From NCBI RefSeq assembly GCF_009935865.1, contig NZ_QWEL01000007.1:1-64000 (forward strand): DNA of 64,000 bases, in the 5' to 3' direction. Under the pieces are notes generated by a model. That model was not told the DNA's origin. It worked only from the letters and a program-made list of their open reading frames with translations, and searched no databases. The position numbers were made by a program, and so were the translations under genes. The stretch is from Odoribacter sp. Z80 (GTDB lineage Bacteria > Bacteroidota > Bacteroidia > Bacteroidales > Marinifilaceae). Shown one piece after another: positions 1 to 64,000 of this stretch; the first letter of the stretch is position 1; each line of letters begins with the position of its first letter.

Positions 1-18
1 CGGAAGCGAAAGCGGATG

Positions 19-51
19 CAAAAATAATACTTCATATATATTATCTCCAAA
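19..51 (-). promoter_or_regulatory. Leftward Bacteroidota promoter, proximal copy
   Basis: On the minus strand, TTTG (48-51) and TATTTTTG (19-26) are 21 bases apart, followed by GCATCCGCTTT as in the copy at 247-277. Two tandem promoters with the same initially transcribed sequence point out of the window. The arrangement would suit a strongly expressed unit, possibly a stable RNA operon, just beyond the left end; that is inference. Confidence 0.55.
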
Positions 52-246
52 TTTTTTCAGAACTTTTTTCTAACTTTCTTTCAATGCAAAAACGTTAAAA
101 GCTTATCCTGAGGTATTTCCAACACACATCAACAATATATGAACAGAACGAAATGCTATGGATAAACCCGCCACTCACACCAACATCACCAGGAGACTGC
201 TTTATATTCCATTAGGAAAGCAACCACACACATCCAAAAGCGGATG

Positions 247-277
247 CAAAAGTAAACAACTTATAGGTATATACAAA
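247..277 (-). promoter_or_regulatory. Leftward Bacteroidota promoter, distal copy
   Basis: Read on the minus strand, TTTG (274-277) and TACTTTTG (247-254) are 19 bases apart, matching the -33/-7 consensus of the Bacteroidota major sigma factor. The bases after the -7 box read GCATCCGCTTT. The same -7-to-start stretch recurs 228 bases further left. Transcription would start near 240 and run towards the left edge. No gene for it is visible in the window. Confidence 0.6.
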
Positions 278-461
278 TATTTGGGAAGATTTTTTTAGAA
301 AAATATATACTATATCATCTATAAACATTTATTATCAATAGATTGCAAATCGGCAGCAACCCAATACAGGCTCTGGGGCATCGTATCGGGATATGTGGTT
401 GTGTGTATTATGTGAACCGCTTTTTATGTGTGACCAGGAAATACTATGGATCATTTAGTAG

Positions 462-1759
462 TTATTTCCTCGGATAATTAGGTCCATACAACATAGTCTT
501 CTCCCTCACTACTAACTTCCCGTCTTTTACAAAGTCTTCACCGCGTTCGCTTAAATGGCGAATCATTTCATTGCGCATTTCCTCCAATTGCTTTTTATAT
601 TTTTTATCATTGACGGCATTATGCAATTCCTGGGGATCTTTGGTTAAATCAAATAACTCTTCAGCGCCGGTGTGGATACGCCATACGTATTTTATTTTGC
701 CATCGGTCAATGCGCACCAATAATTGTCATCACTATAACAGGTAGCATGTTCCAGGTCCAAATATTTGCGCCAGTTCGTTTCCGTACCTTTGGCCAGTGG
801 TAACAAAGAACATCCGTCCATATCAGCAGGGATGGTCACATCAGCCGCATCCAGGAAAGTAGGAAGAATATCACGCAATCCTACAGGAGCATCTATTTTT
901 CCCGGTGCTATATGATCAGCGGCAGGCCATTTCACGATATACGGCACATGAGTGGAACCTTCATACGGATAGGTTTTTCTCCAATGGTAATGATCGCCCA
1001 TCATATCACCATGGTCGGAAACGAAAACAATCAATGCGTCATCATACATGCCCTTTTTTTTCAGTGTCTGGATGACTCTGCCTATCTGTTCATCAATGAA
1101 AGTGATGTTGGCATAATAATGTCGTTTGGAGTTACGTGCATATTCATTACCAAAATTACCGTATGGTGCATTTTTCGCCACTTTTTCAGAATCCAGTTTC
1201 TTAGCATATTTGTCACACCATTCACCGATAGCCGGATCTGGAATTTGGGCATCTTTATATATATCCAAATATTTTTGTGGCGGATCATACGGACTATGTG
1301 GACGGGCGAACGAAACTTTCAAGAACAAGGGCTTGCCAGCCGGATCGTAGTTGCTAATAAGTTCACAGGCCATTTCCCCTGTCCAATAGGTAGGATGAAG
1401 GTTTTCGGGCAATTTATAAATACTTGCCGCACGGTCGTTCCATCCGATACCGGTGACGTCAGGATCCTTTCCGGGGGCTTTTGTTTGAAACCATTGGCGG
1501 TAATCACTGGTAAAATTTTCGTCCTCCACGCGTCCGCTCTCATCCAGCAAAGTGCCTTCAAAGCCATGTTTCGCCCGTTGGGGACGCCAATGCATTTTTC
1601 CGATTCCAAAAGTATAATAACCGGCATCTTTCAGCATCTGCGGCATTTCGTATTTATATTTGGGAATATGATATGAGGATGTTTTTGCGTGTATGCAAAA
1701 GATGAGTATAATCCGGCCGTGACAGCCAATGTACATTTCAGGTTGCTTAGAATATTCAT
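462..1759 (-). pseudogene. Sulfatase (alkaline-phosphatase superfamily), catalytic N-terminus deleted
   Basis: The long frame (stop at 462, open to 1772) reads as the C-terminal three quarters of a type I sulfatase. It has the GYYTFGIGKMHW block, ARPHSPYDPP, the metal-binding SDHGDMMGDH motif and a C-terminal LYGPNYP. It lacks the first metal-binding aspartates and the C/S-x-P-x-R formylglycine motif, and has no signal peptide of its own. In a different frame just upstream, an ATG at 1759 starts a good signal peptide followed by QKHPHIIF, which resembles the K-x-P-N-I-I-F start of mature sulfatases. This frame stops at 1631. The simplest reading is one gene that lost roughly 85-90 codons plus the frame near 1655-1665, inside an AT-rich CATAT/ATTC stretch. 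The enzyme should be inactive. An intact sulfatase maturase lies at 29.3 kb. Confidence 0.8.
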
Positions 1760-1870
1760 GTTTATAAGTTTTTCACAACATTATTGGTAAAGGTAGAAAT
1801 TTTGAGTCATAAATGGTCATTAAGTTGAGATACATTAAACTGATGTCTTGTTTCGTACGTCACTGAAACA

Positions 1871-1906
1871 ATAAAAAACGGGAGACCTGCAAACACAGGC
1901 CTCCCG
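1871..1906 (-). terminator. Rho-independent terminator of the SusCD/M16 locus
   Basis: CGGGAG-A-CCTG pairs with CAGG-C-CTCCCG across a six-base loop. On the minus strand the hairpin is followed by TTTTTTATTG. It sits 24 bases after the M16 peptidase stop codon and separates that operon from the sulfatase pseudogene. Confidence 0.85.
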
Positions 1907-1929
1907 CTGCCGGTATAATAAAACCAAAG

Positions 1930-4737
1930 CTACTTCTTCGGCCGGAAGGTCAAATCCACCACGTCTGCACCTTTAAACAGCGATTTGGCGAATTTTTGAA
2001 TGTCCTTCGGAGTCAGTTTGTCGAGGATTTCCTCGAAGTTCTTCGGGTCGGCCGGATTGATACCCGTCAGATAATAATCATAGAGGGCATCCATCCAATA
2101 ACTGTTGTGCGGCTTCGACTGCTCACGGCCTTTGCGCATAGCAGCAACCACTTTATTAAATTCTTCGGTTGTCGAAGCTTCCTGCATTATCTTTTCCGTC
2201 TCGGCATAAATCAGACTCTTCAGGTAGTCGGCCCGCTCCGGGTCGCAATCAAATGCCATCACCATAGTATAGCAGGTGTAGGGCTCCCGACTGGAACTGG
2301 CATCTATGTTCACCCCATACGTACCGCCTTCTTTCTCCCGGATATTCTCTGTGTAACGGAGATTCAGGATGCCTTTAAGGATAGCATTGCAGAGGTTGTT
2401 GCGGACACTGTATTTCATCTCTGTCAGGAAACTCGTGATAACCGTTGCTTTCGGCGTTTCAAAATCCAGTTCGATAACCTTCACCGTTTTGCCTTTCGGA
2501 CAACGTACGCCATGATCGCGCCAAGTCTCTTTGCGATAGTCCGATTTCAGCGAACCGATGTATTTTTCCACCAACGGTTTCACAGTTTCGGCATTGATGT
2601 TGCCGACAATGAAGAAGACAAAGTCGCTGGCATCCTTGATACGTTCCCGGTAGATCCGCTCCATCTGGACAAAGTCCAGACGGTCTATGTAGGCTTCATT
2701 GTAAAGCAACGTACGCGGGTGATAGTTGCTCATGATAAGGCTCATCGAATCCTGCATAATCATCTGCGGGCTGTTTCCCATATTATGGAGGGCAGCCCGG
2801 CTGCGGTTTCGGATGGACTCGAACATCTCCCGGTCGAAACGGGGCTTTTCAAATCTCAGATAAAGCAGTTGCAGCATGGTTTCGAAATCTCCGGGAGAAG
2901 AAAAACCGCTCACAGTTTCCGCTAAGTTACCGATACCGACTTCACATGAGGCCATTTTACCGGTCAAGAGCTTCGCAAGAGCGATGGCATCGAAATCACC
3001 GACTCCCATAGCGGAAGCAAAATTGGAGACATTGGTAGCCGAAGGCAGCAGCTCCGTATCGTAAAGCGAGGTTCCGCCCTTGCTGTAGGCATACAACGCT
3101 ACGTCTTCCTTTTCGTAATCCGCTTTACGGAACACCACTTTCGCACCATTGCCGAGCGTCCACTCCACGGCTTCGAAGTCAGGCAGCGCTTTTTCCGCTA
3201 CGACCTCCGAACCCGGCAGGTCTTCGCTGATGAGGGAACCTTCAGCCACCTCGTCCTGATAAGGGGCGATGTCCGCCCTGGAAACCTTATCCATAATGGC
3301 CAACGCTTCCTCCCGCGTCAGGTGCGCAACGCCTTCCGACGGACCGTTGATGACAATCGTCCGGTTGCGTCCGGTGTTGCCTTCGGCAAATTTGGCGTTT
3401 ACCTCCTCCACCGTAATGGTCGGAATGAGGCGGGTCACATAACGGTAATAATATTCAAAGTCCACCATCGGTTCCTGTTCCAGAAAATGGGCCTGCATGC
3501 TTTGGATAAAACTTTCATGGGGCACGCGGTCTTTCTCTTTGTAGGAAGCTTCCAGTCCTACCAGCATATTGGTTTTTACCCGTTCCAGTTCGGTGGAGGT
3601 GAAACCATAACGCCGCACCCGTTCGTTTTCCGTCAGGATGGCTTCCAGCGCCTCCGCTTCACCGTTGGGTTTGGCGCTCACGGAAATCCCGTACGAATCA
3701 TAACCACGCACCAGGCCGCTGAAACCGATGTTACCGCCAAGGAAAGGAGGGTTCGCCTGCTGCATCAGTTCGCCGATGCGGGCATCTATCATACTGTTAC
3801 AGAAAGAAACCAGCAGGTTATCTTTCAAATACCGGTGGGTATTTTTCTCCTCCGCTTTCGCGCCCGGCAGGATGGTGGTGATGCTGACGGAAGACTGCTG
3901 TACCTCTTTGTCAGTGGCTAAGCAATAGTACATTTCCTCGTGCTCCGGAATTTCGAAGAAAGGACGCGGTTTAGGGTTCTTGACAGCCGGGATGGAAGAG
4001 AAAATTTCCTTGATGCGGCGTTCCATCCAGGCCACGTCGAAGTCTCCCACCACGGCAATGGCCTCTAAGTCCGTGCGGTACCATTCGTGATAAAAATCGC
4101 GGATGGTCTGGTGCTTGAAATTCTTGATCACGTCCAGGCTCCCGATGACATCGCGCACGGCATATTTCGAGTCCTTGAACAACACCGGCATCGTCTGTGC
4201 CAGCAGGCGGAACTGCGGCGTACGACGGGTGCGCCACTCTTCGGATATCACGCCCCGTTCGGCGTCGATTTCGTCGCCGTCGAGTGTCAGGTAGTACGAC
4301 CAGTCGTGCAGAATCAGCAGGCAGGTGTCCAGCAGCTTCACGTCCGTGGCAGGTACGGCGCTGATGTTATACACCGTTTCGTTCTGGGCGGTGTAGGCAT
4401 TGATGTTGCCCCCGAAAGTAACCCCGTATTTTTCCAACGTGGTAATGATTCCCTTGCCCGGAAAATTTTTGGTGCCGTTAAAGGACATGTGTTCCAGAAA
4501 ATGCGCCAGACCGTCCTGGTCGTCGTTTTCGAGCAGTGCGCCGGCATTGCGGATGATATAAAAATCGGCGCGGTTCTTCGGTTCTTCGTTGTGGCGAAGA
4601 TAGTAAGTTATACCGTTGGGCAGCTTACCCACCACCATGTTCGGGTCCGCAGGCAGCGGAGCCGAGAGGTCCTGCGCATGACTCCCCGAAAAGAGAAAAA
4701 CGCAGGTCAGAAATAAAAATATCCGTAAGTTCATCAT
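1930..4737 (-). CDS. M16 (pitrilysin-family) zinc metallopeptidase, exported
   Basis: A 935-residue protein with a Sec signal peptide ending near the AQD at residues 21-23. The first M16 domain carries the inverted zinc motif H-F-L-E-H at about residue 80, within the typical FLEHMSFNGT context. Three further M16 domains follow, giving the clamshell of two homologous halves usual for PqqL-like and pitrilysin proteases of about 930 residues. It is the last gene of the SusCD locus, 15 bases after a TlpA lipoprotein gene. Family members degrade peptides in a closed chamber, so a role in processing peptides imported or captured by the SusCD pair is a reasonable inference. The exact substrate cannot be read from sequence. 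Confidence 0.9.
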   Translation of the reverse strand: MMNLRIFLFLTCVFLFSGSHAQDLSAPLPADPNMVVGKLPNGITYYLRHNEEPKNRADFYIIRNAGALLENDDQDGLAHFLEHMSFNGTKNFPGKGIITTLEKYGVTFGGNINAYTAQNETVYNISAVPATDVKLLDTCLLILHDWSYYLTLDGDEIDAERGVISEEWRTRRTPQFRLLAQTMPVLFKDSKYAVRDVIGSLDVIKNFKHQTIRDFYHEWYRTDLEAIAVVGDFDVAWMERRIKEIFSSIPAVKNPKPRPFFEIPEHEEMYYCLATDKEVQQSSVSITTILPGAKAEEKNTHRYLKDNLLVSFCNSMIDARIGELMQQANPPFLGGNIGFSGLVRGYDSYGISVSAKPNGEAEALEAILTENERVRRYGFTSTELERVKTNMLVGLEASYKEKDRVPHESFIQSMQAHFLEQEPMVDFEYYYRYVTRLIPTITVEEVNAKFAEGNTGRNRTIVINGPSEGVAHLTREEALAIMDKVSRADIAPYQDEVAEGSLISEDLPGSEVVAEKALPDFEAVEWTLGNGAKVVFRKADYEKEDVALYAYSKGGTSLYDTELLPSATNVSNFASAMGVGDFDAIALAKLLTGKMASCEVGIGNLAETVSGFSSPGDFETMLQLLYLRFEKPRFDREMFESIRNRSRAALHNMGNSPQMIMQDSMSLIMSNYHPRTLLYNEAYIDRLDFVQMERIYRERIKDASDFVFFIVGNINAETVKPLVEKYIGSLKSDYRKETWRDHGVRCPKGKTVKVIELDFETPKATVITSFLTEMKYSVRNNLCNAILKGILNLRYTENIREKEGGTYGVNIDASSSREPYTCYTMVMAFDCDPERADYLKSLIYAETEKIMQEASTTEEFNKVVAAMRKGREQSKPHNSYWMDALYDYYLTGINPADPKNFEEILDKLTPKDIQKFAKSLFKGADVVDLTFRPKK

Positions 4738-4752
4738 CTTTATAGTATTGAA

Positions 4753-5907
4753 TTATTGTATCGCATCCAATTGTATTTCCAATTCGCCGCTGCCGTGTCC
4801 GGAGAAGACAATCTTTCCTTCCGGATTGACAAGCAAGAAAGTAGGCACCCCCCGAAGGTCGTACAATTGCGGGAGGGCTTTATTCAGCGCCGGCGTACTG
4901 AGCAATTGCGTCCATGGCAGCTTTTCCTCCCCGACAGCCCGCTGCCAGTCCTCTTTTTTCTGGTCGATGGAGATACTCACGAATCGCACGTCTTTCCCGT
5001 AACGTTCGTACATCTCGCGCAGATGGGGAAAGCTGGCGCGGCACGGACCGCACCACGATGCCCAGAAATCGATAATCGTATATCCTTCCGAGCTCAATTG
5101 GGCAAGGAGCGACACGTTTTTTCCATTCATATCGGTCAGTTCGCCGTCTTGCAACGGAGCACCTTGAACAAAGCGGACGGCTTCATGCAGGTATTGGCGG
5201 AAATCCTTCAATCCGGCACAGGTGTCCTGATACGAGGCAAACAGCTGCTCCATTTCGTCGAGGTAAGCCCGGTTATAGGTAAAAGGGGATTTCTTCACAG
5301 TCTCCGCCACATAAAGATTTGCCGCCAGGTTGGAATTGTTCCGGATAAATGCCTTGCCGATTTCGTGGAGTTGTTCCATCATTGCATTGATTTGCCGGTT
5401 TTCATCCAACGTGAGATTCTCTTTTCCCCGGAGTTCATATAAGTCGTAACGCAACGGGATGGTCTGCTGCTGGTAGCGGTAATAGGCATCCTGGGCAGGC
5501 GACCCTTCCAGTCTGTAATTCTTTTCTTTCCGGATGTCATAACGCCAGAACGCCTGCGGCAGACTGTCGAAGTGAGGAGTGGTAAAGGTCAGTTCACCAT
5601 TCTCCACAAACAAATCGATGTTGCAGGTACGGCTGGATTCCGGATCTCCCCCGATACTCTTGATATAGTCATAATTGTCCAGATTCAGCCGGCAATGGGT
5701 AGGGACATCCAATTTCCCGCGCAATTCGAATTTTTCATCGATAATATAACCGGTAAATTTCTGCATTCCCCGCCCATTCAATGTCTTTAACATGACTTGG
5801 GTGCTGTCCATGGCACCGGGCACAATGCCGCGCAGGACAAAGTGGTCGGCCGGTTGCCGCGAACAGGCAACCGCACCGAGCAATAATAAAAAGTAGATTT
5901 GTTTCAT
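4753..5907 (-). CDS. TlpA/ResA-like thiol-disulfide oxidoreductase lipoprotein
   Basis: A 384-residue protein with a short lipoprotein signal (cysteine in GAVACS at about residue 15). The N-terminal half is the beta-rich DUF4369-like region common in Bacteroidota TlpA proteins (FVLRGIVPG start). The C-terminal half is a thioredoxin fold with FWASWCGPC, the CxxC pair lying at about residues 286-289, and the cis-proline loop GVPTF. It is predicted to reduce or exchange disulfides on the periplasmic face. It belongs to a run of three thioredoxin-fold genes with gaps of 6-16 bases between them. Confidence 0.9.
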   Translation of the reverse strand: MKQIYFLLLLGAVACSRQPADHFVLRGIVPGAMDSTQVMLKTLNGRGMQKFTGYIIDEKFELRGKLDVPTHCRLNLDNYDYIKSIGGDPESSRTCNIDLFVENGELTFTTPHFDSLPQAFWRYDIRKEKNYRLEGSPAQDAYYRYQQQTIPLRYDLYELRGKENLTLDENRQINAMMEQLHEIGKAFIRNNSNLAANLYVAETVKKSPFTYNRAYLDEMEQLFASYQDTCAGLKDFRQYLHEAVRFVQGAPLQDGELTDMNGKNVSLLAQLSSEGYTIIDFWASWCGPCRASFPHLREMYERYGKDVRFVSISIDQKKEDWQRAVGEEKLPWTQLLSTPALNKALPQLYDLRGVPTFLLVNPEGKIVFSGHGSGELEIQLDAIQ

Positions 5908-5913
5908 GGCCTA

Positions 5914-7155
5914 TTATTTATTTTCTTGTTCGACAACCCGCCGTATCCCGTCCAATGTCCGCTTCACACCGGACAATTGTTCGTCGTCGGGCAACACCGG
6001 CAATATCTTGTCACCCAACGCAACAAGACGACGGCACCATTCAACGGGCAATTCCCGCCGGAAACAACTCAATGCCCCGAAGTAATTCTCCAAATCCTTT
6101 GAAGTGAGTTTCGTACCTTGCCGCTCCATTTTATCCACGGTAAGTCCCGCCAAGCGGTTCCCGCATGCATCGTAATTGTCCGGAACCTCAAAATCATGTC
6201 CCCAGGAAATACCTTGAAAAGCGTCCGCATAAAAACGAACGGCCTGTGAATTCACCTCCGGCATTTTTCCGGCAATCCAGTCGGTCAAAGCCTGCACCTC
6301 CTGTTCCACCACCCAACCGGCCAATACCCGCATCTCATCCAATTGCGGCAAATGCAAACCTTTTACCTGGGCGCATAAATCCCCAAAAGAGATGCTGTCA
6401 CGGATTTCAAGCCCTTTTATCCATTTTTCCAGTATTTTACCGTAACGCACGGACAAAAAGCGGTCAACCTCTTCCCGTCCCGTATTGGCACGGATTTCAT
6501 CAAGGTGGGAAAGCATAAACGCACACATCGGGGAGTTGAACGTGCAATAATTATCCGTGTACAACCGCCAGAATTCTTTCTGCACCCGCTCTTTGTCCGA
6601 AAGGCGTCCCCACAATTCCCGGTAAATTTCAGCAGCTTTATCGCTATCGACAGCATCCGCCAGCGCCGCCTGATAAGCCATCAATCTGACATTGCCCATG
6701 CCTCCCCGGGCATATTCCTGTTCCAATCCCCAAAGATTGGTGAGGTCATTCAATCCCTCTTCCACACAAGGGATGAGAAAATCCAAATCACCGCCTCCGG
6801 CCCGTTTGTGCAGGACTGTCCCATCGGGACGGATAAGGATAAACGTCGGATAGGCGCCAACCCTGAACCGTTTGGCAAGTCCTATATTTTCATCTTTGGT
6901 CATGTCATATTTCACGCAAACGAAACGGGGATTAAAATAGTCCCCCGCCTCTTTTTTAGGGAATACCTCTTTCATCATCTTATAACACGGACCACACCAG
7001 GGCGTGTAACAATCCATAAAGACCCATTTGTTTTCGGTTTTCGCCTGTTTCAAGGCTTCTTCTAAGGAAATATCCCGGAAAACGACACCCTCCTGGGCCA
7101 CCGATATTCCTCGGAATAACAGGCCAACGACGAATAACAGCAATATTCTTTTCAT
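5914..7155 (-). CDS. Exported thioredoxin-fold protein with long C-terminal helical region
   Basis: A 413-residue protein with a Sec signal peptide (cleavage near VAQE, residue 20). Its thioredoxin domain comes first, unlike its two neighbours: CYTPWCGPC is at residues 49-57 and the cis-proline loop GAYPTF follows about 50 residues later. Residues from about 150 to the end form a mostly helical, tryptophan-containing region of unknown function. It resembles the thioredoxin_7/DUF255-like subgroup of disulfide reductases. It is sandwiched between two TlpA lipoprotein genes (6 and 16 base gaps), so the three are surely co-transcribed. Confidence 0.85.
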   Translation of the reverse strand: MKRILLLFVVGLLFRGISVAQEGVVFRDISLEEALKQAKTENKWVFMDCYTPWCGPCYKMMKEVFPKKEAGDYFNPRFVCVKYDMTKDENIGLAKRFRVGAYPTFILIRPDGTVLHKRAGGGDLDFLIPCVEEGLNDLTNLWGLEQEYARGGMGNVRLMAYQAALADAVDSDKAAEIYRELWGRLSDKERVQKEFWRLYTDNYCTFNSPMCAFMLSHLDEIRANTGREEVDRFLSVRYGKILEKWIKGLEIRDSISFGDLCAQVKGLHLPQLDEMRVLAGWVVEQEVQALTDWIAGKMPEVNSQAVRFYADAFQGISWGHDFEVPDNYDACGNRLAGLTVDKMERQGTKLTSKDLENYFGALSCFRRELPVEWCRRLVALGDKILPVLPDDEQLSGVKRTLDGIRRVVEQENK

Positions 7156-7171
7156 TCCACAAGAATTAAAA

Positions 7172-8377
7172 TCAAAAGCCTATTAATTTTTCCACGGCCA
7201 TCCGCAACGCATCGGCACTATGCCCGCTGAATACGACTTTTCCGTCGGGACTGATAAGCAGCAAGCGGGGAATACCGGAAATGTGGTAAGCATAGCTGAC
7301 AGCGATAAGCTGATCACGGCTGCCCGCCCACAATTGGGGCCACGGCATTTTTTCTTTTTCCACAGCCTTTTCCCAATCGGCCTTTTCCTGGTCAAGCGAC
7401 ACGCTGACTACCGCCAGACGGTTCCGACCATAACGTTTATAAAGCTGTTCCACCTTAGGAATCGCCCAACGGCAGGGGCCGCACCACGACGCCCAGAAAT
7501 CGACCAGCGTATAACGGCCGGGCTGTACGTATTTCGACAATTTCACCGTATCGCCCGCAGGTTCAGTCAGTTCCACATCCTTGTAATCCGCTTCCTTGCA
7601 AAACGTACGTGCCACCTCCGCTACTTTCAAAAGGTAGGGACGACGTACCGTATCGTTGATTTGCCCGATGACACCGACCAATTCTTCCACTTCTTCCGGA
7701 GTCCGCACAAAAGTGGTTTTCAGCAATCCTTCCGCAATGTAAAGCGACAACAACGATTCCGGATGCCGACGGACAAATTCCATTTTAGCGGCATCCATGG
7801 CTGCTTCCGCACTCTGTTTCTGTGCATACCATTTATCAAACAGGCGATTGTACTCTTGCGGTGTATAGTAACTTTCCCGCAAACTCATCATCGCCAAAGA
7901 ATCGTCAGCCTTACGGAGTTCCAAGCACACCGGCAACGAGGCTGTCCGATATTCATAAAAATCCCGTTGCAGGGCACCGCCTTCCACCGGTGTCCTCAGT
8001 TGGGAAGTCTCCGCTAAAAATGCAGAGGTAAACTGCATGCTGTCAAGATGGACAGCTCTTACCGTCAACCGGGAATTATCGAGAAACAAGTAGGTGTTGG
8101 CCAGTTTTATTTTCTCCGGCAAGGATTCGATGTCCTGATTATGGATTTGCAATTCGCAATACAACGGTGTCCGTACCTTCCCCTGCAATTCGAATCTGCC
8201 GTTTTTCACCACTCCGGCAGCTATCGTATCATACTTTTCATTTTCCGCATTACGGATGACAACGGTCATGCCATCCTGCAAACCGGGGAAATTTCCCTGT
8301 ACTGTAAACCCGTCATGACGGGAACCGCAGGCGCTGCACAAGAGCAGCGCCGCGGCATAGAAGAAAACTTTATTCAT
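7172..8377 (-). CDS. TlpA/ResA-like thiol-disulfide oxidoreductase lipoprotein (second copy)
   Basis: A 401-residue paralogue of the protein at 4753-5907. It has a lipobox (LLCSAC), a DUF4369-like N-terminal domain (FTVQGNFPG) and a C-terminal thioredoxin fold with FWASWCGPC at residues 294-302. The cis-proline position reads GIPRL. The C-terminal signature V-V-F-S-G-H is shared with the paralogue, which points to an old tandem duplication with a different thioredoxin gene inserted between. Likely membrane-anchored in the periplasm. Confidence 0.9.
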   Translation of the reverse strand: MNKVFFYAAALLLCSACGSRHDGFTVQGNFPGLQDGMTVVIRNAENEKYDTIAAGVVKNGRFELQGKVRTPLYCELQIHNQDIESLPEKIKLANTYLFLDNSRLTVRAVHLDSMQFTSAFLAETSQLRTPVEGGALQRDFYEYRTASLPVCLELRKADDSLAMMSLRESYYTPQEYNRLFDKWYAQKQSAEAAMDAAKMEFVRRHPESLLSLYIAEGLLKTTFVRTPEEVEELVGVIGQINDTVRRPYLLKVAEVARTFCKEADYKDVELTEPAGDTVKLSKYVQPGRYTLVDFWASWCGPCRWAIPKVEQLYKRYGRNRLAVVSVSLDQEKADWEKAVEKEKMPWPQLWAGSRDQLIAVSYAYHISGIPRLLLISPDGKVVFSGHSADALRMAVEKLIGF

Positions 8378-8398
8378 AAAACCATTTTCAAATTGATA

Positions 8399-9118
8399 TT
8401 ACTTCCCGGCATCGCGGCAACAACGCACACGCATCAGGATGTCCAAAGTCTGAGTTCCCCGATAGATACTTTCATTATTTCCGAAAATCTTACGATACCA
8501 GACGGTCTGAATATCCAACGAGCTATCGGTGTTTTCCGTAGCTGTCCAGAAATAACCGAACTCTCCGACCTGCAACAAATACAAACCCCGACCATCTTTC
8601 CAGGCTCCACCGGACAATTGCATGTTGAATCCCAAACCGTCTTCGCCTTGAGTAAGCAAAGTAAGGAAGTAGTTGCCCCTCCAGCCTTTCTGATTTGCAT
8701 CGGCCTGTGACATGCCCAATGCCCTTTCCAGATTTTTCCAATCCTCATCCGTCGGCAAACGCCAGCTGTCCGGACAAAGCGTATTGGCCTCTTCCCAGGT
8801 GTAAAAATTCCCGTGTTTGTTGTAATCCGCTTCCAAATCGTCATTCCCGTTCTTCGAGGTCACTGACTGAGGCCCATAATATCCAGCAAATGCTCCATCA
8901 AATAACCTTTCATAATACGGGTCACCATACTTCAGATTGGAAGTCATCCATTCCAAATCACCGATTCGAATCCATTTGTAAATGTTGCCATCACGCACGT
9001 CTGTAAATTCGCCTTGGGCAGACGGACGGACATCCGGTAATTTATCATCGTCGCTGCATGAACAGAAAACAGCCCAGCAGCACATAAACATTGCTATTAA
9101 TCTATTCTTCATAATCAT
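8399..9118 (-). CDS. Lipoprotein with FISUMP (Fibrobacter major paralogous) domain
   Basis: A 239-residue lipoprotein (lipobox region FCSCSDDD near residue 20). The rest matches the FISUMP domain: an early W-M-T-S-N-L block, Y-T-W-E-E-A, C-P-x-x-W-R-L-P-T-D-E-D-W and a late F-W-T-A-T-E segment, ending in an MRVRCC stretch. These domains are common on Bacteroidota surface lipoproteins; their function is not known. Its ATG overlaps the stop of the upstream lipoprotein gene by four bases (ATGA), so translation is probably coupled. Confidence 0.85.
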   Translation of the reverse strand: MIMKNRLIAMFMCCWAVFCSCSDDDKLPDVRPSAQGEFTDVRDGNIYKWIRIGDLEWMTSNLKYGDPYYERLFDGAFAGYYGPQSVTSKNGNDDLEADYNKHGNFYTWEEANTLCPDSWRLPTDEDWKNLERALGMSQADANQKGWRGNYFLTLLTQGEDGLGFNMQLSGGAWKDGRGLYLLQVGEFGYFWTATENTDSSLDIQTVWYRKIFGNNESIYRGTQTLDILMRVRCCRDAGK

Positions 9119-10020
9119 TTGAATTTTATTCCCAAATCCTCCGCTTCTTTCTCCACCAACGGTTTTATAATCTCATATTTCATCATAATTATCTCATATT
9201 GCCCGTATTTTGCCCTGAACTCTTCTTCTGTTTCCAACAACACCGCTTTGATATATGCGCTTACATCCTGCATAGCACTGGGCAAATACATTTCATCCGC
9301 ATCCTCCAGAAACCCCTTTCTGTACAAATCTTCTAATGTTTCTACCCAAGACCATAATTTGGATTCACCATAATCCCACATATTGACCATCAGGAAATCA
9401 TACGCTTTACTTCCCTCCCAATAATTCGCCTCATTGACACAGAGACGTGAAAAAATGATAGTACAACACAAATCCTGGACATATACTTCCGGTTTGACAT
9501 CCTCGGCGAAAAGCCCTTCTATCGCCACCGCCATACATCTCGAATTAATCTCGCATACTTTAGATTCCCAAGTCACTTGTTCCGTCATCCAATCTTCCTT
9601 CCTCAATTCGATTTTATTGACAGCAAGGATGGAATAAGGCAGTTTGTTTAAAGAGGATTTCAAATTATTCACCAGAAAATCGTACGCCTTTTGTTGTTGG
9701 GCCATACCATCCAAATATTCATACCTCAGGATATAATCGCGTTTTACAGATCCCAAATCCCAATCCATGGCAAGCAATTCCGTGTCGTAATACGGATTCC
9801 CGAAAGCATCCACTCCCATGTATTCATGGCGTAAAGTATCGTTGAACAATAGGAAACACCCGGTTTTTTCATAAAATTCCCGTCTCAACTCAGATGTTGC
9901 GTCCGTTGCTTCCGGAGCGGGAGCAAACGGGTTACGGACTTTAGCGGGCGTCACATTTTCTTTCCCGCAAGAAAAAAGACTTCCGGCCAAGATTATCCAA
10001 ATAAAAATATGTAGTCTCAT
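9115..10020 (-). CDS. Lipoprotein of unknown function in SusCD locus
   Basis: A 301-residue lipoprotein with lipobox LFSCGKE at about residue 18. The mature part is acidic, aromatic and probably helical. A block around residues 45-80 (FYEKTGCFLLFNDTL, then Y-x-T-E-L) is reminiscent of the putative zinc-peptidase lipoproteins (Peptidase_Mx1 type) found next to SusD genes, but no HExxH motif is present, so catalytic activity is unlikely from what can be seen. It lies 19 bases after susD and overlaps the FISUMP gene by four bases. A surface accessory protein of the SusCD complex is the most economical guess. Confidence 0.7.
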   Translation of the reverse strand: MRLHIFIWIILAGSLFSCGKENVTPAKVRNPFAPAPEATDATSELRREFYEKTGCFLLFNDTLRHEYMGVDAFGNPYYDTELLAMDWDLGSVKRDYILRYEYLDGMAQQQKAYDFLVNNLKSSLNKLPYSILAVNKIELRKEDWMTEQVTWESKVCEINSRCMAVAIEGLFAEDVKPEVYVQDLCCTIIFSRLCVNEANYWEGSKAYDFLMVNMWDYGESKLWSWVETLEDLYRKGFLEDADEMYLPSAMQDVSAYIKAVLLETEEEFRAKYGQYEIIMMKYEIIKPLVEKEAEDLGIKFK

Positions 10021-10039
10021 ACGTCTTTATTTTTTACTG

Positions 10040-11878
10040 TTATAACCATTCCAAAGAATCATTCCAACCGTCTTCCACCCCTTCGCACCAAAGGAACCAA
10101 TCATCCGAATAACTTTCGTAAGGGGCCTGGTCGTACAGGTCGTACAAACTTCCTTCACCCTGTAATTCCCAGCACTGCTCCATTCCAAACTTATAGCCCG
10201 CTTTATAAATAGGACTATCTTTCGGATCAGGTTCCACCACCCCTCCCGGAGGCGTTACCCCGGGGAAGACAGGGGGAGTATAGGACATTCCGGGACGTTC
10301 CGGACGGAAGTTGTTTGCCAGCGTCGGTTGAAAATCCAGCACCTCTCTCGGCAATGCCAGTGTATAGGCCAAATCGTTTTCCTGCAATGTATACCCTTTC
10401 GACTCTACCGGTTTAGCAACACCGAGACCGCCCTGCATTTCATATTTTGTATAGGAATGGGTAATGGTTTTTGAATAGGGGTATTTTTCCCGCACGGAAT
10501 AACGGCGCAGGTCGAACCAGCGATGCCCCTCGAGACAAAGTTCGCGTTGGCGCTCCAAACGGATCAGGTCCGCCAATTGCTGTCCGCTTTCCGTAATTGC
10601 TCCGCTCGCCCGAAGCCGTTTGTCCCGCAGTTTTTTCAATAATGTGCGTGCCGTAGCTTCATCACCGGCAAGGGTAGCAGCTTCCGCTCCGTTCAGGTAA
10701 GCTTCCGCCGTACGGAAAAGGAAATTGTCCGAAAAATTCCGGGTAGAAGCATTTTCCCATCCACGGACTTTTCTGAAAATCCAGGCTTCCACGTAAGGCA
10801 CCTCCAACGTAGAACCGACATAACCGAGCGTGTCTTTACAAATGTAATGACGGGTTCTCAAATCGTTTTCCCCCTCTTCCTCAAAAGCTTGAAGCAAATC
10901 CTCGGAAATGATATAATTCGGAAGATTTTTCCATACCTTATCTTTCATACCCCGGATGGGATGAATGCTATACGCCATGACATACCCTCCCATGGAAAAA
11001 ATCGTTTCAGGCGAAGACTCACCCAGCACTTCGTCTCCGTTGAAAGAGGTTAAATCCAAGAGTTCCTGTTTGTTCTTCAATGTTTTATCGGCGTATTCCA
11101 GTGCATTTTTCCAATCCTGCATATACAGAAGCACCCGGCTCTTCAACAGATAGACCGCCGTAATGTCTGCCCGATAAGGGAAGTTTTTTACGGATGTCCG
11201 TGCCAAAGAGGTTTCAGCCGTTTCCAAATCTTTAAGAATCTGTTCATACACTTCGCTTACCGTAGCACAGGTATAATCCCTGTCTTCCACCATGACGGAC
11301 AGTTTAAGCGGAATGGCAGGAACAGCAAGGTTTGCGCTACAATAGGGTTTTCCATACAGATTAACCAACTCAAAATAATACAATGCCCTCAAAAAAGCCG
11401 CTTCCCCTTTAACGCGCTCGATTTCCAATGCTTCCCTTTCGTTGGCGGGCGTCAATTTGCCGGCCTCACTCAAGAGCGAATTACAGGCGTTGATAGACTG
11501 GTAAGCCTGTTCCCAGTCCTGATTTTCAGCTACATATTTATCTTTATCATACGTCAACCCGACCATCGACTGCCAGGTGTGCCAGCCGAACATGCTCGAC
11601 TGCAAGCCGGCAACATCGTTTTCATTATGAGGAGTAAATTTGGACAACTCATCCGCCATATAATGGATACATTGGAAACGGGGGTTTTCAATGGCATATC
11701 CGTTGTAATTTCCCAAATCCGTCACGGCAGAAAATGGCAGATAAGCTTCGCCTAACAATATCTCATCCAAATCCTCCACGCCCTCTATTTTTGCCAAGTC
11801 TTGGGAATATTCCTCCAAAAAACTGGAACACCCCCCTAAAAGCAAGGCAAAGCTCAATATATTCAATATTTTTTTCAT
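10040..11878 (-). CDS. SusD/RagB-family surface lipoprotein with C-terminal extension
   Basis: A 612-residue lipoprotein (LLGGCSSFLEE; cysteine at about residue 17). It has the SusD signatures: an N-terminal AINACNSLL helix, the TPR-like GEAAFLRALYYFELVNLYG block and the C-terminal RQRELCLEGHRWFDLRR motif. The SusD fold ends near residue 526. The remaining 86 residues are a proline-rich linker followed by a tail full of W, Y, D and E, unusual for the family. It caps the SusC channel 12 bases upstream and helps bind the imported ligand at the cell surface. The peptidase and redox neighbours argue for a peptide or protein ligand rather than a glycan, but this is inference. Confidence 0.95.
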   Translation of the reverse strand: MKKILNILSFALLLGGCSSFLEEYSQDLAKIEGVEDLDEILLGEAYLPFSAVTDLGNYNGYAIENPRFQCIHYMADELSKFTPHNENDVAGLQSSMFGWHTWQSMVGLTYDKDKYVAENQDWEQAYQSINACNSLLSEAGKLTPANEREALEIERVKGEAAFLRALYYFELVNLYGKPYCSANLAVPAIPLKLSVMVEDRDYTCATVSEVYEQILKDLETAETSLARTSVKNFPYRADITAVYLLKSRVLLYMQDWKNALEYADKTLKNKQELLDLTSFNGDEVLGESSPETIFSMGGYVMAYSIHPIRGMKDKVWKNLPNYIISEDLLQAFEEEGENDLRTRHYICKDTLGYVGSTLEVPYVEAWIFRKVRGWENASTRNFSDNFLFRTAEAYLNGAEAATLAGDEATARTLLKKLRDKRLRASGAITESGQQLADLIRLERQRELCLEGHRWFDLRRYSVREKYPYSKTITHSYTKYEMQGGLGVAKPVESKGYTLQENDLAYTLALPREVLDFQPTLANNFRPERPGMSYTPPVFPGVTPPGGVVEPDPKDSPIYKAGYKFGMEQCWELQGEGSLYDLYDQAPYESYSDDWFLWCEGVEDGWNDSLEWL

Positions 11879-11890
11879 ATATCAGTCGTT

Positions 11891-14800
11891 TTAAAATGAA
11901 ACATTCAAACTCAAAGAGTAAGTAGGACGTTCGCTCAGTTGGATGGTAGCGAAACCACTCTGTGTAGGCGTCTGGCCTTTGAGTTCTTTCGCCGAAATCG
12001 TAAACAGATTGGCAGCTGAAAGTGTCAGCGACAAACGTGCAAGTCCCGACTTTTTCAAAATATTCTCCTCAAAATCATAAGTCAGGCTTAAATTGGAACA
12101 TTTCAAGTAATTACCGCTCACTACCCGGTGGTTTCCGTAATCATACATTTCCCAGGGATTATCGGCAACCCGATTCCCCTTCCAATCTGCTTTTCCGGAA
12201 CTCCAATGGTCATAGTATTTATAATAAGCATGATTAGAAGGCGTAATGATAGCCGGAATATTGCTCCTACGCTCGTCTCCGGGATGTTGCCAACGTTTCA
12301 TTAAATCCCTGCTCACGTTGTTTTCCGGATAAATTTCCTGTACTGCCAAAGTCGGATCGGCAGAGTTATACATGCTGAACAAACGGATTTTGTTACCGAC
12401 ACTATAGGCAAATACTCCGCTAAAATGGATATTCCTCCAACGGATACTGGTATTCAAGTTTCCGGAAATCGTCGGCTCACGTCTTCCGGAAGCCTCCAAT
12501 ACCCGCGTGTAAAAATCACGTTTGTTCAAAGTGAGTAGCAAATCCCGCTCGTCCTCGCAATCGTCAAACACGGGACCGCCGTCTACCGGACTTAATCCTA
12601 AGAATTTATAAGAATAGAAAGTACCGACCGGCTTCCCTTTAATCAACACGGAGCCATCCAGAAAATTGTCCAGTTCGTATTGTTCCCCGTCGGGATTGGT
12701 GTTCAACTTATTAAACACTTGGGAAAAAGAAGTGGATAACGACCAACGGAAATCCCGGTTATTAATCGGAGAAACTGTCAATGAGACACTGTACCCCTGA
12801 TTATCGATATATCCTCCGTTCATAACATAACTATTTTTACGTACACCGTTCATCGTAGCAATCGTTTTGGTCATAAAAGCGTCTTCCGTATGCTTCCAAT
12901 ACACGGAGGCATCTACCTGCAATTTGGACTGGAACAATGAAAAGTCCATTCCTAAGTTATAAGAGGTTGTCTTCTCCCATTTCAAATCGGGATTGGGATA
13001 ACGCTCTATGGAAGAGGTATATTCATTGTAATGAGTATTCAAGGTTCCCTTTTTAATGACCATCACAGGCGACTGCCCCTCCAGCATATTCCCTTGATAT
13101 CCGAAAGAAGCCTTGAGGGACAGAAAATCGAGCCAATCGTTTTTCAACCATTCGTGTTCCGTCAGATTCCAATTGGCAGAAGCCGACCATACAGGCAAAA
13201 GTTTGTCATTGCTTTGGTCACCGAATTTGTTTGAACCGTCTATTCGGGCATTCACATTAACCGTAAAATAACTGAAATAACTGTATGCCAATGAAATGTA
13301 TGCCGATAATAAGTTCGATTTAGAATCCTTCAATACAGGTACATTGGAAGCCATCCACCTTTGATAATCGGGATAAAGCGACAAATCGATGTCGTCTACA
13401 AAAGACATGCCCCGGTCTTTATAATATCCCCGCATCTTGGTATCAAATGATTTTATACGCGAAGAATTCAATTCGAAACCTAAATTACCTGATATATTAT
13501 GCTGCATGTCTATACCCAAATACTTGCTGGCATTTAATTGCAACCGTGCCGTATAGGTGCGGTTGTCCGATTCGGAACGACTTAACTCGCCGCCATAAGG
13601 TAGCGTACACATTGTACCTGAACCGGTTTCCGCCAGCACACCCCTTTCCGTTTTCCGGAGACTGGCGGCATACCAACTGTTTTCACCCCACCATCCTTCA
13701 ATACCTGTATGATTCGTGGAATAGGAAACAATGGCATTCGCATTTAACCAGTCTGTAAACCGGAATTGCAAATTGGCATTTGCCGTTATTCCCGAACCTT
13801 CCTGTTCGTAAGAACTATTATCCAGTTCATTCAATATGTTGTAATTGAAAAAAGTATTCAACAACCCATCGTTGGCTTTTTTCTTGTAATAGAAATACTC
13901 ACCGTTTTCATCAAAAGCGGGAATTGCCCGGCTGGTTTTGTAAGCGTACTGCATCGGAGCCAACTCTTGTTGATAATAGGTCCGACCGGTCGTATTTCCG
14001 ATTAATCCTACCGAAGCAGTCAACCAAGGTGCCAGGTTGGCATCGAATTTTATGTTGGCCGTATAACGCCGGTTGTTATCGCCTCTAATCACGTCATTGT
14101 CCCGGGTATATCCGAACGACGCATAATAACGGACGGTTTCCGAACCTCCGGAGATACTTAACGTATGGTTATGAGAAAAGCTGTCCTTGGTCAGCAAATC
14201 GAACCAATCCGTGTTGGTGGTTTCAATTTTAGCAATCTCGGCATCGAATTGTTGCTGTGTAATTTCGCCGGAATATAACTTTGCCAACCAATATTCGTAA
14301 CCGATCATATTCATATTTTGGGGATATTCGTAATGCAAAGCCGTCAGGTCGCGGGAAAACTGAATGCGCTCTTTGGAATTCATAACATCGACGGAGCGGT
14401 CGGTATAACGCGGACGCTGGCGCATGGTAACCGTTGTGTTGTAACTGATAATAGGTTTTCCTACATGTCCTTTTTTGGTGGTTACCACAATGACACCGTT
14501 AGCCGCTTTCGTTCCGTAAAGCGCTGTCGCCGCCGCATCTTTCAACACGTCGATACGCTCGATGTCCTGCGGGTTGATACCGGAAATAGCGTTTCCGATA
14601 CGGTTGATGTAGTCCGGGTCATTCAACTCTTCCGGAGAAATATCCACCGGGTCCTGCATGATGATACCGTCGAGTATCCACAACGGTTCGCGGTTACCAA
14701 TCAACGTCGAGGTTCCGCGGATACGCAGTTTGGGAACCACTCCAACCTCACCGGAATTCAACGTAAACATCATGTCCGGAATACGCCCCTGCAACATCTG

Positions 14801-15535
14801 GTCGATAGACGATACACCGGGAATCATAACATCTTCCGCCTTTACGGTGGTCACCGCGCTGGTATTCTTGCGCCGGTCGATGGTCTGGTAACCGGTAATC
14901 ACCACCTCCTCCATCTGGGTGGATTCCTCCTCCATGACAATGTCGATTTCCTTTTGTCCGGTATACTTCACCTCCTGCGCTTTCATACCGATAAAGGAAA
15001 ACAACAGCCGGATATCCTGCGAACCGGGCAATTCAATGCTGTAATTTCCCTTCTCGTCGGTCACCACCCCCATCATCGTCCCCTTAATCAACACCGTTAC
15101 ACCGGGAAGGGGATGGCCTTTTTTGTCTTTTACGACGCCCTTCACACGGGCGGGATTCTGAATCTGTTGCTGCGGCAGCTCCTTCACCACGATAATATCT
15201 TCTTTCAGCACCCAGGTCAGTCCGGTGGAAGCAAACACCTTGTCCAGCACTTCCGCTACGGTTTCGTTTACGGCATCCACAGACACCCGTCCTACACGTT
15301 CCCCCTGCTCTTTGCTCATCATAAACTGCAATTTGGTCTGCTCGCGGATTTGCTCCAGCACCTGCCGCAACGACACTTCCTGCAGTTTCATGTTCACCCG
15401 TTCCCGTTGCGCCAACGTGTTAGCGGACAAACTGAAAGAGAACAGGCAAACCAGAATAACACACAATTTCATCATTTTTCCGATTTTTTGCCAGCGATAG
15501 TGATAAATACCGAGGCATTCTTGTTTCTTTTTCAT
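11891..15535 (-). CDS. SusC/RagA TonB-dependent transporter with STN signalling domain
   Basis: A 1214-residue outer-membrane transporter. It has a hydrophobic signal region after a basic 20-residue leader, then a secretin/TonB short N-terminal (STN) domain at about residues 45-115, a carboxypeptidase-regulatory-like beta domain (KGVVKDKKGHPLPGVTV) at about 128-210, the TonB plug with the SusC-type VLKDAAATALYGTKAANGVIVV block, and a beta barrel ending in a terminal phenylalanine. The STN domain is the part that talks to a FecR anti-sigma factor, which lies directly upstream with its sigma factor. Ligand binding would thus switch on this locus from outside the cell. Susd-type lipoprotein follows 12 bases downstream. 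Confidence 0.95.
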   Translation of the reverse strand: MKKKQECLGIYHYRWQKIGKMMKLCVILVCLFSFSLSANTLAQRERVNMKLQEVSLRQVLEQIREQTKLQFMMSKEQGERVGRVSVDAVNETVAEVLDKVFASTGLTWVLKEDIIVVKELPQQQIQNPARVKGVVKDKKGHPLPGVTVLIKGTMMGVVTDEKGNYSIELPGSQDIRLLFSFIGMKAQEVKYTGQKEIDIVMEEESTQMEEVVITGYQTIDRRKNTSAVTTVKAEDVMIPGVSSIDQMLQGRIPDMMFTLNSGEVGVVPKLRIRGTSTLIGNREPLWILDGIIMQDPVDISPEELNDPDYINRIGNAISGINPQDIERIDVLKDAAATALYGTKAANGVIVVTTKKGHVGKPIISYNTTVTMRQRPRYTDRSVDVMNSKERIQFSRDLTALHYEYPQNMNMIGYEYWLAKLYSGEITQQQFDAEIAKIETTNTDWFDLLTKDSFSHNHTLSISGGSETVRYYASFGYTRDNDVIRGDNNRRYTANIKFDANLAPWLTASVGLIGNTTGRTYYQQELAPMQYAYKTSRAIPAFDENGEYFYYKKKANDGLLNTFFNYNILNELDNSSYEQEGSGITANANLQFRFTDWLNANAIVSYSTNHTGIEGWWGENSWYAASLRKTERGVLAETGSGTMCTLPYGGELSRSESDNRTYTARLQLNASKYLGIDMQHNISGNLGFELNSSRIKSFDTKMRGYYKDRGMSFVDDIDLSLYPDYQRWMASNVPVLKDSKSNLLSAYISLAYSYFSYFTVNVNARIDGSNKFGDQSNDKLLPVWSASANWNLTEHEWLKNDWLDFLSLKASFGYQGNMLEGQSPVMVIKKGTLNTHYNEYTSSIERYPNPDLKWEKTTSYNLGMDFSLFQSKLQVDASVYWKHTEDAFMTKTIATMNGVRKNSYVMNGGYIDNQGYSVSLTVSPINNRDFRWSLSTSFSQVFNKLNTNPDGEQYELDNFLDGSVLIKGKPVGTFYSYKFLGLSPVDGGPVFDDCEDERDLLLTLNKRDFYTRVLEASGRREPTISGNLNTSIRWRNIHFSGVFAYSVGNKIRLFSMYNSADPTLAVQEIYPENNVSRDLMKRWQHPGDERRSNIPAIITPSNHAYYKYYDHWSSGKADWKGNRVADNPWEMYDYGNHRVVSGNYLKCSNLSLTYDFEENILKKSGLARLSLTLSAANLFTISAKELKGQTPTQSGFATIQLSERPTYSLSLNVSF

Positions 15536-15591
15536 AAATTTGTAATGAAAGATTAAACATCACAACCAAACGGACACCAACCGTTTCGTTG

Positions 15592-15599
15592 CAAACCTA
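15592..15599 (-). promoter_or_regulatory. Possible -7 element upstream of susC
   Basis: On the minus strand TAGGTTTG matches TAnnTTTG and lies about 57 bases before the susC start. No good -33 TTTG is found at the usual 19-21 base spacing, so this could be an ECF-sigma-type promoter or chance. A six-base-pair hairpin (15612-15629, GAAGTG/CACTTC) lies between it and the fecR stop codon. Confidence 0.3.
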
Positions 15600-15636
15600 T
15601 CTTAATACAAGGAAGTGCCCCCACACTTCTCTTATT

Positions 15637-16791
15637 TCATTCCACCATAATCGTACGCTCACTGATGTGAATAACAATACCCGTAGATTCCGTAATGGCT
15701 CCGAGTATTTTCCGGATATTCTCATACCGTTTCAAATGGCCCGAAAACTGGATGTCTTTTTTTCCTGCTGACCGGAAAACAACTTTCACGTCATACCAGC
15801 GTCCCAACTCTTCTAAAATCTCTTCGAGCGTATCATCGTTAAAACAAAATTCCCCGTTTTTCCAGGCCACATATTTCCGGACATCCACCTCTTGGAGACT
15901 GATTTCCCCGCTACGATGGTCGCAAGAAGCCAACTGCCCCGGACACATCCGCCACTCTCTGTCACTCCCCGCCCTGGAGATACCAATTTCACCCGATACC
16001 AACACCGTTTCCATAGCCCGCACACCATGGGTATTCACATTAAAAGCAGTGCCATATACCCGGATATTCACCTCGTCCGTTTCCACATAAAACGGCCGCT
16101 CTGCATCCTTTGCCACCTCAAACCAGGCCTCCCCTTTCAAAAAGACCCTTCTTTCGGTTACTGCAAAAGCCACCGGATAACGAAGTTCCGAACCCGCATT
16201 CAAGTGCACGGCAGTCCCGTCGGCCAGCAGCAAGCGGTATTCCCCGCCATAGGGCACGGATAATGTATTATAAACCTCCGTCTCCGGTTCAGGCACCGCA
16301 GGATTAGAATAAACCACTTTCCCCGAATCTATCCGGATGTTCCCGTTCGTCTCGTACAAATCCAACTGTCCCGCCTCTTCCAAAACAACCCGTTTGCCAC
16401 TGCTCAATTGCAGGAATGCCCGGCAATTGCCCGGTTTCACCACAAATTGCGTCATTTTTCTTCCCTCCTCCAGTTCACCCTGCTCCGCCAACAACCATAC
16501 AGTACCCAAAGCCATAAGCAAACTGGCAGCCACAGACAAGCGAACAAGGCTTCTCCTCATCCCCCGTTTCCGCATCTTCCCCCGGAACTTCCGGTACCCC
16601 CGTTCGGGCTCCCATCCGGCATACCGCCGGAATTCCGCTGCCAGATACTCATCATTTCCCATCTCCTCATACAACCGCCGCATCCTTTTATCCTCCAGCA
16701 AACGTCCTACCTCCACCTGCTCATCGGCCGTAAGACTTCCCCCATAAGATTTTCGCAACAAAGCCACCGTCCTTTCAACACTTTTATCCAT
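15637..16791 (-). CDS. FecR-family anti-sigma factor
   Basis: A 384-residue inner-membrane regulator. The start is placed at the ATG at 16791 (MDKSVERT) because the 29 in-frame codons before it look non-coding. Residues 1-80 form the cytoplasmic sigma-binding region, 82-102 are a single membrane helix, and the periplasmic part contains the FecR domain (VPYGGEYRLLLADGTAVHLNAGS) followed by a DUF4974-type C-terminal domain. It should hold the ECF sigma factor encoded 205 bases upstream inactive until the SusC STN domain signals. This three-part trans-envelope arrangement is standard in Bacteroidota. Confidence 0.92.
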   Translation of the reverse strand: MDKSVERTVALLRKSYGGSLTADEQVEVGRLLEDKRMRRLYEEMGNDEYLAAEFRRYAGWEPERGYRKFRGKMRKRGMRRSLVRLSVAASLLMALGTVWLLAEQGELEEGRKMTQFVVKPGNCRAFLQLSSGKRVVLEEAGQLDLYETNGNIRIDSGKVVYSNPAVPEPETEVYNTLSVPYGGEYRLLLADGTAVHLNAGSELRYPVAFAVTERRVFLKGEAWFEVAKDAERPFYVETDEVNIRVYGTAFNVNTHGVRAMETVLVSGEIGISRAGSDREWRMCPGQLASCDHRSGEISLQEVDVRKYVAWKNGEFCFNDDTLEEILEELGRWYDVKVVFRSAGKKDIQFSGHLKRYENIRKILGAITESTGIVIHISERTIMVE

Positions 16792-16939
16792 TATTTTTCC
16801 ATTTTTATATTTATTGTGCATAACAAAAGAAAAAGGGTGACAAGAAAAACACTTTTTTACAAAAGTGACAGTTAACAAGAGCTACCGTAGACACCCCACC
16901 CCGTCAAATCAGAATGACGAGGGCATAATAAGCATGAAT

Positions 16940-16960
16940 ATCCATAACTTTCTTATGGAT
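16940..16960. repeat. Perfect 8-bp inverted repeat between sigma and fecR genes
   Basis: ATCCATAA and TTATGGAT flank a five-base loop (CTTTC). No T-run follows on the minus strand, so it is not an evident terminator. It lies in the 205-base gap between the ECF sigma stop and fecR start and could be an operator or an mRNA stem-loop. The rest of this gap shows nothing recognisable. Confidence 0.4.
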
Positions 16961-16996
16961 GAGAAGAGCTTGATGATACAACCAAAAACTAATTTT

Positions 16997-17581
16997 TCAA
17001 GATAAGAAAAATGCCAACCAGAAAATATTGGCATCCCCTTTTATTTTTCCGCGCAACTGTTTAAAGCTGCGTTTTTTATGAGTCTTTACCGTATTGACGG
17101 ATATGCCCAACTTTTCAGCAATTTCATTCACGGACAATCCTTCCACGCTCATCCGGATAACCTTGCGCTGTTCAGGCGGTAATTCCTCTATATAGAGATA
17201 CATTTGCCGGAGCAATTCCTCGCGGACGGTTTCAATAAACATCTCATCGAATTCCGGACCATTTTCTTCCATCAACCGGCCCAGATGCTTGGACTTGCAC
17301 TTCTCACGCCGCAGCCACATCATCGCCCGATTATAAGTTGCCCGGTAAAGATAATTGGTCAGTTCTTCCATCTGGACAAATTTCCGCTCGCTATTCCAGA
17401 CATACAGGAGAATGTCCTGCACCAAATCCTCGGCAATGACGGATTCCTGCACCAAACGCCCGGCATAAGAACACAAAGCCGCATAATAATAGCCGAAAAC
17501 TTCCTGCCAAAGCTCCTTATCCTTCTCGTTTACCGCTTTTAATATCCGACCTGCATCCATATTTCCGGCACTATGATTCAC
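16997..17581 (-). CDS. ECF-type RNA polymerase sigma factor
   Basis: A 194-residue sigma-70 family protein. Region 2 covers about residues 20-90 (with AEDLVQDILLYVW) and region 4 covers about 125-185 (LSVNEIAEKLGISVNTVKTHKKRS helix-turn-helix). It is the partner of the FecR protein encoded next and should drive the SusCD locus. Start at 17581 overlaps the end of fmt by 11 bases; an alternative ATG at 17560 would leave a 10-base gap. Either way it directly follows the fmt stop codon. Confidence 0.93.
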   Translation of the reverse strand: MNHSAGNMDAGRILKAVNEKDKELWQEVFGYYYAALCSYAGRLVQESVIAEDLVQDILLYVWNSERKFVQMEELTNYLYRATYNRAMMWLRREKCKSKHLGRLMEENGPEFDEMFIETVREELLRQMYLYIEELPPEQRKVIRMSVEGLSVNEIAEKLGISVNTVKTHKKRSFKQLRGKIKGDANIFWLAFFLS

Positions 17582-18557
17582 TTTGACACCTCAACCGGTA
17601 ATCCTCCAACCGGAATCCCCTCAGAAAATCCTCCGTCCGCATCCTCTTTTTTCCTGACAACTGCAATTCCTTTACACGGATAAGGCCTCCTTTCACATAT
17701 ACATCAAAAACGGTCTTTCCATCAGTACCGATTTCCCCGGCAGAGCGGTTGTGACTCTGCCATATCTTGACTGCCTTAAATATTTTGAGTGTCAGGACTT
17801 CACCATCCGTCCCAACAGCCTGTAATTCCGTCCATGCCCCGGGAAAAGGAGACAATCCCCGGATATGATTATAGATAATTTCCAACTCCCCGTCCCAACG
17901 GATTTTCATGTCTTCCTTAAATATCTTCGGAGCATTTATCGCCTCACGTCCTTGAAGCAAACGGCTCTGGTCGGTCAATGGGTAATCGCCCGCCTCCATC
18001 GCCCGCACAGTCTTCAACAACAAATCAGCCCCCTTCTCCATCAACTCATCGTGCAATTCTCCGGCAGTCATTTCCTCTCCGATTTCCACCTTCTCTTGGA
18101 AAATAATGTTTCCGGTATCTATCTCATGCTTCAAAAGAAAAGTCGTCACCCCGGAACAGGTCTCCCCGTTCATCACAGCCCGGTTAATCGGCGCCGCTCC
18201 CCGGTAATCCGGCAATAAAGAAGCATGCAGATTCACCGTTCCCAACGGAGGCATGTTCCATACCACCTCCGGCAGCATCTTAAAAGCAACCACCAATTGC
18301 AGGTCCGCTTTTAACGCCGCCAACTCCTTCAGAAATTCCTCCTCCCGGAATCGCTCCGGCTGCAAAATCTTCAATCCGGCTTCCCGGGCATATTTCTTCA
18401 CCGCCGACTCCTGCAACTGCTGTCCCCGGCCTGCCGGCTTATCGGGATTGGTAACCACACCGACAACCTGAAATCCAGCCTCTACAATTTTTTTCAGAGG
18501 CAGGACAGCAAAATCCGGGGTACCCATATAAATTATACGCAATTTATGTCCTGGCAT
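17571..18557 (-). CDS. fmt: Methionyl-tRNA formyltransferase
   Basis: A 328-residue enzyme that formylates initiator methionyl-tRNA. It shows the IIYMGTPDFAV start, the NPDKPAGRG loop, the catalytic block NLHASLLPDYRGAAPI (Asn and His) and the later E-I-D-T-G aspartate, then a C-terminal OB-like domain. The start overlaps the end of the LptF/G gene by 14 bases and its end overlaps the ECF sigma gene, so these three genes are likely transcribed together. Confidence 0.96.
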   Translation of the reverse strand: MPGHKLRIIYMGTPDFAVLPLKKIVEAGFQVVGVVTNPDKPAGRGQQLQESAVKKYAREAGLKILQPERFREEEFLKELAALKADLQLVVAFKMLPEVVWNMPPLGTVNLHASLLPDYRGAAPINRAVMNGETCSGVTTFLLKHEIDTGNIIFQEKVEIGEEMTAGELHDELMEKGADLLLKTVRAMEAGDYPLTDQSRLLQGREAINAPKIFKEDMKIRWDGELEIIYNHIRGLSPFPGAWTELQAVGTDGEVLTLKIFKAVKIWQSHNRSAGEIGTDGKTVFDVYVKGGLIRVKELQLSGKKRMRTEDFLRGFRLEDYRLRCQSES

Positions 18558-20007
18558 CTTTTTTCTTTCTTATAAAGGCTATCAATTTCTTAAAAATTTT
18601 CGTATAAGCTTCCGTATTCATCATTTCGGAATCGGTTACCGACTTATAAGTCAATATAATTCCCAAGGGTAACAAAATAAAGGCAGAAATCCACATGCCG
18701 GCAGCCGGAGAAATGACAGCCTCCCGGGCCGACCTTTCTCCCATCATCGATATTATATAATAGATGATAAACAAAAACACGGAAACTACAACAGGCATTC
18801 CCAATCCTCCTTTCCGGATAATCGCACCCAACGGTGCACCGATAAAGAAGAAAATAAAACAGGCAAACGAAAGGGAAAACTTCCGGTGCCATTCCAACTG
18901 ATTTTTAATGACTTTCTCCTGCTGACCTACATAGTACTGCAAATCATCCTGCATCCGTTGTTTTACTTCCCGGGCATACTGCAAAGCATAATCCACAGCC
19001 TGTTTCTGGTCGTCAGGCTCAAATGTCAGGAACAAACTGTCTGCATTATTGTATAATCCCCGACTTTCTTGCATCAAGACACTGTCTCTTCGGGGATTGG
19101 AATTTTTACTCTTCTGATAATTATTAGCCAAAAGCCGTTTGGTATCTCCCGCTTTCTTCTGACTTAAAAACGCCTGGAGAGAGTCTATCGTATAATTCAG
19201 TTGCTTCAGGTTCAACATCATAGAATAGGAACGCATAGTCCCCTCTTCTGACCGTTGCAAATCAGTACCGGGCAAATCAATCAAGACGGTTTGCTTATCA
19301 AATTTTAATCGTCTGAAAGGGAATGTCTTACGGGCATTTATATTTTTCAGTCCCTCGTCCGTATAGGTATGCCCATGATACAAAACAAGCTCCAGCGTAT
19401 TCGTTTTCAGATCACTGAGCATCATACCGGAATCTGCTTTGGTTACCTCATAATTTCCCGTACCATCCTTATGATTGTATATCAGCATATTATACATCAT
19501 ACCGGTATTCTTATCTATTTTGTCTATTTTGATACTATACCCCTCTAAATCGTTGGTGAAAATACCTTCTTTAAAAGACATTTCCGGTTTTTGTCTCCGG
19601 ATATCACCAATCAGGGTATACATTTTCAGATTAGCCACCGGCAGTATATTATTTGAAAATACAAAAGCCATCACCGTCAGAAAGACTATCAGGAAAATCA
19701 GTGGTTTCATGATCCGGTAAAGCGAAATCCCGGCAGACTTCAAAGCAATCAATTCATAGTTTTCCCCCAAACTGCCGAAAGTCATAATGGAAGACAACAA
19801 AACAGCCAAAGGCAAAGCCATAGGAACTAAAGTAATCGCCACATAAAACAACAATTCCGCAATAACGGCAAAATCCAATCCTTTCCCTACCAAATCATCA
19901 ATCATACGCCAAAGGAATTGCATAATCAGAACAAACATGCTAATAAAAAAAGTAGCAACGAACGGCCCGATAAAGCTCTTCAGCATGAATACATATAATT
20001 TTTTCAT
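18544..20007 (-). CDS. LptF/LptG-family (YjgP/YjgQ) lipopolysaccharide export permease
   Basis: A 487-residue inner-membrane protein with three N-terminal membrane helices, a periplasmic region from about 115 to 365, and three C-terminal membrane helices (starting at about LSFACFIFFFIGAPLGAIIRKGG). This is the layout of LptF and LptG, which move lipopolysaccharide out of the inner membrane together with LptB. The periplasmic domain is larger than in E. coli and carries a Lys/Asp-rich insert around residues 280-320, as is common in Bacteroidota. Whether it is the F or the G partner cannot be told from the sequence alone. Confidence 0.88.
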   Translation of the reverse strand: MKKLYVFMLKSFIGPFVATFFISMFVLIMQFLWRMIDDLVGKGLDFAVIAELLFYVAITLVPMALPLAVLLSSIMTFGSLGENYELIALKSAGISLYRIMKPLIFLIVFLTVMAFVFSNNILPVANLKMYTLIGDIRRQKPEMSFKEGIFTNDLEGYSIKIDKIDKNTGMMYNMLIYNHKDGTGNYEVTKADSGMMLSDLKTNTLELVLYHGHTYTDEGLKNINARKTFPFRRLKFDKQTVLIDLPGTDLQRSEEGTMRSYSMMLNLKQLNYTIDSLQAFLSQKKAGDTKRLLANNYQKSKNSNPRRDSVLMQESRGLYNNADSLFLTFEPDDQKQAVDYALQYAREVKQRMQDDLQYYVGQQEKVIKNQLEWHRKFSLSFACFIFFFIGAPLGAIIRKGGLGMPVVVSVFLFIIYYIISMMGERSAREAVISPAAGMWISAFILLPLGIILTYKSVTDSEMMNTEAYTKIFKKLIAFIRKKKDART

Positions 20008-20094
20008 CTTTTCCCATCCTGGTAAACAGGTACAAAAATATCATTAATTTTGATTCAGAGAGATAATAGCCAAGCGAAGAATAACAAAAACAAA

Positions 20095-20472
20095 TCAAGC
20101 CCCCAGATTCCGGTGAAGAATATCCATTTGTTTATTCCACAATTCCACAGCATCCTCCACATCGTCTTCATCAGCAAAATCGGTAATATACAAAGAAACG
20201 TCACCAGTCAAAGGTTCTACCTGTATACGGAATTCAAAATATTCCTCCTCATTCTCCGCATCGTTCCAGCAAAAACGTACCAGACTATTATTTTTCAGTT
20301 CCAGAAGAGTGGCAACATGTTTAGCTCCATTCCAAATAAAATCAAATTGGTCGCCTTTTTGAAAAACATCATCCGCAAACCATTCAGAAAGACCAGCAGG
20401 CGTACTTAATCGAGAAAATAAAACTTTAACAGAAGATGAAAAAATATACTCTAACTCTATTTTTTTTCTCAT
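20095..20472 (-). CDS. START-like domain protein (START_2/AHSA1-like)
   Basis: A 125-residue single-domain protein with a helix-grip fold pattern: VKVLFSRLSTPAGLSEWFADDV near the start, alternating beta segments, and a long C-terminal helix (AVELWNKQMDILHRNLG). This matches the small START_2 family widespread in Bacteroidales, which is related to AHSA1/SRPBCC ligand-binding proteins. No ligand is known. The acidic stretch DFADEDDVEDAVE precedes the last helix. It sits alone between YihY and the LptF/G gene, same strand. Confidence 0.8.
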   Translation of the reverse strand: MRKKIELEYIFSSSVKVLFSRLSTPAGLSEWFADDVFQKGDQFDFIWNGAKHVATLLELKNNSLVRFCWNDAENEEEYFEFRIQVEPLTGDVSLYITDFADEDDVEDAVELWNKQMDILHRNLGA

Positions 20473-20533
20473 AGCATACTAAAATTTAAGACTAATTTAC
20501 TCAAAAAATAAATATGGACCAAATATTCCTTTT

Positions 20534-21832
20534 TTAAACAAAGGTATCCTTGGAAAACTCCCGGTTCATAGCCTCTGTAAAACGTACTTTCCACTCTTCT
20601 CCTCCGCCTTCATCCATATAAGCCAGGCGGGTAATGATATCCGCTAAAGAAAGGTGATGAAAATCCACTGCCGGAAAATACGAAACATCATTATCATCCC
20701 GCACTTCCACCAAAATTTTTTTATCCACCAATTCCTCCAAAACAATCCGCGCTTTACTGGAACTTAACCGCAATTTTTTACAAATCATGGCTAAAGTGGG
20801 TCCACCCTTTGAATGAGTATACTGCTCTGCAATAAATCTCAACATTTTGATCGTAATGTTCACATTGTCCACCCACCGGTTATCAGCCCGGAAAACTCCC
20901 GAGTATAAAAAATGCCGGTTACGCATAATATAACACAATTCCGTTCCCCACAGGACGATGCTCCAACTTAGTTGCAACCAGACCAACAACAAAGGCAAGG
21001 CAGCAAGTCCGCCATAAATGGCATTATAAGAACTCACCCCCACCTGAAAGCGAATATAAAACCATTGCACTACCTGAAAAATCGTTCCGGCTATTATTCC
21101 GGCCACCAAAGCATATTTAAATCTGACAGGAGTGGTCGGCATAAACATATACAAAAAAACAAACAAAAACCACACCAATACATAAGGCAGTATGGTTAAT
21201 ATAGCTTTCAACGCTGCACTGGCATAACTCAATATTCCTTCATCCATAGCATAAGCCTGCAGGCTGGACATCATAAAAACGTTCATACTGCTAATCAAAA
21301 TCACCAATATAGGAGCAATGAATAAAATAGACATATAATCGGTAAACTTTTTCACCAGAGAACGTCCTTTCTTCACTCCCCAAATGCGGTTCATAGCCAA
21401 TTCTGTACTGGAAAGCATCTTCACTACCGACCAAATAAGCAAGACAATACCTATTCCGGTAATCACACCGCTTTGAGTAGTGTTATCCAGAGCTTTTCCG
21501 GCCACCTGCATCACCCATTCCATCACTTCCGGATTAGTGTATGTCTGTTCTTTCAGCCAGTCTTCCAATGCCCTTGCAGCCCCGAATCCGCGGGCAATAG
21601 CCAAAATCAGTGCAACTACAGGAATAAAAGACAATGTAGAATAAAAAGTCAATGCAGATGCGGAAATCGCAGAAGCATCTTTAATAAAACGGTCTACCGA
21701 CACTACGACAAAGGCCACTATTTTTAACAGAAAATCTGATAAAAAAGTAGATATGCGCCAATCTCTTCTTAATACAGAATAGTAAAAATCTATTACCAGG
21801 TATTTTTTTAAACTAAATCTACGCCTTCCCAT
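20534..21832 (-). CDS. YihY/BrkB-family inner-membrane protein with C-terminal winged-helix-like domain
   Basis: A 432-residue protein. The YihY core spans about residues 40-310 with six membrane helices, including ASALTFYSTLSFIPVVALILAIARG and the SYNAIYGGLAALPLLLVWLQLSW block typical of the family. Residues from about 330 to 432 are soluble and look like a winged-helix domain (GGPTLAMICKKLRLSSSKARIVLEELVDKKIL), a fusion frequent in Bacteroidota members. Function of the family is unproven; older RNase BN annotation is wrong for it. Confidence 0.88.
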   Translation of the reverse strand: MGRRRFSLKKYLVIDFYYSVLRRDWRISTFLSDFLLKIVAFVVVSVDRFIKDASAISASALTFYSTLSFIPVVALILAIARGFGAARALEDWLKEQTYTNPEVMEWVMQVAGKALDNTTQSGVITGIGIVLLIWSVVKMLSSTELAMNRIWGVKKGRSLVKKFTDYMSILFIAPILVILISSMNVFMMSSLQAYAMDEGILSYASAALKAILTILPYVLVWFLFVFLYMFMPTTPVRFKYALVAGIIAGTIFQVVQWFYIRFQVGVSSYNAIYGGLAALPLLLVWLQLSWSIVLWGTELCYIMRNRHFLYSGVFRADNRWVDNVNITIKMLRFIAEQYTHSKGGPTLAMICKKLRLSSSKARIVLEELVDKKILVEVRDDNDVSYFPAVDFHHLSLADIITRLAYMDEGGGEEWKVRFTEAMNREFSKDTFV

Positions 21833-21907
21833 GGTTATTATTTACTTAAACAAGTCAAAGGTAGAAATAAATTCGGAGGTAACTGAAATGGTTATAAAAC
21901 GAATTGA

Positions 21908-21944
21908 TAAAAAAAAGAGATCGTCCTGATAAGGACGACCTCTC
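21908..21944 (-). terminator. Rho-independent terminator after PFOR
   Basis: TCGTCCT and AGGACGA (21921-21938) form a seven-base-pair stem with a four-base loop, extended by AGAG/CTCT. On the minus strand it is followed by a run of T residues (A-run at 21909-21915 on the plus strand). It lies 25 bases after the PFOR stop. Confidence 0.85.
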
Positions 21945-21968
21945 CTATATGACAAATAAGCATAAAAT

Positions 21969-24900
21969 TTACTTGCCGTATTCCATGGCAGCCAGACGTT
22001 TATATCCGCTCAGCTTCCACTTTGCATCGTTCTCAGTTTCCTGGAACAGACGTTCTGCATCCTCCGGAGTCGCTTTCATCAGAGAATTAAAACGAACCTC
22101 TCCCATCAGGAATTCACGGAATTTAGAATAATCCGGTTCTTTTGAATCCAATTGGAAAGGATTTTTACCCTCCGTTTCAAGCATGGGATTATAACGGTAT
22201 AATTGCCAGTAACCGCATTCCACTGCTTTTTTCTCTTCCTGTTGTGATTTACCCATGCTGGCTTTCAAACCATGGTTGATACAGGGAGCATAAGCAATAA
22301 TCAAAGACGGTCCGGGATAAGCTTCTGCTTCCTTAATGGCTTTCATGTATTGAGCTTGATTAGCACCCATAGCTACCTGAGCCACATAAACATATCCATA
22401 AGACATGGCCATCATACCTAAGTCTTTTTTGCGAATCCGCTTCCCACTGGCTGCAAATTTAGCCACAGCACCGGCAGGAGTAGATTTCGAAGACTGTCCC
22501 CCTGTATTGGAATATACTTCAGTATCTACTACCAAAATATTGACATCCTTACCGGTGGCAATTACATGGTCCAGACCGCCATAACCAATATCATAGGCCC
22601 AACCGTCACCACCGAATATCCATTGTGATTTCTTGGTAAAGTAATTCTTTAAACTCAGGATTTCTTTAGCTACAGGAGCAGTTTCCTTTTCCAGGGCCGC
22701 AACCAGAGCGGAACTGGTAGCCAAGGTATTGTCCCCGTCTTCATAAGCTTCAATCCATGCCTGGATAGCTGTCCGGGTCTCAGCAGAGAAAGTGTCCAGA
22801 TTTTCTTCCGCCAAACGTCTTACCCGTTCACGCAAACGGGCAGCGCCGGCAGCCATACCGAATCCAAATTCAGCATTATCCTCAAACAAAGAGTTAGCCC
22901 AGGCCGGACCACGTCCGCTCTTATCATTTACACAGTAGGGAGTGGAAGGAGCCGAAGCACCATAAATGGAAGAACAACCTGTTGCATTGGCTATCATCAT
23001 TCTTTCGCCGAATAATTGGGTCAATACTTTGATATAAGGCGTTTCCCCACAACCGGCACAAGCTCCGGAGAACTCAAACAGAGGCTGGGCAAACTGTGAA
23101 TTTTTCACATTATTGGGAGCAACCACTTGTTTGTATCCAACTTTTTTATCCATATATTCCCAGCGTTCAATTTCAGCCGACTGGGTCTCCAAAGGTTTCA
23201 TAACCAAAGCCTTATCCTTAGCAGGACAAACATCAGCACAGTTGCCGCAACCGGTACAGTCAAGCGGAGTCACCTGCATTTTGAATTTATAACCGGCCAG
23301 TTCTTTACCAATAGCAGGTTTAGCCTGAGTACCGGCAGGAGCAGCAGCCAATTCTTCGTCAGTCAACAGGAACGGACGGATAGCAGCATGAGGACAAACA
23401 TATGCACACTGATTACACTGTATACAATTCTCCATCTGCCACTCCGGAACATTCACAGCAATTCCCCGTTTTTCAAACTTAGCAGTTCCATTGGGGAAAG
23501 TTCCGTCTTCATATCCATTGAAAGCACTTACAGGCAGATCATCCCCCTTCTGGGCATTCATCACATCCACAACTTTCCGGACAAATTCAGGACGTCCTTC
23601 ATCATGACGAATCTCATCATCAGGGAGATTCTTCCATTCTGCCGGAACAGCCACCTTAACCAAGTTTCCTTCTTTCCCTCCTGCATCAACTGCCGCATAA
23701 TTCATATTTACCACAGCCTCACCCTTCTTACCGTATGATTTTTCAATGGCATGTTTCATTTCGCTCACTGCCAATTCATAAGGGATAACGTTGGTAATCT
23801 TAAAGAAAGCACTTTGCATGATGGTATTGGTACGGTTGCCCAATCCCAGCTCCTGTCCAAGCTTCGTCGCATTAATGATGTAGAAGTTAATTTCATTCTC
23901 AGCCAGATAACGCTTCATCTGATTAGGCAAATGTTTTTTAGTTTCCTCTTCGTCCCAGATAGAATTCAAAAGGAAAGAACCGCCTTTCTGAAGCCCTTTC
24001 AACACGTCATACATATGAATGTATGCCGGAACATGACAAGCTACGAAATCAGGAGTAGTTATCAAATAAGTTGAACGAATCGGACAATCCCCGAAACGCA
24101 GGTGAGAAGCTGTAAAACCGCCTGATTTCTTAGAATCGTAAGCAAAATAAGCCTGACAATATTTATTGGTGGCACCTCCAATAATCTTGATAGAGTTCTT
24201 ATTGGCACCAACCGTACCATCCGAACCCAAACCATAAAATTTAGCTTCATAAGTTCCTGCAGGAGTCATTTTCACATCCTCTTCAGCTGGCAGCGAACGG
24301 AAAGTCACATCATCCAGGATACCAATGGTAAACTGGTTTTTGGGTTCGCTCCGTTCCATATTTTTATAAACGGCAATAATCTGGGAAGGAGTAACATCCT
24401 TTGAACCCATACCATAGCGTCCGCCGACAATCAACGGAGCATTTTCCCTGCCGTAGAAAATATCTTTTACGTCCAGATACAAAGGATCACCGTTAGCTCC
24501 CGGTTCTTTTGTGCGATCCAATACAGTAATCCGTTTTACGGTAGAAGGAACCGCTTCCATGAAATACTTGGCAGAGAAGGGGCGATACAGATGAACAGCA
24601 ATCATACCCACTTTTTTACCATTCGCATTTTCATAGTCAATAACCTCCCGGATAGTCTCCGTTACAGAGCCCATGGCTATAATGATATTCTCAGCATCGG
24701 CAGCTCCGTAATAGTCGAAAGGACGATATTTCCGGCCGGTTATGGCACTGATTTTTTCCATATAATCAGCTACCATATCAGGCACTGCATCGTAAAATTT
24801 ATTTGAAGCCTCACGTCCCTGGAAATAGATATCCGGATTCTGGGCAGTTCCACGGGTAACCGGATTCTCCGAACTGAGAGCACGGTCACGAAAAGCCTGT

Positions 24901-25505
24901 AAGGCATCCATATCCACCAGGCCTTTCACATCTTCCATCTGTAACTCCTCGATTTTCTGAATCTCATGAGAAGTCCGGAAACCGTCAAAGAAATTCACAA
25001 ACGGTATACGGGATTTTATGGCGGTCAGATGAGACACTGCAGAAAGGTCCATCACTTCCTGAACAGACCCAGAAGCCAACATAGCGAAACCGGTCTGACG
25101 GGCAGCATATACATCGGCATGGTCTCCGAAAATATTCAAAGCATGAGCAGCCAGGGCACGGGCACTAACATGAAATACACAAGGCAATAATTCTCCGGCA
25201 ATTTTATACATATTCGGGATCATCAACAACAAACCCTGCGATGCGGTGTAAGTCGTAGTCAAAGCTCCCGCCTGCAAAGAACCGTGAACAGCACCGGCAG
25301 CACCGGCTTCAGACTGCATTTCAATTACGCGAACTGTCTCGCCAAACATATTTTTCCTTCCCTTAGCAGCCCATTCGTCAACGTTCTCAGCCATCGGTGA
25401 AGACGGAGTGATCGGATAAATACAAGACACCTCGCTGAACATATAAGCAATATGGGCAGCAGCTGCATTACCGTCACAAGTAATAAATTTTTTCTCTTTT
25501 GCCAT
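21969..25505 (-). CDS. nifJ: Pyruvate:ferredoxin (flavodoxin) oxidoreductase
   Basis: A 1178-residue single-chain PFOR that converts pyruvate and CoA to acetyl-CoA and CO2 with reduction of ferredoxin, the central step of anaerobic pyruvate use. All parts are visible in order: the N-terminal pyrimidine-binding domain (CDGNAAAAHIAYMFSEV, YPITPSSPMAE), the CoA-binding and gamma-type domains, two 4Fe-4S motifs (CIQCNQCAYVCP and CTGCGNCADVCP at about 680-760), the ACAGCGETPY cluster ligand, and the thiamine diphosphate site (GGDGWAYDIGYGG ... NTGGQSS). Length matches the family. Stand-alone gene with its own terminator. Confidence 0.97.
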   Translation of the reverse strand: MAKEKKFITCDGNAAAAHIAYMFSEVSCIYPITPSSPMAENVDEWAAKGRKNMFGETVRVIEMQSEAGAAGAVHGSLQAGALTTTYTASQGLLLMIPNMYKIAGELLPCVFHVSARALAAHALNIFGDHADVYAARQTGFAMLASGSVQEVMDLSAVSHLTAIKSRIPFVNFFDGFRTSHEIQKIEELQMEDVKGLVDMDALQAFRDRALSSENPVTRGTAQNPDIYFQGREASNKFYDAVPDMVADYMEKISAITGRKYRPFDYYGAADAENIIIAMGSVTETIREVIDYENANGKKVGMIAVHLYRPFSAKYFMEAVPSTVKRITVLDRTKEPGANGDPLYLDVKDIFYGRENAPLIVGGRYGMGSKDVTPSQIIAVYKNMERSEPKNQFTIGILDDVTFRSLPAEEDVKMTPAGTYEAKFYGLGSDGTVGANKNSIKIIGGATNKYCQAYFAYDSKKSGGFTASHLRFGDCPIRSTYLITTPDFVACHVPAYIHMYDVLKGLQKGGSFLLNSIWDEEETKKHLPNQMKRYLAENEINFYIINATKLGQELGLGNRTNTIMQSAFFKITNVIPYELAVSEMKHAIEKSYGKKGEAVVNMNYAAVDAGGKEGNLVKVAVPAEWKNLPDDEIRHDEGRPEFVRKVVDVMNAQKGDDLPVSAFNGYEDGTFPNGTAKFEKRGIAVNVPEWQMENCIQCNQCAYVCPHAAIRPFLLTDEELAAAPAGTQAKPAIGKELAGYKFKMQVTPLDCTGCGNCADVCPAKDKALVMKPLETQSAEIERWEYMDKKVGYKQVVAPNNVKNSQFAQPLFEFSGACAGCGETPYIKVLTQLFGERMMIANATGCSSIYGASAPSTPYCVNDKSGRGPAWANSLFEDNAEFGFGMAAGAARLRERVRRLAEENLDTFSAETRTAIQAWIEAYEDGDNTLATSSALVAALEKETAPVAKEILSLKNYFTKKSQWIFGGDGWAYDIGYGGLDHVIATGKDVNILVVDTEVYSNTGGQSSKSTPAGAVAKFAASGKRIRKKDLGMMAMSYGYVYVAQVAMGANQAQYMKAIKEAEAYPGPSLIIAYAPCINHGLKASMGKSQQEEKKAVECGYWQLYRYNPMLETEGKNPFQLDSKEPDYSKFREFLMGEVRFNSLMKATPEDAERLFQETENDAKWKLSGYKRLAAMEYGK

Positions 25506-25607
25506 CTCTATAAAATTAAATTTATTTCATTCTGAATTGGAAACAGCTTACCAAACAATTTAAGTCCGTTACTTTTCCTCTCCATTTTTTAATTACTATA
25601 TTTTTCA

Positions 25608-26786
25608 TCAATAAGTAAATCCCGCCAGCCAAAGCGGAATCACGTTTCCTTTGCCCCGTTCAATCATATCCTCCATAACAATAACGGAAGATTCCAATTT
25701 GCGGCCTTTCCCCTCCTGGCATACTGACACTTTGTATTTCTCATCCACCAAGAAATCAGCATGATCAGTGTAATGAATCTGTCCTACCGGACACAATTGG
25801 CTCAGGAAAAAAGATTTGCGTAAAACAGCAGGATCAACCTCATCCAAACATACGGCATTCAGTAAATTCGGATTATGAATATATAATTTTTTAGGTTTTT
25901 TTCCACTATCGTCATCATTATCCGTATCGTATAACAATGTCAATAAGCGGGCATCTTTCATGTAATTCAGGTAATTCAACACAGTAGCCCGGGAAACACC
26001 AATCGCCGAGCTCAATTTACTGATATTCACATTAGAATTCGTATCAATAGCAGCTATATAAAGCAATTGTTTCAGCTTAACCAGATACTTTAACTCTATC
26101 TGACGCACATAGGGAATATCAAACTCCAACGTAAGGTTTACATTCTTCAACAAATAATCTATATGCGACTTTTGCTCCAAATAAATAGGATAATACCCAT
26201 ACTCCAGGTAATTGCTGAAAAAAGCCAATGGTCTTACCTTACCCAATATATCTTCTACAATTTCTTCATGATGTCCTATGATGTCCTCGAAAGAATAAAC
26301 CGAAAATTTTTCTCCTGTCTCTAACTCCAAAAATTCCCGGAAGGACAAACCACTCAGATTATACATATCCACCACTTCTTTCAAATAAGGATTGGATTTG
26401 ATGCGAACAATGGAAGAAGATGTAAAAATAATCTGTAAATCAGGAAAAGCATCATAGCAGGCTTTTAATTCCTTATCCCATTCCGGGTATTTATGAACCT
26501 GGTCGAGCAACAACACTTTTCCACCCAGTTTATAAAAATAAGCTGCAAAATGAAACAGTCCGTCATGGGCTATAAATAAATTATTGATATTGACATACAG
26601 ACAGGTCGGCTCACCGGAATGGTATTCTCTGTAATAATCCAATAAAAAATTCGTTTTCCCCACTCCCCGGCTTCCTTTTACGGCTATCAGACGGCTCTTT
26701 CGATTAATCCGATCCATTAATCCCCGCCGGATTGCAGAACTACGTTCTTTCAAAAGCGTGTGGTGTGTACTGACTAAACTGTTCAT
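25608..26786 (-). CDS. AAA_14/DUF4143-type ATPase
   Basis: A 392-residue ATP-binding protein. The Walker A motif is GSRGVGKTNF near residue 36 and Walker B is VLLLDQV, followed by the H-K-Y-P-E-W signature typical of this family. The C-terminal half has a winged-helix segment (ISKLSSAIGVSRATVLNYLNYM) and a DUF4143 nuclease-like region. The start at 26786 (MNSLVSTHH) is preferred over an earlier in-frame codon because a good promoter lies just upstream. Function of these ATPases is unknown; they occur as solitary, strain-variable genes. Confidence 0.85.
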   Translation of the reverse strand: MNSLVSTHHTLLKERSSAIRRGLMDRINRKSRLIAVKGSRGVGKTNFLLDYYREYHSGEPTCLYVNINNLFIAHDGLFHFAAYFYKLGGKVLLLDQVHKYPEWDKELKACYDAFPDLQIIFTSSSIVRIKSNPYLKEVVDMYNLSGLSFREFLELETGEKFSVYSFEDIIGHHEEIVEDILGKVRPLAFFSNYLEYGYYPIYLEQKSHIDYLLKNVNLTLEFDIPYVRQIELKYLVKLKQLLYIAAIDTNSNVNISKLSSAIGVSRATVLNYLNYMKDARLLTLLYDTDNDDDSGKKPKKLYIHNPNLLNAVCLDEVDPAVLRKSFFLSQLCPVGQIHYTDHADFLVDEKYKVSVCQEGKGRKLESSVIVMEDMIERGKGNVIPLWLAGFTY

Positions 26787-26804
26787 TTCTGTATTTTTGC
26801 AATA

Positions 26805-26836
26805 CAAAAATAGTAGAAAATAATTAAAAGTGCAAT
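26805..26836 (-). promoter_or_regulatory. Promoter of the AAA_14 ATPase gene
   Basis: On the minus strand TATTTTTG (26805-26812) fits the -7 consensus and a TTG (26833-26835) lies 20 bases upstream. The expected start is about 12-15 bases before the ATG at 26786, giving a very short leader and supporting that start codon. Confidence 0.5.
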
Positions 26837-27160
26837 CCAGAGATAGCAAATACAGGATTAAAGTGTAATTTAGACTTATTACAAATTAGGAAATCCTTAA
26901 AAAAAATGGAGTCTGTTTTCCACAACCCCATCTCTTTTTTCACCTGAAACTGTTGGGTTTCTTCTCCTCTCCCCAACTCCATAGGAGCCACCCAATATCC
27001 TTCATGCACCTTCGGAGGAATACAAATCTCCAAACCCCAAATCATCAGCCAGAATAATAACAATATTCGGTTGTTTAACAGGTTCTTCAGCTTGTAACGC
27101 CGGTATTGCGATACACCAACCGGCTATCGGCAACAAATCATTCGCCTTCATCTTATACAT
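26824..27160 (-). pseudogene. Sulfatase remnant (N-terminal fragment)
   Basis: An ATG at 27160 opens a 52-codon frame that stops at 27002. It encodes a weak signal peptide (cleavage near ALQAEE) and then QPNIVIILADDLGFGD, the unmistakable start of a type I sulfatase with its two metal-binding aspartates. The reading frame ends nine residues later, well before any C/S-x-P-x-R motif. An overlapping second frame continues to 26824 for 79 codons, but I recognise no family in it. The rest of the sulfatase gene is absent. This is therefore a large deletion, not a point frameshift, and the second decayed sulfatase in the window. Confidence 0.75.
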
Positions 27161-27205
27161 CTGCCTATTTTACAAACTTAGTTTTCTGATACAAACTGAA
27201 AGGCA

Positions 27206-27244
27206 TAAAAAACAAATCGTCCGAAAGACTCTCTTTCGAACGAT
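27206..27244 (-). terminator. Rho-independent terminator of rho
   Basis: ATCGT-C-CGAAAG pairs with CTTTCG-A-ACGAT around a five-base loop (27216-27244). On the minus strand the stem is followed by TTGTTTTTTATG. It starts 20 bases after the rho stop codon. Confidence 0.8.
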
Positions 27245-27263
27245 CCGTTCCGGTAATTTACCA

Positions 27264-29156
27264 TTATTTATCATTCATGGAAATTAAAAACTCCTCATTG
27301 GATTTTGTTTTTTCCAGACGGTCCTTCACAAACTGCATGGCTTCAATAGAATTCATATCTGTCAGATAATTCCGTAAAATCCAAATCCGGTTTAAGGTAT
27401 ATTCTTCCATCAGCAAATCTTCCCGCCGGGTGCTGGAAGCTGTAATATCCACAGCAGGATAAATCCGTTTATTGGACAATTTACGGTCAAGTTGCAATTC
27501 CATATTACCCGTACCCTTGAACTCTTCAAAAATCACATCATCCATCTTCGATCCGGTCTCAGTCAAAGCCGTCGCCAAAATCGTCAGCGAACCGCCATCC
27601 TCGATATTCCGTGCCGCACCGAAAAAACGCTTAGGCTTATGCAAGGCATTGGCGTCCACACCACCGGACAGAACCTTTCCGGAAGCCGGAGATACGGTAT
27701 TGTAAGCGCGGGCCAGACGCGTGATAGAATCCAACAAAATGACCACATCATGTCCGCACTCCACCATTCGTTTTGCTTTCTCCAATACAATATTAGCAAC
27801 CTTCACATGACGTTCGGCCGGTTCGTCAAAAGTAGAAGAAATCACCTCCGCTTTTACACTCCTGGCCATATCCGTTACTTCCTCCGGACGTTCATCAATC
27901 AAAAGGATAATCAGATATACCTCCGGATGATTAGCCGCAATGGCATTGGCTATTTCCTTTAACAAAACAGTTTTACCGGTTTTCGGCTGCGCAACAATCA
28001 AACCACGCTGACCTTTCCCAATCGGAGCAAAAATATCCACTACCCGGGTAGAAAGAGTCGCTCTGCCATTTCCCGTCAAATTAAATTTCTCATTGGGAAA
28101 AAGAGGTGTCAAATGATCAAAAGGAATCCGGTCACGCACAGCATCCGGAGACTTGCCATTGATTTTCTCCACTTTAATTAAAGGAAAATACTTCTCCCCT
28201 TCTTTGGGCGGACGAACAGTTCCCTCTACCGTATCACCTGTCTGTAAACCGAAAAGTTTAATCTGACTCTGAGAAACATAAATATCATCCGGAGAATTCA
28301 GGTAATTATAATCGGAAGAACGCAGGAAACCATATCCGTCCGGCATAATTTCCAGTACCCCCGAATTCAGGATAATTCCTTCAAATTCATAATATTTATC
28401 GCGTTTATCAAAACGCATTTTATTGGTATTAAAGTTCCCGTTTCCATTTTCCCGCCTATTTTCCTCATAACGGTTATTCTCTTCCAGAGAAGTCCCCTCA
28501 TAATGATGTTCCAACACCTCAGCCACCATGGATTGCTCCTGGGATTCCACCACATATTCATAGGGAGCCTTTTCAAACTCTTCATCTCCGCCCTTTAACT
28601 CCAAATCTTTTTCCAGAATATCATCGTGTACCACACGTTGTACCCGTTCTTTGCGATTCTCACCCTGTTGCTGTGCTCTCTCCCTCTTTACGAATTCCTT
28701 GCGCTTACCTTGCCATTTATCGTCCCGCTGGTTTTGCCCCTGCCGGAAATCCTCCCGGCGCCGCTCATCCTGACGAGGCTGATTATCCGCTTTATGCCCT
28801 TCTGCAACCACCTCTGGCATCGGTTTTACCTCCTCTGCACGCGCTTCTTCTTTTTTTCCCTCTTCACGCCGGGCAAATTTCTGCACCCCTCCTTTGGAAT
28901 CACCAACCTTCTCCACACCCATACGCATGACCCGCACACGCGGTTTTTTCTCCCGCCTTTCACCTTCCCCTGCCGGCATCTCCGTAGCTGTTTCGGGAAC
29001 AGATTCCGACTGCGCAGCGACCAAAGCCTGCTGGTCCAATATTTTATATATCAGCTCTTGTTTTTTATAAGACTCAACTCGTTTAATATTTAACTTTTTA
29101 GCAATTTGCCGCAAATCTGACAGCAATTTGTCATTTAGTTCCAAAATGTCATACAT
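27264..29156 (-). CDS. rho: Transcription termination factor Rho
   Basis: A 630-residue Rho; E. coli Rho has 419. The start at 29156 ([12 protein letters not shown]) is chosen because the Rho_N helical domain begins right there. Residues about 50-265 are a low-complexity insert rich in E, K, R and Q. Then come the cold-shock-like RNA-binding domain ([13 protein letters not shown]), the ATPase core with Walker [10 protein letters not shown], the [14 protein letters not shown] segment and the C-terminal [23 protein letters not shown]-loop region. Inserts of this kind are common in Bacteroidota Rho and contribute to RNA binding or phase separation in some species. Confidence 0.96.
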
Positions 29157-29307
29157 ATAGTAATGGTTGGATTGTTTTGTAGAAAATCGCCTGTGTAGAA
29201 ACAAGCGGAATTGAAATATGTCACAAAATTAAAAATAAAAAGTTTATAACCAAAATTTTTAAGGAAGATTTGTCCCGGGGAAACATACAGACTATACGTT
29301 ATTCATG

Positions 29308-30576
29308 TCAGAATTTCATTTTCATGACATTTGCCGGCGGACGCTGATGTTTCAGTTCATTGGCCATAAATTCAAAGTACTTCCGGGTATGTTCAAAAAA
29401 CATCCGGAATCCTTGACATAAACAGGAAATAGACTCTCCTTCTGCAGTTTCCGCAATACGATTTTTCGGACAATCCCCGCCGCATGCAGCCAGATAAGCG
29501 CAGGACCGGCACCGCGCCGATAAGAAATCTTTTTTATACTGCTCAAAAAATAACTGCCGGTCACTTTTAGCTAACTCACCAATATTATGTTCTGCAATAT
29601 TCCCTAACTTATATTCCGGAAATACAAAATGATCACAACAATAAGCATCTCCGTTGTGCTCTACAGCCAATGAACACCCGCAATAAGGAGCCATCGAACA
29701 AAGGGAAGGAGTCTGACCGACATAAGCTGCCAGCGTATTATCAAACCAATTCACATAACAATACCCCACATCTGTCCTGACCCAACGGTCAAATATACGG
29801 CATAAAAAATTACCCCAGTCCACAGCACTGACATTCTCTTCCATCAATGCCGTTTCCTTGTCATAACGCCGGTCTACCACAGAAAGAGCCTCTTTTTCAT
29901 CCAAAGCAATCCGCTCCACAATCGGAGAAAATTGCATAAACCGGCTTCCCAGTTCTTTCAGAAACTCATACACGGCAACCGGTTCCTTGCTGTTGCTGGC
30001 ATTCACCACCGACATGGTGTTAAACTCCACTCCATGTTTCCGGAACAAACGAGCACCATTTACCGCTCTTTCCCATGACCCGCGACCATCCGTAAACCGC
30101 CGGTGGTTATCATGAAATTTCCGGGGACCATCGATAGACAATCCGCACAAAAACTGATGCCGGGCCAGAAACTCTGCCCATTCGTCCGTAATCAAGGTAC
30201 CGTTAGTCTGTAAAACATTGGTAATCTGTTTGCCTTCACTGTATTTCTGCTGCAAAACGATAATCTTCCGGAAATAGTCCAATCCCGCCAATGTCGGCTC
30301 CCCTCCATGCCATATAAATTCAATCCTTTCCTGAGGTTGCGAACAAATATAATCCCGGATAAACTTTTCCAGCATTTCCTCTTTCATTCTGAATGAAGAA
30401 AGATTTAACTTCTTCTCCGGATATAAAGCACTCTTCTCTAAATAATAACAATAGTCACAATCCAAATTGCATACCGGTCCCACCACTTTTACCATCGTTG
30501 AAAAACTGCGTTGCAACTTCCCCCGTTCCCGCTCAAAAAGAAACGAAGCCGTCTGCCCGGATTTCTCTGCACTCAT
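29308..30576 (-). CDS. Anaerobic sulfatase-maturating radical SAM enzyme
   Basis: A 422-residue radical SAM/SPASM protein. The SAM cluster motif is C-N-L-D-C-D-Y-C (C36, C40, C43). It is followed by the family block IEFIWHGGEPTLAGLDYF and by QTNGTLI. The C-terminal SPASM cysteines include CSMAPYCGC, YCCDH and CRSCAYLAACGGDCP. These are the features of anSME enzymes, which oxidise the active-site Cys or Ser of sulfatases to formylglycine without oxygen. The gene is intact. Its natural clients are not in this window, where both sulfatases are broken. It is divergent from tatA. Confidence 0.93.
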   Translation of the reverse strand: MSAEKSGQTASFLFERERGKLQRSFSTMVKVVGPVCNLDCDYCYYLEKSALYPEKKLNLSSFRMKEEMLEKFIRDYICSQPQERIEFIWHGGEPTLAGLDYFRKIIVLQQKYSEGKQITNVLQTNGTLITDEWAEFLARHQFLCGLSIDGPRKFHDNHRRFTDGRGSWERAVNGARLFRKHGVEFNTMSVVNASNSKEPVAVYEFLKELGSRFMQFSPIVERIALDEKEALSVVDRRYDKETALMEENVSAVDWGNFLCRIFDRWVRTDVGYCYVNWFDNTLAAYVGQTPSLCSMAPYCGCSLAVEHNGDAYCCDHFVFPEYKLGNIAEHNIGELAKSDRQLFFEQYKKDFLSARCRSCAYLAACGGDCPKNRIAETAEGESISCLCQGFRMFFEHTRKYFEFMANELKHQRPPANVMKMKF

Positions 30577-30740
30577 AATTCTTTACACTGTTATCTTTAA
30601 CTTGTCAAAAATAACGGTTTTACCGTTTCTTTGCAACCTCTCCTGCAAAGAATGCCCCCATCTCTATATAAGATTATCATCTCACAGTATAATAACCTAA
30701 GCTTTTTATCTTTTGTAGCAAAAATATGGATAGAAATGAT

Positions 30741-30748
30741 TAGATTTG
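30741..30748 (+). promoter_or_regulatory. Possible -7 element for tatA-tatC
   Basis: TAGATTTG matches TAnnTTTG and lies 20 bases before the tatA start at 30769. A TTTTG around 30711-30716 is about 25 bases further up, slightly too far for the consensus, so the call is tentative. Confidence 0.35.
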
Positions 30749-30768
30749 TCTTTTCTAAAATCAAAAAA

Positions 30769-30963
30769 ATGGACAAACTACTTATTTTCGGCCTGGGAGG
30801 TCAAGAAATTCTTTTTATTGCCTTGATTGTACTACTTCTTTTCGGAGGGAAAAAAATTCCCGAATTAATGAAAGGGCTTGGAAAAGGAGTAAAAAGCTTC
30901 AAAGACGGAATGAACGGTACAGAAGAAGACGCAAAAAACGAGGAAAACAAAGAAAAAGAGTAA
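30769..30963 (+). CDS. tatA: Sec-independent protein translocase TatA
   Basis: A 64-residue protein with one N-terminal membrane helix ([18 protein letters not shown]), the hinge motif F-G-G-K-K-I-P-E-L, an amphipathic helix ([13 protein letters not shown]) and a charged Glu/Lys tail. This is the TatA/E design. The start at 30769 is used because the upstream in-frame codons are not TatA-like. TatA forms the pore of the twin-arginine translocase. The stop is 12 bases before the tatC ATG. Confidence 0.93.
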
Positions 30964-30975
30964 TTGCAAGACCGC

Positions 30976-31764
30976 ATGGGAGATTCAAACGAAAAAGAAA
31001 TGACGTTCTGGGAACATCTGGATGAACTCAGAAAAGTTTTTTTCCGCATGGCATTGGCTGTTCTCTCCCTGACTTGTATCGCTTTTATTTTCAAAGATTT
31101 TCTATTCAGCATTGTTTTAGCGCCCCAACGGCCGGATTTTATCCTTTACCGTTTTTTCAACAACCTGGCTCAAAAATATGCAATGCCCTCTCTGGAAACA
31201 GGCAACTTCCAGGTAGAACTGATTAGCACCCAGCTAACCTCTCAATTCATGACCCACATGAGTGTGGCTTTATATGCGGGTTTGCTATTAGCCTCTCCCT
31301 ACATCATTTACCTGCTTTTCCAATTTGTCAGCCCTGCCCTGCATAAAGCAGAGCGCAAAATTTGCCTGAAAATCCTCTTCCCGGCTTTCTTTCTCTTCTT
31401 TGCGGGTATTACCCTGAACTATTTTATTATTTTCCCGCTGTCTTTCCGTTTTCTGGCAACCTACCAGGTAAGCGAAACGGTTACCAATCTGATTTCTCTG
31501 TCTTCCTACATCAGCAGTTTCATCATGTTATCACTGCTGCTGGGAGCTGCCTTTGAAATTCCGGTCATAGCCTGGTTTCTCGCCAAATTGCATCTGGTCA
31601 ATGCCAATCTGCTTAAAAGATACAGAAAACATTCGTTTGTAGGAATCCTTATCCTTGCAGCTATCATCACTCCCACCTCCGACGTATTCACCCTTTTATT
31701 GGTCACCCTTCCCCTATACCTCCTCTACGAATTAAGCATTCAGGTGGTCCGAAGAAACAGTTAA
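30976..31764 (+). CDS. tatC: Sec-independent protein translocase TatC
   Basis: A 262-residue, six-helix membrane protein. The N-terminal M-T-F-W-E-H-L-D-E-L-R signature and the C-terminal ITPTSDVFT motif are diagnostic. The ATG at 30976 is preferred over a TTG 12 bases earlier. TatC recognises twin-arginine signal peptides. TatA and TatC alone form the minimal system usual in Bacteroidota. A likely substrate, the GH125 protein at 33002-34453, is encoded 1.2 kb away. Confidence 0.95.
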   Translation: MGDSNEKEMTFWEHLDELRKVFFRMALAVLSLTCIAFIFKDFLFSIVLAPQRPDFILYRFFNNLAQKYAMPSLETGNFQVELISTQLTSQFMTHMSVALYAGLLLASPYIIYLLFQFVSPALHKAERKICLKILFPAFFLFFAGITLNYFIIFPLSFRFLATYQVSETVTNLISLSSYISSFIMLSLLLGAAFEIPVIAWFLAKLHLVNANLLKRYRKHSFVGILILAAIITPTSDVFTLLLVTLPLYLLYELSIQVVRRNS

Positions 31765-31774
31765 CTGTTTTCTG

Positions 31775-31799
31775 CATCCTTTATAATTTTAAAGGGATG
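31775..31799. terminator. Imperfect hairpin between convergent tatC and MFS genes
   Basis: CATCC-TTTA pairs with TAAA-G-GGATG, one base bulged, around a six-base AT loop. It overlaps the last codons of the MFS gene. A TTTTAACTTTT stretch follows on the plus strand. It could end tatC transcription. Confidence 0.35.
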
Positions 31800-32973
31800 T
31801 TTTAACTTTTATCCCGAAAGCGCAATAGGTCAGGTAAAATACACAGGCCATTATGACAAATACTCCTCCGACCATACTATTTTCTGTCGTTACCAATCCG
31901 ATGACCGGAGTGACAGCCCCACCACCGGCAATTGCCGTAATCATCAGCCCGGAAATTTCATTCGCCTTTTCAGGCCGTGCCTGCATCGCCATAGAATAGA
32001 TAATGGAAAAAATACAGGAACACAAGAAACCTATTCCGCCAATACAAACCAAATTCAAAACCGCATTGTGTTCTGCCAAAGCCAAAACAACCAGGATGCC
32101 TATACATCCTGCAATATTCCACCGGAAATATTTTATTTCAGATATCTTCGTCATAAGAAAAACCCCCAGAAAAGCCCCTACCGTACGACTTAGGAAGTAA
32201 ACCTGGGGAGCAAATTTAGCCTGGTCGGCAACCCACTGAAAACGGGTAACCATCAACTTTGAACTAATGTAATTGGTAGCTACATCCACTCCAACAACAA
32301 AAAAGATACCAAGGAAAAGCAATAATATCGTTCTGTCTTTCAGCAAGGCAAAAGTAGCTCCGAAAGAAGCAACTGCCGTATGATTATCCATTTTCTCGCG
32401 GGGTATAGGCGTAACCATCATCCACAATGCGGATAAAAGGGTAATTCCTCCCAATATCGGAAAACAATAATACCACAATTGAGTGTCCCCATGGCCGAAA
32501 TAATGCACTGCCAACAAAACAATCTCCGGTCCTGCCAGGGAAGACAAAGCCTTTACCACCTGTCCGGCAGTAAGACTGCTCGTAAGCAATTTTTTATCCG
32601 TCACCACGTTGGTTAATAAAGGATTCAGAGAAACCTGCAGAATAGCATTTCCGATCCCCAGAAAAGCGTAAGCAATCATACAGGTCACAGCCGTATAAGC
32701 AATCAAAGGAAGAACCATTCCAATAACCGTAACCCCCATACTGAGCAACACCGTATTCTTTCTTCCCCACTTGTTCATCCATACTCCCACCGGAATACCC
32801 AAAAACAGGAACCAAATAAACACCATAGAAGGAATAAAACCGGTCATGGCGGGAGACCATCCGAAAGCTTTCTGCGCATAGTCGGAAGAAATACCCACAA
32901 TATCACAAAATCCCATGATAAAAAAACCGAACATCACGGGTAAGATGTACATCCATTTACTCTTTTTTTCCAT
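31789..32973 (-). CDS. MFS sugar transporter (FucP/glucose-galactose porter type)
   Basis: A 394-residue protein with about 12 membrane helices. It shows the central VGVDVATNYISSKL segment and the loop W-M-N-K-W-G-R-K-N after helix 2. These resemble FucP-like proton symporters for hexoses in Bacteroidota. It ends the operon begun by the GH125 mannosidase, 28 bases upstream, so mannose or a short mannoside is the likely cargo. The substrate is inferred from the neighbour, not seen in the sequence. Confidence 0.87.
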   Translation of the reverse strand: MEKKSKWMYILPVMFGFFIMGFCDIVGISSDYAQKAFGWSPAMTGFIPSMVFIWFLFLGIPVGVWMNKWGRKNTVLLSMGVTVIGMVLPLIAYTAVTCMIAYAFLGIGNAILQVSLNPLLTNVVTDKKLLTSSLTAGQVVKALSSLAGPEIVLLAVHYFGHGDTQLWYYCFPILGGITLLSALWMMVTPIPREKMDNHTAVASFGATFALLKDRTILLLFLGIFFVVGVDVATNYISSKLMVTRFQWVADQAKFAPQVYFLSRTVGAFLGVFLMTKISEIKYFRWNIAGCIGILVVLALAEHNAVLNLVCIGGIGFLCSCIFSIIYSMAMQARPEKANEISGLMITAIAGGGAVTPVIGLVTTENSMVGGVFVIMACVFYLTYCAFGIKVKTSL

Positions 32974-33001
32974 TTTTATTTTGAATTTAAAGTTCTGTCA
33001 T

Positions 33002-34453
33002 TCAAAGATTATTCAAGACCGACAATTTGCCGTTGTCAATCAGATGCACAATCAACTCTCCGAACAAAGTATTCGCCCAGGCAAACCACTTACGGGTATA
33101 CTTGGACGGGTCGTCTTTATGAAAGGATTCATGCATAAAACCAGTGCCACCATCATTATCTCTCAACATCCGGAGGCACTGACGGATTTCCTCGTCATCC
33201 TGAGAAGTGAAAGCCCGCATAATCAGACTCATCGGCCATACCATATCGTAACCGATATGCGGACCGCCTATTCCTTCCCCTGCCTTTCCCCTGAAAAAGA
33301 AAGGATTATCCCCGCTCCATACAAAGCGGCGGGTACTCTGATATACCGGATCATCCGCCGGAACGGAATTCAGATAAGGCATAGCCAGTAAACTGGGTAC
33401 ATTAGCATCATCCATTAAGTAGGCACTTCCAAATCCATCCACCTCAAAAGCGTATATTTTCCCATATTTGGGATGCTCTACCGTTGCATATTTGCGGACA
33501 GCCTCCTGCACCTCATTTGCCAGACTCCGGCATTCGGACGCCAAAGCCATATTACCGGTCACCTGTTCAGCAATCTCCGCTATTTGCCTCAACGACTGGA
33601 TGGCAAACAAATTGGATGGCACCAAAAATCCAAAAACAGTAGCATCATCGGACGGACGGAAGCAGGACACAATCATTCCCACCGGATTCACCGGATTATT
33701 CCAACCGTCTACATTTAAAGTATCTGAAGCACGGGGGGTATTTCTCTGAAAACGATAAGGTCCCTTACTTTCTTTCCGCTGCTGCTCCCTGAACGTTTGT
33801 ACCACTAAATTCATCGACTTCTCCCATGCCCCATCAAAAACACTTGTATCGCCGGTGACTTTCCAGTATTTCCAGGCCAGCCGCACCGGATAACACAGGG
33901 AATCGATTTCCCATTTCCGTTCATGGATATAAGGCTTCATCTGAGTATAATCCGAAGCCCATTCACTGGAAACCTCCCCATTGGTAAAAGCATTGGCATA
34001 GGGGTCCAACTGAATGCACCGGGTTTGGCGGTTAATGACTCCCGCCACCAACAACCGCAACTGCTCATCGTGCTTGCACAAAGGAACGTAAGGCCATACC
34101 TGAGCTCCCGAATCTCTCAACCACATCGCATGGATGTCTCCGGTAATCACAAAAGTATCCGGACGCCCCTCTGTCATCTGAAAAGATACTGTAGTATCTA
34201 AAGTGTTGGGAAAACAATTTTCAAACATCCATGCTAATTTAGGATCTCTCAATTGTTTTTTGACTTTTGCGATTACTTCTTCAACCGCTTTGGAAGTAAA
34301 ATGCCGTTCTTCCGGACGGGGACGCAAACACACATATTCCATTCCTCTTTTCACCTTAGGGGCAGCCAACACCGTTTTCAGAGACGACCCACCCAAAGCC
34401 AGTCCGGCAATTGCCAAACCGCCTTTTTTCAGAAAATCCCTTCTCGTTACCAT
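33002..34453 (-). CDS. GH125 exo-alpha-1,6-mannosidase with Tat signal peptide
   Basis: A 483-residue metal-independent alpha-mannosidase of family GH125. The (alpha/alpha)6-barrel signatures are visible: MWLRDSGAQVWPYVP at about 110, RPSDDATVFGFLVPSN, GIGGPHIGYDMVWPMSLIMRA, MHESFHKDDPSKYTRKWFAWAN. The family removes alpha-1,6-linked mannose from N-glycan or yeast-type mannan fragments. The N-terminus is a classical twin-arginine signal (T-R-R-D-F-L-K-K-G-G at residues 3-12, then a hydrophobic stretch to about 30), so it should be exported folded. It is co-transcribed with the MFS transporter. Confidence 0.93.
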   Translation of the reverse strand: MVTRRDFLKKGGLAIAGLALGGSSLKTVLAAPKVKRGMEYVCLRPRPEERHFTSKAVEEVIAKVKKQLRDPKLAWMFENCFPNTLDTTVSFQMTEGRPDTFVITGDIHAMWLRDSGAQVWPYVPLCKHDEQLRLLVAGVINRQTRCIQLDPYANAFTNGEVSSEWASDYTQMKPYIHERKWEIDSLCYPVRLAWKYWKVTGDTSVFDGAWEKSMNLVVQTFREQQRKESKGPYRFQRNTPRASDTLNVDGWNNPVNPVGMIVSCFRPSDDATVFGFLVPSNLFAIQSLRQIAEIAEQVTGNMALASECRSLANEVQEAVRKYATVEHPKYGKIYAFEVDGFGSAYLMDDANVPSLLAMPYLNSVPADDPVYQSTRRFVWSGDNPFFFRGKAGEGIGGPHIGYDMVWPMSLIMRAFTSQDDEEIRQCLRMLRDNDGGTGFMHESFHKDDPSKYTRKWFAWANTLFGELIVHLIDNGKLSVLNNL

Positions 34454-34502
34454 TTTTAACTATTGAAATATAATAAACACACTTTAAAAATCATCAGCCT
34501 TG

Positions 34503-35132
34503 CTAAAAAGCCAGGTGTATCACTTTCTTTGTCTCGAAAAATTCTTCCCGGAAAAAATCTGAAACCGCATACAATCTCACCTTCTTTCCATACGGTCTCA
34601 CTTCTTCCTCAAAATCCCCACCTTTTAAATAAAGTATCCCATTTGCAATTGGCTGATGCAAACCCGGCCGGATTTTATCTTTTACCCAATCCACAAAGGC
34701 TGGGAATGCTGTCACTCCCCGGCTGACAATAAAATCCTGTTTTTCTTTCACCTCTTCCACCCGCATCTGTCTGGTCCTTACATTTTTCAGACCCAGAGCA
34801 TCCCGAACCCCCTCCACCACCTTTATCTTTTTTCCGATGGAATCCACTAAAAAAAAATCAGCTTCCGGAAACAAAATAGCCAGGGGGATTCCCGGAAAAC
34901 CACCACCGGTTCCCACATCCATAATTTTTGTTCCGGGACAAAACCGGATAACCTGCGCAATAGCCAGGGAATGTAATACGTGGTGTACCCAAAAGGCATC
35001 CATATCTTTTCTGGAAATGACATTAATTTTCGCATTCCACTCCCGGTACAAATCTTCCAGACAGGCAAATTGTTCCTTCTGTACCTCTGTCAAATCAGGG
35101 AAATAAGAAAAAATCAATTCACTTTTTTCCAT
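34503..35132 (-). CDS. rsmG: 16S rRNA (guanine527-N7)-methyltransferase
   Basis: A 209-residue Rossmann methyltransferase. The SAM motif is I-M-D-V-G-T-G-G-G-F-P-G-I-P and the family block NVISRKDMDAFWVHHVLHSLA precedes it. It methylates G527 of 16S rRNA. The ATG at 35132 (MEKSEL) matches the family's usual start; it lies 14 bases inside the end of the upstream membrane-protein gene, suggesting coupled translation. Confidence 0.95.
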   Translation of the reverse strand: MEKSELIFSYFPDLTEVQKEQFACLEDLYREWNAKINVISRKDMDAFWVHHVLHSLAIAQVIRFCPGTKIMDVGTGGGFPGIPLAILFPEADFFLVDSIGKKIKVVEGVRDALGLKNVRTRQMRVEEVKEKQDFIVSRGVTAFPAFVDWVKDKIRPGLHQPIANGILYLKGGDFEEEVRPYGKKVRLYAVSDFFREEFFETKKVIHLAF

Positions 35133-36141
35133 AATCACTTTTTTTAAAAAAATCCCGATTGTAAATGGGTAATGCAACCACACAAACAACTCCCACAACA
35201 ATATACAACAAAGTCATCGAACCATGCGTCAACAAAGCAAAGGCTTTAGATAAGCTGCCTATATCAGGCTGATCGGGTAAATAAATCTTTAAAGCAGCAA
35301 TCACCATAAAATGCCACGCACCAACCCCTCCCTGCACCGGAGCTACCATTCCGTAACTACTCAAAACAAAAATAGTCAAAGCCACCAGTATTCCCAAATG
35401 AGAAGTAAACTGAAAACAAAAAAAACAAACATAAAACATCAGGAAATACATGAACCAAATGAACAAAGAATGAGCCACAAACAACCACTTGTATTCCACC
35501 TCTCTCACAGCTAACAGACCGGTTTTCAGCCCACAGACAAAAGAATGTATACGCCCCCGGAATTTGGTTTTCAATCCAGATTTCCACATTAGTACGACAA
35601 CCGCCCCGATGACAATCAGCACCCCCAGAATCCAGGACGACCGAAACAAGGCAAACAGATTTTCTTTAATTTCCTGATTGGCATTCAAAAAATCCACAAT
35701 CACCTTAAATTGGGTCACAACAACAACAAAAGTCAGTACCAACAAGATCATCATATCAATCACCCGCTCGGTAACTACCGTCCCCAATAAATATGAAAAA
35801 GGCACTTTCTCATATTTACTGACAACCCCACAACGAGTCAATTCTCCCATGCGGGGAATGGCCAAATTGGCAAAATAACCGGTCATGACTCCCATAAAAC
35901 TATTCCAAAACCGAATTTTATATCCCATAGAAGCCGTCAGCAATTGCCAGCGCATGGCACGGCTTATATGACTGGCCAACCCCAATACACAAGCTATCCC
36001 TATCCAGGTATAATCTACATCTTGCCTGAAAACGTCCAATAACACATTCCAGTCCTGGTCACGGTACACCAACCAAAACAGCAACACAGAAACCCCTGAA
36101 AACAAAAAAAATTTTATGGTGTTTTTTAACAAAAGACGCAT
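35119..36141 (-). CDS. Lysylphosphatidylglycerol synthase TM-type / flippase-like membrane protein
   Basis: A 340-residue membrane protein with about eight helices. The conserved segments of the LPG_synthase_TM (UPF0104, AglD-like) family are present: SHISRAMRWQLLTASMGYKI, GYFANLAIPRMGELTRCGVVSKYEKVPFSYLLGTVVTERVIDM and the late VAPVQGGVGAWHFMV. These proteins are thought to help move or attach lipid-linked groups. No catalytic domain is fused. The ATG at 36141 is preferred to a TTG 24 bases upstream. It is divergent from rsmA and overlaps rsmG at its end. Confidence 0.85.
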   Translation of the reverse strand: MRLLLKNTIKFFLFSGVSVLLFWLVYRDQDWNVLLDVFRQDVDYTWIGIACVLGLASHISRAMRWQLLTASMGYKIRFWNSFMGVMTGYFANLAIPRMGELTRCGVVSKYEKVPFSYLLGTVVTERVIDMMILLVLTFVVVVTQFKVIVDFLNANQEIKENLFALFRSSWILGVLIVIGAVVVLMWKSGLKTKFRGRIHSFVCGLKTGLLAVREVEYKWLFVAHSLFIWFMYFLMFYVCFFCFQFTSHLGILVALTIFVLSSYGMVAPVQGGVGAWHFMVIAALKIYLPDQPDIGSLSKAFALLTHGSMTLLYIVVGVVCVVALPIYNRDFFKKSDYGKK

Positions 36142-36212
36142 AAGCCTATCACGATATTTGCGCAAATGTACAAAATATTGGTCAGCCCTACATCGTTTTC
36201 AGCGAATTTGTC

Positions 36213-36220
36213 TATTTTTG
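36213..36220 (+). promoter_or_regulatory. -7 element of rsmA, almost at the start codon
   Basis: TATTTTTG matches TAnnTTTG and lies only four bases before the rsmA ATG at 36225. Bacteroidota transcripts usually begin about four to seven bases after this box, so the message would be leaderless or nearly so. A clear -33 TTTG was not found. Confidence 0.4.
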
Positions 36221-36224
36221 TATC

Positions 36225-37013
36225 ATGAGTATAGTAAAAGCAAAAAAAAGTTTGGGACAACATTTTTTGCGCGACCAGAACATCGCGCACAAAATTACTG
36301 ACAGTCTGTTACCCCTCACCCGGGACGTATTGGAAATAGGACCGGGAATGGGAGTATTAACCCGCCATCTTTTTCACAACGCCAATTTCTCAGTACGGGC
36401 TATTGACATTGACAAGGAATCCATCGCATACCTTCATCAGGAGTTCCCGGAACACCAGGACCGGATTTTATATGGTGATTTCCTGAAAACCCAACTTGTT
36501 GAACTTTATGACCATCCCTTTTCAATCATTGGAAATCTCCCTTACAATATCTCTTCCCAAATTTTTTTCCGGATTATTGAAAACCGGGATTTCATCCCGC
36601 AAGTGGTATGTATGATTCAAAAAGAAGTGGCAGAACGGATTTCTGCTAACCACGGCAATAAAACCTATGGTATTTTAAGTGTTTTTCTGCAAACATTTTA
36701 TAACATCGAATATCTTTTCACGGTAGGTGAAAAAGTATTCGACCCGCCTCCAAAAGTAAAATCAGCAGTCATCCGCCTTACCCGCAATGAAAGACAAACT
36801 TTGGGATGTTCCGAAAAACTGTTTTTCAATGTGGTAAAAACCGGTTTCAACCAACGCCGAAAAACTCTGCGTAATGCATTGCGAGGACTTCTCCCGGCGG
36901 ATTTTGAATCGGAATACCTGAACAAACGTCCGGAGCAGCTAAGCATAGAGGATTTTCTACTTCTTTGCCGGAGCATAGAACAATCCCGCCCCAGTCACAC
37001 ACCGGTAAATTAA
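36225..37013 (+). CDS. rsmA: 16S rRNA (adenine1518/1519-N6)-dimethyltransferase
   Basis: A 262-residue KsgA/RsmA enzyme. Motifs: KSLGQHFLRDQNIAHKI at the start, SAM motif LEIGPGMGVLTRHL, catalytic N-L-P-Y-N-I at about residue 103, and the C-terminal FNQRRKTLRNAL. It dimethylates two adjacent adenines near the 3' end of 16S rRNA during ribosome assembly. The next gene, mgtE, follows after 22 bases. Confidence 0.97.
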   Translation: MSIVKAKKSLGQHFLRDQNIAHKITDSLLPLTRDVLEIGPGMGVLTRHLFHNANFSVRAIDIDKESIAYLHQEFPEHQDRILYGDFLKTQLVELYDHPFSIIGNLPYNISSQIFFRIIENRDFIPQVVCMIQKEVAERISANHGNKTYGILSVFLQTFYNIEYLFTVGEKVFDPPPKVKSAVIRLTRNERQTLGCSEKLFFNVVKTGFNQRRKTLRNALRGLLPADFESEYLNKRPEQLSIEDFLLLCRSIEQSRPSHTPVN

Positions 37014-37035
37014 TATCTTATAGCATCTTGGCCCT

Positions 37036-38406
37036 ATGCAACAATTTGAATTAACTCATGAATTTCTCAGTCAACTGGAAGAGTTGATTGATACCGGAAA
37101 TAAAACCGAAGTCACCCATCTCGTTGCCGACTTACATCCCGCCGACATTGCAGAAATTCTGGAAGAACTGAACAACGAAAGGGCACAATTTGTCTTTTTG
37201 CTCCTGGAAAATGAAAAAGCCAGTGACGTACTGGCCGAAATTGATGAAGAGGAACGGGTACATTTCCTTGAATCTTTTCCGGCAGAAACCATTGCCCGAA
37301 GATTTATCGACAATATGGACTCGGACGATGCTGCCGACCTGGTTGCCAGCATGCCCAATGAACAGCAACACGAAATCCTGTCTCACATGGAAGACCTGGA
37401 GCAGGCAGGCGATATCGTCGATTTGCTGCATTACGACGAAGATACTGCCGGAGGTCTGATGGCCAAAGAGTTAGTCATGGTCAACGAAAACTGGACAGTC
37501 CTTACCTGCCTGCGGGAAGTCAGCCGCCAGGCTGAAAATCTGGATGAAATCTACAACATCTATGTAGTGGACGACGACAACAAGTTAAAAGGAAGGCTGT
37601 CTTTAAAGAAGATGATTACTGCTCCGACCTCTGCTAAAATCATAAACCTTTATTATCCGGATATCATCTCAGTAAAAACCGATGAACCGGCAGAATCGGT
37701 TGCCCATATCATGCAAAAATACGATTTGGTCGCCGTACCCGTTATCGACCAGGTAGGACGCCTGGCCGGACGTATTACCATCGACGATGTGGTCGATTTT
37801 ATCAAAGACGAAGCAGACAAAGATTATCAGATGATGTCCGGTATTTCTCAGGACGTCGAATCTTCAGACAGCATCTGGGCACAAACCAAAGCCCGGCTTC
37901 CGTGGCTGATCATTGCCTTGTTCGGAGGTATGGTTTCCGCTTGGATGATTTCCCAATATGAAGCGGAAATAGCTCTTTTCCCTGTTACAGCCATGTTTAT
38001 CCCCGTCATCACCGCTATGGGAGGAAACGTTGGAATACAGTCTTCAGCAATTGTGGTAAAGGGACTTGCCTCCAATTCCCTCAGTCTCAAAAACGGTTTT
38101 AGCAATATCATGAAAGATTTGGGGGGAGCCCTCATTAATGCAACCATTTGTTCTTCCATCATTTTTCTGCTGACCTTAGCTTTCGGCATGCCCACCATGG
38201 CAATGCCGGTCACCGTAACCATAGCTCTCTTTGTTGTGATTATTTTTGCCTCCATTTTCGGTACCGCTTTCCCGTTACTATTAAACAAAATGAACATCGA
38301 CCCGGCTTTAGCCACCGGCCCCTTCATCACGTTAACCAACGACATCATCGGTTTAAACATTTATCTGTTTACCGGACGATTTGTACTGGGAAGTCTGGGC
38401 ATGTAA
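37036..38406 (+). CDS. mgtE: Magnesium transporter MgtE
   Basis: A 456-residue protein. It has the acidic cytoplasmic N domain (HPADIAEILEEL), two CBS domains at about residues 135-260 (DTAGGLMAKELVMV; PVIDQVGRLAGRITIDDVV) and five C-terminal membrane helices with the pore signature PVITAMGGNVGIQSSAI. Magnesium binding to the N and CBS domains closes the channel in known members. Gene order rsmA-mgtE is common in Bacteroidota. Confidence 0.96.
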   Translation: MQQFELTHEFLSQLEELIDTGNKTEVTHLVADLHPADIAEILEELNNERAQFVFLLLENEKASDVLAEIDEEERVHFLESFPAETIARRFIDNMDSDDAADLVASMPNEQQHEILSHMEDLEQAGDIVDLLHYDEDTAGGLMAKELVMVNENWTVLTCLREVSRQAENLDEIYNIYVVDDDNKLKGRLSLKKMITAPTSAKIINLYYPDIISVKTDEPAESVAHIMQKYDLVAVPVIDQVGRLAGRITIDDVVDFIKDEADKDYQMMSGISQDVESSDSIWAQTKARLPWLIIALFGGMVSAWMISQYEAEIALFPVTAMFIPVITAMGGNVGIQSSAIVVKGLASNSLSLKNGFSNIMKDLGGALINATICSSIIFLLTLAFGMPTMAMPVTVTIALFVVIIFASIFGTAFPLLLNKMNIDPALATGPFITLTNDIIGLNIYLFTGRFVLGSLGM

Positions 38407-38412
38407 CCGATG

Positions 38413-38444
38413 TGCATAATTATTTCCCCCTTTTGCATAATTAT
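38413..38444 (+). promoter_or_regulatory. Paired 21-bp-spaced repeats upstream of arginine deiminase
   Basis: TGCATAATTAT occurs at 38413-38423 and again at 38434-38444, exactly 21 bases apart, and ATAATTAT in each copy is palindromic. ARG boxes bound by ArgR in other bacteria are AT-rich half-palindromes set 21 bases centre to centre. Placement before an arginine-catabolic gene makes an ArgR operator the best guess; this is inference. Confidence 0.45.
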
Positions 38445-38480
38445 AAGATGTAATTAAAAGGTTACTAATATTTTAAGTGT

Positions 38481-38488
38481 TATTTTTG
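38481..38488 (+). promoter_or_regulatory. -7 element of the arginine deiminase gene
   Basis: TATTTTTG matches TAnnTTTG. It is 40 bases before the ATG at 38528 and 37 bases after the second TGCATAATTAT repeat. GTTAC (38461) and GTAAC (38488) flank the -33/-7 region as an inverted pair. No clear TTTG at -33. Confidence 0.45.
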
Positions 38489-38527
38489 TAACGGTAATCG
38501 AAACAAAAACAGAGCTAAATCTTATAT

Positions 38528-39811
38528 ATGAATCCAATTGTAGAAGTAAATGTCCAGTCGGAAATCGGAAAACTGAACGGAGTCATCATCCATACTCCCG
38601 GTGAAGAAGTAGAAAACATGACTCCCGAAAATGCAGAAAGAGCCCTATATAGTGATATTATCAATCTATCCATTGCACGGGAAGAATACAAGCAGATTTC
38701 AGGAGTCCTGTCGAAACTGACCCGAACCTATGAAGTGAAAGATTTACTATGCAATATTCTCCGGGATGAAAACACCAAAGCCGAAGTATTGAACCGGATT
38801 GAAAAAATAGAACCGTTCATCGGCGAGGAGTCTCCCAAAGGAAGTCTGAAGGAACAACTAAAGGGCGAAAGTGCAGAAAATCTTTCCCGCCTGCTCATAG
38901 AAGGAGTAGAAATGGTCAAAGACAATCTGACAAAATTTCTGAGTAAAGACTGGTATGCATTGCGCCCCATGCATAATTTCTTTTTTACCCGGGATGCTTC
39001 AATGAGTATGTACAATGAAGTATTAATCGGACGTATGGCTAACTCCATCCGGGACCGGGAATCAGTCATCATGCAATCTATTTTTGACTTCACTCCCGAA
39101 TTCAAAACACATACCCTGACCATTCCTCCGATACCGGGATCCAACCAGCGCACCCGCACAATCGAAGGCGGTGATGTTTTAATTGCACGCGAAGACATAT
39201 TGGTCATCGGCAACGGAGCACGCACCAGCACCCAGGCCATTGATATGCTGATTTCCGAGTTTATGCAACGCAAGAGCGATAAAACCCAACACCTCATTAT
39301 CCAGCAATTGCCCACGACACCGGAATCCTTTATCCACCTGGATATGGTATTTACTCTCCTGGACCGGGATAAATGTATGGTGTTCGAACCACTAATCCTG
39401 AATCCGGGCAATTATCAAACAGTGCACATCAAAATCCAGAATGGCAAACTTCAGAGTATACGTTCAGAAAAGAATCTGCTCAGTGCCCTCAAAAAGCTGG
39501 GTATGGATCTGGAACCGGTACTTTGCGGAGGCAGCGACGACTGGAATCAGGAACGCGAACAATGGCATAGCGGAGCCAATTTCTTTGCCGTAGGTCCAGG
39601 GCAGGTTTTAGGGTACGCCCGCAACAACTACACCATCGAAGCAATGAACAACGCCGGATTTGAAATCATCCGCGCCAATGATTTCATCACCGGTAAAATA
39701 ACACCGAACGACCATAGCAAATACGTGATTACTATTGACGGTTCCGAATTGCCCCGGGGCGGTGGCGGTGCCCGTTGTATGACCATGCCTGTCAATCGGA
39801 GCAACTTATAA
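38528..39811 (+). CDS. arcA: Arginine deiminase
   Basis: A 427-residue guanidino-modifying enzyme that hydrolyses arginine to citrulline and ammonia. Visible landmarks are the N-terminal IGKLNGVIIHTPGEEVENMTPEN, the active-site acid/His loop FTRDASMSM, I-E-G-G-D-V, and the catalytic cysteine C417 in GGGGARCMTMP. Length fits the family (about 410-430). No arcB or arcC is adjacent; menA follows two bases later instead, so this is not a classic arc operon. Citrulline may feed biosynthesis or a carbamoyltransferase elsewhere. Confidence 0.93.
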   Translation: MNPIVEVNVQSEIGKLNGVIIHTPGEEVENMTPENAERALYSDIINLSIAREEYKQISGVLSKLTRTYEVKDLLCNILRDENTKAEVLNRIEKIEPFIGEESPKGSLKEQLKGESAENLSRLLIEGVEMVKDNLTKFLSKDWYALRPMHNFFFTRDASMSMYNEVLIGRMANSIRDRESVIMQSIFDFTPEFKTHTLTIPPIPGSNQRTRTIEGGDVLIAREDILVIGNGARTSTQAIDMLISEFMQRKSDKTQHLIIQQLPTTPESFIHLDMVFTLLDRDKCMVFEPLILNPGNYQTVHIKIQNGKLQSIRSEKNLLSALKKLGMDLEPVLCGGSDDWNQEREQWHSGANFFAVGPGQVLGYARNNYTIEAMNNAGFEIIRANDFITGKITPNDHSKYVITIDGSELPRGGGGARCMTMPVNRSNL

Positions 39812-39813
39812 AT

Positions 39814-40713
39814 ATGGATAAAATCAGACACTACATAGCGAGTTTCAGGCTACGTACTCTTCCTTTATCCTTATCCGGAATTTTGCTGGGATCTTTATTG
39901 GCCCTAAGCAACGGATATTTTCAGACACTGCCTTTTATTCTGGCCGTCACAACAACTCTCTGCCTGCAAATTCTTTCCAACCTGGCCAATGAATGGGGTG
40001 ACCTGCAAAAAGGTACCGACAACAATGAAAGACTGGGCCCCATACGCAGTATACAATCAGGCGCATTACCCCTGAAAGAGTTTAAACGTACGATTATTGT
40101 ATTTATCTGTTTATCTGCTATTTCGGGAACAGCCCTTGTATACACAGCATTCTCCGGCTTATTCACCAGGGACAGTCTGCTCATGCTCCTGTTGGGAGCA
40201 GCTTCTATCATAGCAGCCATTAAATATACGGTAGGAAAAGGAGCCTACGGTTATCACGGCTTGGGAGATTTGTTTGTATTTCTGTTTTTCGGACTGTTAA
40301 GTGTCACCGGTTCCTGGTTTTTAATGACCCGGCAAATCACGGCCGCCTTATTTCTCCCGGCAGCCGCCATAGGATTCCTTTCCATGGGAGTCTTAAACTT
40401 AAACAATATGCGGGACATAGAAAACGACACCAAATGCGGAAAACATACTATTCCAGTGCTTATCGGAATTACCAGGGCAAAGATTTATCATTACACACTC
40501 GTATGCAGTGCTTTTGTGTGCATGACTATTTATGCTTCACAATATAGCCGGACCTGTTACGGCTTTATCTTTTTGTTTACTTTACCCTTGTTTGTCATCC
40601 ACCTGGGAAAAGTCTGCCGAAATCAAGGGCAAATGTTGGATTCCCAGTTAAAGACACTCTCCCTGTCTACCCTTGTATTTGCAATTCTTTCAGGCCTCGG
40701 TGCACAATTTTAA
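39814..40713 (+). CDS. menA: 1,4-dihydroxy-2-naphthoate polyprenyltransferase
   Basis: A 299-residue UbiA-superfamily membrane enzyme with about eight to nine helices. It attaches the polyprenyl chain in menaquinone synthesis. The first aspartate-rich motif reads NLANEWGDLQKGTD and the second NMRDIENDTKCGKHT. The ATG at 39814 (MDKIRHY) is two bases after the arginine deiminase stop. The enzyme for the next menaquinone step is encoded convergently 11 bases downstream. Confidence 0.94.
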   Translation: MDKIRHYIASFRLRTLPLSLSGILLGSLLALSNGYFQTLPFILAVTTTLCLQILSNLANEWGDLQKGTDNNERLGPIRSIQSGALPLKEFKRTIIVFICLSAISGTALVYTAFSGLFTRDSLLMLLLGAASIIAAIKYTVGKGAYGYHGLGDLFVFLFFGLLSVTGSWFLMTRQITAALFLPAAAIGFLSMGVLNLNNMRDIENDTKCGKHTIPVLIGITRAKIYHYTLVCSAFVCMTIYASQYSRTCYGFIFLFTLPLFVIHLGKVCRNQGQMLDSQLKTLSLSTLVFAILSGLGAQF

Positions 40714-40724
40714 AACAACCGGGA

Positions 40725-41417
40725 TTATTTTTCACCGACATAAATACTGGCTATTCCACCACTCAGTTTCCGGCGAAATGTATTCCTGAAACCGCATTTT
40801 TCCATAATATCCAGAAAAACCTGCCCCTGCGGAAATTTCATGACAGACTCCGGCAAATAAGAATAAGCCCCCCGGTTACCGGAAAGCCAACCTCCAATGA
40901 CCGGTAATATGCGACGAAAATAAAATTGATACAATTGCTTCATCGGAAAATGTTCCGGCATAGAAAACTCCAGGATAATCACCTTACCTCCGGAACGAAG
41001 CACCCTTTGCATTTCTCTCAGCCCTGCCTCCAAATGTTCAAAATTCCGCACCCCGAAAGCCACTGTCACCACATCAAATTCCCCGGTTGCAAATTCCATT
41101 TGTTCACTATCCCCGATTCTCAAGTCGACATTCGCTTCCAGCCCCAGTTCTCTTACCTTTTTACGCCCAATTTCTACCATATTGGCAGAAATATCAATAC
41201 CTGTCACCCGCCCGACTCCCATCCGACAAGCGGCAATTGAAAAATCACCAGTTCCGCATGCTACATCCAGCAAACAGTTTTTTTCCCTCTCCCCGATATA
41301 TTTCATTGCCTGCCGCCTCCATCTTTTATCTATATTCATGGATAAAAGATGATTCAGCAAATCGTATTTTGGTGCTATATCATTAAAAATACCCCGAACA
41401 ATTTCTTTTTTTGCCAT
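40725..41417 (-). CDS. menG: Demethylmenaquinone methyltransferase (MenG/UbiE)
   Basis: A 230-residue SAM methyltransferase that does the last step of menaquinone synthesis. Family blocks: IFNDIAPKYDLLNHLLSMNIDKRWRR, SAM motif LLDVACGTGDFS, the middle VAFGVRNFEHLEAGLREMQRVLRSGG and the C-terminal FPQGQVFLDIMEKCGF. The ATG at 41417 is the family-typical start. It converges on menA, so the two last menaquinone genes share an end point but not a transcript. Confidence 0.95.
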   Translation of the reverse strand: MAKKEIVRGIFNDIAPKYDLLNHLLSMNIDKRWRRQAMKYIGEREKNCLLDVACGTGDFSIAACRMGVGRVTGIDISANMVEIGRKKVRELGLEANVDLRIGDSEQMEFATGEFDVVTVAFGVRNFEHLEAGLREMQRVLRSGGKVIILEFSMPEHFPMKQLYQFYFRRILPVIGGWLSGNRGAYSYLPESVMKFPQGQVFLDIMEKCGFRNTFRRKLSGGIASIYVGEK

Positions 41418-41441
41418 AATAAGACGGTTACAAAGAAAAGA

Positions 41442-41479
41442 CAAAAAAATAAGAACCAAGGGATTATCCCTCAGTTCTT
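41442..41479 (-). terminator. Rho-independent terminator of DUF3276 gene
   Basis: AAGAAC-CA-AGGGA pairs with TCCCT-CA-GTTCTT around a three-base loop (41451-41479). On the minus strand ATTTTTTTGT follows. It lies 23 bases after the DUF3276 stop codon and 25 bases before menG, so menG must have its own promoter or depend on readthrough. Confidence 0.8.
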
Positions 41480-41501
41480 CCTTTCCGGTTTCCGATTCTC
41501 C

Positions 41502-41801
41502 TTACTCCGGCAATTTTCCTTCCAGAGCATTCTTTACTACTTCCACAGCATCATCAAGTCCTTCAGCAAATTTTTCAAAATCTTCCTTGTACAAGAATAT
41601 TTTATGCTTCTCATAACTTGAGTTGCCGTCCTTATCAAACTTTTTCTTACTTTCAGTAATCGTTAAATAATAATCATTATTCCGCGTAGCCTTTACATCA
41701 AAGAAATAAGTTCTTTTTCCGGCTTTTACTGCTTTTGAATAAACTTCTTCCCGGTCTTCACTCATTTCAAATCCCTCGTTTTTTCCGTATTCTTCCATCA
41801 T
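41502..41801 (-). CDS. PUR-alpha-like nucleic-acid-binding protein (DUF3276), copy 1
   Basis: A 99-residue protein of the PUR/DUF3276 family, which binds single-stranded DNA and RNA through a beta-sheet/helix fold. The core block KRTYFFDVKATRNNDYYL and the second KIFLYKEDFEKFAEGL are diagnostic. Known relatives include bacterial BpuR. About three quarters of residues are shared with the copy at 53397-53726. It has its own terminator and appears monocistronic. A start one codon later (41798) is equally possible. Confidence 0.9.
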   Translation of the reverse strand: MMEEYGKNEGFEMSEDREEVYSKAVKAGKRTYFFDVKATRNNDYYLTITESKKKFDKDGNSSYEKHKIFLYKEDFEKFAEGLDDAVEVVKNALEGKLPE

Positions 41802-42020
41802 CTTAGTTTTTTATATAAAATGTTTACTGATTCCTTACTTTACCACATCTCTCTTTTTAAAACAGGAACACCACCTGTTTCCTTTTCCGTTTGGAGTTTC
41901 AAATGTAGAAAAATCCTAAGAATATAAGCTATAATTTAAGTTTTTTTTTCATTACTCTCTCTCCAGATAAAAAATAATATATCTTATCTTTGCTTTAAAC
42001 AAAGTTTTATACACAATATC

Positions 42021-42227
42021 ATGCTACTGCCAGTATTTATTTTAGTCGTTATTTTTCTTGGTCTCTGCTTAATCGGTCTAAGCATCAGCATCCTTCTGAA
42101 AAAAAACGGAAAATTTCCCAACACCCATATCGGAAAAAGCAAAGCCATGAAAGACAGAGGAATCCATTGTGCCAATACAACAGACCAACTGGAACGCCAG
42201 AATTACAAGCCCATAGATCTCGACTGA
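42021..42227 (+). CDS. Small conserved single-pass membrane protein
   Basis: A 68-residue protein: one N-terminal membrane helix (about residues 2-26), then KKNGKFPNTHIGKSKAMKDRGIHC and a hydrophilic tail. The K-K-N-G-x-F-x-x-T-H-x-G ... C pattern looks conserved in small Bacteroidota proteins I have seen as hypothetical membrane proteins; no function is known. The TATCTTTG at 41985-41992 is a fitting -7 element 28 bases upstream of the ATG. Codon use and the amphipathic order support a real gene despite its size. Confidence 0.7.
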   Translation: MLLPVFILVVIFLGLCLIGLSISILLKKNGKFPNTHIGKSKAMKDRGIHCANTTDQLERQNYKPIDLD

Positions 42228-42234
42228 ATTTATT

Positions 42235-43065
42235 TCAGGATATCACCCACCCCCGGATGTGCAATATATCCAATTTACACTTTTGATCGCCGGGATTCCC
42301 TTCCAGCATGATTCCTGCCCTCAATGCACCACGCACCTGGTGCAAGCCGGCAAAACAAATGTTCAGTTCCTGAGCCTGCAACTCATTATACCCGATATCC
42401 AGACAATACAACTTTTTGCACATCGAGAAATTGAGTTCCTTTAAATGATTACAGGAACAATACAAATAAGCCAACTGACTTACGGGAGACAACTTCAAAG
42501 AGTACAAGGCATTCCGGCTGCAATCCAACCAATGTAAACAATTATTTTTTTCGAGATTCAACTCTTCCAGGTGATTCCCCGAACAATCCAATGTCACCAA
42601 TTCCGGTAACTGATCCAGCGACAACTCGCGCAACTGGTTCTGACTACATCGTAAATGTTCCAACCAAATACAATTCTCAAAAACAATCTCTTTGAGGTGT
42701 ATTTTCGACAAATCTAAAGCATGAATAGCAGCACCGACTATTTTTAACGTATAATAACCCGGTTGCTCATAATAATGTTCAAACTGCGTTCCCGATTCTC
42801 CATCCCCCCAATCTATAATGAAAGCATCAGCAAAAATACCCAGACATATTTCCGTTTCTTTCTTAATTTCCAACTTCAATCGGACGGCACTTAATAAATC
42901 ACCGCTTTTTATCTTTACAGAACGACGTCCAAACATTATAGGGAAAGTATTCATAGGCATTAAATTATAGACCTCTCCCCCAAAAAATAAACGTGGGCCG
43001 GTCCAATCAGTAACCGGTACCGCCGAGCACCTATGAACATAAATTGAACGGCCAACGTATACCAC
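42235..43065 (-). CDS. PKD-like plus leucine-rich-repeat protein without signal peptide
   Basis: A protein of up to 276 residues. About residues 80-112 resemble a PKD-like strand pair (IIDWGDGESG ... Y-x-x-P-G-Y-Y-T-L-K-I). From about 125 to 240 there are at least five repeats of roughly 21 residues with consensus L-x-x-L-x-C-S-x-N-x-L-x-x-L-x-L, the cysteine-ladder type found in Bacteroidota LRR proteins. No signal peptide or membrane helix is seen, which is unusual as most such proteins are secreted. The start could also be the ATG of MPMNTF or MNTF around residues 36-38. It converges on the small membrane-protein gene. Confidence 0.7.
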   Translation of the reverse strand: MVYVGRSIYVHRCSAVPVTDWTGPRLFFGGEVYNLMPMNTFPIMFGRRSVKIKSGDLLSAVRLKLEIKKETEICLGIFADAFIIDWGDGESGTQFEHYYEQPGYYTLKIVGAAIHALDLSKIHLKEIVFENCIWLEHLRCSQNQLRELSLDQLPELVTLDCSGNHLEELNLEKNNCLHWLDCSRNALYSLKLSPVSQLAYLYCSCNHLKELNFSMCKKLYCLDIGYNELQAQELNICFAGLHQVRGALRAGIMLEGNPGDQKCKLDILHIRGWVIS

Positions 43066-43177
43066 GTGTGCATTTCAATTTTACTGTTCATATTCAAAAT
43101 TCGGCGGTTTGGTTACTGTAAAATTAAAATCACGAAATCATATATTTAGAATGCAGCTCTCTGCTTTCCTTCTTCCG

Positions 43178-43240
43178 CAAAAATAAACATTATTCCCCAA
43201 ATAAATGTTTATTCGAATTATTATTTACTTGTAAACAATA
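43178..43240 (-). terminator. Two hairpins downstream of luxS
   Basis: On the minus strand after the luxS stop there is first a 13-bp stem with one mismatch (AATTATTATTTAC/GTAAACAATAATT, about 43215-43242), then a 10-bp perfect stem (AATAAACATT 43182-43191 with AATGTTTATT 43204-43213) followed by TTTTTGCGG. The second is a plausible intrinsic terminator for the MBL-mtnN-luxS unit. The remaining 43066-43177 stretch shows nothing else. Confidence 0.5.
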
Positions 43241-43241
43241 A

Positions 43242-43724
43242 TTAATCTGTTGGATAAATTAAATTTTTTTCTTGTATCACTTCCAATACCTCTTTCAGAT
43301 ATTTATCTGCCTCATACTTTGCCATAGGCAAATTATGTAACAAATAATTTCCGCAATCCCTGGCCAAAGCTCCAGGCACGTCTCCTTCAAAATCCCGGAT
43401 AAAACGGAAAGTTTCTTTCATCAATTCAACAATATCTTTCGCTTCCAGATCCCCTTTCATGAGAAAATAGTTTCCCGTGCAACACCCCATAGGCCCCCAG
43501 AAAACAATCTGTTCTCCGTAAACAGGATGATTTCTCAGATAAGTAGCAGCCAAATGTTCTATGGTATGCAACTCCCCGTACCCTAAAGCCGGTTCCCGGT
43601 TAGGCTCCTTCATCCGGATATCAAAAGTAGTAACTACCTGATCTCCGAGGTAATCTTTCCTCGAAACATAAATTCCACGCAATAAGCGTAAATGATTAAT
43701 ACTAAAACTCGGTATTTTTTTCAT
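43242..43724 (-). CDS. luxS: S-ribosylhomocysteine lyase LuxS
   Basis: A 160-residue iron/zinc enzyme that splits S-ribosylhomocysteine to homocysteine and the autoinducer-2 precursor. The metal ligands are in H-T-I-E-H (H53, H57) and C124 (ARDCGNYL), and the catalytic cysteine lies in GPMGCCTGNY (C81/C82). Its ATG overlaps the stop of mtnN by four bases, so substrate production and use are translationally coupled. Confidence 0.96.
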   Translation of the reverse strand: MKKIPSFSINHLRLLRGIYVSRKDYLGDQVVTTFDIRMKEPNREPALGYGELHTIEHLAATYLRNHPVYGEQIVFWGPMGCCTGNYFLMKGDLEAKDIVELMKETFRFIRDFEGDVPGALARDCGNYLLHNLPMAKYEADKYLKEVLEVIQEKNLIYPTD

Positions 43725-44410
43725 ATTTTTTCTATCATTTGTTTCAATACTTCAAAAGATTTTTCCGGTGCAATGGTCCAGAAGTTCTGATACTGCAAGG
43801 CATGGTTTTTCACAATCCCCGGCGTATCACTGATAATACGGCAACTCAGGAAAGGCACCCCGTAAATGTGACACACCTGTGCAATAGCCCCACTTTCCAT
43901 ATCAACGGCCAATCCCTCCGGGAAATCCCTTTTAATGCCCTCCAGAGCGCTACGCTCGGTAATAAAACGATCGCCACTGCAAATCAGTCCCTCCCATAAA
44001 GCCACATCCGTTTTGACATTCCGGACCGCCTGCAACAAATTTTCCGCTCCCGGATAACGGGAAGGCATACCCTGTACCTGCCCTATTTCATTACCCTCCC
44101 CACACCACACATCATGATAGGTAACCTCCCGGCCAACTACGATGTCCATCACCCGTAACTTTTCATCTATCCCACCGGCAACTCCCGTATTCAGAATACA
44201 TTCCGGCCTAAAGCGACCAATCATTTCCACAGCACCGACAGCAGCACAAACCTTCCCGATTCCCGCCTGCATCAATACCACTTCTTTAGAGCCGATTTTC
44301 CCTCTGACAAAACGACACGCTCCCGCTTTTTCTTCCTCTTCGGACTCAAACAGAGATTCCACCAACCGAAATTCAGAGCCCATAGCTACTATAATTCCTA
44401 TCTTGTCCAT
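43721..44410 (-). CDS. mtnN: 5'-methylthioadenosine/S-adenosylhomocysteine nucleosidase
   Basis: A 229-residue nucleosidase that removes adenine from SAH and MTA. Motifs: IGIIVAMGSEF at the start, NTGVAGGID, the glutamate in V-D-M-E-S-G-A-I-A and the catalytic aspartate in RIISDTPG. It makes S-ribosylhomocysteine for LuxS, whose gene overlaps its end. An MBL-fold hydrolase gene precedes it by 14 bases. Confidence 0.96.
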   Translation of the reverse strand: MDKIGIIVAMGSEFRLVESLFESEEEEKAGACRFVRGKIGSKEVVLMQAGIGKVCAAVGAVEMIGRFRPECILNTGVAGGIDEKLRVMDIVVGREVTYHDVWCGEGNEIGQVQGMPSRYPGAENLLQAVRNVKTDVALWEGLICSGDRFITERSALEGIKRDFPEGLAVDMESGAIAQVCHIYGVPFLSCRIISDTPGIVKNHALQYQNFWTIAPEKSFEVLKQMIEKI

Positions 44411-44424
44411 AAAAATATCTTCAA

Positions 44425-45063
44425 CTAATTAAAAAAAGGATTATGTTTTCTTTCCTCCCCAATAGAGGTCATCGGACCATGTCCCGGGATTACCCTCACC
44501 TCATCCGGCAATACAAACAACTTATTCCGGATTCCCTGCAACAGCTGTCGGGTATTGCCCCCCGGCAAATCAGTACGTCCGATACTTCCCGCAAATAACG
44601 AATCGCCGGTAAGCAATAAATGGTCTTTCTCACTATAAAAACACAAACCACCGGGAGAATGACCGGGAACAGCCAGTACCTGCAATTCAGAATTTCCAAA
44701 AACAATACGGTCACCCTCTTTCAGAAATTTCCCCGCAGCAGGCGGAGGGGTGATTCCTCTTACACCCAGCATAGCGGCATATTCCACCGCATGCTCTATA
44801 TAAAAATTATCTTCCTCTGCCACCTGGGCCTCCAATCCATACGCTTCTTTCATAAAGTTATTTCCAAAAATATGGTCTATATGCAAATGCGTATTTATTA
44901 AAGCAACAGGCTTTAATTTGCTTTGTACAAAAAAATCCCCCAATCTTTTTTCTTCCGCCCGTCCGAAGCAACCGCAGTCAACCACAATAGCCTCCCCGGT
45001 ATCATCAAACAAAACAACAGTATTCTCCTGCCAGGAATTATTTACAAAAATTTTATACTCCAT
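44425..45063 (-). CDS. MBL-fold metallo-hydrolase (glyoxalase II-like)
   Basis: A 212-residue metallo-beta-lactamase-fold protein with the metal motif H-L-H-I-D-H, then PGHSPGG, L-L-T-G-D-S-L-F and the late PGHGP. It resembles glyoxalase II-type thioester hydrolases of unknown substrate. The ATG at 45063 is chosen over an upstream non-ATG codon. A TATTTTTG -7 element (45088-45095, minus strand) lies 25 bases upstream, so it likely heads the mtnN-luxS operon. Confidence 0.88.
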   Translation of the reverse strand: MEYKIFVNNSWQENTVVLFDDTGEAIVVDCGCFGRAEEKRLGDFFVQSKLKPVALINTHLHIDHIFGNNFMKEAYGLEAQVAEEDNFYIEHAVEYAAMLGVRGITPPPAAGKFLKEGDRIVFGNSELQVLAVPGHSPGGLCFYSEKDHLLLTGDSLFAGSIGRTDLPGGNTRQLLQGIRNKLFVLPDEVRVIPGHGPMTSIGEERKHNPFFN

Positions 45064-45087
45064 ATCTATCAACAATTAATTGAAGTA

Positions 45088-45095
45088 CAAAAATA
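45088..45095 (-). promoter_or_regulatory. -7 element of the MBL-mtnN-luxS operon
   Basis: TATTTTTG on the minus strand fits TAnnTTTG and sits between the sprA stop codon and the MBL gene start. The matching -33 region would fall inside the last codons of sprA and is not well conserved. Confidence 0.4.
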
Positions 45096-45110
45096 ATAAA
45101 AATCCCTCTT

Positions 45111-48100
45111 CTATTGCATCAGCGTATAACGCACACTCAACCCAAAATTGGTATTGGTTGTCGGATAAGAAAGTGAAATATAAGGTGTATTCACCACCCG
45201 GTCATAAAACAGTCTCAGATTAAGCCTGTTATTAAAGGTATAATCAGCAGAAATTTTTAAGCTCATAACCTTCTGGCCCGCAGTCAACTGGTCCACACTT
45301 TCAGTGATGCGCCGGATGATGGTATTATTCCTGCGAACACTGAAATCACACTGAACATTAATATCATTATCCAATTTCTTATCTTTCATAAAAATAGGAA
45401 TACTACCAAACCGGTATCCCAACCCTACAACCACCTCATTGCTTGAAGTTTCAGCCAGCTGTGCATTCACCAGGCTCAAACTAATGTCCCGTCGCCGATT
45501 CATATCGAAATGAGTAGTCAGATTATTTATCCACACCATATCTGCACTGATTAACGGGTTAAACTGCTCATTGATAGAAACCATATTCACATCAAACATC
45601 GCCATCCAATTATCCTGAGCATCCCTTACATCTTCCGCATACTTCAGATTAGAAGCATAAGAACCGATATTATATTTACAAGTATAAGTGTGGTTCAAAG
45701 AAAAAGACTTGAATACTTTTTTCATAAAAGCAATATCCGTCAAACCGGTATATGCCACCTTCCAATTGGGACGCATTGCCCAGACATTCGGTATCAGACT
45801 GGAATGCTTCCCGGCGCCATAGGCTCTGGTAAAAGCACCGATCAACACCTCTTGTGATAACGGTCCATACCCATCATAAAATCCTGTCAACTTTCCTTTA
45901 GCATCCCTAAGCGGAATATCTCCTTTATCAAATGCGTGCCCATATCGCTTTTGTGCCAACTCTGCCGCCACTTTTTTCCGGGTTTCCAGAAATTCCTGAT
46001 AAACCGCAGCAGAAGCTCCCGTACTGTTCCCCACCTGACAAAAAGCAGTCTTCAGCCCGACGATAGACATACTGAAATTACCGGAAACCATCTTATTCAT
46101 AGAGTTAAATTCCCCATCCTGATAAATCAGGTACTCGCTGCTATTCCGGGAACGACTCCAATTGGAAGTAAAATTAACCCTCAGTTTCTTCACCGGCTCA
46201 AACAAAGCACGCACATAAATCGTACGGGAAGCATTCATCAAATACGGATTATTCTGCGAAGAATCCGTAGTAATCCATCCCTTGCGGGCTGCCTCCAAAC
46301 CAAAACTATCCTTCTGACCACCGAATAAGAATTTGAATCCCGGGGCCGAACCTCCGTTGTAATTTTGTTGTCCCAACCAACGGGCTTCCGGCAAAAATCC
46401 GGGTAAAGTCGTACCCTTGTCTTCTGAATAACCAATATTGATACTTTTAAAACCAGTAACTATCCCCACCAAAAAACGGACAATAGAATTTCCTACACCG
46501 CTTTGCGGCAATTGGGTTCCGGAAACCAGCAACTTCCCATTTTCCAGATTCTGGTCCGGAATAATCCGGATTTTATTTCGCCCGACAGATTCATACCCCA
46601 ATTTAATACTTTTCCCATCAGCAGATGTCAGGCGGGCTTTTATATCCCCCGTCTTCAATTTATGCCGTATCACCACATCCCTGCCTTTTCTTAAATTCTT
46701 CAACCCAGTTTCAAATTTCACGTTTTTTCCTCTTTGACGGCGCGAAGGGTGATTCATATTCCGAATGAATTTTGATTTATTATACAAAGAGGTCAGGGAA
46801 AGGTCGCTGTTTACCTGCAAAGAATTCGCATTCCGTATGACATTTCCCTGATTCGTAGAATCAATCGTTATTGCTGCCGCCTGCCAATCATAACGGGTAG
46901 AATAAGCCATCTGAACAGAAGTCCAGTCCAAGAAAGGCAATTTATTGACCGGCAAGGTATATTGCACAGAAAAATCGTGATTATAATTAATCGGACGTCC
47001 GCCATCCAGAATATTATGCCAAACAGTATCTTTCCACTGCTGATAACGCTCCGGATCGCGCTGCTTATCCACAATCCCTTCCGGTTCATCAATACGCGCC
47101 TGGGCTGTAGCATGAAAGTCCACCACCAGATTACGGGTCAGATTAAACTTAAAAGCATAATCCCGGCTCCACGTAAAATCCTTATCATAAGTAGGAGTAA
47201 TCAACAATCCCGGATTGTCTAAATTCCGGGATTTAATCTCCCTGTAATTCCGCGTAATATCCGAGGTGATGGAAACCATCGAAGGCATGTAATAAAAATT
47301 AAAATCTTTAATCCACCTCAAATACTTTGAATTCAATGATTTAAATTTCTTGAAGGGCTCCACAATAGACGGCATTCCATTGTAAATGTAACTGAGCAAT
47401 CCCCTGTAGTTTTTCTCCAGATCCCACTCTGTATTTACATTACGGGCAAAAGATTTATTATAAGAATACGTTAGGGCAAGATTGGCCAGAGAAAACAAAT
47501 GCGGCTTTCCATCCCGGCTTTCAAAACCGATATTAGTAAAGTTAAGACTTTTCCGCATCATATAATCCTCTGCCTGATGCTTGATAGAATCCCGCAAATG
47601 CCGGTTTGCAGCATTTTTTAAAGCTACATCCAACGGAATGTCCGTATCCGTGGGATCGTATTCCGGCAAGGTCGACTGGCGGGAATATGCATAATACATC
47701 GGTATTCTCAGCTTCCATTTTTCCGGAAAAAATTTACCGAACTCCACACTGGTGGAAAAATCCAGAGAACGAAAGTCTTCTCGCTCAATTTCACTGGCAT
47801 GTTGCTCTATACTGCCGAATCCAGGGGTCATCCGGCTACCGGCAAAACTCACTGTAGCCACATCTGCCAGTTTAGCCGTTATCCGGGCATTAGCCGCCCA
47901 TCCCCCCTTATTATCAAAATCAGACAAACGCAATTCATTCACCCATACTTCAACCGAACGCTCCCCTTTCATCCGGTCGCCCCGGGGATTACGAATTCCG
48001 ATCACCACATTGCGAACATCTCCCAAAGTAGGTTTTCCCTTCACTTTAATCCGATGGCTGGCTCTGGAAGAAGCTGTATTTTCGTCCAACTCACTCACCA

Positions 48101-51100
48101 GCATTCCGTAAACCTCACTGTAATCTATCTCCCGTCCTGCCGCCCGGATTTCCGTATTCCTTCTTAACTTAAGCTCCTGAAACAACCTCAACGGCACCTC
48201 AATACGGTTAGCTTCCGGCCATACGGCTTCCCGTCCTGGCAAATCAGAGCCATAATACCCCGGAGCCGTTAATTTTAAAGGAACCTCATATTCATAATAG
48301 TTGTTTACATTATCACTTCCCAAACGAATAAAAGCCGTCAGTTCATCATCTGCAAGCGCCGATTCTTTAAGTGCCTCCGCATGTATATCCATTTTAAGGG
48401 TCTTATAGCGCAACAGATTTTTATTAAAATTCTTATAAACAGCCCGGGCATCTCCCTCTTGCAAATCATTAACTTTCAAAGACATTGCCTGCTCATTCAA
48501 CTCCCTCAACTGGGGATTCGTAGCATCCACAACCCGGTCAACCCCGGGAGGCATGACATAATTGACCGGTGTACGCGAAGCATTTTCTTCCAGACTGACT
48601 ACCGATACGTCAAAAACCGTCTTTTCGGAAGTAACCAACTGATTGTCCAGAGGCTGGTCATATTTCCGCCAATTATCCCGAACCAGATCCATAGCAGCCA
48701 TCCTCAATATCACACTGTCCTGGAAGCCCCTCAAAAACATCCGCATAAAACGAATGGATTTAAAATCGGATATTCCTCCATGAGGATTAGGTAAATGGGA
48801 AGTTAAAGGTATTTTAATCTGGTACCACTTAATCTCTTCGGTAAAACCATTCGGCAACTCCACCTCTGCCGTAGTGATATTGGTGATAAAATTCTCTCCC
48901 ACTTTCATCTTTTCCGGCTTTAGCTCCAGATGATAACGGAAAAACGCTTCCGTTTCATTCAGCGTATTGTCTCCGTTAATATCCTCCACATCGGGCAGAT
49001 TCGTTGCTGCTGTCGGATAAGATTCGGGCGACATATCAGCCGTCGGCGAATTTCCCTCTGTCCCGTTATAATGCTTATACCTTTCCAATATGGGGGTCTC
49101 CAATGCATCAAAGTCCGAGCCCCGGAAAAAATGAAAATTATCCCCGGAAGGGTCATTCCAAGCCTCCTGGTATACTTTTGAATCCGCCCCATATTTAGCT
49201 TTCAGATCTTCCAGATACTTTGCATAAAACACCCGTTCTTCCTCATCATTCATACCGTCAAGCCCGACATCCTGAAAACGGCGGGCCTGGTCATTATTGT
49301 CAAAACCGTTCGTAATAGACTGCACACTGGGCACACGTCCCCAAACCGTAGTATCTATGTTCACCGGTTCCGCACTGGTCGGCAAACCATTTTCAAAAGA
49401 TTTCCGTCCATCCTTTAAAATATCTTCAGAAATACTTCCCAGGTCAAAATACACGTCACCTCCCTTATGCTGAGGGTCGTACACAAAAGGATCCATCAGC
49501 CAGATTTCCAGATACTGGACATTGGCAGCCTCAAAATCACTGGTACTGATGGATCTCATCATTCCTCCCCAACGTTTCTGAGGGTCAGGCAATTTTCCGT
49601 TCCGGTCAATCCCCGGATCAAAATTATAAGGACCCCGCTCCGAAGGATAATAAGCCACCGTTAAAGCCGGAATGATATTTACATCCCCCACCGCCAGGTC
49701 TTTATTCGGGAAAATTTCCGTCTGCCGGATTTCCCGGACAAAATGATTGGAACGCTGCTCCTTGTCTGCACGGATATGAGAGGGTGTAGCCGAAGACATC
49801 CGGTAGAAAATAGGGTCTATCACATACCATGCCAGCTTCGCCCGGTTATATCCGTAATTTAAAGAATCCGAAGTTCCCTCCGGGAAAGTCTCATCCTGAG
49901 GAGTAGAAGCCAGCTTCCATTGAGTCACCCCCTTCATATCCAGAGAAATTTTACTCCCTTCAAAATCATCCAAATAAGCATTTCCTCCACTCCCCTTGGC
50001 CGTACCCGGCTGAAACTTAGCAAACTCCGTATCAACCGTCAAATGGGATTTTACTTTGGTGTGAATAAAAGGCAATTTATCCACTAAAGTGGTCAGGAAT
50101 CCGGATTCCGTATGATATGAAGCATTTAATCCCCAGATGGTATTCGATAAAGGCTCCTCCCCCAAGTTGACCTTATGGGTTAAAGGCTTTTCCCCCATAT
50201 GCATAATCGTAGCCCCGATATTGAACTTATCGTTAAACTTATAATCCAGATGGGTACCCACCAAAGTCTTCGTTTGCATCCCGTATAAAGAACGGTTTTC
50301 ACTTTTTATTGTAATCGGGGTAGCAGCTTCCAGCAAAGACTGATTAATAATAGTTACGGTACCCATCGTATAATCCACCCGATAATCAATGTTTTCCGTC
50401 AATTCAACTCCTCCTGCTATCACCTTCACAGAACCTTGAGGAATATCTCCTCCTCCCAACGAAATTTCGGAAGAAGAAGAAGAAGAAGATTTATAACTCC
50501 CCTTCAAATAATACTTGTTTTTCTCAGCATTCTGTTCCGCTTCGCTCTGTGTTTTATCATACAAATCCTGAAAGACATACTGTCTGGCTACGGAGGGATT
50601 ATTGATTTTCTTCTCCAGCCAAGTCCCGAAAGGTTCCAGCACGGGGAATATAATCCTTCCCTTACCGGAATAAACCGTCACTCCCTCTATATAATCAAAC
50701 CGTCCGTCCGGAATAGCATCCAGTTGTGAGTTCAAACGGTCCAGATTCATTACGGAAAGCAGAATTTTATTGTTAATATCTCCTGCAGGCAGATAATTCA
50801 CTTTGGTTCCCGCTTTGTCATTCTGATAAAGAATATCCAGAACAAAATCATCCGAACTCAAGTTATAAGCCCCGATATTATAGACATTCTTCATCATCAA
50901 ATCCCAGGTAGGCATATTGGGGCTCTGGGTGGTACTCCTCAACATTTTTACAACTAAAGTGGAAGGAGCCGCCAACGCATTGGAAGTCAATTCCCCGACG
51001 GTATATATCTCTCCTCTCAGCGTATATTCATAAGCCACAGCAAGTACCTCATCGGTATTCAGAGCCGAATTCAGAGAAATATACCCTAACTTTTCATTCA

Positions 51101-52400
51101 ATATATATTCCGACGGGTCAAGCAAACGGGCATTCTCCAGCTTTTCATAATCCTGTCCCGACTTAAATCCTCCCAATATTCTGGACACTTGATTAATATC
51201 CCGTATGCCCTGATACTCTCCCTCTGTCATCTTGGCATAAAGATTATTGGTCTCATTGGAAGGATATACCCCCGTTCCACGAAATTCCGGATTAGAAATG
51301 TTCTTCTGGCTCTCTCCCAGGTCTACAAAAGCAACAATATTCCGGGCCCGGTCGAAACGGGAACTTTTATTGGTAACCCACACTTCTATTTTTGTAATGG
51401 AAATACCGCTGTTTATGACCGGAAGATTTTGCAATGCAGCTTCATAGGTGTCCCGGAAATAACGAGACAAGAAGAAATGCCGGTTAGCCTCATAATTCTG
51501 AGCCGATAATTCAAACTCTTGTTTTTGCGCCCCTTTTTCCAACTGGATGACTTTGGCTTCCCCTTTTTGCTGGGAAAATATACTGGCCATAGACAATTTT
51601 CCGAACTGCAAATCAGTCCGAAAGCCCCAAAGATTCTGTCCGCCCGTTATTAAGGTTCCCGCCAACGGCAAAGAAACATTCCCGGCTTCCACTTTCTTGA
51701 CAATATCATCCTCCTTCCCTTCATAATTCAACTTCAATACATTCTCATAATCAAAGGTCGCCTCGGTATTATAACTCCAATCCAGGTTAATCAGGTCCCC
51801 AATATTTCCATTGATATTAAACTGGATTTTTTCATCGAAGTCCAACGTAGTGGTCTTTCGCATATCTATAGGCAAAGTCGGATTGTCGATTTTATTGGTT
51901 TTCACTCCCAACATCAATTCAACCGACCCCTGAACATTGATATTCACTTTATTTCTTCCAAAAATCGGACTCAGCAAACGATCCAGAAATTGAATCTCAG
52001 AAACCAGATTCTTAAAATCATACTTATTCCCTTCCTGTATCTGTTGCCGGTTATACTCATAGACAGACATCCGGGAACGCTTTTCTATCAATTCCTGCAA
52101 AGTCTGGGAATAAGGGCGGTTGTAATGATACCGTCCGCCTATCAGGCTCATTACTACATACCGTTTCGTTTCAGGGTCATATACAACAGTATCTTTTATA
52201 TTGGAAGGTTGCTTTAAAAATAAAGCAGAAGAAGGTACATCACTCCGGATTTCCCGGTCCCGCCCCTCCCGAATCGGAAATAAAAGGGTATCAGAAGAAA
52301 TTCCGGTAAGGTCACCGGATAAATATCCTGTTTCCGGAATTTCCCCGAAAACAGTATAACATGACACAATTATAAACGATAATAACCAAAAATACCGCAT
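45111..52400 (-). CDS. sprA: Cell-surface protein SprA (Sov), type IX secretion translocon
   Basis: A giant outer-membrane protein of 2429 residues with a signal peptide (MRYFWLLSFIIVSCYTVFGE). Features of SprA/Sov are visible: the N-terminal NVNVQGSVELMLGVKTN-type blocks, repeated beta-rich segments, YLDDFEGSKISLDMKG, and a C-terminal barrel strand. SprA forms the 36-strand channel through which proteins with T9SS C-terminal signals leave the cell. It follows ruvA, the common order in Bacteroidota. A run of six serines is encoded by a TCT repeat at 50471-50488. No other T9SS component or cargo is in the window. Length is close to the family norm of about 2400. Confidence 0.95.
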   Translation of the reverse strand: MRYFWLLSFIIVSCYTVFGEIPETGYLSGDLTGISSDTLLFPIREGRDREIRSDVPSSALFLKQPSNIKDTVVYDPETKRYVVMSLIGGRYHYNRPYSQTLQELIEKRSRMSVYEYNRQQIQEGNKYDFKNLVSEIQFLDRLLSPIFGRNKVNINVQGSVELMLGVKTNKIDNPTLPIDMRKTTTLDFDEKIQFNINGNIGDLINLDWSYNTEATFDYENVLKLNYEGKEDDIVKKVEAGNVSLPLAGTLITGGQNLWGFRTDLQFGKLSMASIFSQQKGEAKVIQLEKGAQKQEFELSAQNYEANRHFFLSRYFRDTYEAALQNLPVINSGISITKIEVWVTNKSSRFDRARNIVAFVDLGESQKNISNPEFRGTGVYPSNETNNLYAKMTEGEYQGIRDINQVSRILGGFKSGQDYEKLENARLLDPSEYILNEKLGYISLNSALNTDEVLAVAYEYTLRGEIYTVGELTSNALAAPSTLVVKMLRSTTQSPNMPTWDLMMKNVYNIGAYNLSSDDFVLDILYQNDKAGTKVNYLPAGDINNKILLSVMNLDRLNSQLDAIPDGRFDYIEGVTVYSGKGRIIFPVLEPFGTWLEKKINNPSVARQYVFQDLYDKTQSEAEQNAEKNKYYLKGSYKSSSSSSSEISLGGGDIPQGSVKVIAGGVELTENIDYRVDYTMGTVTIINQSLLEAATPITIKSENRSLYGMQTKTLVGTHLDYKFNDKFNIGATIMHMGEKPLTHKVNLGEEPLSNTIWGLNASYHTESGFLTTLVDKLPFIHTKVKSHLTVDTEFAKFQPGTAKGSGGNAYLDDFEGSKISLDMKGVTQWKLASTPQDETFPEGTSDSLNYGYNRAKLAWYVIDPIFYRMSSATPSHIRADKEQRSNHFVREIRQTEIFPNKDLAVGDVNIIPALTVAYYPSERGPYNFDPGIDRNGKLPDPQKRWGGMMRSISTSDFEAANVQYLEIWLMDPFVYDPQHKGGDVYFDLGSISEDILKDGRKSFENGLPTSAEPVNIDTTVWGRVPSVQSITNGFDNNDQARRFQDVGLDGMNDEEERVFYAKYLEDLKAKYGADSKVYQEAWNDPSGDNFHFFRGSDFDALETPILERYKHYNGTEGNSPTADMSPESYPTAATNLPDVEDINGDNTLNETEAFFRYHLELKPEKMKVGENFITNITTAEVELPNGFTEEIKWYQIKIPLTSHLPNPHGGISDFKSIRFMRMFLRGFQDSVILRMAAMDLVRDNWRKYDQPLDNQLVTSEKTVFDVSVVSLEENASRTPVNYVMPPGVDRVVDATNPQLRELNEQAMSLKVNDLQEGDARAVYKNFNKNLLRYKTLKMDIHAEALKESALADDELTAFIRLGSDNVNNYYEYEVPLKLTAPGYYGSDLPGREAVWPEANRIEVPLRLFQELKLRRNTEIRAAGREIDYSEVYGMLVSELDENTASSRASHRIKVKGKPTLGDVRNVVIGIRNPRGDRMKGERSVEVWVNELRLSDFDNKGGWAANARITAKLADVATVSFAGSRMTPGFGSIEQHASEIEREDFRSLDFSTSVEFGKFFPEKWKLRIPMYYAYSRQSTLPEYDPTDTDIPLDVALKNAANRHLRDSIKHQAEDYMMRKSLNFTNIGFESRDGKPHLFSLANLALTYSYNKSFARNVNTEWDLEKNYRGLLSYIYNGMPSIVEPFKKFKSLNSKYLRWIKDFNFYYMPSMVSITSDITRNYREIKSRNLDNPGLLITPTYDKDFTWSRDYAFKFNLTRNLVVDFHATAQARIDEPEGIVDKQRDPERYQQWKDTVWHNILDGGRPINYNHDFSVQYTLPVNKLPFLDWTSVQMAYSTRYDWQAAAITIDSTNQGNVIRNANSLQVNSDLSLTSLYNKSKFIRNMNHPSRRQRGKNVKFETGLKNLRKGRDVVIRHKLKTGDIKARLTSADGKSIKLGYESVGRNKIRIIPDQNLENGKLLVSGTQLPQSGVGNSIVRFLVGIVTGFKSINIGYSEDKGTTLPGFLPEARWLGQQNYNGGSAPGFKFLFGGQKDSFGLEAARKGWITTDSSQNNPYLMNASRTIYVRALFEPVKKLRVNFTSNWSRSRNSSEYLIYQDGEFNSMNKMVSGNFSMSIVGLKTAFCQVGNSTGASAAVYQEFLETRKKVAAELAQKRYGHAFDKGDIPLRDAKGKLTGFYDGYGPLSQEVLIGAFTRAYGAGKHSSLIPNVWAMRPNWKVAYTGLTDIAFMKKVFKSFSLNHTYTCKYNIGSYASNLKYAEDVRDAQDNWMAMFDVNMVSINEQFNPLISADMVWINNLTTHFDMNRRRDISLSLVNAQLAETSSNEVVVGLGYRFGSIPIFMKDKKLDNDINVQCDFSVRRNNTIIRRITESVDQLTAGQKVMSLKISADYTFNNRLNLRLFYDRVVNTPYISLSYPTTNTNFGLSVRYTLMQ

Positions 52401-52471
52401 ACACCCCAAAGTCATGGAAAAACAAAGATTGAAAAACCTATCAATTTTTTCAATTTTTATATCTCCCTCAT

Positions 52472-53053
52472 TTATAACTGCTTTAAAGCCTGTTTTATCA
52501 ACTCTTCCACAGTTGTAATACTACCGTTTGCTATAATTTTATCCAATACCTTTGCTACCTGCCCTTTCACAAATCCCAACATCACCAAAGCAGCCAAAGC
52601 TTCTTCCTTAACAGTTGAAGCAACAGCAAAACCCGCTCCTTCCCCGCAACCATCCGCAACGACTTTATCCTTCAACTCAATAATCACCCGCTGAGCAGTC
52701 TTCAAACCAATACCTTTCACACTTTTGATGGCTGCAACATTTTCCGTCAGGATAGCCCCTGCAATCTCCTTCACTGTCATGGAACTCAGCATGACACTGG
52801 CCGTATTAGCCCCAACACCGGACACCGAAATCAACTGACGGAACAAGGTACGTTCTTCCCTGGAAAAAAAGCCATACAACAACAAAGCATCTTCCCGCAC
52901 AATCTGATGGGTATACAAACTCACCTCTTTCAGGGAAGAAATCTGAGAATAAGTATTGACTGAAATATTAATATAATAACCGATTCCCCCGCAATCCACC
53001 ACAGCATAAGTCGGTGCCGTTTCTACCAAAATTCCTTTTATATATTCATACAT
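52472..53053 (-). CDS. ruvA: Holliday junction branch migration protein RuvA
   Basis: A 193-residue protein. It starts with the OB-fold block MYEYIKGILVETAPTYAVVDCGGIGY, followed by two helix-hairpin-helix motifs (VSGVGANTASVMLSS and VKGIGLKTAQRVIIELKDK) and a C-terminal RuvB-contact domain. It holds the four-way junction for RuvB. Gap to sprA is 71 bases; co-transcription is likely. Confidence 0.96.
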   Translation of the reverse strand: MYEYIKGILVETAPTYAVVDCGGIGYYINISVNTYSQISSLKEVSLYTHQIVREDALLLYGFFSREERTLFRQLISVSGVGANTASVMLSSMTVKEIAGAILTENVAAIKSVKGIGLKTAQRVIIELKDKVVADGCGEGAGFAVASTVKEEALAALVMLGFVKGQVAKVLDKIIANGSITTVEELIKQALKQL

Positions 53054-53396
53054 ATCACAACTCCCCTAAAAAAACGTATTTATTGCCGGTTCTATTTTTA
53101 AATACTCCTAAAGAAACCCATGAAAAGTTTTCCTCATGAATCTTTGCAAAGATAAGTTTTTATTCATAACCCTTAAAACCTATTCCCAGGTAAATTCAGA
53201 ATTTAACAGTCTTTCGGGCTCCAGTGTGCCTCCTTTTGGCTGATAAATTAAAAAAATTAAAAAAAATGTTATTCCTCTGAACTTTTTTTTCTACTTTTGA
53301 ATCGCAAAAGTGGAAGTCTGTGGACTCATTATTTTTGTTATCTGACAAAAGGAACAAAATTAAATTATTAGAGTTATTCAAAACCAAGGTAAAAAA
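53054..53396. other. 343-base intergenic stretch between ruvA and DUF3276 copy 2
   Basis: No gene is supported here. It is AT-rich and holds divergent promoter material: TATTTTTG at 53330-53337 and TACTTTTG at 53292-53299 on the plus strand both fit the -7 consensus for the DUF3276 gene at 53397. A seven-base-pair hairpin (ACTTTTG/CAAAAGT) covers 53293-53311 and overlaps the upstream -7 box. Confidence 0.4.
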
Positions 53397-53726
53397 ATGG
53401 AAGGATACGAAAGAAAAGAAGGAATGGAAAATGATCGGGAAGAGATTTATTCCAAAGCAGTGAGAGCAGGGAAAAGAACCTATTTTTTTGATGTGAAAGC
53501 CACTCGTAACAACGATTATTATCTGACTGTCACAGAAAGTAAAAAGAAATTTGACAACGAAGGAAATCAAAATTTCGAAAAGCATAAAATTTTCCTCTAT
53601 AAAGAAGATTTTGAAAAATTTGCAGAAGGTTTGCAAGAAGTAGTTGCTTACATAAAAGCCGCTTTAAGCGAAGAAGGAGTAACCCCTCAGAAAAACGAAT
53701 TTGATGTAGATTTCGACCAAATTTAA
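53397..53726 (+). CDS. PUR-alpha-like nucleic-acid-binding protein (DUF3276), copy 2
   Basis: A 109-residue paralogue of the protein at 41502-41801, sharing KAGKRTYFFDVKATRNNDYYL-type and KIFLYKEDFEKFAEGL blocks nearly unchanged. It differs by an extra C-terminal tail (residues about 92-109) ending FDVDFDQI. The nucleotide sequences have diverged much more than the proteins, so the duplication is old and both are under selection. It has a terminator directly after the stop. Confidence 0.9.
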   Translation: MEGYERKEGMENDREEIYSKAVRAGKRTYFFDVKATRNNDYYLTVTESKKKFDNEGNQNFEKHKIFLYKEDFEKFAEGLQEVVAYIKAALSEEGVTPQKNEFDVDFDQI

Positions 53727-53756
53727 AAAAATGCCGGTTTTTCAACCGGCATTTTT
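53726..53756. terminator. Bidirectional intrinsic terminator
   Basis: ATGCCGGTT and AACCGGCAT form a perfect nine-base-pair stem with a four-base loop, flanked by A-run on the left and T-run on the right, so it can end transcripts from both strands. It separates the convergent DUF3276 (plus) and tcdA (minus) genes. Confidence 0.88.
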
Positions 53757-53763
53757 CATATTC

Positions 53764-54504
53764 TCATCTATCAATCAAATCCCGAATCACGACCGAAGCC
53801 ATAAAACAACCAAACAAAGGAGGCATATAAGATATAGTTCCTACATTCGATTTTTTATTGCGGTCCTCTGTCAGAATAATCGCATCCGGAGCAGTAAACT
53901 CCGAAGAAAAAACTACTTTCACTCCTTTATACACGCCCAATTTGTGTAAACGCTTGCGCAGCATCCGCGCCAAACTACAATTGTAACTTTTAGAAATATC
54001 CGCCACTTCTATCTTCGACGGGTCCATTTTTCCTCCGGACCCCATGGAACTGACTACAGGCAAGTTCAGCCGTAAACTGTGATAAATCAGAAAAATTTTC
54101 GGAGCCAAAGTATCAATGGCATCTACTATATAGTCGTATTCTGCATGCTGCAACACCTCTACCATCTGTTCATCCCGGATAAAATCGTTTATAATATGCA
54201 ACTTTATCTCCGGATTAATATCCCGGAAACGAGCAGCCATCAATTCAGCCTTCGGCTTTCCCAGACTACTGTCCAATGCCGGTAGTTGCCTGTTTTTATT
54301 GGTCATCTCCACGACATCCCCGTCAATAATCGTCATTTCCCCAATTCCTGCACGACACAACTGCTCTGCGGCATACGCCCCCACTCCACCCAATCCGGCT
54401 ACTAACACGTGGGCTCTTTTCAATTTTTCAATTTTCTCCTTTCCCAGTAACAATTCCGTTCGGCTCAACCATTCACACATAAAGTATTTTATTTTATCCG
54501 ACAA
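53764..54504 (-). CDS. tcdA: tRNA threonylcarbamoyladenosine dehydratase
   Basis: A 246-residue E1/ThiF-like protein (TcdA/CsdL). The nucleotide motif is VLVAGLGGVGAYAAEQLCRAGIG, followed by IIDGDVVEMTNKNRQLPA, the D-A-I-D motif and SSMGSGGKMDPSKI. It activates t6A37 in tRNA with ATP to form cyclic ct6A. A start at 54480 (MCEWLSR) is also possible. Same strand as the TatD gene 16 bases upstream. Confidence 0.93.
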   Translation of the reverse strand: MSDKIKYFMCEWLSRTELLLGKEKIEKLKRAHVLVAGLGGVGAYAAEQLCRAGIGEMTIIDGDVVEMTNKNRQLPALDSSLGKPKAELMAARFRDINPEIKLHIINDFIRDEQMVEVLQHAEYDYIVDAIDTLAPKIFLIYHSLRLNLPVVSSMGSGGKMDPSKIEVADISKSYNCSLARMLRKRLHKLGVYKGVKVVFSSEFTAPDAIILTEDRNKKSNVGTISYMPPLFGCFMASVVIRDLIDR

Positions 54505-54520
54505 TCAATTTCCCCGGCTA

Positions 54521-55168
54521 TTAAATCCGGAATAGTTTTTCAAAATTCAATTGTACATATTGCTGCAATTCCTCAGCTCTTTCATCCCTGCACTCCGCAA
54601 CCTGCCTGTATACCTCTTCTATGGTATAATCCGAGTTATCCGTTTCCAGCAATAACCGCTCCCTCGGCACCTCAGGCAACAATCTGTAAACAGGCGATTC
54701 TCTGTTCATGACGTGCCGGCCTGCCGATATGTAAAATCCATGCCTTAACAATTCCTGCAACAACTCCCGGCGATTATTAAAACCGTGTATAATCCATTTG
54801 CCAGGTTCCTTACATTTTTTATATACCATAATCAGCTCCGGAATGGCTTTCACAACATGAATAATCAAAGGCAAATCAAAACGGGCCGCAATAGCCGCTT
54901 CCTGCTCAAACAGTTCCATCTGCCTTTCTATGCCGGTCTCTGAATTCCGGTCCAGACCAGCCTCCCCGATGGCAACGATTTTCCTATCTGCCGCAGCAGC
55001 TTCTATTTCCTGTATTTTCTTTTCCGCCTCCCCATCAATAAATAAAGGATGTATACCCTTAGAATAGTAAACTTTTCCCTGCTCAGGCACCTGTACCTCT
55101 CCCAAACAAGGGTCTACGATATTGATTCCTATTCCCGGTTTATGCGTATGTACATTGATCCAATCCAT
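54521..55168 (-). CDS. TatD-family metal-dependent DNase
   Basis: A 215-residue TIM-barrel hydrolase. The metal ligands of the TatD family appear in order: N-V-H-T-H near the start, G-E-A-G-L-D, I-I-H-V, W-I-I-H-G-F and L-L-E-T-D-N. It is somewhat shorter than the usual 250-260 residues because the first two loops are reduced, but all ligands are kept. Relatives are 3'-5' exonucleases. ATG at 55168 (MDWINVH) is used. Forms a pair with tcdA. Confidence 0.85.
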   Translation of the reverse strand: MDWINVHTHKPGIGINIVDPCLGEVQVPEQGKVYYSKGIHPLFIDGEAEKKIQEIEAAAADRKIVAIGEAGLDRNSETGIERQMELFEQEAAIAARFDLPLIIHVVKAIPELIMVYKKCKEPGKWIIHGFNNRRELLQELLRHGFYISAGRHVMNRESPVYRLLPEVPRERLLLETDNSDYTIEEVYRQVAECRDERAEELQQYVQLNFEKLFRI

Positions 55169-55228
55169 TGTAACAAAAATACGGCATTCAGACCGGAATA
55201 GCAATGAAGCCCTTTTCTTTTTACAACA

Positions 55229-55262
55229 AATCCCGGCTTTCTTTCAAGAAAAAGCCGGGATT
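55229..55262 (-). terminator. Hairpin terminator downstream of cyuA
   Basis: AATCCCGGCTTT pairs with AAAGCCGGGATT, a perfect twelve-base-pair stem with a ten-base loop, 17 bases after the cyuA-like gene. The T-rich stretch after it on the minus strand is short (TTTGTTGT). Confidence 0.65.
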
Positions 55263-55279
55263 CCTGTATCTGTACCAAC

Positions 55280-56572
55280 TCACTCCATTCTCTGCTTCCT
55301 GCACATAATACCCAATATGGTCTTGTCCGTTTGCTCCATCCCGGCCGTTCCAATCAATCCAACATTACGGATTGTCTTTTCAATATCATCCTCAATGATT
55401 CCGTCATCATGAGTCTTTATTCCTTTCATCGACAACAAGGCAGCCTGAACAGCAGCAGAGACGCCTGAATATACTTTCAGAGCACACCCTTGCTTTGCCC
55501 CGTCACACATCATTCCCGTCAAATTGGAACACATGGTCTTTATGGTATTAACCAGCTGCTCGTAAGACCCTCCCATCAAATAAGTAATGGCAGAAGCCGA
55601 CCCTGTTCCGGCAATCAGAATCCCGCACAGAGCCGACAAATGACCCATATAATAATGGATATGTGCTGCAATAAGATTACTTAAAGCAAGAGCCCGTATC
55701 AACTGTTCCCGGGAACATCCGAACTGCTCGGCTGCCACCACAACAGGCAAATAAACCGTTATCCCCTGATTGCCGCTACCGGAATTCGTCATTACCGGCT
55801 TTTCACAACCGTCCATCCGGGCGTCCGAAGCAGCTGTGGCCCGTATCAAGGCATTATTCAGGAAGTCATCTTCCAGCAATCCCTTTTCAATATTTTCCTT
55901 TAAAGTTTTTCCAATCTGCAGTCCATACTCACTTTTAAGACCTTCATCCGATATAGCCTTATTCATCTCAGCCCCCTTCAACACAAACTCAATCTTCTGT
56001 ATCTCAACTTCATGAATGAACTTCCAAATCCGAGCGACACTCAGTTCCGTCCGCCGGTTCTGCTCTGTCACCTCAGGTGTATAATCTTTCCGGTATACTG
56101 CCGTACCATTTTTCTCCACCAGCACAATGTTCGTATGCCCATGAACAATGACGGTCTTCACCACGTCCTCCCCCCGGCTGCAAACTGCTTCGGCATACAG
56201 TTTGTCCGGAGCATCTTCTTTGAGAAAAATATCTACTGCATGATTTTTCAACAAAGACTTGGCAAGCTCAAGATGATTGGAAACCGATACCTCTTTCAAC
56301 ACCTCCAGTCCATATTGCGTTTTTCCGCATACGGCACCCAAAGCAGCCGCAATAGGTAATCCTGTCATACCGCTGCCGGGAATTCCCACTCCCATTCCAT
56401 TTTTATATATATTCCCGCTGACATACACTTTTATATGTTCCGGAATACCTCCTAACTCTTCCTGACAACGAGCACAAGCCAACGCACAAGCCACCGGTTC
56501 CGTACATCCCAGTGCGGGAACGGTTTCCATGCGCAAAATATCTATAATCTGTTCATCTGTAGCCTGAAGCAT
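55280..56572 (-). CDS. L-cysteine desulfidase (CyuA/YhaM, UPF0597)
   Basis: A 430-residue protein of the iron-sulfur serine/cysteine dehydratase alpha superfamily. The cluster cysteines are in VPALGCTEPVA (C23) and in CSNLTGMMCDGAKQGC, and the N-S-G-S-G-N-Q-G loop is typical. Relatives break cysteine into pyruvate, sulfide and ammonia and are oxygen-sensitive, fitting an anaerobe. Some members may act on serine. Single gene with its own hairpin; divergent from the SPOR protein gene. Confidence 0.9.
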   Translation of the reverse strand: MLQATDEQIIDILRMETVPALGCTEPVACALACARCQEELGGIPEHIKVYVSGNIYKNGMGVGIPGSGMTGLPIAAALGAVCGKTQYGLEVLKEVSVSNHLELAKSLLKNHAVDIFLKEDAPDKLYAEAVCSRGEDVVKTVIVHGHTNIVLVEKNGTAVYRKDYTPEVTEQNRRTELSVARIWKFIHEVEIQKIEFVLKGAEMNKAISDEGLKSEYGLQIGKTLKENIEKGLLEDDFLNNALIRATAASDARMDGCEKPVMTNSGSGNQGITVYLPVVVAAEQFGCSREQLIRALALSNLIAAHIHYYMGHLSALCGILIAGTGSASAITYLMGGSYEQLVNTIKTMCSNLTGMMCDGAKQGCALKVYSGVSAAVQAALLSMKGIKTHDDGIIEDDIEKTIRNVGLIGTAGMEQTDKTILGIMCRKQRME

Positions 56573-56738
56573 AAAATATAGTTTTATTATGATGAAACAA
56601 ATTTATTCCTTTTTACCATACATTCTTTTTTCCTTCATACTATTAACGCTTTTTTAACGAATGCCAACCGTCTTTATTCTTTTAACGACCATACTTCACT
56701 TTTTACATTTTCTGCTCCGCTTTCATTTTTATTTTTTT

Positions 56739-56746
56739 TATCTTCG
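56739..56746 (+). promoter_or_regulatory. -7-like element of the SPOR protein gene
   Basis: TATCTTCG differs from TAnnTTTG at one base and lies 16 bases before the ATG at 56763. Confidence 0.35.
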
Positions 56747-56762
56747 CGAAAACAAAAAAGCC

Positions 56763-57281
56763 ATGTACAGACTCCTTATAATATTATTTCTGTTTCCGCT
56801 GACACTCTGCGCACAGGAAACAACAGACAGTTTGGTTAGTGTCCCCCAGCTCCGGTATGATATCCTTGAAGAACTTCAAGGAACAAATGCATCGGAAGGA
56901 AATATCCTGCTGAATCATACTCCCGCCATTGCAAACTTACTCAAATGGCACATCCACACAAACGAACAACAAAAGACCTTCTCCGGTTTCCGTATTCAGA
57001 TCCATTCTGTCAATTCTTACGGTTGTAATCTTGAAGAACTGAAAGAAATACGTAACAGATTCGAACAAAATTTCCCGGATATTCCGGCCTATCTAAAATA
57101 TTTCGATCCGGATTTCAAAATCCGGGTAGGAAATTTCCATTCCCGGCTGGAATGCATCCCGACCCTCCATCGCATCCGCAAACTTTATCCGGCCAGCTAT
57201 CCGGTAAAAACAGAGATTTCACTCGAAGAACTTAAACGGATTCCCATGCAAGATATTCCTGTTACGGAAGAGCAGAATTAA
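56763..57281 (+). CDS. Exported SPOR-domain protein
   Basis: A 172-residue protein with a Sec signal (MYRLLIILFLFPLTLCAQE). From about residue 75 the pattern G-F-R-I-Q-I-H-S-V-N-S ... F-K-I-R-V-G-N-F-H-S-R-L-E ... Y-P-A-S-Y-P-V-K matches SPOR domains, which bind peptidoglycan strands lacking stem peptides at the division site. Its stop codon overlaps the stop of the convergent GSCFA gene (shared TTAA at 57278-57281). The start at 56763 is set by the signal peptide; the longer in-frame extension is not convincing. Confidence 0.85.
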   Translation: MYRLLIILFLFPLTLCAQETTDSLVSVPQLRYDILEELQGTNASEGNILLNHTPAIANLLKWHIHTNEQQKTFSGFRIQIHSVNSYGCNLEELKEIRNRFEQNFPDIPAYLKYFDPDFKIRVGNFHSRLECIPTLHRIRKLYPASYPVKTEISLEELKRIPMQDIPVTEEQN

Positions 57282-58225
57282 ATACCGAGAAATTCCACAC
57301 TAAAACCCAATTGTTGCAAAGCCGCTATTGCTTCTTTCTTTTGTAAACCGGAAGCCTCATCCTTTGCATCCAAAGGCCGGTGCAACAGGATTTTATTCAG
57401 TTTATCCACCTGTTTCATCATATCCCGTGCCTGCGCCGTCATATACGTTTCCCGAAATCTCTCCCAGATATAGTGTATACCCTGAGCCGAAAGATGCAAC
57501 ATATCCTCGGCGTAAAAACGATAATCTCTCAGCTCATCCATCACAATTTCAAAAGAAGGGAAATAAGACACTTGAGTAAACCGACGGACCAACTCATCAA
57601 TAGCAAGCAATAAAACTGCCTTACTCACCTGATTGCCGTGTGCACCGTCCTTCCAGTGCCGGACAGGACTGACAGTAAACACCACCTCCAATTCCGGCAT
57701 CTCTGCAAACAACTCCTGCAATAAATTGACATACAACGAAACAACATCAGAAACTCCGAGACGGTAATGGTCAAAATCCCCCGCAGGGAATTTATGACAA
57801 TTGGCAACAATCCGACCGCTACTCTTATGCTTATATACCCAGGAAGTACCCCAGGTTATCACCATGACCTTGGTTTTTCTCAGAAAAAGGGAGGAATTTT
57901 CCATCCGGCAATTGATTTTCCGTAAACACTCTTTCGCATCCCGATCAGAAAAACATCCGTGGTGATTTAAACTCACCCACTTGCCGGCATTCTGCCACAA
58001 TTCATCTGCCCTGAATTGTTTTCTGTGTAAAAGAGAATAAATAGTCTCTGCAACAGAAAAAGGATTGTAAACAATCCCACAAGGATTTATATCCACCGGA
58101 AAACGGAAATACTTCAACTTTTCACCCATGTTTTCAACAAAACAAGAACCTAACATCATAACAGGAGTTGTATAATCCACCTGAAATGCAGGCCTTTCTA
58201 ATTTCACGACAGTCTGTAATTCCAT
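57278..58225 (-). CDS. GSCFA-domain protein
   Basis: A 315-residue protein of the GSCFA family, an SGNH-hydrolase-like group named after its N-terminal motif, here M-L-G-S-C-F-V-E-N (the final A replaced by V; S27 would be the nucleophile). Further family blocks are NPCGIVYNPFSVA, VMVITWGTSWVYK and the C-terminal D-M-L-H-L-S-A-Q-G. The substrate is unknown; related folds are esterases and acyltransferases. Confidence 0.88.
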   Translation of the reverse strand: MELQTVVKLERPAFQVDYTTPVMMLGSCFVENMGEKLKYFRFPVDINPCGIVYNPFSVAETIYSLLHRKQFRADELWQNAGKWVSLNHHGCFSDRDAKECLRKINCRMENSSLFLRKTKVMVITWGTSWVYKHKSSGRIVANCHKFPAGDFDHYRLGVSDVVSLYVNLLQELFAEMPELEVVFTVSPVRHWKDGAHGNQVSKAVLLLAIDELVRRFTQVSYFPSFEIVMDELRDYRFYAEDMLHLSAQGIHYIWERFRETYMTAQARDMMKQVDKLNKILLHRPLDAKDEASGLQKKEAIAALQQLGFSVEFLGI

Positions 58226-58306
58226 TTCCTTTCCAATTTTTCACAAAAATAAAAAACAAAATCATACCCCCTTAACCATTTTCCGTTCCACCCGTCTTTT
58301 TTTTGC

Positions 58307-58314
58307 TATATTTG
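58307..58314 (+). promoter_or_regulatory. -7 element of mntP
   Basis: TATATTTG fits TAnnTTTG and is followed by GCATCG. It lies 20 bases before the mntP ATG at 58335. No manganese riboswitch can be fitted in the 109-base gap to the divergent gene. Confidence 0.45.
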
Positions 58315-58334
58315 CATCGTAAATCACGTGCGTC

Positions 58335-58892
58335 ATGAATTTTATTTCTATCCTATTTATTGCCGTCGGGCTTTCTATGGATAGTCTGGCAGTCAGCATC
58401 AGCGGTGGGATATGCATGTCCTCTTTCTGCATCCGGAAATCCCTGAAAATCGCATTAATTCTGGGAATTTTTCAAGGTGCCATGACCGGTTTGGGTTGGA
58501 GTTTAGGCATCCACTTCAGTTCATACATCACTGAATACGACCATTGGATTGCATTCACCCTGCTCGGATATCTGGGAGGTAAAATGATCTATGAATCCTT
58601 AAAAGCAGAGGAGAGCTCCATTATTTCTTTTTCCAATAAAATGCTGGTTATCTTAGGCATTGCCACAAGCATTGACGCCTTAGCCGTAGGGATAAGCTTA
58701 GCTTTTCTGAAAACCGACATTTATTTTCCGGCAATCATCATTGCCCTCACCACCTTTTTACTTTCCCTCACAGGCGTTATTTGCGGTTGCCGTTTCGGAA
58801 AAATCAAAGGCCTAAACGTCGAACTTATCGGTGGCCTGATTCTTCTTGTCATCGGCACAAAAATTTTGGCCGAACACACTTTATTCAGTTAA
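58335..58892 (+). CDS. mntP: Manganese efflux pump MntP
   Basis: A 185-residue membrane protein with six helices in two repeats. The paired aspartate motifs are VGLSMDSLAVSISGG near the start and TSIDALAVGISLAF in the second half, both diagnostic for MntP, which exports Mn(II). Length matches the family (about 185-190). Confidence 0.94.
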   Translation: MNFISILFIAVGLSMDSLAVSISGGICMSSFCIRKSLKIALILGIFQGAMTGLGWSLGIHFSSYITEYDHWIAFTLLGYLGGKMIYESLKAEESSIISFSNKMLVILGIATSIDALAVGISLAFLKTDIYFPAIIIALTTFLLSLTGVICGCRFGKIKGLNVELIGGLILLVIGTKILAEHTLFS

Positions 58893-58984
58893 AAATTAAG
58901 TTTATTTAAGTTTTTTGCCTTTACATTTTCCCATTTCCATCGTAAATCTAAAAGACAATTTTTTAGCTATAAATCAAAATTACT

Positions 58985-59893
58985 ATGGCTTATATAGATT
59001 ATTATGGTATTTTGGGAGTTAACAAAACAGCTTCTCAAGACGATATCAAAAAAGCCTTTAAAAAACTGGCCAGAAAATACCATCCCGATCTGAACCCCAA
59101 CGACCCTTCTGCCAAACAAAAATTCCAGGAAATCAATGAAGCCAATGAGGTTTTAGGCGATCCTGAAAAAAGAAAAAAATATGATGCTTACGGCGAAAAC
59201 TGGAAGCACGCGGATGAGTTTGAAGCACAACAACGCCACCAACAGCAAGGTCGCCAAAGCGGAGGCTATTGGTCTTCCGAGAACGGAGGTTTCAGCGGAC
59301 ATTTTTCCGGTAATGAAGGAGAATTCTCTGATTTTTTTGAATCCCTGTTCGGTTCCCGCCGGGGAAACCACCGAAGCACGACCGGCTTTAAAGGACAGGA
59401 TTATAATGCAGAACTGCATCTTTCCTTCCGGAGCGCTGCAACAACCCATAAACAAGTGCTCGAAGTGAACGGAAAAAAAATACGCATCACCGTACCGGCC
59501 GGCGTGAATGACGGCCAAACCATCAAGCTGAACGGCCAGGGAGGTCCCGGCATCAACGGAGGTCCGGCCGGAGACCTCTACATCACCTTTGTCATTGCAG
59601 ACGATCCCGAATACAAACGCGACGGGGATAATCTGTATCAAACCGTTCCTGTCGACCTTTATACAGCCATATTAGGAGGAGAAAAAATCATAAACACCCT
59701 GAACGGCAAAGTGAAGTTAAAAATCAACCCTGAAACCCAGAACGGTACAAAAGTACGCTTAAAAGGGAAAGGATTCCCCGTATATAAAAAAGAAGGACAA
59801 TTCGGAGACCTTATCATCACTTACGAAATACAAATCCCCATGAATCTGACCGAAAAACAAAAAGATTTATTTCGGGAACTTCAAAAATCCTAA
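58985..59893 (+). CDS. cbpA: DnaJ-family co-chaperone CbpA
   Basis: A 302-residue class II J-protein. The J domain fills residues 1-70 with H-P-D at 33-35, then a Gly/Phe-rich linker (about 75-135) and two C-terminal substrate-binding beta domains ([31 protein letters not shown]). No zinc-finger cysteines are present, which separates CbpA from DnaJ. It partners with DnaK. The cbpM gene follows after 17 bases, supporting the CbpA assignment. Confidence 0.94.
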
Positions 59894-59910
59894 CTTAAAA
59901 CCGTTGAACC

Positions 59911-60225
59911 ATGGAAACCGATTTCATCATCATTAGTGAATATTGTGAGAAAAGCCATACAGACCCGGTGTTTCTACAATCGCTCGAAGAAAGCGGACTC
60001 ATTGAGATACACAGGATAAACGGGAAACAATACCTATCAGCCTCACAACTTGGAGAACTCGAAAAATACAGCCATCTTTATTACGATTTATCCATCAACA
60101 TAGAAGGCATAGACGCCATCCGTCATATACTGCAACGTATAGAAGATCTACAACATGAACTCCGCCAACTCAAACGCCGGACTCTCCGGTTTGAAACCGG
60201 AGAGTCTTTTTTTACAGAAGATTAA
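59911..60225 (+). CDS. cbpM: Chaperone modulator CbpM
   Basis: A 104-residue MerR-like helical protein. E. coli CbpM inhibits the J-domain of CbpA. The core pattern LYYDLSINIEGIDAIRHILQRIEDLQHELRQLK is the family signature, and most relatives end soon after it. Here the frame continues with RRTLRFETGESFFTED, encoded by an intrinsic terminator (60180-60213): the stop codon at 60223 lies ten bases after the T-run. Messages ended at this terminator would have no stop codon. See the finding on this. Confidence 0.9.
   Translation: METDFIIISEYCEKSHTDPVFLQSLEESGLIEIHRINGKQYLSASQLGELEKYSHLYYDLSINIEGIDAIRHILQRIEDLQHELRQLKRRTLRFETGESFFTED
60180..60213 (+). terminator. Strong intrinsic terminator inside the cbpM coding frame
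   Basis: GACTCTCCGGTTT (60180-60192) and AAACCGGAGAGTC (60194-60206) are perfectly complementary, giving a stem of at least ten GC-rich pairs, followed by seven T residues (60207-60213). The cbpM stop codon comes later, at 60223-60225. No other terminator is seen before the next gene. Confidence 0.9.
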
Positions 60226-60504
60226 ATATTTTCCCACAACTATTACCTCTATTCTCACAATCTACCCAAAGCCACCGGAATCTGCCCCATCCAACGATTT
60301 TATTCATACCATCCCCTATTCCGGAACAATTTTATCCCCTGTTAGTGCTATATATTAAATAAACTCCACTATTTTTTTGCAATGAGGAGAAAATCTTAGA
60401 GAAATATTTTACTTTTGTGAAGTATAAAGTGTGCATAGGTGTAAAATAAAACGAAACATTTTTACAAACGATTATAAATTCAACCAACCTAATAGTTTAT
60501 TTTC
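60226..60504 (+). promoter_or_regulatory. Intergenic stretch with promoter of the GH109-like gene
   Basis: About 280 bases without a gene. TACTTTTG at 60410-60417 fits the -7 consensus 88 bases before the GH109-like start, which would give a leader of about 80 bases. A TTTTTTTG lies about 30 bases above it, too far for a standard -33. Nothing else is recognised. Confidence 0.4.
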
Positions 60505-61905
60505 ATGAAAAAAATCATTTATCTATTTGTAGCTGTCCTGACTATAGCTTTTTGCAGCTGTAATTGTCAGACTCAGGCAAAAAAAACAGACGGTATCATC
60601 CGGACTGAAATTCCTCAGCGTGAAGCAGGGCAAACCGATCTTATCGGATTTCGTTGCGATCCTCTTGAAACCGTACGCGTAGGTTTTGTTGGTCTTGGTA
60701 TGCGCGGTCCCGGTGCTGTTGAGCGTTTTACTCATATTCCGGGAGTAGAAATCAAAGCATTATGCGATCTCTATCCGGAACGGGTTGAAAAAACACAAAA
60801 AATCCTGACAAACAAAAACTTACCTGCAGCAGCAGCTTACAGCGGAGAAGAAGGCTGGAAAGAACTCTGCGAACGGGAAGACCTGGATCTGGTATACATC
60901 GTAACTCCCTGGTTGCTTCATACCCCTATTGCAGTCTATGCCATGGAACACGGCAAACATGTTGCCATCGAAGTTCCTGCGGCAACCACCCTGGAAGAAT
61001 GCTGGCAGTTAGTTAATACGGCCGAGAAAACCCGCCGCCATTGTATGATGCTTGAAAACTGTGTATACGACTTTTTCGAACTGACCACTTTAAATATGGC
61101 ACAACAGAACCTATTCGGAGAAATACTACATGTTGAAGGTTCCTATATCCATAACCTGGAAGATTACTGGTCCTCTTACCAAGGCAACTGGCGATTAGAC
61201 TTTAACGAAAAATACAAAGGGGACATTTATGCTACCCACGGCCTCGGACCGGCCTGCCAATTGCTGAATATCCACCGTGGAGATAAAATGAACTACCTGG
61301 TAGCAATGCAAACTAAAGCAGTAAACGGACCAGCTGTGGTAAAGAAAACGACAGGTAAGGATTCCCCCGACTATCAAAACGGAGACCATTCCCTTACCCT
61401 CATCAAAACTGAAAACGGTAAAACCATCCATTTACAACACAATGTGGTGACTCCCCGTCCTTACAGCCGGATGTACCAACTGACCGGAACCGAAGGTTTT
61501 GCCAACAAATACCCCTCTTCCAGCTATACTTTCCGTCCGGACAATGTTTCCAATAACGTTCCGGACCATGAAAACCTGAACGCTCATGGTCCTGTTCCGG
61601 AAAACGTAAAACAGGCATTGATGGAAAAATACAAACATCCGATCCACAAAGAACTGGAAGAAACAGCAAAAAAAGTCGGAGGCCACGGTGGTATGGACTT
61701 TATTATGGATTATCGTATGATTTATTGCCTGCGCAACGGTTTGCCTCTGGACCAAGACGTTTATGATGCAGCAGAATGGTCATGCATGGGCGAATTAACC
61801 CGCATTTCTATCGAAAACAACAGTATGCCGGTAGAAGTTCCCGATTTTACCCGGGGAGCCTGGAAAAAATTGAACGGTTATCACCATTATATGAAAGGTG
61901 AATAA
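60505..61905 (+). CDS. Gfo/Idh/MocA-family lipoprotein, GH109-like
   Basis: A 466-residue protein with a lipoprotein signal (LTIAFCSCNC near residue 18) and an NAD-binding Rossmann fold (VGFVGLGMRGPG), followed by ALCDLYPERVEKT, EVPAATTLEECW and MMLENCVYDFFELTTL, then HGLGPACQLLNIHRGDKM. This is the pattern of GH109 alpha-N-acetylgalactosaminidases, which use tightly bound NAD to cleave GalNAc from mucin-type and blood-group glycans. Sec lipoprotein rather than the Tat signal often seen in this family. A glycoside hydrolase role is likely; plain dehydrogenase activity cannot be excluded. Confidence 0.85.
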   Translation: MKKIIYLFVAVLTIAFCSCNCQTQAKKTDGIIRTEIPQREAGQTDLIGFRCDPLETVRVGFVGLGMRGPGAVERFTHIPGVEIKALCDLYPERVEKTQKILTNKNLPAAAAYSGEEGWKELCEREDLDLVYIVTPWLLHTPIAVYAMEHGKHVAIEVPAATTLEECWQLVNTAEKTRRHCMMLENCVYDFFELTTLNMAQQNLFGEILHVEGSYIHNLEDYWSSYQGNWRLDFNEKYKGDIYATHGLGPACQLLNIHRGDKMNYLVAMQTKAVNGPAVVKKTTGKDSPDYQNGDHSLTLIKTENGKTIHLQHNVVTPRPYSRMYQLTGTEGFANKYPSSSYTFRPDNVSNNVPDHENLNAHGPVPENVKQALMEKYKHPIHKELEETAKKVGGHGGMDFIMDYRMIYCLRNGLPLDQDVYDAAEWSCMGELTRISIENNSMPVEVPDFTRGAWKKLNGYHHYMKGE

Positions 61906-61951
61906 TAAATCATGTATCTATAAGCAACTGGCAACAGAGCCATAAAACAAC

Positions 61952-61999
61952 TTACCCCTGTACCAATGTATGAATCACTTTTCAAAGGTACAGGGGTAA
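61952..61999 (+). terminator. Hairpin after the GH109-like gene
   Basis: TTACCCCTGTACC and GGTACAGGGGTAA form a perfect 13-base-pair inverted repeat with a 22-base loop, 46 bases after the GH109-like stop. The following bases are AT-rich but not a clean T-run. Confidence 0.6.
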
Positions 62000-62008
62000 A
62001 TTGTATAT

Positions 62009-62039
62009 TTTGTATTTATCGGTTTTCTTTATATCTTTG
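62009..62039 (+). promoter_or_regulatory. Promoter of tmRNA
   Basis: TTTG (62009-62012), 19 bases, TATCTTTG (62032-62039): an exact match to the Bacteroidota consensus. The start would be a few bases upstream of the mature tmRNA 5' end at 62054. Confidence 0.8.
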
Positions 62040-62053
62040 CTTTCACATACCAA

Positions 62054-62448
62054 GGGGCAGACCTGGATTTGACAGCATGAAGAATAGGTATGTAAGCATG
62101 TCGGGAGCAGTGAAACGGCCCGTAAATCCCGGACACAAAATTTTAATTGGCGAAAATAACTACGCTCTTGCTGCCTAATCTTTAGAAGATTACTGGCTTA
62201 ATCGCTGCTCAAGGAAGCGGCGACGAGACATTCCACCGGTGGTTCCACCTTATTCCGGCCGGCATACGGGGTGCAGTCAATTTAAGGTTAGTCTTAGCCC
62301 ACCTTTGGCGAAAGGCGAAAATTCAAGAGGATAAGCGATGGCTTGGGTGCTTTTTTCCGGACCATCGTCGAAAACCAACAAAAAGCTAAGCATGTAGAAA
62401 GCATATGGATTCCGTGTTTGGACCAGGGTTCGATTCCCTGCTGCTCCA
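62054..62448 (+). ncRNA. ssrA: Transfer-messenger RNA (tmRNA)
   Basis: A 395-base tmRNA. The acceptor stem pairs GGGGCAG at the 5' end with CTGCTCC at 62441-62447 (one G-U pair), with discriminator A and no encoded CCA. The T-arm reads GGTTCGATTCC. The tag frame ends in codons for GENNYALAA followed by TAA (about 62149-62178), the same tag as in other Bacteroidales. It rescues ribosomes stuck on messages lacking a stop codon and marks the products for proteolysis. Strong promoter and downstream terminator are present. Confidence 0.97.
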
Positions 62449-62494
62449 CAATCAAAAACTGATTATCAGTATTTTGAAAGAATTACACCCAATT

Positions 62495-62532
62495 TTACAC
62501 CCAAATTCATAAAGTTGGGTGTAACTTTTTTT
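62495..62532 (+). terminator. Rho-independent terminator of tmRNA
   Basis: TTACACCCAA (62495-62504) and TTGGGTGTAA (62515-62524) form a ten-base-pair stem followed by CTTTTTTT. An extra upstream copy of TTACACCCAA begins at 62483 and could pair instead. Confidence 0.85.
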
Positions 62533-62554
62533 AGGGCTATATACATTCTTACAA

Positions 62555-62595
62555 TATAACCGTTATAAATATATGATTTATTTATAACGGTTATA
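62555..62595. repeat. Perfect 17-bp inverted repeat between tmRNA and mltD
   Basis: TATAACCGTTATAAATA at 62555-62571 is repeated as its exact complement at 62579-62595, with a seven-base spacer. Neither side has a T-run. A second small hairpin (ACATCAC/GTGATGT, 62634-62653) lies closer to the mltD stop. It may end the leftward mltD transcript, bind a protein, or be part of an integration-site region next to tmRNA. Confidence 0.6.
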
Positions 62596-62674
62596 ATTTT
62601 CTCATTTCCCCCACATAACCTCTTTTGCTCAGGACATCACTGCATCGTGATGTAAGGGTAAGCTTAGTCAAAAA

Positions 62675-64000
62675 TTAAATCTTAATCTTTAATTTCCGGC
62701 CCGGCTTAATATCTTTTACCTGACTTTCAGAAATTCCGTTCCATCTCATAATATCGCGGTTAGACACCCCTGGATATTTCTTGGCAATGGTCCACAGGTT
62801 TTCTCCTTTCTTTACAGTATAATATACAAACTCTCCGTCAATGGTTTCCACCTGAGGAGCACTGGCAACATTATTCACCTTTCGGGAATAAGAAGCTTTA
62901 CTGGCATACTGGGCCGCTTTATTTTCCGGAACATATACCACCAGCTTCTGCCCCGGACGAATAGTCATCCGGCGGTCCAGATTATTCCAATACTTCAAAT
63001 CCGCCAAACGGACATTGAATTTTAAAGCTATTCCTCCCGGAACATCTCCCGACTTCACAACGTACACCAAACGCACACGGCCTTCCTGACCGATATCCTG
63101 GGCATGCACTTTAATCCGGGCTTTCGGGTCAGCCGTCCGGTCCGCATCATTGAAATACTTCGAACGATTACAAGCAAAAATAGAATCCTGGTTATCTATA
63201 AAATCATTGACATGATTATACGGCATTTTCAAAGCATAAGATTTGCCGAATCCTGCAGGAATAACATCCACACGATACTGGGGATTCAAATCCCTCAGCT
63301 GTTCAACGGAAAGATCCAACTTGGCCGCAATCTGGTCAAAATGAACAGCATCATTCACTACAATGCTGTCACACATCCGGGGTAAACCTGGTTCTATGGG
63401 ATATATTCCATGTTCCTTGTGATAACCAAAAACATAATTCGCTGCAATAAAAGCCGGCACATATCCACGGGTCTCCTTGGGCAAGTGATAATAAATATCC
63501 CAGTAATTTTTCTTCCCTCCCGAGCGGCGAATCGCTTTATTGACATTCCCCGGACCACAATTATAAGCCGCAATCACCAATATCCAGTCCTCGTAAATGC
63601 CATACAAATCGTTCAAATAACGGACTGCCGCTTTGGTCGCCAATACAGGGTCCCTTCTTTCATCTACAAAAGAATTGATTTCCAATTTATACATTTTCCC
63701 GGTAGAATACATAAACTGCCAAAGGCCGCAAGCTCCGGCACGCGAAAAAGCCCGGGGATTCAGAGCACTTTCAATCACCGGCAAATATTTCAACTCCAAA
63801 GGCATACATTCCGCATCCAACGCCTCCTCAAAAATAGGAAAGTAATACTCACTCAATCCCAGCATATTGGCAACCTGAAAACGTTTCTTTACCGTATAAA
63901 GCTCAATATAATTCCGCACGATATCATTAAAAGAAAGAGGTATTGCCGATTGCAAAGAGTCCAGCCGGGCCAAATAGACAGAATCACTGCACATCACAAC
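62675..64000 (-). CDS. Membrane-bound lytic transglycosylase MltD-like with two LysM domains (5' partial)
   Basis: The gene runs off the right edge, so its signal sequence is missing; 441 residues are visible. The transglycosylase SLT domain shows the catalytic glutamate in LPVIESALNPRAFSRAGACGLWQFM and the A-A-Y-N-C-G-P-G-N-V-N-K block. Two C-terminal LysM domains follow (VVKSGDVPGGIALKFNV and YTVKKGENLWTIAKKYPGV). It cleaves peptidoglycan glycan strands with anhydro-muramyl ends. The frame stays open to base 64000. Confidence 0.94.
   Translation of the reverse strand, partial: VVMCSDSVYLARLDSLQSAIPLSFNDIVRNYIELYTVKKRFQVANMLGLSEYYFPIFEEALDAECMPLELKYLPVIESALNPRAFSRAGACGLWQFMYSTGKMYKLEINSFVDERRDPVLATKAAVRYLNDLYGIYEDWILVIAAYNCGPGNVNKAIRRSGGKKNYWDIYYHLPKETRGYVPAFIAANYVFGYHKEHGIYPIEPGLPRMCDSIVVNDAVHFDQIAAKLDLSVEQLRDLNPQYRVDVIPAGFGKSYALKMPYNHVNDFIDNQDSIFACNRSKYFNDADRTADPKARIKVHAQDIGQEGRVRLVYVVKSGDVPGGIALKFNVRLADLKYWNNLDRRMTIRPGQKLVVYVPENKAAQYASKASYSRKVNNVASAPQVETIDGEFVYYTVKKGENLWTIAKKYPGVSNRDIMRWNGISESQVKDIKPGRKLKIKI

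Follow-up and report, generated by a model that had tools for sequence, protein, structure and literature searches.

What does it mean for a gene when a complete terminator signal lies inside its reading frame, ahead of its own stop codon, and is such a layout a selected control or an accident of one species? This question is raised by cbpM, which follows a cbpA-like gene in the window, i.e., the whole 64,000-nucleotide stretch of Odoribacter sp. Z80 DNA analyzed here (Table 1). The first-pass annotation had described a 13+13 stem and T7 run in frame with cbpM, with the stop codon ten bases beyond, and its coordinates, encoded residues, and stop position at 60223 were all verified on the sequence. 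The frame opens with ATG and closes with TAA, and codons 90–104 with the stop read CGG ACT CTC CGG TTT GAA ACC GGA GAG TCT TTT TTT ACA GAA GAT TAA. Within them, a perfect inverted repeat of GACTCTCCGGTTT (60180–60192) and AAACCGGAGAGTC (60194–60206) is centered on G60193 and, together with the T-run, encodes R-T-L-R-F-E-T-G-E-S-F-F in the cbpM frame. The predicted RNA fold has 13 pairs and a 3-nt loop, with a G60179–U60207 wobble counted among the pairs, and none of 200 shuffles folded equally well. The stem begins 44 nt ahead of the stop, and its entire 5′ arm is translated. With a G+C-containing stem, a short loop, and a T-run directly after, the signal has the make-up of an intrinsic terminator, and as in genes of the arfA/brfA type it lies wholly upstream of the in-frame stop (T-run end 60213, stop start 60223, i.e., 10 nt after the last T). 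If RNA polymerase stops there, the cbpM message ends near codon 99–101 of 104.

Table 1 Coordinates and supporting evidence for the features discussed (window positions unless a locus is named)
Feature	Position	Strand	Evidence
cbpA-like gene for a DnaJ co-chaperone of 302 aa, presumably opening the transcript	58985..59893	+	DnaJ and DnaJ_C Pfam domains
cbpM (MerR_2) gene with internal terminator, 104 aa	59911..60225	+	ORF; PF13591, 94.6 bits; frame and C-terminus kept in relatives
Hairpin, 13 pairs, loop 3	60179..60207	+	−22.0 kcal/mol, z −5.5; terminator scan
T7 run, codon 99 third base to codon 101; transcripts predicted to end here	60207..60213	+	Sequence
TAA stop of cbpM	60223..60225	+	Sequence; alignment columns shared with the G001, G003, and G004 stops
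tmRNA gene, tag GENNYALAA	62054..62449	+	ARAGORN
14-pair terminator-like hairpin, then TGTTTTTG (pth, same genome, outside the window)	L141:1576-1607 = G000:C8:6255-6286	+	Terminator survey; pth codons 26–36

The name CbpM rests on the match to MerR_2, a model that the window protein passes, and on the adjoining cbpA-like DnaJ gene, which ends 17 nt upstream; this is a MerR_2-type protein encoded beside cbpA, and each of the 14 compared loci (11 distinct) had a cbpA match ≤300 nt ahead of cbpM. The NCBIfam CbpM model was not passed (20.3 bits against a cut-off of 138), and the score for the NCBIfam HspR model was likewise far below threshold (29.6 bits against 105). The HspR score is slightly above the CbpM score, with both well under cut-off, and a role as CbpA inhibitor is putative. 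Since the dimerizing helix of Klebsiella pneumoniae CbpM spans residues 67–99 in the available text of PMC4063869, a protein shortened by three to five residues at its C-terminus would probably keep its fold, and the tag rather than the truncation would matter for CbpM.

We evaluated whether the signal exceeds chance by recoding cbpM synonymously with the codon usage of the genome and the protein kept. As only 1 in 20,000 recodings reached the observed terminator score, a chance origin is unlikely. When 471 called genes were each recoded 100 times, an equal signal never appeared in the last 60 nt (0/47,100) and appeared once anywhere in a gene (1/47,100). cbpM itself was outside these 471 genes: it was missed by both rounds of gene calling (initial and refined), has a codon score of only about 1.4, and entered the terminator survey via a list of all ORFs. 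Further small genes could have been missed in the same manner; other small ORFs near terminators had codon scores of −14.6 to 1.8 and are presumed non-coding; nearly all of them overlapped called genes, and one, of 55 aa at C8 330, overlapped none.

Across the 666,103 of 2,563,163 bases (26% of the genome) that were surveyed, to which any statement of uniqueness applies, a single detector recovered 59 hairpins with T-runs at ≤−14 kcal/mol. The cbpM signal was the sole one of these placed wholly within the 3′ end of a real gene, and its hairpin ranked 14th in energy among 61 terminator-like sites of the same sample. Most signals (42/59) lay ≤150 nt past a called stop, at a median distance of 20.5 nt, and 12 of these 42 started ≤12 nt after it. 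The remaining internal hits were of other kinds: one at C1 81678 was close to the 5′ edge of an open frame in which the next Met is codon 37, and is not a 3′-end case, one at C8 6255 lies in pth (see below) and is not a 3′-end case either, and those at C14 23123 (−14.0) and C9 14615 (−15.0) were both remote from the stop. Two called genes scored ≥14 (the C1 case, 19, and a pth case, 17), compared to 0.27 expected per sample; the C1, pth, and C14 23123 hits, at 10, 85, and 137 nt past an upstream gene, may also sit among the 42 counted as following a stop. In 200 kb each of two related genomes (G007 and G004), 0/19 and 0/14 signals lay wholly within a called gene. As a positive control, the arfA stem of Escherichia coli K-12 was recovered by a similar folding scan with a looser T threshold.

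A dispersed palindrome was considered and rejected. Across the whole genome, the 13-nt half-site (≤1 mismatch) occurs five times, namely as the two cbpM arms and three single sites, with no second full copy; the 23-nt core had no exact match in viral contigs; and among 198 loci, matches were confined to the five covering the cbpM site itself. No Rfam match at the gathering score was found in the cbpAM region.

Next, we compared the locus with its relatives. cbpM matches were found in 7 of 8 genus genomes (including this one) and 24 of 56 family genomes, and 65 loci, counting the window, were compared (7 from the genus, 17 further ones from the family, 1 named contig, and 40 from the order). 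This count omits L009–L011, L098, and L099, which duplicate other rows, and a G113 match cut at a contig end; it includes L012, from a named collection, which may duplicate another genome, and two loci from G300. A strong terminator wholly ahead of the stop was found in the window alone (1/65), and none of the other 64 loci carried a comparable signal. Weaker hairpins inside the ORF, which we did not hold comparable, were seen in L012 (−8.5), L129 (−16.6, with T-tract TTGATTTT), and L132 (−11.3, far upstream), several loci had hairpins spanning the cbpM stop (L005, L017, L021, L022, L110, L131, L133, and L136), and others, e.g., G001 and G004, had a terminator after it. An intermediate arrangement is seen in G015 and G017 (L021 and L022), which belong to a different genus of this family: the stem opens 11 nt ahead of the stop codon and extends across it, and the T-run comes only afterwards. 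A conserved cbpM element was rejected on these loci. A position conserved among orthologues, as would be expected of selected control of the arfA/brfA type, was not seen (1/65), and the internal terminator looks like the quirk of one species rather than a conserved regulatory device.

The alignment of cbpM ends, which the first-pass annotation had proposed as a check, showed that the C-terminus and the stop position are shared by relatives and the hairpin is not. Over their final residues, G001, G003, G004, and G007 show a gap-free alignment to the window as far as the stop region, so it is the hairpin, and not the stop of cbpM, that is new. For this species a second genome was not found, the best relative being 76% identical, and the sequence comes from a single assembly; a frame-shifting sequencing error is nonetheless unlikely since the C-terminus, the length, and the stop position match those of relatives.

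We think it fairly probable, overall, that the hairpin and T7 form the intrinsic terminator of the cbpA–cbpM transcript. Such a terminator would have arisen in this species within the last 15 codons of cbpM, with the T-run supplied by the Phe-Phe codons. Where RNA polymerase runs ahead of the leading ribosome, termination would take place inside the T-run, and the resulting messages would stop near codon 99–101 without a stop codon; ribosomes reaching the message end would be freed by tmRNA–SmpB, and CbpM would then be tagged and degraded. Read-through, or a close ribosome blocking the 5′ arm, would instead yield intact CbpM. Many cbpM messages would probably lack a stop codon, and the likely net effect would be that CbpM is somewhat reduced relative to CbpA. 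The terminator reading is supported by the strength of the stem and T7 (−22.0 kcal/mol) and by the plus strand from cbpM up to the following gene (60505), in which no other terminator-like site was detected by a scan that is blind to Rho-dependent termination. Because the terminators of this genome lie near stop codons, a shift across the stop codon would be a short step.

The genome encodes both tmRNA and SmpB, as systems of the arfA/brfA type require, and the architecture supports the annotation's claim that a transcript terminated here would have no stop codon and would need tmRNA. Our survey of rescue factors covered tmRNA, SmpB, RF-1-domain proteins, and RqcH. Two RF-1-domain proteins were found, with open frames of 373 and 353 aa, i.e., of release-factor length; no RF-1-domain protein of ArfB length and no RqcH (PF05833) were found in the genome. 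Among the routes searched, tmRNA–SmpB was the only one found.

The tmRNA gene does lie downstream of cbpM with the predicted tag, as had been reported, and its nearness looks like a local arrangement: in L010 and L011 (G001 and G003), the 4 kb that follow cbpM contain no tmRNA gene, while the other ten loci checked hold ≤1.8 kb of downstream sequence and are hardly informative. tmRNA works in trans. The gene at 60505 is of the GFO_IDH_MocA/GH109 type and is preceded at 60410 by a TAnnTTTG sequence, which we take to be of the Bacteroidetes −7 type; the gene itself had no match in any of 14 loci. The upstream genes GSCFA and Mntp are common to the window, L010, and L011, and with no GFO_IDH_MocA match in the 14 loci and no nearby tmRNA in L010 and L011, the present downstream neighbors are probably local. 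With the upstream genes shared with L010 and L011 and the downstream genes differing, a synteny break directly after cbpM (60226–62449) is possible. A 17-pair, A+T-rich inverted repeat lies at 62555–62595, ~100 bases past the tmRNA gene.

Could the signal have a different origin, or a different function? The first-pass annotation had raised a recent stop-codon loss carrying the frame through an old terminator, and such a loss, or a sequencing error with the same outcome, would account for a stop lying just a few codons past a terminator. The relatives contradict it, as G001, G003, and G004 also encode 104 aa (105 in G007, 111 in G002, and 101 in G005), with similar end residues and a stop in the same columns, and G007 carries a T7 in the same columns, also as Phe-Phe codons, without a comparable hairpin; we consider this origin hardly credible. 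It is also very improbable that the hairpin is not a terminator at all and instead binds a protein as a palindrome, is cleaved by RNase III, or stabilizes the mRNA. A dimeric protein could recognize a perfect palindrome of 27 bp, and RNase III cleaves the arfA stem as well according to the available text of PMC3989581, but the palindrome has a single full copy in the genome, T7 directly follows the stem, and no other terminator-like site follows the gene pair. Coupling between transcription and translation also bears on the terminator reading: if it is tight, the 5′ arm would be masked and most messages would read through. In a version of this that we rate as unlikely, the leading ribosome of growing cells prevents the hairpin, full-length messages dominate and end downstream, and termination occurs only when translation lags. 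The fully translated 5′ arm, with a stem starting 44 nt before the stop, would permit this, and brfA offers a natural precedent from Bacillus subtilis, where polymerase outpaces ribosomes (available text of PMC13323073), from which the present host may differ. Yet no second terminator-like site stands before 60505 to end such messages, and the short stop-to-stem distances (12/42 at ≤12 nt) and the 53.6% purine content of coding strands weakly favor a polymerase running ahead. For comparison, most intrinsic termination sites in E. coli lie 25–75 nt past the stop codon (available text of PMC12207403), and purine bias has been linked to runaway transcription in PMC13323073, in the available text of which the word Bacteroid- is absent.

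Selected non-stop control as in arfA and brfA would hold CbpM down as long as tmRNA is available and allow higher levels once rescue capacity is outrun or RNA polymerase becomes slower. The shared architecture, the excess over chance (1/20,000 recodings), and the fact that no ArfB-length protein or RqcH was found, by which overload would be unmasked by those two, all speak for it. Against it, the remaining 64 cbpM loci showed no comparable signal; the feedback of arfA and brfA is explained by their products being rescue factors, which CbpM is not; and if rescue were overloaded with no backup factor present, CbpM would stay behind as peptidyl-tRNA instead of being released. We consider this control improbable. 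Nothing supports selected tmRNA control of CbpM: a comparable signal is absent from the 64 other loci, the product has no known rescue role that would explain feedback, and the tie between chaperone control and ribosome rescue that the first-pass annotation had drawn finds no backing in those loci. Even less probable is that non-stop messages serve to make a protein that is a chaperone modulator and no rescue factor in a genome with no ArfB-type protein or RqcH found, such that its amount reports coupling and the state of tmRNA. We return to the probable terminator of the cbpA–cbpM transcript, whose position would be a by-product of evolution and not a control under selection.

A second hairpin from the same genome illustrates what a selected signal may look like. 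It lies within pth, which encodes peptidyl-tRNA hydrolase (PF01195, 208.9 bits) and follows a gene for ribosomal L25 (PF01386, 87.2 bits). We read 58 pth loci, the best-matching ones of searches across the genus, order, and family (matches in 7/8, 109/119, and 53/56 genomes, respectively). At least 12 of the 14 pairs were kept in 52/58 loci, and ≤10 pairs in 6/58. Across 56 distinct sequences, which are related so that pairing counts are not independent, 94.0% of cells paired and two-sided changes affected 8 pairs (50 cells), compared to 33.8–52.4% of cells and 3–7 pairs (4–16 cells) when the partner was slid by 1–3 bases. Synonymous recoding retained ≥12 pairs in 19% and ≥13 pairs in 5.6% of cases, i.e., amino acids alone favor some pairing. 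No Rfam family at the gathering score covered this hairpin, and no such hairpin appeared in the titles or opening abstracts among the matches listed for pth and terminators. The pth hairpin is a candidate ORF-internal attenuator that appears to carry the signature of a selected ORF-internal signal, which cbpM lacks. This contrast suggests a rule in which conservation and compensatory synonymous changes separate selected ORF-internal signals from single-species accidents.

If termination at cbpM is real, cbpM would join arfA and brfA as a natural non-stop gene, though one outside the rescue-factor group, and would supply a native trans-translation substrate in Bacteroidota, and it suggests that terminators near stop codons can come to lie ahead of them. 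The architecture is already known from arfA and brfA, and cbpM is, as far as we have seen, a new host gene for it: no such case appeared among the matches listed for CbpM (with Bacteroid- or MerR), for terminators with non-stop mRNA, or for Bacteroides terminators, which leaves absence in print unproven. The following comparisons draw on the available text of the sources cited. An artificial E. coli ORF with an intrinsic terminator makes non-stop mRNA in vivo (Keiler 1996, cited in PMC3989581); the principle is the same, a terminator in the ORF sufficing for non-stop mRNA, but that gene is engineered, not natural. kinA of B. subtilis is, like cbpM, a non-rescue gene with a non-stop message, ascribed in its case to accidental recombination (cited in PMC3989581). 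The parallel with E. coli arfA drawn in the first-pass annotation is apt as to architecture, with a stem-loop in the 3′ part of the coding region, a message cut short ahead of the stop (predicted for cbpM), and tmRNA in common (PMC3989581, PMC8012679), whereas the arfA stem is cut by RNase III, the gene encodes a rescue factor (PMC3989581, PMC8012679), and its T-rich stretch lies inside the stem in the arfA sequence we read. In brfA (yqkK) of B. subtilis, a Rho-independent terminator inside an ORF of 71 sense codons yields a non-stop message and an SsrA-tagged product of about 62 aa (PMC6881298). The terminator in the ORF, the non-stop message, and the tmRNA tag, predicted in the case of cbpM, are what the two share; brfA, however, encodes a rescue factor under tmRNA control demonstrated by experiment, while cbpM is a MerR_2 chaperone-modulator-like gene known from its sequence.
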